From positions 9,311 to 48,980 of the forward strand of contig MU647853.1 of assembly GCA_026770585.1 (NCBI GenBank): a stretch of 39,670 bases of DNA. Direction: 5' to 3'. Shown in pieces: positions 1-39,670 of the stretch (within the stretch, counting starts at the first letter, position 1; each line of letters opens with the position of its first letter). The notes beneath the pieces were generated by a model. That model was given only the letters and a program-made list of their open reading frames with translations, was not told where the DNA came from and made no database searches. A program made the translations under genes and the position numbers. This DNA comes from Baffinella frigidus. Lineage: Eukaryota; Cryptophyceae; Cryptomonadales; Baffinellaceae.

Positions 1-311
1 CGCCAGCGCTCTTGCCGCAGCCAGCCCCACGGCGGAGGCTGGCGCGACTCTTGTCTCTGCCAGCTGGACATGTTTGGATTCTCTGCTTTGGCCAGTGCTG
101 CTTGCCTTAAAGCCCTGCCACCTTCGGGGCGCTGCCATGCTGGAATCCTGACCCTCCAGCGGATCCTGATCTGTCTTTTCCAGCTGCATGCACAGTCTCT
201 TGCGCAGCGGTGACGAGCCGCTGCACCACGTTGTAAGGACTGTAGCAAGCTGACAGCAGGCTAGTGGAGAGTTGGCCACTTATGAAATCCACTAGCTTGA
301 CAGGTATGAGC
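1..311. repeat. Direct repeat copy A (LTR-like), truncated by window start
   Basis: This sequence recurs at 2305-2616 in the same orientation with about seven differences (roughly 98% identical), ending in both copies near GACAGGT(T)ATGAGC. The block could be the LTR of a 2.3-kb non-autonomous element or one boundary of a 2.3-kb tandem satellite. No reverse transcriptase or gag is visible between the copies, and the left limit lies outside the window. Confidence 0.8.
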
Positions 312-420
312 ACACGTATGCTTGTGAACTTCGCTGATGCTTTCGTTGGACCTCTTCTCAGGCCAACGAGCCTCTGCAGAGCTTAGCCGCTGGCGGCATC
401 CGTCCATCGACGGCTTTCAA

Positions 421-812
421 CGCTGGCGCACCCTTCGCGGCGCGCTTCAGCAGCGATCGTCAAGTGTTCCACGCCTGGTCATCGCAACGTCTTCGTGCGT
501 AGGGGTTTGTCCCACGTCGCGCACATCGACGATCTTCTTCCATTGCCACCGCATTCTCCTCAACGCGTGACGGCATCTGCGGCGTTCTCCGTAACGCGCG
601 TCAGCAGCTATGGCTGGGCGTTCCACGCTCCGTCTTAGCAAAGTCGTCGTTCGCACGGGTTTCTCACCGCGTCGCGTATGTCGTCTACTTCATCGCTGGC
701 GCACCCTCGGCGGCGCGCGCCAGCAGCGACGGCCAAGCGTTCCACGCTCGGTCATCGCAACATCTTCGTGCACACGGGTTCCTCCCGCGTCGCGCACATC
801 GACATCCATTTC
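421..812. repeat. Degenerate ~137-bp tandem repeats
   Basis: The segment starting CGCTGGCGCACCCT at 421 recurs at 694, two periods of about 137 bp later. A diverged middle copy lies near 590-690. Shared landmarks are CAGCAGCGA, GTTCCACGC and CGCGTCGC. Long overlapping frames here (for example 610-1026 and 678-1160 plus) follow from GC-rich repeat sequence and show no protein family. Confidence 0.7.
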
Positions 813-1180
813 GTGTCGGGCTCCCCGTCGTCCGCGTCGACTGTCTACGTCTCTCGTCTCGCCCTCCCCCTGGGGGGGGGCCCGCGGGCTCCGTCGAGGG
901 GGGAAGGAGACAGAACAGCCTTCCGGTCCTGGGCTGGAAGGCTTTACGGAGGCGACTCGCAGCTCTCTCGCGGCTGGACCATGGGGGGCAGACGCCTCGC
1001 CTCTGGCACCCACTCCTCTGGAGTAGGGGGGGCAGGCGCCTGCCTCGCTCTCGGCAGGAGCAGGGGGGGAGACGGCGTCGCTCATCGCACTCTTCGGGCC
1101 TCTCGACGACCTCGCACGCAATCAGGCATTCCCCTAGTCAGTCTTGGTATCGCACGCTAGTGCGTCTGCCTCAGCCAACA
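813..1180. other. GC-rich stretch with homopolymer runs
   Basis: Contains several G runs of six to nine bases near 870-905, 980-1035 and 1060-1070. No gene, RNA or terminal repeat is recognisable. It links the two tandem arrays of the left repeat block. Confidence 0.5.
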
Positions 1181-1905
1181 GGATCGGTTTGAATCCCTGC
1201 ATGATAGCGTCGCTCGTCTACAGAGCCATGCCACCTTCGGGACGCTGCCATGCTGGGGCTCAGACCCTCCTGCTGATCCTGAGTTGTATTATCTCCCTCT
1301 AGCCTCGTCTCAGTCAGCTGGATCGGTTTGAATTCCTGCATGAAAGCGCTGCTCGTCTACAGAGCCCTGCCGCCTTAGGGTCGCTGCCATGCTGGGAATC
1401 AGACCCTTCTGCTGATCCTGAGGTGTCCTCTCTCCCTTGCTAGCTGCCTGTATAGTCCTTTCGGGAGAAATATTGCAGAGGTTCGCCTGCAATGTTTCTG
1501 TAGGAGCGGCGTGCCGCTTCACCATGGTGGGAGGACTGTCAAGAGTTGACAGCTAGCTAGAAGAGAGTGACCGTTTGCACAGTCCCTGTAGGAGCGGTGA
1601 CGAGCCGCTTCACCAGGTTGGGAGAAATATTGCAGAGCTGAGGTTCGCCTGCAATGCTTCCGTAGGAGCGGCGTGCTGCTTCACCACGTTGGGAGGGCTG
1701 CTACAAACTGACAGCAAGCTAGGATTAGAGTGACCGTTTTGTACAAGTCCCTGTAGGAGCGGTGACGAGCCGCTCCCCCATGTCGGGAGAATATTGCTGA
1801 GCTGATATTCGCCTGCAATGTTTGCACCACGTTGCAAGGGCTGTTACAAACTGACAGCAAACTAGTGGGAATTGGTTACTTATGAGTCCACTAGCTTGAC
1901 AGGTT
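1181..1905. repeat. Degenerate tandem repeats, periods 139 and ~157-165 bp
   Basis: GGATCGGTTTGAAT recurs at 1181 and 1320 (period 139). GGGAGAA(A)TATTGC recurs at 1463, 1620 and 1785 (periods 157 and 165), with GTAGGAGCGGTGACGAGCCGCT between. The array ends near 1905 in a diverged version of the 311-bp direct-repeat terminus (CTAGCTTGACAGGTTAT), so the array is related to the flanking copies. Confidence 0.75.
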
Positions 1906-2304
1906 ATCCGGATGGAGCACGTCGGGCGTCCGCAGGGAGCATGCAGTGGAGGCGCCGCGTCCGTTCATGTTCTTCTTCTGCCTCAACGCACCGCATCAAG
2001 CCTTCAGTGGTGGTCTAGCACGTCTGATATCGAGGTGTCAATCTCGAAAGTTGAGCTTGGAGTTTCCCTGCTGAGCTTGGAGTTTCCCGCTAGGCTGGGA
2101 ACTCCGAGTCCAGAGCAAATGGCTCCAATTCCTCCCTTTGTGGGCGAAACGGCTGGGGAGGATTCGGTCCCCAAATTCGGTTGATCCGAATTAGGATCTG
2201 CAGCTCCAATGTTCTGGTCCGGTGCCACGCCGTCAGGCCGTCACCGGATGCGTCAGTGAAGTTCACAAGCCCCATGTATCGCTATCTTCAGTCTGTTGGC
2301 CGCG

Positions 2305-2616
2305 CGCCAGCGCTCTTGCCGCAGCCAGCCCCACGGCGGAGGCTGGCGCGACTCTTGTCTCTGCCAGCTGGACATGTTTGGATTCTCTGCTTTGGCCAGC
2401 GCTGCTTGCCTTAAAGCCCTGCCACCTTCGGGGTGCTGCCATGCTGGAATCCTGGCCCTCCAGCGGATCCTGGTCTGTCTTTTCCAGCTGCATGCACAGT
2501 CTCTTGCGCCGCGGTGACGAGCCGCTGCACCACGTTGTAAGGACTGTAGCAAGCTAACAGCAGGCTAGTGGAGAGTTGGCCACTTATGAAATCCACTAGC
2601 TTGACAGGTTATGAGC
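2305..2616. repeat. Direct repeat copy B (LTR-like)
   Basis: Second, complete copy of the sequence at 1-311, offset by 2,304 bp, same orientation. It ends at CTAGCTTGACAGGTTATGAGC. A third, diverged copy of just this terminus sits at about 1860-1905. Confidence 0.8.
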
Positions 2617-3110
2617 CCTGAGGAATCCCTCTTCGTGTGGAGGTTTCTCTCGAAATAGGCTCACGTCCATTGTCTCCATCCCTCAAGTGACCAGTAGGCT
2701 CACACACCCTCACGTAGAGCCGTATCTAGGACCTGCCTACGATCTCTTTGCGGTTAAATTTGACCGAATGGCCGCATGAAAGATAGCCTAATCGATGACT
2801 TCTTCTCCGCCCGAGGCGGCCCCCCCTTGATGTCTACGTGATATGACGCAACGCATTGCGACTTTGGTGACGATCTCTTTTATGCACGAATCGTTTCCTC
2901 ACCTGGAGGACGTAGTTGCTCGGTTCAAATCGTAGAGCCAGAACCACCAATGGAGGGTAAGAAGTACTTGGCGTCATACGGCCCTGCCCCTTCCCGATTT
3001 TGCTCATTTCATGAACAAAAAAAGTTTCCAGTGGGTTTCTCAAGAAACCCGTCAGAAATGTGTGAAAGAAAAAAACACCCGACATTTCACACATTTTCCG
3101 GGACAAAAGT
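2617..3110. other. Intergenic; two short hairpins only
   Basis: I see no gene. There is a perfect inverted repeat GGGTTTCT-CA-AGAAACCC at about 3032-3049 and an inverted pair AAATGTGTGAAA / TTTCACACATTT at about 3056-3096, which could fold in RNA or DNA. No role is evident. Confidence 0.5.
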
Positions 3111-3113
3111 ACA

Positions 3114-3626
3114 TTAACATTGAGCTGTAAACACGAGCCTCGGTGGACTAATGAAGGTATCCTTGGTCTCGCTTGTGCGTCGGGCCTTGGCCTCTGCGGC
3201 CTGTCTCCTCCCAAGCGGGGATTCATCTGGTAGCGAAGGTTGGTTTGGTGCTCTGTTTCCCGGACCTACCAACGGATGGCAGAAAAAACGTCTGGCGGAG
3301 CGCTCGCGAAGCGGCCCACTGGGGCTGACATATTGACGGGGCCGAAGTGCCTCTTGGTGCTGGGGGGATCCGTGAAGGCGACAGCGGCCGCGCGCGTGCG
3401 GCTCACGCCCGGCGAAGCCAAACACGGGAGGGGGAGAGAGGAGGGCACGTGCACCCAAGCGGTCGGTGGGCGGTCCTTGTTCACACCCCAGGCCCTTCCG
3501 CGGGCCCTTCCGCGGGCCCTTCCGCGGGCCCTTCCGCGGGCCCTTCCGCGGGCTCTTCTGAGCGCGCTTGCTTGGGCCCCCGCTCTCTGCCTCGTTCTCA
3601 TCTTCCCCGCTCTCTTCCTCTTTCAA
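3114..3626 (-). CDS. Possible coding fragment, acidic then Lys/Arg/Gly/Pro repeats
   Basis: An open minus-strand frame starts with an acidic stretch (KEEESGEDENEAESGG) and continues into a basic segment built from repeated KGPR units encoded by the 12-bp microsatellite at about 3489-3553. It has no good ATG: the frame opens at TTG after a stop, so if real it is an internal exon. The acidic-plus-basic layout resembles low-complexity nuclear proteins. The tail (GPGNRAPNQPSLPDESPLG) is unremarkable. The opposite frames are also open because of the repeat, so I hold this weakly. Confidence 0.25.
   Translation of the reverse strand: MKEEESGEDENEAESGGPSKRAQKSPRKGPRKGPRKGPRKGPRKGLGCEQGPPTDRLGARALLSPPPVFGFAGREPHARGRCRLHGSPQHQEALRPRQYVSPSGPLRERSARRFFCHPLVGPGNRAPNQPSLPDESPLGRRQAAEAKARRTSETKDTFISPPRLVFTAQC
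3489..3553. repeat. 12-bp microsatellite, about five copies
   Basis: Unit GGGCCCTTCCGC repeated about five times. The unit length is a multiple of three, so every frame through it is open. Confidence 0.9.
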
Positions 3627-4125
3627 CAGCTTGCACCAGCTTTATTTGTTGGGACAACACACACAGAGAGGTCAAGCTGCACCACATCGTTAGCTTCGCC
3701 CTCGTCATCAGACCCGGGTTTCTTTTCCCAACCGCCGCAGAGTTACTGAGAACAAGGCCAACGAGGTTGGGATGCACGCCCTGCCCGCAGCGAGAGGCCT
3801 GGCCTTTTCTACCTCAAATCGCTCGCTGCCGAGACCCCAGCAAGACCATCAGCTAGCTAACCATTTTCTCCTTGTGAGTTTGGAAGTCACCGCAGCCCCG
3901 CACTGACAGCCTTAGCTCTTGCGACCCTTGCGGACCATCCTCCAATTCTCCTTGGTCACGTCTGGCCGAGAGAGATCCTGTGATATCGCACACCGACATG
4001 AGTGGGTTGTAAGAAACGGAGTTCAGAATGTATGCCAGAGACGTCAGCGTCAGCGGCGAGCAACTAGTACAAACGCATTGTACTTGAATCAATGAATAGC
4101 CCCCTCCCTGGCTGACAGTTGACAA

Positions 4126-4195
4126 GTCTGGTGTCTGCGGATGACTCAACATTCTCCAGTGTCTGGTGTCTGTGGATGACTCAACATTCTCCAGA
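4126..4195. repeat. 35-bp tandem duplication
   Basis: Two adjacent copies starting GTCTGGTGTCTG at 4126 and 4161, differing at one or two positions. Similar small tandem duplications recur in the genic island (see 9865-9895, 10858-10910, 12574-12633). Confidence 0.85.
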
Positions 4196-5736
4196 GCAAA
4201 CCTCGAGGAATGGCGGCTCTTCATCCCCAACTTCTGGGGTCTTGTCGAAGCATTGAATAACCATCGACGCCTGGAAATAGAACGAAAATGACAGTCATTG
4301 CAAAATCTCACGAATCTGTTTCTGTGGGGGGGACCAAAGTGGGAAGAACCAAAAACCAGACGATTCGTGAAAAGAGCATGGACCTGATTTTTTTTGTCGC
4401 AAAGACGATCGCTGTGCCCGAAGAGTGTTCCAAGATGAATCAGACGCTGCGTCACGACAGGTCTTCCTGGTGTGGGCGTTTACATATCCACTTTTAGACT
4501 AACAAAACACACAAGAACATGCACTCTCTGGGGGTTCGAGGTTGTTGGGCGCTTCGGTTTTGGGTTTTCGGGTTTACGGGGTTGTAGGTTAGGGCAGGAA
4601 GGGGTTGGTTGCGTCTAGGTTGCACTGGAAGAGCTGGAAATGAGAAGGTGGGGGGGGGTCAGACGAGTAAGTTCGCGGATCTTGAGATGAAGGAACATTC
4701 CGGTGTCCTGCTTCGACGCCACGAATGACACGTCCGTGTCATCCTGAAAAAAATGGATGGATGTTGCTTATAATGCGACCGTTAGCTTGATACCTTGCAA
4801 ATATGTATTCTCGTATCCACAGATCAGGACATCACAGCTTGCAACGATCTGAACGGAGTGTGCGCAACCTGAAACTTAACGCGGACCAGCACCTCACCGG
4901 TTCCCTCCACGCTTCCACCATCCCTGCGGATCTGTGCTTTCAGAGATTCGACTCGAGTCGCATGCCGCATCCCGAGACAAGACCGGGAGAGGAGGTGGCT
5001 TTTCACGAATTGGTGGTATGTCTAAAATACTACTCATATGTCGACAGGAAATAAAACTGGCAAGAAACACCCGACTTTGCATCATTTGGGCAACTGAACG
5101 TATGCTGACCGGACTACATTGACGGACGGCGGTATATCCAGGGTGGCTTGACTCTGCACCAGGGTCGAATCTTCTGACCAGGGTGCTGGAACTGGCAGTC
5201 CCCATGCCGTGGGCATCGCCTGGGTGGGTATGCGGCGTTTCAGTAGCTCTCCCACCCGTTCGCATGCTAGTGAACCGTTTTCGATAACCAAGTTCGCCGT
5301 GGGGGAGGAATTCCATCTAAGATAGTGCAAAAGTTTGAGATATGTGGGTCTAGAGATTGCAGAAAACGGAGAGAGGTCTCCCGATGTTACAAACACACAA
5401 CTGTCAACGATTTTTGTTAAGATGTTGAAGGTGAAACTAGCAGTTGAATCCTCACAGCAATTATGGTGAAGCTTGGTGTGGCAGTGCCTGTCCCTTGCTC
5501 CACAGCATTCCTCCCGATAAGGCGTTTGGGAGGACGAACTCCTGCACCATGAGTCACAGTGAACGTTATCTGTGGAATAAGCCGCGCTCTCGGAGCCGTC
5601 AGTATTTACGCTACTCAATACAGACGAGATCTCGCCTGTGCCTACCTGTTTCGGCTTGTAGCACCGGTCTCTACAAGCCCCAAAAGCAATAAGGTACACA
5701 CTCACCCCGAGAGATGAAGTGTAACTTGACTTTGGG
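4196..5736. other. Stretch without a convincing gene
   Basis: Frames on both strands are open (for example minus 5082-5831 and 3853-4455), but none shows a recognisable domain or a consistent exon structure. A G-rich section at about 4550-4660 contains degenerate GGGTTT-type motifs resembling the telomere-like repeats at the right end of the window. The area lies just downstream of the RING gene stop and could hold its 3' UTR. Confidence 0.4.
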
Positions 5737-7068
5737 TTAATTAGTTGCTTTGATAGTCTTAACTCGGCAGCGGTCAAAAAGAGGGCGGCATCTTGCCTGC
5801 ACGATCGTCCGGCAGTGGGGGCACGGCACACCCTCGATTGCCTGAAATACCGCGGCTTTACGAAGACTGGTGACGCACACGGGACAGAACCTGTCGGTAT
5901 TAGGTCAGTTCAGTCTCATTTCGGCAGGTTTTGAGAAAGCTATATCTCTGATCTCGGAAGGGAGTTGCGTGGGAACATGGTTCCCTGGAAAATAGACTTT
6001 TGCAACTTTTTAGTTCTCAAAACAATAAGAAACTTTCCCGACGGAACCCCCTATCTCCACCTTCCAATGGAAAATGTCAACAGTAGGGGTGAAATTGGGT
6101 CGGCCCAGACACCCTTACTTTGATGTTGGGTCGACAAGTGACCCAAGGTCGACCTAGGGGGGTCGACCCGTGGGGGTCGACCACGGTGTTCGACCAATGA
6201 AGGTCGACCCCCGTGGGCTGGCCCACGCTGGATTAGGTCCTCCAGAAGCAAAGGTTGACAAAATGGCTCCAAAGCCCGAGACATGCGGCCCACTGGGTCA
6301 GCCCACCTTTCGACAAAGACTGGGTCAAACCAGGTGGGTCCACCCAATGGGCTGCCCCCCCGGGGGTCGACGCTGGGTCGGCCCACGGGCCACCCTAGGA
6401 CCGACCCATGAGGGTCCACCCACCTGGGTCGTGGGCCGACCCGGTGGGTCACCAGGTGGGTTGTTTGTCACCGGAGATTGGAATTGCCGTGGGTCGACCG
6501 AAAATTCTGGGTCGACCTACCCGGGCCATCCCCACTGTGAAAAATTCCAAGAATTCGAGGTTCCCGAGGCCCGTGGAAACCCCCGTTGATGGTAACATTT
6601 AAAACCTCAGACCCGTTAAAACTTTTATCGACGTCTCTGGAATCCTCAGGATTCTCCCTTTGCTGCTCAATTATCTCCCCGACTACTCCCTAGAACCAGC
6701 AGTTAAGCTGCCCAATTTCCTTTCCAACTATTCCCTAGCAACATAAGTTCGACTTTTCTGCAGGTTCGTTGTGTTCCATTTCACAGAATCTTTACCCGAT
6801 GTTGCAGAGCGCATCATGACAATTCCGGAAGCGACCAGACCAGGGGTTCAAAAGTTCAAGGATAAAGATTTTGGATAAAATTCGAGACCTCGCGTTGTGT
6901 TGGAAATTGTGGGGTCTTACTCGTGGCCGCACGGCATGAGGCGCGCGTCAGCGATTTCCTCGAAACAGATGGTGCACAGATCTTCGTCGTCTTGTTCGTC
7001 TACCGACAACTCACTGAATCCCGAGCCCTTCGTTGGGGTCGCCGCCACCTTTGGTTTCGGGCAGGGCG
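5737..7068 (-). CDS. RING-HC zinc-finger protein, probable E3 ubiquitin ligase (5' end not resolved)
   Basis: Two minus-strand exons are joined: about 7068-6921 and 5890-5737 (TAA at 5737-5739). The donor is CACGA|GTAAGA and the acceptor CCGACAG|GTTC. The junction keeps phase and falls inside a complete RING-HC motif: DLCTIC, then MPCGHE (exon 1) joined to FCPVC, then PCPHC (exon 2). Spacing is C-x2-C-x11-C-x-H-x2-C-x2-C-x17-C-x2-C, all eight zinc ligands present. RING-HC domains recruit E2 conjugating enzymes. Upstream of the RING is an acidic segment (VDEQDDEDL); downstream are only about 30 residues. A stop in frame at 7073-7075 shows exon 1 starts by splicing, probably at the AG at 7069-7070. 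A possible earlier exon is 7389-7316 (TTGCAG|CATG to AAAAT|GTAAGG). The 1,030-nt intron contains the fold-back element at 6081-6537. Confidence 0.8.
6081..6537. mobile_element. MITE-like fold-back element rich in GGGTCGACC motifs
   Basis: Imperfect terminal inverted repeats of about 31 bp start CAGTAGGGGTG at the left and, on the opposite strand, CAGTGGGGATG at the right, both running into GGGT.GG..CGRCCC. The interior is packed with partly palindromic GGGTCGACC / GGGTCGGCC motifs, including eight GTCGAC sites. No transposase is encoded. The CAGTRGGG ends recall hAT-type termini, but I could not find a clean 8-bp target duplication. It sits inside the large intron of the RING gene. The 139-codon plus and 133-codon minus frames through it are by-products of the repeats. 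Confidence 0.65.
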
Positions 7069-8208
7069 CTAGTCATACTATAATGGTAACCAGTTTTGGC
7101 AGACGAGGTTGTTATGGCACCTGTTAAAAACGGCACCGTTAGCCCAGAGCAACGCTGGCATCGAGTGTGGCGCCTGATAGAGATATCAATTCAATTCCGG
7201 GGGAAGGCAACGCTTCTGGGCAACGTCTAGGTGCTGATTGTCAGGGGCGAGTACTAGTATGATGTTGGCACGTACTGGATTTCAGGAGAAGGTCAGTTGA
7301 TGAACTCAGCCTTACATTTTATGGCCGTCCAGACACGGTGCTTCCGTCGACATTTTGGTCGTCACAGCAGCCGACCACGCATAATCATGCTGCAAGGGAG
7401 AGAGTGGCAAATGCTGGTATCTTCATGGTTCCGTAATTACTTCACGGAGTTGACAAACACGAGATGCAATTGGGCAAAGCTGCCAGCATCCCTGCCAAGG
7501 GCTGCTGGTTTTGTGGAAAAGATCTTGGGAATCAACATTTTTACCTTCAACACCATTCTTTCAGACTTGAAGCACGGTCTGGGGTTCGAAATCTGAGAAA
7601 CGAATCTACGTTTGGTCGTTGGGGGGAACCTGCTTGTCTACCGCATAATCGCCCCCTCTCGCCGCCCCTCGAGTTGATGCGTAGTTGACACTCGGCAAGA
7701 CCCCGGGCAACACGGCTTGCAAGCTGCTGATGCGACATTGTGAATCCGTGGGGTTGACTACAGCTGCCAGGGCCCCATGATCGTGCGAAGATTCTCCTGC
7801 GTTTCAACAGATGGATCATCATGCAACAGCGGGAGACGTCATCTCGTGTGAAAGGTCAAAATTAGGAACGTAATTTGATCATCTTTGATAAAGTTCTAAG
7901 CGCGCTGTGGTTGAGGATTGTGAGTCATGGGATTGAGTTCGTAGGGAAAATACTATACTGGTGAGCAGGGACGGAAATCGAGTGCCGGGGAAACAGGAGC
8001 CAGCAACAAAGGTTATTCGGTCGAGACCGTTCTGACGAGAGTTCGAGAGAGGCAGCCCCACACCACCCCATGCAAGTTTCGATGCCCCATGCACCGGAAA
8101 ATCGACTGGAGAGCCCACGTTCGGTCTGGCGCGGCATTCTAGCCCCTCCAAACCATCCTGAGGTATGAGTGACATGTTCGCATGATTAAGACATGTTCGC
8201 ATGATTCA
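7069..8208. other. Between RING gene exons and the 13-exon gene
   Basis: Likely holds the 5' exons of the RING gene: exon-like minus segments are 7389-7316 and an ATG-led frame at about 7743-7547 (starts MSHQQLASRVARGL). They could not be joined in phase with confidence. A 16-bp tandem duplication (ACATGTTCGCATGATT twice) lies at about 8173-8208. Frames at 7879-8202 minus are open but featureless. Confidence 0.35.
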
Positions 8209-11200
8209 TCATCTCTCGAAATTACTCAATTGTCTCAAAGAAAACAGGGAGCAGATTTCATCAACATGCCTCACAATGGCACCATGCAGTGTGAGCTCAG
8301 CGAATGCTTGAAAGGGCGCTAGACACACTTGAGTGAGAACGAGCTTCGTGCCCTTGATCTTCTTCTTGCCCTTCGCCGATGTCGCCTCGGCCTGCCCCAA
8401 AACACCTCTCAAGCACACTGTGTGTTCACTGGTAACAAAACCCTCCGCTATCTTCCAACGTAAATGGGGAGTGGAACTCAAAACAAAATGCAAGGGATGA
8501 TGATGCAAATGTGAGAACCTTTGACTGGGGATGCGCTTGAAGCGACGCAGTGCCCATACCCTTTTCACCGTCCTGCTCGAAGGCATAACAAGAAACAATT
8601 ACGAAAATGCTAACCTAAAGAAAGGACAAATGGGCTTTTCAATACACGTGCCGAGATGTAGGTTATAACCCTCACAAATGTATGGTGTACACCTTCGGTG
8701 CCTTCGACTGAGCAGTAAGCTTTGCTTGTGATTCTGCCGCGGCAGCAAGAGCCTTCTTGCTTGATTCAAGCAGTTGGATCGCCTTGCGCGGCTGATACTC
8801 AGAGTTATCCAATGCCTCAGCGACCTCGGGCATGGAGCATCCTGGTTCGAGAAATTAAGGTCAACGGAACTTGGCACTCTTACAAGCCGATGAAAGATTG
8901 CAGGATTTGGTTTGCATGGAAGAATTTCAAGAACCTGTCTTCTTCATCACCATCTCAAGTTCTTTGTCGTTGACCTGTTTGACCAGAACTTGAGTTGCCC
9001 CGAAGTAGCAGTTTATGCTGAGTTTACAGCCAAGCAAGTTACGCAAGGGAAACATCGGATCCAGAAGTGGGTGAATGCCTTTCCGAAAATGTACTCCTTG
9101 TCATTGAGCATGCCCAAGTCAGACGGAGTTTGCTCTGCCTCAACGTTGGTCGTTGTGCCCAGAGCTCGATTTAAATACCTGTGACATAGTATGTCCAGAT
9201 CAAAATATTGCTCAAACCATGTTTGGGGAGGCGGGAGCATCGGAAGGAACGAACTTAAAAATGACATTTGCTGGGCGGAGGTGTTGTCGAGAGCAGTAAG
9301 AATCCAGCACATTTGATAGTGCACTTCCTTGCTTGACCGGAAAGCACACCTGTTCGGGGGAGGAGAATCGATGGAATGTATGCCGAAATGTATGCCTCCA
9401 CATTCAAGGGAATGAATGCCTTCACATTGAAAAAAACCACAAGGTATTATGGAAGAAAAGAAGAGAAGTTCAGTCTCTCAATAATCCTACGAGTTACCTC
9501 TTCGCAGCCGTCAACGATGATGCTGATTGAGATGCCTTTTGACATTTCAATCGCGCCTTCGCATATTTCCACCGACAGTTCGATTGGCCCTGTAAGTGGG
9601 GGTTTGAAGCGCGCGGAAAGAACATCGAGTTCAGGGTACTTCGGCGTCTGAATTCCTTCTGCCACTAAGCAGGCGCAGAATTCTTTTCCCCCGGAAGTAT
9701 GGTGCAAAATTCGTTGGAAACCGTAGCCGTAGCAATCGATAAGATTGAGGCCCCCAGTGGTTGCTAAGTGGTACGCCCTGTTCGTGTGCTTATTTTCCTG
9801 ATATTCCAATTACCTCTCCTCGATCGACGCACAATGTGAGTTTACATCAGCACACAAAACCCACCGTTCCAGGAAACCCACCGTTCCAGGCCGGCCCTAG
9901 GGTGGCGTAATTTTGCCATCCTCGAAAGCGCGCCTCCTTGCCGTACTTGAATGTGGCCTCTTTCCGGAACTGCGGAAACGAGTGTCCGGCGCTGCATAGA
10001 GCGAACGCAAAAGTCACCTGCGGACAAAACTGTTCACTGGCATCACGCCACTCGTTACAAGGTGGAAAAAAATTACGATCTCCTGGAGATCAGACATTTT
10101 TTTATGTTTCGGTTCCCTTTTTCTCCAAGGAAACCAAAGAGATGCGCGCACCCTCTTCTCGAGGTGTGAGTCTTCGAAAAGAGCATAGGTCGCATCGAGG
10201 TAAACAGCGACGCACGGCCCATTGACGCTGTCCACCTGTACGATCATTTTTCATTCAAGTCAGAGCACCTCAAATCGGCCGAAAGATCTTATCAACCCCC
10301 TGCCTGTCTACAAACGTGAAGCTGCTTCGCTTTCCGAACGAGGTGAAAAGAGCCCCCTGAGACGCTCTCCGGGCTGCACCTCGGATTGGAAGAGCCGAAT
10401 CGCCCAGGGAACCCCCGCGGCGTATAAAGGCGGCGACAAAATCTGCATCAGATGGCATGTCTGGGTCAGAAACAAGGTATTCACCTAGTAAAATCTTCGG
10501 CCGAGAGGAAAGGGTCCTCACGGGGTTTTTTTTCAGCCGGATATGATTGACACGCTCAACATGACAGATTAACCAAAAAAATCGAGGAATGTCCACGCAG
10601 TATTCTTTCGAGAATTCTGAAGTCGAGTTTTCTGAACCAATTCTTTCGGTGAAATATTCCCTCTCTGCAGCGGGGTCATGGAGGTGTACCTGGTTTTGCT
10701 CTGAGGAGCGTGAATGGTTAAAAAAGGAGAGCGAAAATCGTCCCTCGATGTCCTGGCTCTCCGCATCGCACCATGGCCACATCTCCTCTTCAACTTGCTC
10801 CCCCTGAATTCGAACCACGGAAACAGGACGCAAATCATTATTATCCAACAAACTCTGCAAGTCAACTTTGTGGGGACAGAACTGCAAGTCAACTTTTTGG
10901 GGACAGTAAATGTCTGAACACGATGGGCATCGCAAGGGTGGACATCACGTTGGGTAAATCATGGAAGAGACAGATGACACTACCAGAGTCCCTCGTAGTT
11001 GGGCGAGGTAGTGCTGCGCGGTCTCGCATTTGGCGCGGAGGGCATTGAGGCGACCAACGACGTGATTGTACAAAGGAAGACAGCGGTCAGAGTCTCTGCC
11101 CTGATCGAGGTCCTCAATGACATTGCTTGGCACTGCATCAAGGAGAAACTGTGCAAGCTGGAGTCGGCGGTGCAGCAGCTCCGAATATTCTGGAGCTCTG

Positions 11201-11765
11201 TTTCAGGGTTCTCGAGTGAATGGTAGAGGTCAGCATTGCCAAGATGGTGTCAAGAAAAGTAGTTTTGAAGAGGGGGGAAGCTTCAAGGAATGCTATAAAA
11301 TGCATGCTCACACAGTGTATGGGGTTTCAAGGCGTGCGTGCATCTTGCTCGTCGAAGCAGTGTGCAGTGCAAAAATCAACAGCAACGTTGCATGGTGTTT
11401 GTTGACATCAAGGAGATGAAATGCACGAACCCGTTGTGAGTGGAATTGATGATCTTGAGCAACGACGTCGCCTCCATGCGCACTGCTTCCCTCGCCACCA
11501 AGTCCGCAAACTTCTGCACAAACTCCCTGGACCGGTGTGAAAATCGAGTGGAATAATCCTCACCTTTGAAAAAAAACGAGGGGTAATCAATTGTGCTTGG
11601 CACGTGGAACCGGGATCAACGCAGAAAAACAGGGAATTTACCTCACGAATTCCAGGGACAAACCTGATTTATTACGGTACGAGTCAAAGAGGTCCTGAGG
11701 GGAATGCCTTCTGATTACTGCTTTGTGAGAAAGCTCTCCAGTTTCGCATGTGCTCCAGCTCCGTC
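8209..11765 (-). CDS. 13-exon gene of unknown function with UBA-like segment (5' partial)
   Basis: Proposed minus-strand exons: 11765-11664, 11563 to about 11420, about 11195-10984, 10854-10690, 10494-10312, 10235-10152, 10017-9882, 9763-9498, 9327-9043, 8974-8935, 8841-8693, 8572-8519, 8391-8209 (TGA). Phases match at every junction except the one near 11.4-11.2 kb, which is ambiguous. Introns run from 68 to about 200 nt with GT-AG ends. The product is about 660 residues, missing its N-terminus. Exons 10 and 11 together give VNDKELEMVMKKTG and CSMPEVAEALDNSEY followed by PRKAIQLLE, resembling the UBA fold seen in NAC-alpha-type proteins. The C-terminus is Ala/Lys-rich. The central part (IDCYGYGFQRILHH; LSARFKPPLTGPIELSVEI) matches no family I can name. 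A UBA-like segment hints at ubiquitin or chaperone binding, which is inference only. Confidence 0.65.
9861..9895. repeat. 17-bp tandem duplication spanning a splice donor
   Basis: On the minus strand CCTGGAACGGTGGGTTT occurs twice in tandem. Each copy carries the same potential donor (AACG|GTGGGT). Only the first (exon end 9882) gives the phase that fits the next exon. Confidence 0.75.
10858..10910. repeat. ~26-bp tandem duplication carrying a splice acceptor
   Basis: On the minus strand the unit GTCCCCA.AAAGTTGACTTGCAG occurs twice. Each copy ends in the same TTGCAG acceptor. The distal copy is used in my exon model (exon starting 10854). Confidence 0.8.
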
Positions 11766-12383
11766 CTTAAAGACCTGTCACACTGCAACCTGCTTTCAGT
11801 GCTTCTGCGTATTTCAACCATTAAGAATGATAAATATTTCAGGTTGTGTGGGCCGGAGTAGTTTCTGTGTTGAGGTGCTATGAACAGGCAGCGACCCATC
11901 GTTCTCAAACTGTCACCATCCACCAAACAATCAAACTGCCACCAGGAAACAAAACGATCAGGTGAAAAGTGCGTGGCCTTGCAAAATAACAGGAAATCTT
12001 GACAAAGCTGCGGAAGTTCATATTTCACTGAGGGGAAGTTGGCGCATTTCATCAAAAGGCGCTATCTTTGTTGACAACACTACAATATTCGTGATACATT
12101 TGAGGAAAATCTCTCACGTAAACAAAAAAAATCGAAAATAGCCAAGATTGTGTGTTTTTGACCGTGTGGAATTTTGAGAAGATCTTCACATGCACCACTA
12201 GGACAAGTTGGTTTAAAATGGAACCAGTCTCGCAAACTGAAAAGGGATGACCCTGAGAAGTTTGATGTAGGCATCTTTTGCGTGAGTAGACACGGTCGGA
12301 TCCGCCTGGTGATCACTGCCAAAAATACACAGTTAGGCCCAGAAAGGATTGCTAAAATGTCTTGTCCCTGAACACCCTGATCA
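11766..12383 (-). other. Possible further exons upstream of the 13-exon gene
   Basis: An ATG-led minus frame at 12055-11684 (MKCANFPSVKYELPQLCQDF onward) has protein-like composition, but its frame does not join the exon at 11765 in phase at any obvious donor. The frame 12080-12562 overlaps the last exon of the PHD-like gene out of frame and is probably not coding. Confidence 0.3.
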
Positions 12384-13162
12384 TCAGTAGGAACTACTCG
12401 ACAACTCCTGAACGTAGCAAGAATTCCCTGGGTCGACTTCAAAGAAGGGCCCAACTTTGGGCCAATGGTCACACCTGTCGACAGCTTGAAGAAGTCCCTC
12501 AGCATCCAGAATAGGGATTGGAACGTGTGTCTCGACATACACTTCCTCCACAACCTGCCCAAGCATGATTAGGTCAAACACCAAAATCCAGAGATTGTAG
12601 AAATCAAACACCAAAATCCAGAGATTGTAGAAGAAAGCTCAATGGCAGGACCTTCGCAGCTTTCTTCTTTTTCTCCTTGTGTCGGATGTGCTGAGCCGAG
12701 ACCTTCGCTCTTCGGCAAACTGGGCATGTATATCCCTTGTACTGCCCTTTGGGAATTCCTGATTCACAATTCTCGATTCAGCGGAGAGTTCAATCCCATT
12801 TCAGGACCAGTGGAAGAAGGTAAGGTAAGTGAAAAGGTTTAAATACAGGCGTGTGCTAAATAAAACCTTGTTGCCGGCAGTACTTCTCCTTGCATTCAAT
12901 GTGCAATTGAACTTGACCACACGCGCCGCAGTCCGCATCAATCAGATCCTCCTCTGTGATATCGCACGTCTGCACAAACGTTGGCGTGATGAATTGAGTA
13001 GAGGACGCAAGGACACGCACGCTGGATTCAGCGATCTTCATGCATGCATCTATCATTAGAGAAAGAGAAGATGCACGGGTTTTGACCTTGTCTCTCAGGG
13101 GAGAAGGGGTGGTTTTGAGGACTTACCTCGTTGCAAATTGGGCAACATGGGCAGCATGCCAT
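12384..13162 (-). CDS. Small PHD-like (C4HC3) zinc-finger protein, four exons, 160 aa
   Basis: Exons 13162-13127 (ATG start, MACCPCCPICNE), 13035-12867, 12758-12652 and 12554-12384 (TGA). They total 483 nt, an exact multiple of three, and all junction phases agree (0, 1, 0). Donors are GAG|GTAAGT, CAAG|GTTTTA and AAG|GTCCTG; acceptors ATGAAG|, AATCAG| and GGGCAG|. Ligand order: CPIC, 37 residues, CGAC, five residues, HIEC, 19 residues, CPVC. That is a C4HC3 PHD arrangement with an unusually long first loop. A lysine-rich patch (HKEKKKKAAK) follows, then a 56-residue tail beginning VVEEVYVETH. PHD fingers usually read histone H3 tails; that role is inferred. The third donor is weak, so the tail junction is the least certain. 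Confidence 0.75.
12574..12633. repeat. 30-bp tandem duplication inside intron 3 of the PHD-like gene
   Basis: TCAAACACCAAAATCCAGAG with its following ten bases is repeated exactly at 12574 and 12604. It fills most of the 97-nt intron 12651-12555. Confidence 0.9.
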
Positions 13163-13709
13163 CTCGAACTACGTTCCCAATATCTACGTTCCCAATATGC
13201 TCGGAAACGTTGCCAATATGCTCGGAAAAAAAACCTAAATAAGAGTCCGTCACCATCCTGGAGCCATTTGTTTTTGAACATGTCACGTGACCGGCGAAAT
13301 CGGAGCACGAAATGCTTGGCCCTAAAACTCTCGGAAGCGTCCAGCTCTGGATGCTTTCTTAAAAAGAAACGTGATCCTTTGTAGTGGGTCACGTCCATTT
13401 TAAATTGGACTTTTACGACAACTTTAGACGACGCGACCACTTTCAACACCGCCCACGAAATCAACGAAACCCAAAATGGAGGCGGCGCGGCCAAGGTCCA
13501 AGCGGACATGACCAGGAGGGCAAGCCCAACATCTCCTGCCGCCCACGAGCCCTCGCTAGACTGCATCACCCCCCCCCCCCTTCCCGATTGCTGCCCTTGT
13601 ATGTTGAGGTTCTTTGAGCCCAGAATCCTGACCACCGTGTACCTCGCCGACCTTCTGAATCCTGCAATTTCCGGGTTTCTGAATGTGCACCCCTTTGACC
13701 TTGGCAACC
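13163..13709. other. Upstream region of the PHD-like gene
   Basis: Contains short tandem copies of CCAATAT(CTACGTT / GCTCGGAA) at about 13177-13230 immediately upstream of the ATG, and a run of C at about 13569-13580. No TATA-like box is obvious on the minus strand. The 271-codon minus frame 13123-13938 crosses repeats and has no recognisable domain. Confidence 0.4.
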
Positions 13710-13988
13710 CGCACAACTTTACAACCACGCTGTGTGTGTCATTTTGTTTGCAAATAAAGAAATAGACTGACACTATTGTGAATTGTACGCCGCTCACCTT
13801 ACCCGGCTGCTCCGTGCTTTTACTCAAACACCGTTTGGCCTTTAGAACTCGCACAACTCCACAATCCCATTGCATGTATTGTTTCTGGTTGCAAATAAAT
13901 AAATTTATTGACACTATTGTGAATTGTACGCCGCTCACGTTGAACCGGCGGCCCCGTGCTTTTACTCAAACACCGTTTGGGGGTCCGC
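13710..13988. repeat. Two ~140-bp tandem repeat units
   Basis: Units start CGCACAACT at 13710 and 13850 and share GACACTATTGTGAATTGTAC and TTTTACTCAAACACCGTTTG. Confidence 0.85.
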
Positions 13989-14450
13989 AGGTGAGGGCAG
14001 CACGCATCATCGCATGGCCGACGAGGATGGCTGCTGACGCGGGGCGGGGGGGGGCGCCAAGCAAGAAACGAAATGAAAAGGGGCGGCTAGACCTAACTGG
14101 GTCGGCCGGAGCTCAGACGCAGATGATCTCGTATCATTCAATGGATATCATAACCAAGTGAGGTGCGAGGATTAGGCGAATTGAGTGTAATACAAAGCAC
14201 CAAAGCACCAAATGAAGGTCGATCCGAAAAAAGGACCTGGCGAGGAAAGGTGAGACGGGACATTCGTGGGGGGGACATTCGGGACGAGGAACGTACGCGC
14301 GCGGTGAGGACAGCATACATCATCGCATGGCCGGCGAGGCCGGCTGCGGACGTGGGGCGGGGGGCGCGCACAGCATGCCTGGCGGCGGTGCGCCCGCGGA
14401 GGGACCCCTTCCGGGTCCCTTTGCTTCTGAGGGGCCTTTCCGGCATTGTG
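13989..14450. repeat. Dispersed direct repeats about 313 bp apart
   Basis: GTGAGGGCAGCACGCATCAT (about 13991) recurs as a close variant at about 14304, each followed by CGCATGGCCG.CGAGG.. and a G-rich run. No gene is recognised; several long frames exist only because of GC richness. Confidence 0.6.
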
Positions 14451-14451
14451 G

Positions 14452-14680
14452 GCTCGACGAGGGGGGGCGGGGACGACGCGCTCGACGGCCTTGCGGCGGC
14501 GCGCCCGACAAGACAATCTTTCTTAGTTCGACTAGGGGGGGAAGTGTTGGGCCAGTCTGGTAAATTTGCCAGGTAGGTCTGATGCGCGATCCATCGGGAG
14601 CGGCCCCTTGAACCACAGCGGGCAGAGCCCAATGCTTTATTTGGAAGTAAGGCGTATCTGGTGCGGGTCGATCCTCGAGC
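14452..14680 (+). repeat. Inverted repeat pair 2, left arm
   Basis: Two blocks here (about 14452-14495 and 14549-14675) reappear as reverse complement at about 18286-18330 and 18067-18180. The 14588-14670 block, from ATCCATCGGGAGCGGCCCC through AAGTAAGGCGTATCTGGT, is nearly exact. Confidence 0.8.
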
Positions 14681-14693
14681 GGACGCGGTCGCG

Positions 14694-15000
14694 CGCCCAC
14701 GACTGGGCGTATCTTCGGGTAGTCTACCCCCTTTTATGCGCGCCGCCGGAGCGGGGGCCGTCGCCTTGGTGCAGAACTAGCGTTCCTCCATTAGTTGCCC
14801 CTGGAAACTTGGCACCGTGCACGCGTCGCATTCGGGGGGAAGGAAGGGGGCCAGTGGATGTTCGCCCACGACTGCGCTTAGTTTCAGGTAGTCAGACTCC
14901 TTTGCATGCGCGCCGCCGGCGCTGGGCCCTCGCCTTGGTGCAGAACTAGCACTCCCCCATTAGTTGCACCCCTGCAACTTCAGAACTTGGCACCCCGCTG
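14694..15000. repeat. Two ~169-bp tandem repeat units
   Basis: CGCCCACGACTG at 14694 and 14863 starts units sharing GCGCGCCGCCGG and CCTTGGTGCAGAACTAGC. Confidence 0.8.
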
Positions 15001-17705
15001 GCGCCGCCCAGCAGGCCGAGAGCCTCGTTCCGCAGCTACGACCGCGCTTCCCACGCACTTGCTGAAGCGATGGCGCACGCTGCTGCTGCCGGGGTTGGTG
15101 CGCAGTTGGTTCGCCCCCGTGGTTTGCGAAAACACGTAGGAAATCAGGTGGCCTCCGACCACGGAAGGGCGCTGTTTGGACGGGGAGGGCAATGCGCGTG
15201 AGCGGCAGAGTCTTCTAGAGGGTCGTGTATACGTTGCACGTCGATTCCGCGCTGCTGCGAGGAGCGTGCTCGCGGTACAGCGTGCGGTCTGCCTTCAGAG
15301 CGGAGCTGGGCTCGGAGTGCAGGGGCGAGTCGCGAGTGATCGCAAACGCCTGCAAGTCCGCAACTCTTGGCTGCCAGAAGTTGTTCGTTTGGTGCCATGG
15401 TCATACCTTGCACTTTCCCCAGTCACACAACGCTTGTCTGGGCCGCATGCACGTAGAGCGATGCATTCTGACGTTGCTGGAACGAGGCGCGAGACCAGCT
15501 CTGAGCCTGAGCATGGCACGAAGGTGCAAAGTAGTGCCGTGCACGCTACGTAGCAGTCACAACGTGTTTTCACAGGGATGGTCAGAGCTCATGCAGTGGT
15601 CTATACCCCCACATCCTGGCGTTACACACCTCCCATCCTTGCCTCTATGTTGAGGGGCAGAGATGCCTCCTCACACCACGAGTGGCACAAAGAGACAGGA
15701 AGCCGCGCCGAGCACGCCGGGAAGTGGGGGAAACTGACGCTCAGGGTATTACGAACGTGTCTGGTAGGTTTTATGTTCGACAGATGGCGGCTAGGGGTTG
15801 TTCAGCGGTACATTCTTTGCGTTCAGTACATGCCCCCTTTCGCGAAATCTCCCCCTGGCGCTTTGCAGAGCAATGGGGCACGATAGCAAAAATAAGAGAC
15901 GGTCAATCAAAGGGGAATATCTGGGTGAACACGGTTGCACAGGGCCCGAGTTCACAGCCACAGCGCGCCGCGACTTCTATTCACGTGGACTTGAAGGGCG
16001 CGCACCCGTCCACGACGTGCTTATCCGCCCCGTGCAGCTGCAGAATACGCCCCCTGCCCGCCGCACCTGCCCAGATCGCCAAGAACCCCTACGTTGAACG
16101 TCGCAGGGAAGCAGTTGCGGCGCTGCTCAGCAGAACCTGGCCGCGCAGCGGCTGGGTGCGACCATCGCGCGTCGCATGCGAGACCGGGTCGGGAGCACGC
16201 TCACCACCGCGCGAATGCCGCCGTTCACGTGCTCGCCGTTGCTGTAACGCAGGTGTATCATCAACAAACTCTGCCTCCTGGTCCTAATGTGCAGTTTCCG
16301 GTCCCCTGAAGCCCGCGCGGGACCGCGGCGCACCCAGAATCCGCCATGGTCTTTGCGTCCATCTATTTCCGTTTGTGTCTCTTACATGTTTTTATTCGGT
16401 ACCACGAAATTTGGAATGTGTGTGTCCTTCACTCAGTTTAAAAGTCCCTCCTCATCTGAGGAAGCCCGTGATCGAATTTTAGGGCCAAGAAATTACGAAA
16501 TCAACGAAACGAAATAAAGTTGAGGTGGGGTCGAAATGAGTTGAGGTGGGGTAGGATGGCATGGGCGCGGCGTGGCGGTAGTGGTGCAGCGGCAAGCAGG
16601 GTAGGTGTATTTGGAAGTCCACGTGCGGGAGCAGCAGGGCGCACCCCCATACGGGGGCACTAGAGCGAGCACGCGCGCGGGAGCAGTATAGAACACACAG
16701 GTGTGGGCAGCCGAGCAAGAACGCGGGAGCAGGCAGGGAGAGCAGCAGCGCGCTTGGCCCCAGTTATGCTTGTTTATTCGGACCGACAGGGACAACACTG
16801 CCGGGTGGAAGCCGCTTAAACAAGCTATCCCAAAATCGGACCCCGGTTGTCCTGTATCTACTTACGTCCGGGGCCAACCCCCCAATTTCACACCGTGGCT
16901 TGGTGCTAGACCGGAGACCGCTCTCGCGGGGGTGGGGCACGTTCCTTGAGCCCAATAGCAGTGAACCGACAACCATGCGTGCTCTGGTGCAGGTACTGGG
17001 CCGTCAAGCACGCCTGAACAAGCTGGGCAGGTCTGCACACCCGTGGAGGCCCCAACCGTCCAGACGCTAAGACTCCAGCACCTTGCCTGCGTGTCCCCCC
17101 TAGCTCTCGGATTTTTACCCCCAGCCCGCCGTCTGGATCCAAGCACCGTCGCCGGTGCAAGGACGGTACCGAGAGATTCACGGGGATTCCGCGCAACGGG
17201 TTGCCTTGCCTCTTAAACCCACGGCAGCACCCGAGCCTAAGCTCTGGGTGAGACCACGTAACAGCCATCACCATTTCCGTGCACGGTGTAAATGAATCAC
17301 CACTTCACGCGCGGACCCCGAGGGGCCGGAGATCAGGCTGTCACACCCGTGGGGAGACTAGGGGTAGGTGCGGTCCCTCCCGGTGGGGGCCTACCCCAGG
17401 GCGAATTTTATGAAGCACAGGGACCTAGCTAGAGGAGAGGACTCAAACTACGAGACTACCGACGTTGTAGTAGCGCCACTACTCCGTGCTTCCTACCCCG
17501 GTGTCTTGGTCCGCTGGGGAGTTGTCTCAACAAGGCTAAGCCTAGAGAGACCCCTCCACCCCCCACCCCCCCGTCCCGCCAAGGCTACGCCTAGGCGAGA
17601 CCCCCCCCCCGTCCTCGTGCTTCAAGGCCTGCGCAGCGTGCCGCAGTGACCGAGCACAAGGCTCCTATCCCCTACTCTCCTACCACGTACCCCCTACCCC
17701 CTTAC
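15001..17705. other. GC-rich stretch with no recognised gene
   Basis: Frames of up to about 200 codons exist on both strands, but none has a recognisable domain, a clear exon structure or repeat-free support. The motif GTTGAGGTGGGGT occurs twice near 16520-16553 and again at 18364, so this area shares fragments with the inverted duplication. A degenerate pair (AAGGCTA.GCCTAG..GAGACCCC) lies at about 17530-17610. Confidence 0.4.
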
Positions 17706-17819
17706 AGGGATACCTCGCTCATAGGAAACTGCCACCCCCTAGGACGCTACCGTAGGCCTATGCCTAGGGCCCTACGGTGGTCCTAGGGGCGGGCAGTTTC
17801 TCATGAGCGAGGTACCCCT
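17706..17819. repeat. Fold-back hairpin, ~42-bp arms
   Basis: AGGGATACCTCGCTCATAGG at the left is matched on the opposite strand by AGGGGTACCTCGCTCATGAG at the right. The arms continue through AAACTGCC..CCCCTAGGAC and a partly complementary middle (CTACCGTAGG / CCCTACGGTGG). No coding content; a small non-autonomous element is likely. Confidence 0.8.
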
Positions 17820-18059
17820 TTACTCCCTCCCCGCTTGCTCCCCCCCTGGCCTCGCTTGCGGTTTGGACAGAAGCCGGGGTTCAGGGGGTTCCCCGCACCT
17901 TTGACGCCCTTGGTCTTGCCCCGCGACTTCTTGATCAGCTTCTTGATCTTGAGCCGCGGTGCCTGCGCTGGGGTGGTCGGTGCAGGAGGCGTCGCCCCAT
18001 TTCGTTGATTTCGTGTTTAATAGACAGGATTGTCGGTGTCAGCCCATGCGATCCCCAAG

Positions 18060-18342
18060 CCAGGACCAGATACGCCTTACTTCCAAATAAAGCATTGGGC
18101 TCTGCCCGCTGTGGTTCAAGGGGCCGCTCCCGATGGATCACACGTCAGACCTGTCAGGCAAAAATAGCCAGACTAGTCTTCCGCTTCCCCCTAGACTAAT
18201 CAGAAAGTTCTTAATAGGCGCACACCCCCCATGGGTGAACTCGGGTACTGGGAGCAGCGCAATGCCGGGACCCAGTCTCCTCTACGTGCGAGGCCGTCGA
18301 GCGCGCCGTCCCCGCCCCCCCTCGTCGAGCCCACGATCCTTT
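18060..18342 (-). repeat. Inverted repeat pair 2, right arm
   Basis: Reverse complement of the left arm at 14452-14680, in the same block order, with lower similarity in between. It lies directly beside the left arm of the larger inverted duplication. Confidence 0.8.
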
Positions 18343-18360
18343 TTCTGTTGTGTGAGCTAA

Positions 18361-18964
18361 AGGGTTGAGGTGGGGTATATGATCCTAAAGGAGATCCCCG
18401 CAGTTCTCAAAATACGTGGAAAAAAGGCTGGCGAGCTCGGCGGAGACGGGCGGCGGCAGGCGCGCGCGGGGAGCTGCGAGCCTCTACAAGGAGCTTACGG
18501 ACCATCAAGGTACCCCCCCTGGCGCCCTGTGTACTCAGCGCCGCGTCAGCGGCGCCCCCCGCCCCCTCTCACGCACAAATCTGACTTGTGCGATACCCGA
18601 AATCGACGAGCGGGGCGTAGCCATGCGCGGCGCGGGGGGGGGCGGAACAAATCCGGAGGCACCGTTTCTGCGGAGCTGTAGCGTGTGCCGATGAGTTGGC
18701 GCTTGTCCCGAGGCGCTGGCGGCGCTGGCTCAGATTTCGGGCAACTTTCTGTGAGCGCTGGTCACAATGGTCAGACGATGCGCTGAGGGCCGCGGCGCCG
18801 TACCCCTGCGAGATTCTGCGGCGTTATCCTGCCTGCGTGGTCCGGGATGGGTGTGGGTCGGGTTTCACCCCGGGAGCTGCGCCCCTGGGACGCAAAGTGC
18901 GTGTTCCGCTGCACGACTGGTGCTTGCAGGGTTCGGGGGGGGATGTTGAGGTGCGGTGTCGACG
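18361..18964 (+). repeat. Inverted duplication, left arm (~604 bp)
   Basis: Matches the reverse complement of 20288-20890 almost throughout. The core 18400-18760 differs at only one or two positions, with more differences toward both ends. Both arms contain the same open frames (for example one starting MEKRLASSAETGG), but since the DNA itself is duplicated this is no evidence of coding. Confidence 0.95.
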
Positions 18965-20287
18965 TTGTGAGGCTCGATAGCGCTGCCCCGACCCTGTCGC
19001 TTGCTCCGGCGATGCGATGGGCTACCTGCGCATGTCGGACGTCGGTGACGGGGGGAAGGCTGCTGCGGACAGCAAGATGCGGGCGACCAACGCACTCGCT
19101 CTGAGTATGCAGGACAACTCGGTTCTGACTCGGGTTTCTCCCAGGAACGCTGGATGTGATGCCTTAAACGCTTGTCTCTTGATCGGATATATGTATGCGA
19201 GCGCTGCGAGCGTTTTTCAGGCCCTGAGAAGGTCGGAGCGCGCTGCCTGGTGCCAAAAACTCGACGAAAATTGCCTGGGAATGCAATAGATATCACGGAA
19301 TCGAGGCGACCACGGTGTGAATACACGTGGTACAGCATGCTCAGACCGGGAGATATCATGATGTGGGACAGTACGCAGTAGCGTGTCACCTTTGTTTGGT
19401 CGGTAGGTTGGAAATCTGGCAGTAGTTGTGGATCTCCCCTCGCGGCTTCCGCACTGCCAGTGGGGCGCTGTGCACCAACTCCTGGCTGCCTGGGACAACC
19501 AAACCTCCGGATAAACACTCGATTACTTCGGTCTAGCATGTATCATGATCCCCACGGAGTACCGCGACGGTCAGAGCTGAATATTGGAAGGAACTATATA
19601 ATTTGTGTCGAAAGGGTACCCCCATCAAGCGATTTTGAGCACGCGTTTGCAGCACAAATGCAACTACCCGTGCGCAGCACCTCTCCATCTTCACAGGCGT
19701 TCACCACCATAACGTGTGCGGTCTCGGAGGGGGTTCCGGACAGCCAAGAGTTGATTCGCGCGGTTGCTGGTCAGAACATCACCTGCGCCCCACATGTTGA
19801 CTCCGTTCCTAGTTCGCACCCCTGGACGCGCACACCGGCGAATCAAGCGCCGCCGGTGCACCCGGGCACGCCACAGCCCACCCCTAGACTGGTGCGTGTG
19901 GTCAGGGGCGCACGGCTTGAGTTCTGCACCTGCCCTGAGGTGCTTGCATGGTGAATTTCTGGAATTTGGCAAATTCCAAGGAGCCCCCCAGCAGCGCTAC
20001 TCCCCCAAATCGCCTCCGCTGTGGCCGCCATCCCGCACGGAGCTTGGCATGAATAGTGCCATGCACCTGTGAACAACACCGCAGCTGCGCCCCGCCCCTG
20101 AGGGCCGCCAGAGCCTAAGCGGCGTGCTCTCAAAAAACGGCCCTCGCAGAAGCAAGCACTCAGATCCCTGGATACCCCCCTTCCCGAGCGTGCCGCGCCC
20201 TCCCCTCCACGATTCTGCTTCACTTGCATGGGGCGCACGGTTCCAGCTACTCAGACCCAGCCTGCTGCGGCAAACAGCCGAACGGGG
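18965..20287. other. Spacer between arms of the inverted duplication
   Basis: About 1.3 kb with no recognised gene. Parts of it (about 19280-19560) resemble 21590-21870 in the same orientation (GGCGACCACGG; TCTAGCATG.ATGATCCCCAC), and 19980-20060 resembles the reverse complement of about 21330-21395. The wider area is a mosaic of one repeat family. Confidence 0.5.
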
Positions 20288-20890
20288 CGTCGACACCGCA
20301 CCTCGACATTCCCCCCCGAACCCTTCAATCACCATCCGTGCAGCGGAACACGCACTTTGCGTCCCAGGGGCGCAGCTCCCGGGGTGAAACCCGACCCACA
20401 CCCATCCCGGACCACGCAGGCAGGATAACGCCGCAGAAGTTCGCAGGGGCACGGCGCTGCGGCCCTAAGCGCGTCGTCTGACCATTGTGACCAGCGCTCA
20501 CAGAAAGGTGCCCGAAATCTGAGCCAGCGCCGCCAGCGCCTCGGGACAAGCGCCAACTCATCGGCACACGCTACAGCTCCGCAGAAACGGTGCCTCCGGA
20601 TTTGTTCCGCCCCACCCCGCGCCGCGCATGGCTACGCCCCGCTCGTCGATTTCGGGTATCGCACAAGTCAGATTTGTGCGTGAGAGGGGGCGGGGGGCGC
20701 CGCTGACGCGGCGCTGAGTACACAGGGCGCCAGGGGGGGTACCTTGATGGTCCGTAAGCTCCTTGTAGAGGCTCGCAGCTCCCCGCGCGCGCCTGCCGCC
20801 GCCCGTCTCCGCCGAGCTCGCCAGCCTTTTTTCCACGTATTTTGAGAACTGCGGGGAATTCCTTTAGACGCATATACCCCACCCCACCCT
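20288..20890 (-). repeat. Inverted duplication, right arm (~603 bp)
   Basis: Reverse complement of 18361-18964, beginning CGTCGACACCGCACC and ending at CATATACCCCACCCCACCCT. Confidence 0.95.
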
Positions 20891-21942
20891 TTTTGTCGGG
20901 TTCGCGGAACCGGGCCCCGGAGGGGGGCGGGGCCGCGCGCAGCGCTCGCGCTAGGAGCTGTGATCGGGGGGAAGCAGCAACACGCGGGGGAATGGCGCAA
21001 AAGCGGCGGCAGAACCCCCGCGGGCCGCCCCGCTCGGCAAGATCCAATCCTGAAAAATCGATCAACCTGTTTTGGCCGAGGCAACTGGGCCACGGACGGC
21101 GGCAAAGGCCGCGTGTAGGCGGCATGGCGCGGCGCTGGCCATCTGGTAACACCTTGGGCGCCCCCGCAGGGTAGGTGGTGCGCGCGAGGCATCCGCTTGG
21201 GGGGCGGCAGGCTGTTTTTTTCGGATTCAGGAAACGCGTGGAAAGGTGCCCTCCCTTTTGCCTCGAGAACGGCATCATCCCTGCCAGATTATGCTGTGTT
21301 GATGTGACTCGGTGCAAGACACAACCTATGTCGAGCCCCATGCGGGATAGTGGCAACATCTGGGGCAATTCCGGGGTGTAGCGCTGCTGGGGGCGCTCAC
21401 CAAAAATCGTTGGGATTTGGGCTCTTGACAAGTGGGAGCAAGATGGCTAGACTTCGCCTGAGAGGTATGGTCAAGCTGACCGGTTCGCTCGAAATCATGG
21501 CTGCCAAGATTTGTGCCGGGCGCGGGAGAGGGCTGTGCCCCGGAGCGTGCTGCTGGGTGCCCAAATGCAACGAACAGTGGCAGGGAAATTTACCAGAGCA
21601 CACTGAATCTAGGCGACCACGGGTGCATACCGCTGCGTCAGCACCCTCATGTTTGGAGATCTCCTGCAATAGATCAGTATGCACACAGGGGGCACTTTTA
21701 TTGCCGGAGCTAGGGCGCGAAGTTTCCCGGCAGCAGGGCCCGAAGCCAAGTCTCTCCCGCACCCTGCAACCGCTCACGATGTCCCGTGTGGTGAGATTTT
21801 CTACCCACACCGACCGAATTAGACTCGTATGGGGTCGATCTAGCATGCATGATGATCCCCACCGACTGTCGTGGCCATGCGATCCCAGGAGCTACCGTCC
21901 TAACCCCATGCAGCTCCTGTGTTGCAGCTCAAACAACCACAC
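20891..21942. other. Repeat mosaic, no recognised gene
   Basis: Open frames on both strands (for example 21350-21955 plus) lack recognisable domains. Segments are shared with the spacer of the inverted duplication as described there. Confidence 0.4.
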
Positions 21943-22102
21943 TTATCTCAGATAAACACTTTTAAAAGTCGTTTTCCTAAGTCAACTCCCCCACAAATCC
22001 GGCAACTTATGCGTACGGGCTCGCAGAGTAAAGCATAAGTTGACAGATTTGTGGGGGAGTTGACTTAGGAAAACGACTTTTAAAAGTGTTTATCTGAGAT
22101 AA
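21943..22102. mobile_element. 160-bp near-perfect palindrome (MITE-like hairpin)
   Basis: Two ~70-bp arms, from TTATCTCAGATAAACAC to the sequence ending CAACTTATGC and its reverse complement, are separated by a loop of about 20 bp. I count only two mismatches. The termini contain a smaller palindrome TTATCTGAGATAA. ACAC flanks both ends (21939-21942 and 22103-22106) and may be a 4-bp target duplication. Confidence 0.85.
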
Positions 22103-23685
22103 ACACGCAAGTCCCATCCGAGGTTTTCTCAGTTCCAGGCGGCCAGAAGTTTGGAACAAGCAAGTGCCCCCTGCCATGGAACGTCCTGGGATGGTTTCAA
22201 GATCGATCTGACGATAGCGCGACACAACAGCCGCTGCAAAGCCTGGGCCAACGTCTGGCGAGTTGCAAATCACCGGGAAGTTGCACTCGCAACTACGAAA
22301 ATTGCTGACACCTTTGGGCACTTGCGGCACTCTTCTCGCCTAGGGACAGTACCGTTCCATTCTCCCCATGCATGCCGCACCACCTGTGCCAAGCCCCTGT
22401 AACCCAACAACACCGGTGAGCGTGAGGCGCGACAGGGGCACTCGCAAGACCTGGCTTTACCAAGACCTGGCTTTCCGCTGCAGGGGGCGGTGCGGCGGCG
22501 CGTGCGACGTGCGCACGGTGCGGAACACACCATATCCTCGGCGCAGGACGCACCTTTGCACAGCTATCCCCCCCGCGAGGGGCCGTGTGTAGAACACGAG
22601 GCTGAGCCCCGACCATGCTCAAGTGCGTCCTTCTAATCTTGGATGACTGGCCTAAATTTAGTCAACTCATCGAGTTTTGTACCAGTCACGTCCATAACTT
22701 TGGACGTGTTATCGGTTGCCGAATCCTGGACTTTTTGAAGTCTGAACCCCATGGTGAAAATGCGACTTTGCGGCTTCCCGGACCGCTTGATGCTGGAAAT
22801 TTTGCTGAAATCTGAGAGCACATTTCAACTGGGCCTCACACTTTGTAAACGCCTCCAAGGCGTTTTCAGATTTTCAATCGGAGCAATTCCAGACAGGTTG
22901 CGGGGCCCGGTTGCGGAATCCAGAATAATTAAGGGTCCGACTCTTACACGAATAGTTAAGGGTCCGACCCTTACAAATTCCGGGAAAGGCATTTCCGCCC
23001 ATTCCGGCCTTTCCCGTTTGTACGCTTCTCCACGGAATAGAAAGACGCTCTCAAAATCGTCCGTTGTTTAAGCCATTCGTTCTGGGAAGCTGTGAAACAG
23101 GCCAAAAGTTGTGAAAATTGACTCAACTCCCAAAGTCCATCTAATCACCGCAATCCATCATCTGTAGTAAAACGGTGAAATGACTTTGGGGGCATCCGCC
23201 CATGGGCGCCGTCAGTCCCACGAGGCCCACGGGCCCCCCAAGAGGGCCCCCAAAAAGTTAGATACAGGATCACATGCGCAGCGTCGCGGGCGTTCCTCTC
23301 AGCTATTCAGATCGATGGTACGAGCAAAACTTCCCCCTTGCCCCCCCCGAGAGGACCCATGGATTCGAGCATGCCCCCCAGGGAATTTGAATTCGTGAAA
23401 AAAAGAATTTGCAGATTCGAGTGGTAAAACGGATCCGCGACTGGAAAGATCGAATCGGTGCGAGGTTACACCGATAGAAAAAGACATTGCCGGAAAAGAC
23501 ATTGCCGGATTTCGGTCTTGGTCCATCTAGTCGCTTCACCCAAATCCGGCAATGGGGCAAAGGACTCTAGGGGATATCTTGTTGTGTCAGCAACATTTCG
23601 GTCATGGAGACAGTTGGACACACGGACTCAGCTCTCTTCGCATTTTACAATGATCCACACACTCATCTAGAACTTTCTGCTGACG
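22103..23685. other. No recognised gene; short inverted repeats
   Basis: CACGTCCA/TGGACGTG forms a hairpin at about 22687-22708. CGGGAAAGG/CCTTTCCCG pairs at about 22981-23016. AAGGGTCCGAC.CTTAC occurs twice in tandem at about 22928-22976. Frames such as 22615-22815 plus cross these hairpins. Nothing supports a protein. Confidence 0.45.
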
Positions 23686-23689
23686 GACC

Positions 23690-23850
23690 TGGTCATAATG
23701 ACTGGTCATAATTCCATCTGGAATGTTCTTTACAACTGGTCACCTGGTCATAATTCCTGCTGGTTTACACCAGTCTCCTGGTCATACTTCCTGGTTTACA
23801 CCAGTCTCCTGGTCAAAATTCCTTCTGGAATGTTCATGATCCCTGGATGC
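23690..23850. repeat. Short tandem repeats of CTGGTCATAATTCC / GTTTACACCAGTCTC
   Basis: CTGGTCATAATTCC-type units recur about five times, and GGTTTACACCAGTCTCCTGG occurs twice with slight variation. Confidence 0.8.
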
Positions 23851-23981
23851 GTCTCTTCGGAGCTCCGAGGGGATTGCATGTCGAGATCACGACAGCGGAG
23901 CTCCGACCGGAGCGAGACATGCCCCGCAGCCGCTACATACCTGAGCCGAGGCCGAGACCCAGCTGTCTGTGGCCCATCCAA

Positions 23982-24092
23982 AATGGAAAAAACATGACGC
24001 GGATTGTCATGTTTTTTTCATTCCCCTCACGTGGCGCGAAGCGCCACATGTTGGCGCGAAGCGCCGTTGAGCGCGAAGCGCCACGTGGTGAG
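23982..24092. repeat. Palindrome cluster: AAAACATGAC hairpin and three GCGCGAAGCGCC hairpins
   Basis: AAAAAACATGAC pairs with GTCATGTTTTTT at about 23986-24018. Then GCGCGAAGCGCC, itself able to fold, occurs three times at about 24033-24082, and the outer two copies are flanked by CTCACGTG / CACGTGGTGAG in inverted orientation. Confidence 0.75.
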
Positions 24093-24281
24093 TCACATAT
24101 AAATCTCAACACGTCCGAACACATGCCTTATGCACGGACTTGTTGTCTGTAGTAAAGTCAGGACTCAAGGGGATGTATCCCGTGGAGTCCGAAAATGTGC
24201 AATTATATCCCCAGCTGTCCTCGACCCTCCGGCAATGTCTTTTTGGACACACTCCGGGAAAGCGAATACCGTATTTTTCCA

Positions 24282-24428
24282 TATAAATGTCCCCCCCCCA
24301 TACAAAAGACCCACCCCCCTGGGCACCTCATAGTGACTATCTCACTAAATGTCCCTCCCTCATAGTGGACCATTCCAGCACCTCATAGTGGACCTCATAG
24401 TGAAATGTCCCCCCCCCATAGTGAAGAA
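24282..24428. repeat. Degenerate repeats with CCTCATAGTG and AATGTCCCCCCCC
   Basis: CCTCATAGTG or TCATAGTGGACC occurs about five times, interspersed with AAATGTCCC and C runs. No coding potential. Confidence 0.7.
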
Positions 24429-24596
24429 GAATCGGCATTTTTTCGCCCGAAAACACGCTACCTCCCCGGAGAACAGAGCTGGCGTTTATTTTCTCTCCCA
24501 CAAAGTACCAAAAAAATAGGGGAAAGAGGGGTCAAAATTGCGACAGGTATGAAAAAGTGGTAAAATGGTGCAAGACGTTGTGATCATGTTCATGCC

Positions 24597-24666
24597 TCTG
24601 GATCTCGAACACGGGACCTCCTACGTCAAGAGCTGTGTTCTACCAACTCGGCCAGGTTCGCAAGCA
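24597..24666 (-). tRNA. tRNA-like sequence, probably a degenerate tRNA pseudogene or SINE head
   Basis: On the minus strand TGGCCGAGTTGGTAGAAC resembles a D-arm/A box. About 35 nt later GTGTTCGAGATCC resembles a T-loop/B box. Overall length is about 70 nt. The acceptor, anticodon and T stems do not pair properly (TGCGAAC against AGAGGCA at the ends), so it is unlikely to be a working tRNA and no anticodon can be assigned. Confidence 0.35.
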
Positions 24667-24823
24667 TAATCTGCAAAACAAATCGTTATCATAATTTCAA
24701 CGGGAGTGTTTATGTACGAGTTTGCTGACAGCAACTTTCAGAAGTCATTTTGAAAAGTCGTTTTGACAGGCACCAGAAGCAAGATTCCTGAGGGGATTGT
24801 GGCTCCTTTGGGTGCCAGGGGGT

Positions 24824-25151
24824 ATGGAGGAGCTGTTCCAATGGCTGTGGGCGCTTGGCATGCACCTTCGTCAGCCTGTCGTCGAAGGTGGCAGGTCGGC
24901 ACCTCCGTTCGGTGCTGCTTCGCAGCTTTTCTCCCCTTCCTCAAAAATCCCTTGCTACTGCAGCGAAGGAGGGGTGGCAGGAATGCAGGTCGCATGGAGG
25001 AGCTGTTCCAACTGCCAGATGCACTTTGCATGAACCCTCCCCAGATTGTTCTGGCCGGTGGACCGGTCGGCACCGCCGTTTTGGGCTAGTTGGCGGCTCT
25101 TGACCCCCACCTGAAAGATTCCTTGTAGAACCCTCCGCGGAGGAAGACAGC
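24824..25151. repeat. Two degenerate ~170-bp tandem units beside the retrotransposon
   Basis: ATGGAGGAGCTGTTCCAA occurs at 24824 and 24994, followed in both units by GGTCGGCACC.CCGTT. This is the sequence into which the copia element inserted. Confidence 0.7.
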
Positions 25152-25156
25152 AGGTT
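25152..25156. other. Target-site duplication, left copy (AGGTT)
   Basis: AGGTT lies immediately outside the left LTR and again immediately outside the right LTR at 37392-37396. A 5-bp duplication is typical of copia-type integrases. Two bases (TC) separate the left copy from the last base shared by the two LTRs. Confidence 0.8.
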
Positions 25157-25158
25157 TC

Positions 25159-25482
25159 AATAGAGGCCGTAGCCGGGGAAGCAGGGCAGGGGATGCTTTG
25201 CTCACAGAAGAACGACGGGCGACGCAGAAGAGGACACGGATTCGTGTCAGGGAAACGTCAAGGTGCCGGAAAAGGGAGCCTTGAATCCTCGCGGATACTT
25301 GCAGCCCTTTTCCGGCCCCTCCTTCATTAGTCACGTTACTTTTCCTTCCCAAGTTGACTTTCGTAAGTCTCCCCTTCAGAGGGCCGTCCTTAAGGTAATT
25401 CCTTAAGTTGTATAGGAGCCTATATAGCTCCTATGACAGCCTTCTGACCTCATAGCCTAGCGTCCTTATTACTTCGTCTCTC
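25159..25482 (-). repeat. 3' LTR of the copia element
   Basis: 324 bp, matching 37068-37391 with seven substitutions and no length difference. Termini read GAGAGAC...CCTCTATT in the sense direction; the usual TG...CA ends are not present. It contains nested palindromes CTTAAGGTAATTCCTTAAG and ATAGGAGC-CTATATA-GCTCCTAT, the second carrying a TATATA core. Confidence 0.95.
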
Positions 25483-25492
25483 GCCCTCTCTC
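25483..25492 (-). promoter_or_regulatory. Probable polypurine tract
   Basis: Read on the minus strand, GAGAGAGGGC directly abuts the 3' LTR, the expected place and composition for priming plus-strand DNA synthesis. Confidence 0.55.
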
Positions 25493-25863
25493 AAGACTTA
25501 GAGTGGTGATCCCCGTAGAGCGATGATCTTCGTAGAGCGATGATCCCCGTAGGTTGGCGATCCTAGTAGATTGACGATCCCCGTAGAGTAGTAATCCCCG
25601 TGGGTAGCATGACGAAGCGGACGAAACGACTGAGTTTTTCCTGGCATTCCGTCGGGGAACAAGGGAGAGTTCGTGGTTACATTCAAATAATAAGGATTGT
25701 ATCAGTTTTAGAAGTTGGTTTAGATAGGCAATTTTTAGTCAATGCGTAACCGTGGTGCAACTAGAGTTGAGTAATTGTGTTGCGCGTAGGTGTAAAGGAT
25801 ACAGTGAAGGGGGCGTAGTTTTTTGGCATGTGAGTTGACTAATAGTTTCGTAACGGTTCTTCA

Positions 25864-25876
25864 GGGGTATAAAAGG
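25864..25876 (+). promoter_or_regulatory. TATA-like box ahead of the antisense acidic ORF
   Basis: GGGGTATAAAAGG lies about 50-60 bp upstream of the ATG at 25926, on the strand opposite to gag-pol. Position and sequence fit an RNA polymerase II core promoter. Confidence 0.55.
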
Positions 25877-25925
25877 AATCAGAAAGTCTGCTCTTTGATT
25901 TTATCCACTGCCACGCTTTCCTAGC

Positions 25926-26528
25926 ATGGTTTTCACGTTCGATAATTCCAAGGCTCAGCGCTATGAGGTCTCTCTCGAGGCCCACGAGATGGGCGAGGAC
26001 GAGAGCCGTCCTCTCCAGTCTGCCATGGCGGAGGAATGGGGTACTGTCCTGAGGCAGCGGGTAGTCGCGTCGCTGGGGGTCGCACGCTCTGCTCGGAGCC
26101 GCTCGGTTCAGATCGCAAACCGTTCCGCGAGTATCCGTGCCAAGCTTGGAGTGCCTGAGCCGGTCCCGCAGTACTCGCCGATGCTGGGGCGTAGGAAGGT
26201 CTGGTCTTGCCCGATAGATTCTGTTGACGAGGGGTCCTCCGAGGATGAGTCGTTGGTTCGTAGGGTGCGGGCGCGCGAAGCGTCCGAGAGGGGGGATTCC
26301 GACGAGGAGGGGAAGTCCGACGAGGGGGAGGATTCCAGCGAGGGTTCCGACTGCGAGTCCGGGTCGCAGGCCGAGGAGGAGCGCGAGCAGTCTTCCGAGG
26401 AGGAATCAGAGTCCGATTCGGGAGAGGAGTCCGGGGATGACGATGACATAATCTATATGAGGCGGGAGTCGGCTCCGACTCTTGCTCTCCGTAAGTCACT
26501 TATGTCCCAGTTCTATTCTCGGGCCTAA
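25926..26528 (+). CDS. Acidic Ser/Glu-rich protein encoded antisense to gag-pol, 200 aa
   Basis: ATG at 25926 (GCATGG context), TAA ending at 26528. Residues 1-85 look globular and mixed (starts MVFTFDNSKAQRYEVSLEAH); 86-105 hold YSPMLGRRKVW; about 106-178 are a dense acidic tract of Glu, Ser, Asp and Gly (EEEREQSSEEESESDSGEES); the end returns to ordinary sequence (LALRKSLMSQFYSRA). There is no membrane segment or known domain. It sits between RNase H and the 3' LTR, opposite in orientation, with a TATA-like box upstream. TGTAA, a polyadenylation motif in some green algae, follows at about 26558. Acidic tails of this kind occur in histone chaperones and chromatin-binding proteins; any such role is inference. 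The minus frame over the same DNA (25933-26499) is Arg/Pro-rich and is probably the shadow. Confidence 0.6.
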   Translation: MVFTFDNSKAQRYEVSLEAHEMGEDESRPLQSAMAEEWGTVLRQRVVASLGVARSARSRSVQIANRSASIRAKLGVPEPVPQYSPMLGRRKVWSCPIDSVDEGSSEDESLVRRVRAREASERGDSDEEGKSDEGEDSSEGSDCESGSQAEEEREQSSEEESESDSGEESGDDDDIIYMRRESAPTLALRKSLMSQFYSRA

Positions 26529-27112
26529 GGGAAAAATCTGAGTTAGGGGTGTTGGTGTTTGTAATGCAATGATAAAGGAGGTTTCAAAAGGAGGAGGGGT
26601 GTCCGAGCGTGGGTTCCGTGATTGGGTACACGTCTTGCGACTGTGCGTGCAGAGACTTTTTGGTCTTGCTTTTCCATCGAAGTCTGGTGTTATTTGCGTC
26701 CGTTGCGTTTTACATCCGTTGCAGCCCTCTCTAAGTGGCTGGTTGTGATCCGTCGCTTCTTTTCCCTGTGGGACGTGAAGTGGCGAGGGTCGCTGGATTG
26801 CGACCCTTTTCCGAGAGGTTGACCCTCTCTGAGGAGTTGTTGTCCGTTTGCTTGCACCCTCTCTGAGGGGCTTGCACCTTCTCTGTGGGGCTACAGCGCT
26901 GGGCGTCCGGTGTTCCTTGAAGTGTTCCGGAGGTACGTCCTCGGGTGATATGGTAGTATTCGGGTTTTTGACTTCCATCCCCTTCCCCCCCCCAGCTCGG
27001 TGAGGCTAGAAATGGGCGAGGAAAGAGGTGGAGTACGTTGGAGTGTGAAGTCTTTGTCGAGGGTGCAAGGTGCAGCTGTTGGAGAGCAGCCAGTGGTGGA
27101 ACGGCAGATCCG
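26529..27112. other. Non-coding tail of the retrotransposon
   Basis: Between the acidic ORF and the RNase H stop. It contains three short repeats of ACC(T/C)TCTCTG.GGGGCTTGC at about 26820-26892. A 160-codon minus frame (26496-26978) is Arg/Thr/Pro-rich without a recognisable domain. Confidence 0.45.
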
Positions 27113-29500
27113 TCACTGCGCTCCAGCTGCTGGGGCGACCCGCGCGCTCAGCGGAGCAAATGGTACGAGGAAGCGCTGTTCAGGACGTTTCATGTCTTTG
27201 GTGCCGTTGTCCCAGGCGGAGATGACGGATCCAAAGAGGACTGCCATAGGGCGAGCCATGAGAGCGATGGCCACTGCCTTGGTCAGGAAGTCTTCTGCCT
27301 GACACGCCGTGGTTACGTAGTACAGAGCGACCGTTCCGCGTGCCACATGCTCGCGCGCGTTGTGAAGGTGAATATCCAGGTGCTTAACACGGCTCTCGTG
27401 AGAGTCGCTGTTGCACAGGCAGATGCATGCTGCATTGCCCTCGAAGATCGGGGTCGGGTCATCTTGCGGGATGTCCAGGAAGTGCAGAATGTGTCGCAAG
27501 TACTGGGCTGTTTTGACACAGTGTGACAGAGCCAGGTACTCGGATTCCGTAGAGGATGAGGCGACCAGCCGTTGCTGAGACGACTTCCAGTCGACGGCCG
27601 CATGGTTGAGGAGGAAGGCGTATCCGGTGTAAGATTTCCTCGTAGCCACATCATTCGCGAGGTCCGCGTCGCAGAATCCGCACAGTTGGTTTTTGTGCAC
27701 CATCTGGGATGTTTCCGCGGTGCGGATGGCTTGACAGAGGACCGGATCCCGACGGTACGTGATGGCCTGAGTCCGAGTGGATACCACGTACCGCAGCACG
27801 TGTTGGAGAGCCATCACGTGCGTGGGGGTCAGAGCGGAGATGTAGCGAGACAGTTGGGAAACTGCGAAAGAAAGGTCCGGGCAGTTGGTGGTTGCCAGCC
27901 AGTTGACGCTTCCTACTCCCGCGCGGTAAGCCTGCTGTTCACGAAGGCCGACGACAGATTCTCCGGTGATCTCACCTGGGTAGAGACGTGTCTTCGGAGT
28001 TTTGATGGGGGTCGTCTCTTTGGCGTCCAGGGGAATGTTGAAGCGCTCTGCCAGGAGCTCGATGTACTTGGTGTTTCCCAGGGTGAGGGTGCCCTTTTCT
28101 TTGTCGTGTTCGACAGTGAGGCCCAGATGAAGCGTGGCATCTCCTTTGCTGGAGAGCTCGTACCGTTCCCCGATTTCGGCGATGAGCTCAGTCCATGCGT
28201 CTTCTGTTGAAGCTACCACCAGGGCGTCATCCACATACATGCTCATGTAGATAATGCCTCGGGTGGTGTGTCGCTTGAAGAGCGTTTTGTCGTACGAGCA
28301 TCGTTCAAAGCCGAGGCTCAGGATGAACGCAGAGTAGTCACCGTAGAATGCCCGGGGACTGTGTGCAAATCCGTAAAGGTTCTTCTTGAGGTGGAAAGCT
28401 TGATCCGGGGGATAGCCCAAGAAGGGAGGTGCTCGTAGCCAAATGTCGGGGAGTCCGGTGCGATCGACAGAGGTGAATGCCGCTGCGACGTCAAATGTTT
28501 TGACGTGCCAGCCCATGGCGCAGGCGATTGCGAGCAGCATCCGAACAACCGTCCAGGGTGCGGTTGGAGTGAAGAGAGGCACGCCCTTTCCAGCAGAGTA
28601 GGTGTCTCCTCGCGCGCAGAAGCGAGCTTTACGGCGGCAAGGCACGCTGTCAGCGTTGCGTTTCATTCGCAGGTTGGTGGTTGATGGTACTATTTTAGCA
28701 CCCGGAGGAGGAGTTGCCAGTTCGATCGTGCCATTCTCCAGCAACGTGTTCATCTCCGAGAGACAGGCTTCCTTCCATTCCTCCCAGTTCGGGCGGCGGC
28801 GAGCCTCGCGGAGGTTGGCTGGCGCATCGGAGAGGCCGAGTGGAACGTTCAGGAGTGCTGACTTGGCCGCTTTGTCCATGGGTTCTTCGTGAACCTCGGG
28901 AGGTGGTTCGGGTCGAGTGGATAAGTCGATCAGGGAGGATGCTGTACACGTCAGGTTGCTGAGAGGAACGGTGTCTGCGGCCATGGGACCCACGTGGATG
29001 GAGGTAGATCCAGGGGATGATGAGTAAGAGTACTCGTCGTCTTGGGTGTGATTGCGAGATAGTTCATCGAGGAGGTTGCTCGAGAAGTCTTCGACTGCCT
29101 CGAGTTGCTCCTCGGTTACCGTGAGACGGGATTCTCGGTGCGCCGCAGCTGGTGGGAGCCACAGCATTGTAGGTGTGTGCACTTTCTTGGGTCCTGCTTC
29201 GGCCGTCGGGTGGTGTGCCAGTTCCGAGACGCCAACCAGTCTCGTGGTTCCGTCTGAGGCCTGTGCCACCAGGCGGTGATGTTCAACCTCCGGGTTGAGG
29301 GCGTCCAGATAAACCGTTGCGCCTACGATGACTGACTGGAGGGTTTCCACCTTGCCCGTGGCTTGGTGCATATCACAGTGGGCATAGGACGCGTTGGTGT
29401 ATGCAGCCGCCAGCGCTTGTTCAGCGATGGCGAACTTGGCCCGTGGAGTAGGGGCGGCCGCCCAGCGAGGGACATGGAGCGTTTCCGTCATGTTGCACAC
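27113..29500 (-). CDS. Copia reverse transcriptase-RNase H, intact 795-codon frame
   Basis: Copies element RNA into DNA and degrades the template. Landmarks by residue: linker 1-230; RT start region EEWKEACLSEMNTLLENGTI around 240-260; first catalytic Asp in FDVAAAF (about 337); KKNLYGFAHSPRAFY (about 372-386); active site YVDD at about 422-425; HLGLTVE after 457; RNase H with FCDADLAND (about 609-617), SYTGYAFLL, WKSSQQ, SSSTESEYLALS (Glu about 653) and KHLDIHLHN (about 706-713). The order and motifs are typical copia. The frame starts out of register with the integrase frame, so a shift lies near 29.62 kb; the listed ATG is simply the first in the open frame. All visible catalytic residues are present. 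Confidence 0.95.
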   Translation of the reverse strand: MCNMTETLHVPRWAAAPTPRAKFAIAEQALAAAYTNASYAHCDMHQATGKVETLQSVIVGATVYLDALNPEVEHHRLVAQASDGTTRLVGVSELAHHPTAEAGPKKVHTPTMLWLPPAAAHRESRLTVTEEQLEAVEDFSSNLLDELSRNHTQDDEYSYSSSPGSTSIHVGPMAADTVPLSNLTCTASSLIDLSTRPEPPPEVHEEPMDKAAKSALLNVPLGLSDAPANLREARRRPNWEEWKEACLSEMNTLLENGTIELATPPPGAKIVPSTTNLRMKRNADSVPCRRKARFCARGDTYSAGKGVPLFTPTAPWTVVRMLLAIACAMGWHVKTFDVAAAFTSVDRTGLPDIWLRAPPFLGYPPDQAFHLKKNLYGFAHSPRAFYGDYSAFILSLGFERCSYDKTLFKRHTTRGIIYMSMYVDDALVVASTEDAWTELIAEIGERYELSSKGDATLHLGLTVEHDKEKGTLTLGNTKYIELLAERFNIPLDAKETTPIKTPKTRLYPGEITGESVVGLREQQAYRAGVGSVNWLATTNCPDLSFAVSQLSRYISALTPTHVMALQHVLRYVVSTRTQAITYRRDPVLCQAIRTAETSQMVHKNQLCGFCDADLANDVATRKSYTGYAFLLNHAAVDWKSSQQRLVASSSTESEYLALSHCVKTAQYLRHILHFLDIPQDDPTPIFEGNAACICLCNSDSHESRVKHLDIHLHNAREHVARGTVALYYVTTACQAEDFLTKAVAIALMARPMAVLFGSVISAWDNGTKDMKRPEQRFLVPFAPLSARVAPAAGAQ

Positions 29501-29613
29501 GGCGTGTGCTGCCTCCGTGGGGGTGAGAAGAGCAGTCGCGCGATGCCCTTGGCCAGAGGGTGGTTGTTCGATTGGATCGCTCCATGCGAGTGTTGCCCCC
29601 AGGATAGCGGCGG

Positions 29614-30675
29614 CTAGCGGTTTGCTGCGGGGGGACCGACGCGGTGAGGCAGGCTGGCTTCCGGGCTCAGCCTGGCGTCCGGGTGAGGCAGGCTGGCTTC
29701 CGGGCTCAGCCTGGAGCCCCAGGGTTGAGTGCGAAGAGTGCGGAATCTTTGACGCACCTCAGCGTTCCGCCTGTCACTGGTGGATCTGTTGGTGTCCCGG
29801 CGATCAAGGCTCTCCTGGTGGGGGAGAATCTGACCAGATCCAGCGTGGTTCCGCAGGGCGTAGAGGGCCGCCAGATCCTCTTCGTCCGCGTGCGGCACGG
29901 ATATCTCAAAGGTGTTCTGGGTGTCTTCCTCATGGGTGAGGGCGATGTCCGGGAAGTCGAGGTGCATGTGGGTGAGCTGTCCTCGCAGTTCTTCCCGAGT
30001 GAAGAGCATGGATTCCGAGAGCCCCGGGTTCTCAAACGCCTTGAGGCGTCGGTTTACCCGGCAATACGGAAGCCATGCGCCGTCGACGTTGCCTTTGCGT
30101 ACAACCAGGACTCGGTTGAGTGCCTGGATGTATACGTACATTCCTTTGCGCGATCGACCTGGGGGTGTGATTCCGAGAAACGCACCAGACACGTTGTTGA
30201 CGTCGAGTTTGGTGTGAAGGCCCATGTCTTGCATCCGTTGCTTAGTCAGGTGAATCGTTGTGAACGCACCAAAGATAGCGAACGAGGAGATGTCGTTGGT
30301 CGCGTGAGGGAGGTACAGAGAGAAGGGGCTCTCTCCGATCTTGTCATCCTTGCTGACTGCATTGCTGCGTAGGGGAATGCGGTTGCGGATCTGCGACCAG
30401 TAGGTCAGGACGTGAGGCCAGAACTTGTAGGACATTCCCGAGTGCTGCAGAGTGGAGCGCAGGTATTTGCACGACATGTCTACGCTTTTCTCTGCGCGGC
30501 CATTGGCCCGGGCGTCGTATGGCTCGGACAGGCGCTGAGAGATTCCATGTTTGGTCATCAAGCGGGTGATGTTTCCTTCATCCAACTCGCCAGCCCCATC
30601 CGTTTGGAAAGCTTAGGGGCGGTGTCCGGAGTAATTGAAGTGCCACTGGATGTACGTCTCCAGTTGGGGGGACGA
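29614..30675 (-). pseudogene. Copia integrase, catalytic core C-terminal half and tail (disrupted)
   Basis: Inserts element DNA. The second catalytic Asp is in FQTDGAGEL (about 30590) and the catalytic Glu in NGRAEKSVDM, followed by the copia hallmarks KFWPHVLTYW, IFGAFTTIHLT, KLDVNNVSGAFLG and RKGMYVYIQ. A TAA (30613-30615) sits just before the Asp motif, and the frame changes in a six-G run at 30666-30671. The C-terminal tail has a 39-bp in-frame tandem duplication (29643-29720) giving two copies of RLSPEASLPHPDA/V. The frame ends at 29614 out of register with RT. Confidence 0.85.
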
Positions 30676-31862
30676 GACCGTTCTTGGTAGGCGCGAAAAG
30701 GACCGTGCGGTATGAGGAGAAAGCGTCCACGATGATCAGGCAGTGCTTGTTGCCGTCCATGCTAAGGGGCATTCGGGAAGTTGATGAGATCCATGCACCA
30801 TAGGTCATCCACTTCCAAAACTAGTTCTGGAAGGTCAGAGTCGTTGCTGTCTGGGGTGCGTCCGCGCGTTTCTATGCACGTATGGCATTTCCCAGATAGG
30901 TGGCAGAATTTCAGGGTCTTTGAGGCAAGCCCGACCGTTCTGGCGAGGATCCGTTGGAGGACCTCTTTCGGACAGTGATCAAAGATCAGGTGCATGTAGT
31001 CTGCAGGAGGGAGCCTTCCCAGCATGCACGAGAATATCGATGGGGTGTCCAATGTTGAGACATTTCCGGTGCGCTCCTGGAAGTTGGAGATGGGAAGAAA
31101 AGGGAGTGTCTCGATCCATTTCACTTTAGCTTCACGCCGGGTGTGGCAGGACCCGTTGAAGATGACGGTCGCCTCCCCGGGTTTATCCGTGTCCAGTTGG
31201 AGGGACACCTCCGCAGCGATCAGATCGCTCGTCGAGACGGCGTTGAGACGTGCCGTTGCTGAGTAGAAAGCACCCGGGATGGTAACAGGGTGGGCCTTTC
31301 CGTCCTCAGTGCCCAATTGAATGGTGAGGTCTCCTTTGTGCGAGGCAAACTGAACAGCTCCGTCGGTTGCTCCCCCCCAGGCCAGTGGATTGGGGAGTTC
31401 CACAGTGTTGGTCATGTGCTGCATCGAACACACCAGCGTGATTTGGGTGCCTGTGTCGATGAGATAAATGGATTGAAGGAGATTGTCCGGGAGAGATGCT
31501 GTGCACGCGAGCAGTTTGTCGCACCGATCCACGAGGGTCCCTCCGGGAGGGTGTACGAGCGGAGGGGGTTCAGCAGAGTGGTGTCCCTCAGGGTCCGGGT
31601 GCCCCTCGGTGGAAAGGGGTACAGAAGCCTCGCTGGCCGGGTGCGAGTCCGTTGGAGAGGTGTCTGGTACGTGATGTTCATAGGCGTGCGGTGCTTTGGA
31701 CGAGCCCGGCGTTGGCAAGGAGGTGTGCTGAGGCACCGCGGCTCGCGTCGAGGCTTGCATCGGGACCGCTGTTTCCGGTGGGGCCATTGGGTGTGTGGAC
31801 CCGTCGGTGCTTGCGGTAACGCTCATCGTGGAGGGAGAGGTGTTGTGGGCACTTGCTCCTCA
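30672..31862 (-). pseudogene. Copia aspartic protease and integrase N-terminal half (disrupted)
   Basis: A Pro/Thr/His-rich linker (residues 1-115 of the open frame starting at 31826) leads to protease motif YLIDTGTQITLV (DTG at about 124-126) and the copia-typical IPGAFYSATARLNAVSTSDL. Integrase zinc-binding residues follow: His about 279 and 284, then KCHTC (Cys about 314 and 317), and the first catalytic Asp in WCMDLINFP. The frame breaks at about 30.77 kb and continues in another frame (SMDGNKHCLIIVDAFSSY) to about 30.67 kb. Upstream, a single TGA (31860-31862) separates it in the same frame from the zinc-knuckle/membrane ORF. Confidence 0.9.
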
Positions 31863-33239
31863 AAGGAGTGTTAGGATGAACATCAGAGCCATGATGTAGG
31901 CTCGGCGAGGGATTTTTGGAGGTTTGATCGGAGAGGCGTGTGCAGCGCTGTGGATGCGCAGACACATGTGATGTGCGAACATCTGTATCGCGAGGAAGAT
32001 CCCCAGTGGCCACGCCGTCGCGTGAAGATTGGACAGCCCTCCTTCGTTCCAGTCAGAGTTGCTGAAGTGGTCTCTGAGGGAGTAGTTGTTCGAAGGGACG
32101 TTCCACGTGCTCCCGGGGGGTGGAGGCGGTGTGAAAGTTGGTGTGGGCAGGTTCAGGAGAAGCGGCGGTTCCGGTGGAGTTGTAGGACCGGTCGGCTGGC
32201 GCAGATGTCTTAGATAAGAGACCCATATGCACCCCAGGATGGCGATGTCGATGGTCGCCATGATGGTGGTCGTGGAGAGGAGGCGCACGAGGCAAAAAAG
32301 TGCGGTGGTCTTGTGGCAGCGATGCAGCAGGAATGGGGACAGGGTAAGTGCGCTCATTGCTGCAGCGAGCATTAGCAGGATTGCCGCGTTGTTGGTGTTG
32401 TTGATGACCGTGCTTGTCGACTGGTGTGCTTGGTACACCCAGGATGGAAGGAAGACAAGGGCGCACTGGTATCTGACTCCGATGAGAGAGGTCATGGTGG
32501 ACACAGTGACCGCAGTGACGATCAGAGACCAGATGCCAACGAGGCTGGGCTCGATGGTCGGAATGTGGTCTGCGAAGTTCTTCGGCATTGCCAGGGTGCC
32601 GGGGACGCTGGCCGTGATGAGAAGGGACGCCAGGAGAGTACACTTGGTGGAGGCACGTCCGTGTCCGATGGTGCGCCTGTGGCCTCCTCCGCGGTCCTTG
32701 TTCTGCCTATCGTTGGGGCGTTCCTTGGTCGGAGGGTGAGGCACCCAGGAGGTGGCGTTCCCAACGTTGGTGTCCTGGAGATCGTTCCTTTCGTGGCTGC
32801 GTCCACGGGAGTCCCAGCGATCTCGGCTCCGAGAGCGGGAGCGGTCACAGGTGCATTTTTTGCGGGGTTTGCGGCACACCTGGCACGTGGAGGGAGACGA
32901 GGGGCGTCCACACTGTTTGGCGGGGCAGTCGTGGTCTGCCCACGTCGTGTCCGGGCCCCACTGGACAGGCTGGTTGCAGTAGATGCAGATCCGGGCTTCG
33001 GTGTTGCCCGTTCTCGCTGCCGGGCCCGGTGTTCCTTTGCGGGCCGGTGATTTGGCGTTGTTATCCAGGAGGTTGGCTGCCATGATCCCCACCTTGGGTG
33101 AAGGGTTGCTCTCCGCGTCGGAGTTCATGCGAAGCTCAACCACACGCCCGAGCCGGTTTATTTCGCGTACCTCTTCACAGAATTTCTGGAGGGTGTACGC
33201 GCCCGGTCCAGTGTATCCTCCCTCGGACAGGATGGGCAT
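31860..33239 (-). CDS. Gag-derived zinc-knuckle, RS and multi-membrane-segment protein, 459-codon frame
   Basis: The N-terminal 80 residues are soluble. A Cys/His cluster follows at about 85-131 (CIYC, then HDCPAKQC, CQVC, KKCTC), then RSRSRSRDRW (about 133-142), as in nucleocapsid regions that bind RNA. From about 199 it becomes strongly hydrophobic. Likely membrane segments are 200-217 (CTLLASLLITASVPGTLAM, also signal-peptide-like), 231-254, 284-306, 312-341 (two short helices or one long), 408-427 and 447-459. A Pro-rich loop (350-376) separates the fourth and fifth. It lies between Gag and protease, and the next frame follows after one in-frame TGA. Copia elements do not normally carry membrane domains here. 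Two upstream in-frame stops (33255, 33312) separate it from the rest of Gag. Confidence 0.75.
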   Translation of the reverse strand: MPILSEGGYTGPGAYTLQKFCEEVREINRLGRVVELRMNSDAESNPSPKVGIMAANLLDNNAKSPARKGTPGPAARTGNTEARICIYCNQPVQWGPDTTWADHDCPAKQCGRPSSPSTCQVCRKPRKKCTCDRSRSRSRDRWDSRGRSHERNDLQDTNVGNATSWVPHPPTKERPNDRQNKDRGGGHRRTIGHGRASTKCTLLASLLITASVPGTLAMPKNFADHIPTIEPSLVGIWSLIVTAVTVSTMTSLIGVRYQCALVFLPSWVYQAHQSTSTVINNTNNAAILLMLAAAMSALTLSPFLLHRCHKTTALFCLVRLLSTTTIMATIDIAILGCIWVSYLRHLRQPTGPTTPPEPPLLLNLPTPTFTPPPPPGSTWNVPSNNYSLRDHFSNSDWNEGGLSNLHATAWPLGIFLAIQMFAHHMCLRIHSAAHASPIKPPKIPRRAYIMALMFILTLL

Positions 33240-33257
33240 GAGCTTGGTTTGGAATTA

Positions 33258-35981
33258 AGTGATGAGGAGTTTGTTGTAGTGTCCGCAGTTCACGTCGATT
33301 GCCAAAGCCACTCAAATGGCGCGTTCCGTGGCGGTGACCAGGAGGTCGGGGACGTGGGCTTTTTGGTCCTTGGGGGCCCGAGCCCAGATTCCCTGAAGGT
33401 GGGCGATTCTGTCGCACGTCTCGTCGGCCAGGATGTTGTTCCGGAGTTGGAGGGCGCCCGTGGAAGTCCCTCTTCAGTTCGAGGACTGACTCCTGGGTGT
33501 TGCGCTGGTCGAGTTGCCAGATTGACACCAGCTGTAGGAGGTACTGCATCGGGAGGTCGTCCGTCGAGTGTCCTTTCTCGAGGTTGCAGAGAGAGCTGCT
33601 GATTCCGACGAAGCTGGATTGAGCAAGGTGTTTCTTGCCGATCCACAGTATGATCATGGCCAGGTTCTCCTCGATAGCCAGATTGAACTGCCACCAGTGC
33701 TTGTCATCCCCGCTGAAGGACTCCATGCTGAGGTGCCCGAGCTGCGCGAGGAACTCCTGTGCTGCGGCATAGAAGGGGGTGTGTTTTTCTTTGAGGAAGA
33801 CATCAGCCCACATCCTTCCCACGGTGGCGCGATACGCTGGGTTGTCGCGGCCATCACTGTCGAAAGTGCCCGGGATGACGTTTTCGAAGATCCGTTTCTT
33901 CATGTTCAGGTAGGGGAAGTTCCGAAGTAGGCCAGTGATATCGACTCCTCCAAACCAGGTTTTGAGAACTGCCTTCAGGTGCTCCACGATGTTGGGAAGG
34001 TCCGTTTTGCTCTGGAAGGGGGACCTTTGGAAGGTCGCAGGGTGCTTTTGCAATGCCTCGCTGGCGTACGAACCAGAGGGATCCGTCCGTGATTCCCAGG
34101 ACGATCGCCGAGGGTGCCGGGTGCCGGGGGCTGCTGCCTGGGTGACAGTTCCGTAGCCCGGGAAGGGGTGCGAGGTGACTGCAGGTACCGAGCCGTACAG
34201 AGACAGACCCTGGGGCTGGTGCCTCTGGACGCTAAGTTTCCATTGGGTTTCGGTCAGGGGTCCGATGCCCGCGAATACTTCGGTAGAGTCGATGAAAACC
34301 TCCAGGGTGTTGTCCAGCCACGCCTCTCCGAACTCGTAGGCTCCGGAGTTCTCCCCGTGGCGAAGGAGGAGTTCCCGTGCCGTGTACTTCAGGGCAGGGT
34401 CGATCGGGTGTGGACGGGTCCGTGACTCGATCGTTGGGTGGTCTTTGGTGTATCCAGTCTCTTACTGAGTGAAGGGGTGGAAGATGAACGTAGGCGCTGC
34501 GGGGCGGATCCACTTGTGTGCTGCTGCGAGGTCACAGCACAGTGTGTGGATGTATCCCACGACCAGTTGAAGCTGGGTGCACAGTTCCGGCTCAAGGGTG
34601 TGGCGCCCGAGCATGGTCCGGAACGTGTGTTCCAGGTCCGCGATGTACGCGGACAGGTGACGGAGCACTGCTTCCTGGTCCCAGCTTTGCCAGAGGCAGT
34701 TCGATCCGTTGGTGAGGGGGTCGTTGACTCCGGCGTTGAAGAAATCCAGCATCACCTCCGTTACGGCGCACATATGGTGAGCGGAGCGATCCCTTTGGTT
34801 GTAAAGGGATGTGAATTTGGTCGGGGCCGGATCGATCGAGTCTCCTTGGGAGGTGGAGGTGATGAGAGCTTCGTACACTCCCTGAAGCACCTCGGAGGGC
34901 AGAACGGTGTGCTGCGGGGGTTCTTGGTCGAGTCCCATGAAGCGGAACGCAGATCCTGCGTTGAGCACGTTGTAGCGCAGCCAATCGTTGTGGGTTGGGA
35001 AGACAGCCGTGATCATTTGTTGCAGGTTGCTGTTGAATCCGTGGTTCCACGTGATGTGTTGCTGGAGTGTTCTGCGGACTGGCGTTTGCGCAGCACAGCG
35101 TTCCACTCCGTGTCGAGGGGATAAAGGATGCGGTTGATTGCCGTGCGATATTCGTCCCAAGCGGTCCGGCACATGCGTGCGAGGAGGTTCGCGTCCCAGT
35201 GGTGGAATTCCGAGGTGCTCGGGGTGGGAATCAGGTAGGCGTTGTCGCTGGAGACGCGCCAGGCTTGGCGTTCCCGGTCCACGAAGAGCGTGTATCTTTC
35301 CAGTGGGGGGCGGTATCCGGCCGCCAGGATGATTGGATGCGCTGGCGGCGGGCCCTGACCTGGAGGTCTTCCGGCCGGCGGATGGGGTTGGAGGAGGTAG
35401 TTCCCAGGTAGGTTTTGGAGTGGGATTCCTCCGTTCTGCTGAGGGGCAGCTCCAGGCTGCTGTTGCGGGCCGCCGTTCTGCAGCAGCCTTGCTCCGTTCT
35501 GCGGCGGTGGTCCTCCGTTCGGTGGTGGCTCGCCGAATTGTCCGGGTGCGTGTGCCGCGCTGCGGAGTCGGGAATCTGCGCAGGGTCGTCCGGACAGAGA
35601 TTCCGATCGCTCTCGGCGGTGGTTGCGCATTGGGGATTCAGCCGAGGGGGCTGGGGACCATTGCTGCCTGCCTCGCTGGGGAGGCTGCGCTTCCTCGATT
35701 TCCTCGGGTCCTGACCAGTACATGTCCAGCGTCAGGCTTCCAGTGGGGAGTCCCATTTCGTGGTTGTAGAGCACGTGTTCGCCGAGGTGGGCGAGGGCGA
35801 TCTCTCTGGAGTGGCTGAGCTCGAATCGTGGTGCGTTGTTCTCCGAGGGGGGGGCGTATCCTCCTGCGGGTCTGTTTGCAGGTGTTGCCCCGCGAGGGGC
35901 GCCTGTCATCCGACGGCGCATGCTGCCGGCTGGTTGTCCGGGTGACGAGGTGCCCACTCGTTGCAGATGATGGCCGCTCAT
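33258..35981 (-). pseudogene. Gag of the copia element (capsid region), disrupted
   Basis: The sense frame starts at 35981 (MSGHHLQRVGTSSPGQPAGS). The first 180 residues are Pro/Gln/Gly/Asn-rich with repeated QNGG units; 200-300 is more ordered (HHWDANLLARMCRTAWDEYR). Near 35.1 kb the frame shifts, and the coding sense continues (LQQHITWNHGFNSNLQQM; VMLDFFNAGVNDPLTNGSN) to a TAA at 34462-34464. The same frame then reopens through WWQFNLAIEENLAMIILW to a second shift near 33.47 kb, after which stops follow. No Ty1-type capsid motif can be named, but position, size and helical character fit a Gag capsid. Confidence 0.7.
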
Positions 35982-37067
35982 GCTGTGCCGCGCCGGTGCT
36001 CAAGAGTGCATGGTTGGGGCGCGCTCCGGTGGATGTCCGGTGAGAGGGAGAGCGGTGTACCTCCCCGTAGGAGGCTTCTCGTGGGTGAAGGACGAGGCGC
36101 TCCGATCCCCGTAGAGCTTTTGCGCGGGGAGAAGGTGCCCGTGAAGACGCCCGTGGTTTGCTGCTCAGAGGAACCTGTTGTGAGAATTTCGTGAAACAGT
36201 TCTGGTTCCGGGGTTGGTGGTGCGGCTCAGACTGACACTACGGCTAGGGGTATTGTCCGTTGCCCTCCCTTATTTTCTGCCCCGTGAAGAGTGAGTACAG
36301 TGTAAAGGACCCCTTGGTCCCCGCACTTCAACCTTACCAAAGAAGATGCCGGCAAAGCATAAGTATCCCCCGTGGCCTTCACGCGCAGACGACTGGCTGT
36401 GGCCCGGTGCAAGGCCGTCCGTCTGTGGCCAGTCCCTATGCCTCGAACTATTGATGGCGGGTCGCGTTGGCGCACGTTTTGATGGGTTCAGTTCGTTGGG
36501 AGCAAGCAATCAACAAGCAAGGCTTCGGTTCTGCCGGCATCAGACCGCCGTCCGGAATCATGCTCTACCAAAAGGTGACCTTCAGTTCTGCCGGCATCAG
36601 GTCGCTGCCCGGAATCATGCTCTATCAGGTCTACAGGGCTTTGGTTCTGCCGGCATCGAATCGCCGTCCGGAATCGTGCTCTATCACATCTACAGGGCTT
36701 TGGTTCTGCCGGCATCAGACTGCCGTCCGGAATCATGCTCTACCAAAAGGAGACCTTCGGTTCTGCCGGCATCAGGTCGCCTCCCGGAATCATGCTCTAT
36801 CAGATCTGCAGGGCTTCGGTTCTGCCGGCATCAGATCGCCGTCCGGAATCGTGCTCTAGCTGCAAGCATGGGTGGGTGGGCGGGAGCGCGGTTGGTCCGC
36901 TTCGAGCTTGGGGCGCGGCGGCAGCTGGGATCGGGTGGGTGGGTGGTCAATCGTTTGTGGATCCGCTGTGGGCGGATCCGCGCCTGTCTCCTTGTGGAGA
37001 TCTGGTCAAGGGCGACGCTGCGCTGTTCTGCTGTGAGCAGGGCTGCGTGGGGGCAGGGCGCTAGCCT
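35982..37067 (-). other. 5' leader of the copia element
   Basis: About 1.1 kb between the 5' LTR and the first Gag ATG, containing the six tandem repeats below. No primer-binding site complementary to a recognised tRNA 3' end could be found next to the LTR (sense sequence AGGCTAGCGCCC). The 297-codon plus frame (36346-37239) runs through the repeats and is an artefact. Confidence 0.6.
36523..36860. repeat. Six tandem 57/59-bp repeats in the retrotransposon leader
   Basis: TTCTGCCGGCATC starts at 36529, 36586, 36645, 36704, 36761 and 36820. Units share CGCC.TCCGGAATC.TGCTCTA. Two sub-types are present: 57 bp ending CCAAAAGG.GACCTTC and 59 bp ending CA..TCTACAGGGCTT. Confidence 0.95.
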
Positions 37068-37391
37068 AATAGAGGCCGTAGCCGGGGAAGCAGGGCAGGG
37101 GATGCTCTGCTCACAGAAGAACGACGGGCGACGCAGAAGAGGACACGGATTCGTGTCAGGGAAACGTCAAGGTGCCGGAAAAGGGAGCCTTGGATCCTCG
37201 CGGATACTTGCAGCCCTTTTCCGGCCCCTCCTTCATTAGTCACGTTACTTTTCCTTCCTAAGTTGACTTTCGTAAGTCTCCCCTTCAGAGGGCCGTCCTT
37301 AAGTTAATTCCTTAAGTTGTATAGGAGCCTAGATAGCTCTTATGACAGCCTTCTGACCTCATAGCCTAGCGTCCTTATTACTTGGTCTCTC
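37068..37391 (-). repeat. 5' LTR of the copia element
   Basis: 324 bp, seven substitutions from the 3' LTR. One changes the sense-strand TATATA inside the hairpin to TATCTA, and another breaks a hairpin base pair, so the promoter-side copy has lost the TATA-like core kept in the 3' copy. Confidence 0.95.
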
Positions 37392-37396
37392 AGGTT
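37392..37396. other. Target-site duplication, right copy (AGGTT)
   Basis: Matches 25152-25156 and directly abuts the outer end of the right LTR. Confidence 0.8.
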
Positions 37397-37799
37397 GGCG
37401 GGGAGCATGGGGGACAGTGTCCAAGGCACACACGAGCTTCTCGAGGGTCAGGCACGTCCTGTCGTTGCAGTGGGCGGGGTCAGCGCGGCTGGTCGGGGCT
37501 ACTTAGCGGCTGTTCTCCCTCTTTGCATGTGCCTCTTGCCAGAACCTCCGCGAGGGAAGACGGGCGGACAGCGAGGCGGAGCCAAGGCACTGACCGAGGC
37601 ACGACCGATTTTGAAAGTGTTAATTACGTCCTGGTGGGGCTGTCGGGTGCCCCGGCGGCGCTTGTTGTGTGCAGGATTCCGTACAACATCATTGAGAATT
37701 CTTCGAATCAACTTCTTCGAATCAACACAGAACTGTTGCCACGCACAGCGGATTTTGGTCCTGTAGCCTATGTATTTTGGTGCTGCTAAGCCCCAAAGC
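37397..37799. other. Flank of the retrotransposon, no recognised gene
   Basis: Plus-strand frames of 123-135 codons overlap here but show no domain. TTCTTCGAATCAAC occurs twice in tandem near 37697-37726. Confidence 0.4.
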
Positions 37800-37809
37800 A
37801 TAACCCTGA

Positions 37810-38050
37810 CCCCTCAAACACCAAACCCCAAACCGCAAACCCCAAACCCTAAACTTCAAACCCTAAACCCTAAACCCTGAACTCTAAACCCTAAACCCTA
37901 AACCTTGAACCCTGAACCCTAAACCCTAAACTCTAAACCCTAAACCCTAAACCCTAAACCCCCAAACTCCAAACCCCAAACCCTGCACCCTAATCCTTAT
38001 ACCCTAAACCCTGAACCCTCAACCCTAAACCCTAAGCCCTAAACCCTGTC
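37810..38050. repeat. Degenerate telomere-type repeats, CCCTAAA strand
   Basis: About 30 copies of CCCTAAA and near variants (CCCCAAA, CCCTGAA). The plant-type heptamer is evident, but it is too degenerate and too internal to be a working chromosome end. Confidence 0.9.
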
Positions 38051-38118
38051 AAGAGTGGCATGTCATAAATGACACAACCCCCCCCAAAGCACCAATTCGA
38101 TCCTAACAAGGTAGGAAC

Positions 38119-38158
38119 CCCCCTCAAACTTTGGAAGGACACTGGGAGGTATGTAAAC
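38119..38158. repeat. Direct repeat copy 1 within the telomere-flanked core
   Basis: CCCCCCTCAAACTTTGGAAG and the following bases up to GGGAGGTA recur at about 38507-38546. Confidence 0.85.
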
Positions 38159-38164
38159 CCCAAC

Positions 38165-38258
38165 CTTCACACCCTAAATCCTAAACCCTAAACCCTAAAC
38201 CCTAAACCCTGAACCCTACACCCTACACCCTAAAAACTGAACCCTAAACCCTGAATGT
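38165..38258. repeat. Second CCCTAAA-strand tract
   Basis: About 12 CCCTAAA-like units in the same orientation as 37810-38050, separated from it by about 115 bp of unique sequence. Confidence 0.85.
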
Positions 38259-38930
38259 CGAGATGCCTTCTGGAGCTGTTTCGAAAAATGCCGTTACAGA
38301 AACAGTTTGTGATGAAAACGACCCGTATTTTTTGGCCCAGGAGCCTGGATTGATTCATTCTGATATGAATCGATCTCTGACTGAGGGATATCGGTCCAGG
38401 ATTGACCATTTCCCATTTTGAAATTACACCTGTTCAGTTGACTGGGAGACTTGCGGGATTAGCACTGTGGTAAGCCCGTAAATATGGTGTGAGGCTGTAG
38501 GGTCGATGAACCCCCCTCAAACTTTGGAAGGACACTGGTAGGTACGAATCCACCACCTGTGCCAAATTTGGTGAGCCAACTGAGCGAATATCCGCCGTTG
38601 CGGGACACCGAAAATCGGTGCACCAGTTGCTAATCTGGTCTTGGCTGCAGTATCTGGTCAATCGACATGTCGGCGGAACCCCTCGAAGTTTGTATGAGCT
38701 GTTTTGTGATTCTGATTGGTAAAAATCATCTCTGCAACACCTTTTGAAGAAACAGGGTTGTCAGAGGACGGGAAAGTGCCCCACATGAGTGTAGTCAACC
38801 GTCTGCGAACGAGAGGGTTTTGGCATGTTCTGGTGATCTGACGGCAAGTGTTGTCCTGATGGGTTGGTCAGGAACCTCCTGACGCGTTCAGACCAGTGTT
38901 TCAAAAGTGATTTTGGGACAGGGGTGCCTA
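38259..38930. other. Core between opposite-strand telomere-type tracts
   Basis: About 670 bp without a gene. It includes the second copy of the 40-bp direct repeat (38507-38546), and a diverged inverted match between about 38450-38492 and 39396-39440 (CGGGCTTACCAC and CACCATA..TACG shared). Confidence 0.5.
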
Positions 38931-39115
38931 AGTTTAGGTTTAAGGGATTAGGGTTTGGGTTTTAGAGTTTAGAGTTCAGCGTTTGGGGTTAGGGTGCAGG
39001 GTTTAGGGGTTTGGGGTTTGGGGTTGGGGTTTTGGGGTGGGGGGGTTCGGGTTTCGGGTGTGGGGTTCGGGGATTGGGTTATAAGATTTAGGGTTTGAGT
39101 TTTAGGGTTTAGGGT
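38931..39115. repeat. Degenerate telomere-type repeats, TTTAGGG strand
   Basis: About 20 units of TTTAGGG, TTTGGGG and GGTTTGG. Orientation is opposite to the tracts at 37810-38258. Confidence 0.85.
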
Positions 39116-39670
39116 TAACGTATTTGATAAATTGCAATAGGACCAACATAGGGGCGGTGCGTGTGCTTAAATCCGAGTTCCACCACCTCCGCTTAATTAC
39201 AAAGGTCCTTTAGGTCCTTTAGGTTTTAATTTCTCCCAACATATGCCAACGACACGCCCTTCCGTAGAAAGGACTGCAGAGACAGCATTTTTGCTTTCGG
39301 ATCGCGTTTCGCTCTCCAGTGCAGAGGCTCGTGAAGAAGGGATACAGGGTGGCTCTCTTGGGGTGGGTGAAGGTATACCAATGAGGGGGTTGCGGAGACA
39401 CCATAAATACGTGACTGCGGGCTTACCACTTTGGTAATAGAGTGATTCGATCCGGGTTTTGAGCAGAATACCATGTACCAGATGTATCGGGTGTTTTGGG
39501 GCCAGAATTGCCTCGACCAGTTCACAACACCAAAGAGGCGAATACCAGAAAGGTTCAAAGGCATAATGAATGATGATGCTCTCCATCTTGCAAAGGATGC
39601 ATATGAACATACATACCGGTACATAGTAGGCCATTTCTCAACATGATTGTCTTTGGGGGCAACAGTTGTG
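39116..39670. other. Window end, no recognised gene
   Basis: A 145-codon minus frame (39197-39634) starts MAYYVPVCMFICILCKMESI. It is Cys- and aromatic-rich at first and has no domain I can identify. Three overlapping frames are open over the same DNA, so coding is not established. Confidence 0.3.

What the first reader, a model, noticed from the sequence alone, without database searches (positions are those of the whole stretch)
31860..33239. Multi-pass hydrophobic domain fused between Gag zinc knuckle and protease of a copia element
Seen: one open frame carries a Cys/His cluster and RS tract, then about six hydrophobic segments of 13-30 residues (from residue 199), ending just before a TGA and the in-frame protease ORF. 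Known: copia polyproteins go from nucleocapsid straight to protease, and envelope-like ORFs of sireviruses lie after RT. Inference: the element may have acquired a membrane-anchoring or envelope/viroporin-like module inside gag, possibly for particle assembly at membranes.
Basis: partly seen in the sequence, partly recalled or inferred. Interest (0 to 1): 0.78.

Follow-up and report, generated by a model that had tools for sequence, protein, structure and literature searches.

The report
Membrane module inside a copia polyprotein
A decayed copia-type jumping gene from an unnamed eukaryote carries a string of likely membrane-spanning segments just before its protease; at least one distant relative clearly shares it, which suggests that this branch of the family builds its particles on cell membranes.

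Summary
An open frame of 459 codons (33239-31860, minus strand) has a soluble, Cys- and RS-rich first part. From about residue 197 it becomes a multi-pass hydrophobic module: six segments by hydropathy plus a short last one. The module lies in frame with the DTG protease of a Ty1/copia element (integrase before an RVT_2 reverse transcriptase; 324-bp LTRs, 97.8% alike).

It is not an accident of this copy. Metagenome protein P0027 (protease region 51% identical) aligns with it far beyond shuffles, in this frame only. P0031 has hydrophobic segments at the same place, but its sequence similarity there is weak.

The TGA before the protease is a sense codon in P0028 and P0031, so it is probably a nonsense mutation of this copy.

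Best reading: a clade-specific membrane module of Gag-Pro that inserts the polyprotein into the ER during translation, so particles assemble on membranes; an overt form of the cryptic ER transit of Ty1 Gag. Envelope or fusogen function is untested. Bolder reading: the last segment is an internal signal peptide (A-x-A follows it in three of four sequences) that puts protease and Pol in the ER lumen. Host-genome copies could not be examined.

The parts
37068..37391 (-). 5' LTR of the element (324 bp as aligned)
   Evidence: 97.84% identical to 25159-25482 without gaps
25159..25482 (-). 3' LTR of the element
   Evidence: as above
25152..25156 (.). candidate target-site duplication, left copy
   Evidence: same 5 bases at 37392-37396; two bases lie between it and the aligned LTR start, so borders are not certain
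37392..37396 (.). candidate target-site duplication, right copy
35013..35981 (-). first ORF of the element, 322 aa, proline-rich
   Evidence: no Pfam match above cut-off
34462..35172 (-). ORF of 236 aa, presumed Gag region
   Evidence: no Pfam match above cut-off
33175..34053 (-). ORF of 292 aa, presumed capsid part of Gag (by position), in another frame than the 459-codon ORF
   Evidence: no Pfam match above cut-off
31860..33239 (-). 459-codon ORF of the finding
32847..32987 (-). Cys/His cluster, residues 85-131, not a canonical CCHC
32787..32846 (-). RS tract, residues 132-151
   Evidence: translation
31863..32651 (-). hydrophobic module, residues 197-459
   Evidence: homologous to P0027 N-terminal part
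32586..32645 (-). hydrophobic segment 1 (199-218)
   Evidence: exact borders set by hand
32481..32549 (-). hydrophobic segment 2 (231-253)
   Evidence: borders by hand
32427..32477 (-). hydrophobic segment 3 (255-271), weak
   Evidence: borders by hand
32328..32387 (-). hydrophobic segment 4 (285-304)
   Evidence: borders by hand
32205..32303 (-). hydrophobic segment 5 (313-345), long, one crossing or two
   Evidence: borders by hand
31959..32018 (-). hydrophobic segment 6 (408-427), with the AHHMCLR stretch shared with P0027
   Evidence: borders by hand
31863..31901 (-). last hydrophobic segment (447-459), signal-peptide-like
31860..31862 (-). in-frame TGA; Gly in P0028 and Tyr in P0031 at this place
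30762..31826 (-). protease ORF, 354 aa, with DTG at residues 124-126 and a T/S/P-rich linker before it
   Evidence: identity as protease by motif and position, no curated profile matched
29614..30585 (-). integrase region ORF (part; frame changes before it)
   Evidence: SH3_retrovirus below cut-off (E=0.05); P0027, which has a precomputed integrase domain, aligns at 62% to 30666-30400
27113..29500 (-). copia-type reverse transcriptase ORF
   Evidence: RVT_2 E=5.8e-25

Best explanation
This is a decayed copy of a Ty1/copia LTR retrotransposon of a clade known here only from metagenome proteins. In that clade the Gag-Pro-Pol polyprotein has a built-in multi-pass membrane module between the nucleocapsid-like end of Gag and the protease. 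Mechanism (inferred): as the module leaves the ribosome it is recognised by SRP and inserted into the ER or a related membrane. That anchors the polyprotein, and with it the element RNA bound by the RS- and Cys-rich region, so particles nucleate on a membrane; proteolysis then separates Gag, module and Pol. Shown: the frame, the hydrophobic segments, their place, the in-frame link to the protease in relatives, and homology of the module with P0027. Supported but weaker: conservation in P0031, and an N-inside topology from charges. Inferred only: membrane insertion, assembly site and RNA anchoring.
For: Module and P0027 N-terminal part: local score 101 against a shuffle mean of 35, 0 of 500 as high, and 0 of 1000 with block-wise shuffles that keep the hydrophobic pattern; only the ORF's own frame gives it among the three minus frames (z 11.0 against -0.3 and 2.3). 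P0031: three hydrophobic segments upstream of the protease in one ORF, tblastn alignment unbroken from the sixth segment through the protease, z 3.7 with the last segment and start of the linker included. Mean hydropathy +0.45 in the window, +0.52 in P0027, +0.39 in P0031. Inner loops +7, outer loops -4 under the N-inside model, the three sequons after segment 1 in outer loops. Three copia polyproteins with both knuckle and protease motif have no hydrophobic segment upstream of the protease. Ty1 Gag goes through the ER by SRP (PMC3945221).
Against: P0031 is not significant by sequence over the module alone (14 of 500 plain and 104 of 1000 block shuffles as high). P0027 lacks the last segment in its frame. 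The structure models are poor (pLDDT 43.3 and 53.5), so folding into a membrane is not shown. Composition-keeping shuffles of the module alone reach 4 segments in 26 of 2000. Segment borders were set by hand. No DNA of any relative and no second copy was seen, so no dN/dS. The upstream Gag part is not linked to the module in any relative found.
Confidence: 0.6

Rival explanations
1. The last hydrophobic segment is an internal signal peptide: host signal peptidase cuts after the A-x-A that follows it, so protease, integrase and RT are first made on the lumenal side of the ER, while Gag stays cytosolic and the module in the membrane. Pol must then return to the cytosol, or particles bud into the lumen. 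This is a special case of the best explanation.
For: The last segment is short, follows a basic loop (5 K/R, no D/E in the window), and A-x-A follows at the same place in the window (beyond the TGA), P0028 and P0031. An odd number of crossings with N inside puts the protease outside. Ty1 Gag enters the ER lumen and comes back (PMC3945221).
Against: P0027 shows neither the last segment nor the A-x-A in its frame; window and P0028 are close kin, so the independent cases are two; the crossing count is uncertain; the cleavage rule is recalled and no signal-peptide predictor was at hand; a lumenal Pol would be parted from cytosolic RNA.
Confidence: 0.2
2. The module is an envelope-like, fusogen-like or viroporin-like part that serves transfer between cells or exit from the cell.
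For: Env-less LTR elements of insects use a short transmembrane protein, sORF2, for cell-to-cell transfer (PMC11952523); sireviruses often carry an env-like gene with transmembrane domains (PMC3414828); small ORFs with transmembrane regions occur in rotifer elements (PMC5408684).
Against: Those are separate ORFs; sORF2 has one transmembrane segment and the sirevirus gene lies after RT (recalled). Here the module is multi-pass and joined to the protease. No Pfam match for the ORF, no PDB match by sequence or fold.
Confidence: 0.15
3. The hydrophobic stretch is a captured host membrane-protein fragment or a shifted reading of other DNA, without function in the element.
For: The copy is decayed, with frame changes and stops between Gag and integrase; a weak sub-threshold LtrA match of P0027 (E=0.0099).
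Against: P0027 shares it in the same frame and place; codon-position G+C is coding-like; the LtrA match is far below its cut-off (15.6 against 31.9 bits).
Confidence: 0.05

Closest known systems
Ty1 of yeast (Ty1/copia): SRP-dependent ER transit of Gag
   Same: Copia-type element; a hydrophobic signal near the C-terminal end of Gag is the suggested SRP target (PMC3945221, section 16 read).
   Different: Ty1 Gag lacks a recognisable signal sequence or transmembrane domain, its longest hydrophobic stretch being 12 residues; here six or seven overt segments.
Sirevirus env-like gene (SIRE1 type, plant copia)
   Same: Copia element with transmembrane segments of unknown function (PMC3414828, passages read).
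   Different: Separate env-like gene, placed after RT (recalled); here inside the polyprotein between nucleocapsid-like region and protease.
sORF2 of env-less insect LTR elements (FAST-like)
   Same: Extra membrane protein in an element without a classical Env (PMC11952523, abstract and one section read).
   Different: Short separate ORF with one central transmembrane domain, in insect MDG1-group elements; here multi-pass and fused.
Mouse IAP Gag
   Same: Gag brought to the ER membrane by SRP (as cited in PMC3945221, section 16).
   Different: Retrovirus-like element of mammals; no polytopic module before the protease (recalled).

Membership tests
Ty1/copia LTR retrotransposon (Pseudoviridae) | copia-type reverse transcriptase (RVT_2) | tested here: met
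   E=5.8e-25, 88.7 bits against a cut-off of 31.6
Ty1/copia LTR retrotransposon (Pseudoviridae) | order protease, integrase, RT | tested here: met
   ORF order and alignment of P0027 and P0004 along the window; integrase by its relatives, not by a curated match in the window
Ty1/copia LTR retrotransposon (Pseudoviridae) | paired LTRs and target-site duplication | tested here: met
   324-bp repeats at 97.84%; 5-bp duplication only a candidate
Ty1/copia LTR retrotransposon (Pseudoviridae) | CCHC knuckle in Gag (common, not universal; recalled) | tested here: not met
   none in the three minus frames of 30000-36500
Sirevirus env-like gene | env-like ORF after RT | tested here: not met
   module lies before the protease; the longest ORF between RT and 3' LTR on this strand that was scanned (25936-26499) has no Pfam match
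sORF2/FAST-like fusogen | short separate ORF with a single central transmembrane domain | tested here: not met
   six segments at 1.3 and a frame joined to the protease in relatives
ER-targeted Gag (Ty1-like mechanism) | SRP-dependent membrane targeting | not testable with these tools
   needs translation with microsomes, or fractionation

The most novel reading that the evidence does not exclude
A copia lineage whose Gag-Pro-Pol is a polytopic membrane polyprotein: Gag is held on the cytosolic face, and an internal signal peptide before the protease is cut by host signal peptidase, so Pol starts its life in the ER lumen and the particle is assembled across or into the endomembrane system.
Probability: 0.2. 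Interest if true: 0.85.

Novelty: new variant of a known kind. Interest (0 to 1): 0.58.

Why it matters
How copia-type Gag and its RNA find an assembly site is an open question: in Ty1 the ER is involved, but the targeting signal is unknown (PMC3945221, section 16). A copia clade with an overt membrane module at the corresponding end of Gag would make membrane-directed assembly directly testable. It would also widen the known domain plans of copia elements and offer a possible step between intracellular elements and membrane-linked, virus-like life cycles.

Tried and rejected
Homologues of the whole 459-aa ORF: only itself at E up to 1, among 7155 candidates. DNA of relatives: six scans of viral contigs and two of genome contigs, with RT, protease, ORF and alignments, confirmed none, so the relatives were seen as proteins only. 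Window's own genome: the genome search did not answer in 15 tries. Known families for the module: no Pfam match for the ORF; a sub-threshold LtrA match in P0027 (E=0.0099, 15.6 bits, cut-off 31.9) set aside as shared hydrophobic composition. PDB by sequence: two chance matches at E 0.93 and 0.95; PDB by fold with a poor model of P0031: best E 0.26; the model of the ORF was too poor to search. The three-way alignment of whole proteins misaligned the module and was not used. Considered and rejected: TGA or TAA read as sense in this organism (the 795-codon RT ORF runs without either); programmed readthrough of the TGA (the stop is not kept in P0028 or P0031). A rough insertion-energy scan used a scale recalled from memory with a simplified position weight; it found 8 stretches in the ORF, but composition-keeping shuffles of the module reached 8 or more in 5 of 300, and other ORFs of the element also gave some (RT 7, integrase 1, gag-like 1, 236-aa ORF 1, 322-aa ORF 0), so it discriminates poorly. 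In the motif control P0013 and P0018 had a D[STP]G[AT] match at residues 678 and 494 with two hydrophobic segments upstream each, but no knuckle; I took these matches as chance ones outside the protease and did not check them.

Full report
What is there. On the minus strand of the window lies an LTR retrotransposon between two 324-bp repeats (37391-37068 and 25482-25159; 97.84% identical, no gaps), with a candidate 5-bp target duplication. Its ORFs run, in order, 322 aa (35981-35013), 236 aa (35172-34462), a capsid-like (by position) 292 aa (34053-33175), the 459-codon ORF of the finding (33239-31860), protease (31826-30762), integrase (30585-29614) and reverse transcriptase (29500-27113). The RT is copia type (RVT_2, E=5.8e-25), and integrase before RT is the copia order. 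The integrase is named from its relatives (precomputed domain in P0027 and P0030; 62% identity of P0027 over 89 residues), since the window's ORF had only a sub-threshold match. The protease is named from its DTG motif, place and conservation; no curated profile matched it. The RT groups with six metagenome proteins of 64-76% identity on one side of a branch with 100/100 support in a tree of 25 rows. The host is not known: no tRNA and no Rfam match in the window, and no named close relative.

The copy is decayed. Frames change between the capsid-like ORF and the 459-codon ORF and again between protease and integrase, and there are in-frame stops. With LTRs differing at about 2% this is expected of a copy that has aged since insertion. 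Within the 459-codon ORF no stop interrupts the frame.

The hydrophobic module. Residues 1-198 are hydrophilic (mean -1.15) and carry a Cys/His cluster (C85, C88, H103, C105, C110, C119, C122, C129, C131) and an RS tract; this is not a canonical CCHC knuckle. Residues 199-459 average +0.45, against -0.69 to -0.20 for the gag-like, protease, integrase and RT ORFs. Six segments pass a 19-residue mean of 1.3, four pass 1.6, and a short one ends the ORF (447-459). Whole-protein shuffles reached four segments in 0 of 2000; shuffles of the module alone, which keep its composition, in 26 of 2000. The other five frames of the same DNA average -1.13 to +0.05 and hold 1 to 17 stops. Codon-position G+C in the module (0.53, 0.49, 0.71) resembles that of the other ORFs.

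Relatives. A search with the protease found 6 proteins: the window's own and five others. P0027 (612 aa, 51% identical) and P0031 (405 aa, 48% over 66% of the query) run far enough upstream; both have three hydrophobic segments there, in one ORF with the protease. P0028 (80% over 60%) begins inside the last hydrophobic stretch, which is too short to pass the 19-residue test. P0029 and P0030 begin just before or inside the protease motif and say nothing. The module and P0027 align with a score of 101 (shuffle mean 35; 0 of 500 plain and 0 of 1000 block shuffles as high), and only in the ORF's frame (z 11.0, against -0.3 and 2.3 in the two other minus frames). P0031 is weak by sequence (score 44; 14 of 500 plain and 104 of 1000 block shuffles as high; z 3.7 with the last segment and start of the linker included), though tblastn carries its alignment from the sixth segment through the protease without a break; most of that score is protease. 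P0027 and P0031 do not align with each other over this region beyond chance (139 of 500). Against the reading, P0027 shows no last segment in its frame. Its sequence there resembles another frame of the window over 15 residues, which may mean a frame change in one of the two; this is not settled.

The TGA. Where the window has TGA, P0028 has Gly and P0031 has Tyr. So in these relatives the hydrophobic stretch runs on into the protease linker, and the window's stop is best read as a nonsense mutation, not as a kept signal for readthrough.

Contrast with ordinary copia. Of the 24 proteins of the RT search, three (P0012, P0014, P0019) hold both a CCHC knuckle and a protease motif; by the positions printed, 32 to 38 residues lie between the two, and no hydrophobic segment lies upstream of the protease motif. 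The other 21 lacked one or both motifs and could not be used for this.

Topology (inferred). If the RS region is cytosolic and seven segments cross, the inner loops sum to +7 and the outer to -4, and the three sequons after the first segment fall in outer loops; one more sequon lies before it. The borders were set by hand, one crossing (255-271) is weak and one segment (313-345) is long, so this is a hypothesis. The last segment is short, follows a basic loop and is followed by A-x-A in three of the four sequences that cover it (window, P0028, P0031; not P0027), which looks like a signal peptide (the rule is recalled). AlphaFold2 drew helices at these places, but with low confidence (pLDDT 43.3 for the ORF with 2 rows, 53.5 for P0031 with 6 rows), and there was no fold match for the latter.

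Mechanism. The best-supported reading is membrane-anchored assembly: the module inserts the polyprotein into the ER during translation, and particles nucleate there. Ty1 Gag is the nearest precedent: it is made with SRP, enters the ER lumen and is unstable without that step, yet lacks a recognisable signal (PMC3945221: abstract, passages and section 16 seen). Env-like or fusogen roles remain possible: insect env-less elements use sORF2 (PMC11952523: abstract and one section seen), and sireviruses often have an env-like gene (PMC3414828: passages seen). Neither matches in place or build.

Novelty. Searches of the paper library for copia with envelope-like and transmembrane domain, copia with transmembrane and signal peptide, copia in dinoflagellates, Pseudoviridae with env-like and transmembrane, protist Gag with transmembrane helices, and dinoflagellate copia polyproteins with transmembrane domains listed no title or abstract that describes a copia element with a membrane module between nucleocapsid and protease. 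Of the listed papers only six were opened in part (one of them), one search showed 25 of 33, and the library lacks most subscription journals, so this is weak evidence of absence.

Verdict. A real and unusual domain in a copia clade, clearly shared by one distant relative and probably by a second, with function inferred. Interest 0.58.

Noticed in passing
window 1-311 and 2305-2616: A second direct repeat pair, 97.8% identical over 312 bases, about 2.3 kb apart: possibly a short LTR-type element cut by the window edge.
   Followed up: partly
window 18359-18964 and 20288-20893: Long inverted repeat, 606 nt arms, 96% complementary, 1323 nt apart: possibly a foldback element or an inverted duplication.
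   Followed up: no
window 21943-22102: Near-perfect hairpin, 70-nt arms at 97% with a 20-nt loop.
   Followed up: no
window 37774-38267: Tandem array with steps of mostly 14 (also 15 and 21) nt just outside the 5' LTR.
   Followed up: no
window 36518-36858: Direct repeats in the leader of the element, just inside the 5' LTR.
   Followed up: no
window 25159-25482 and 37068-37391: The LTR ends common to both copies are not TG...CA, unusual for copia elements (the usual ends are recalled; sequence).
   Followed up: partly
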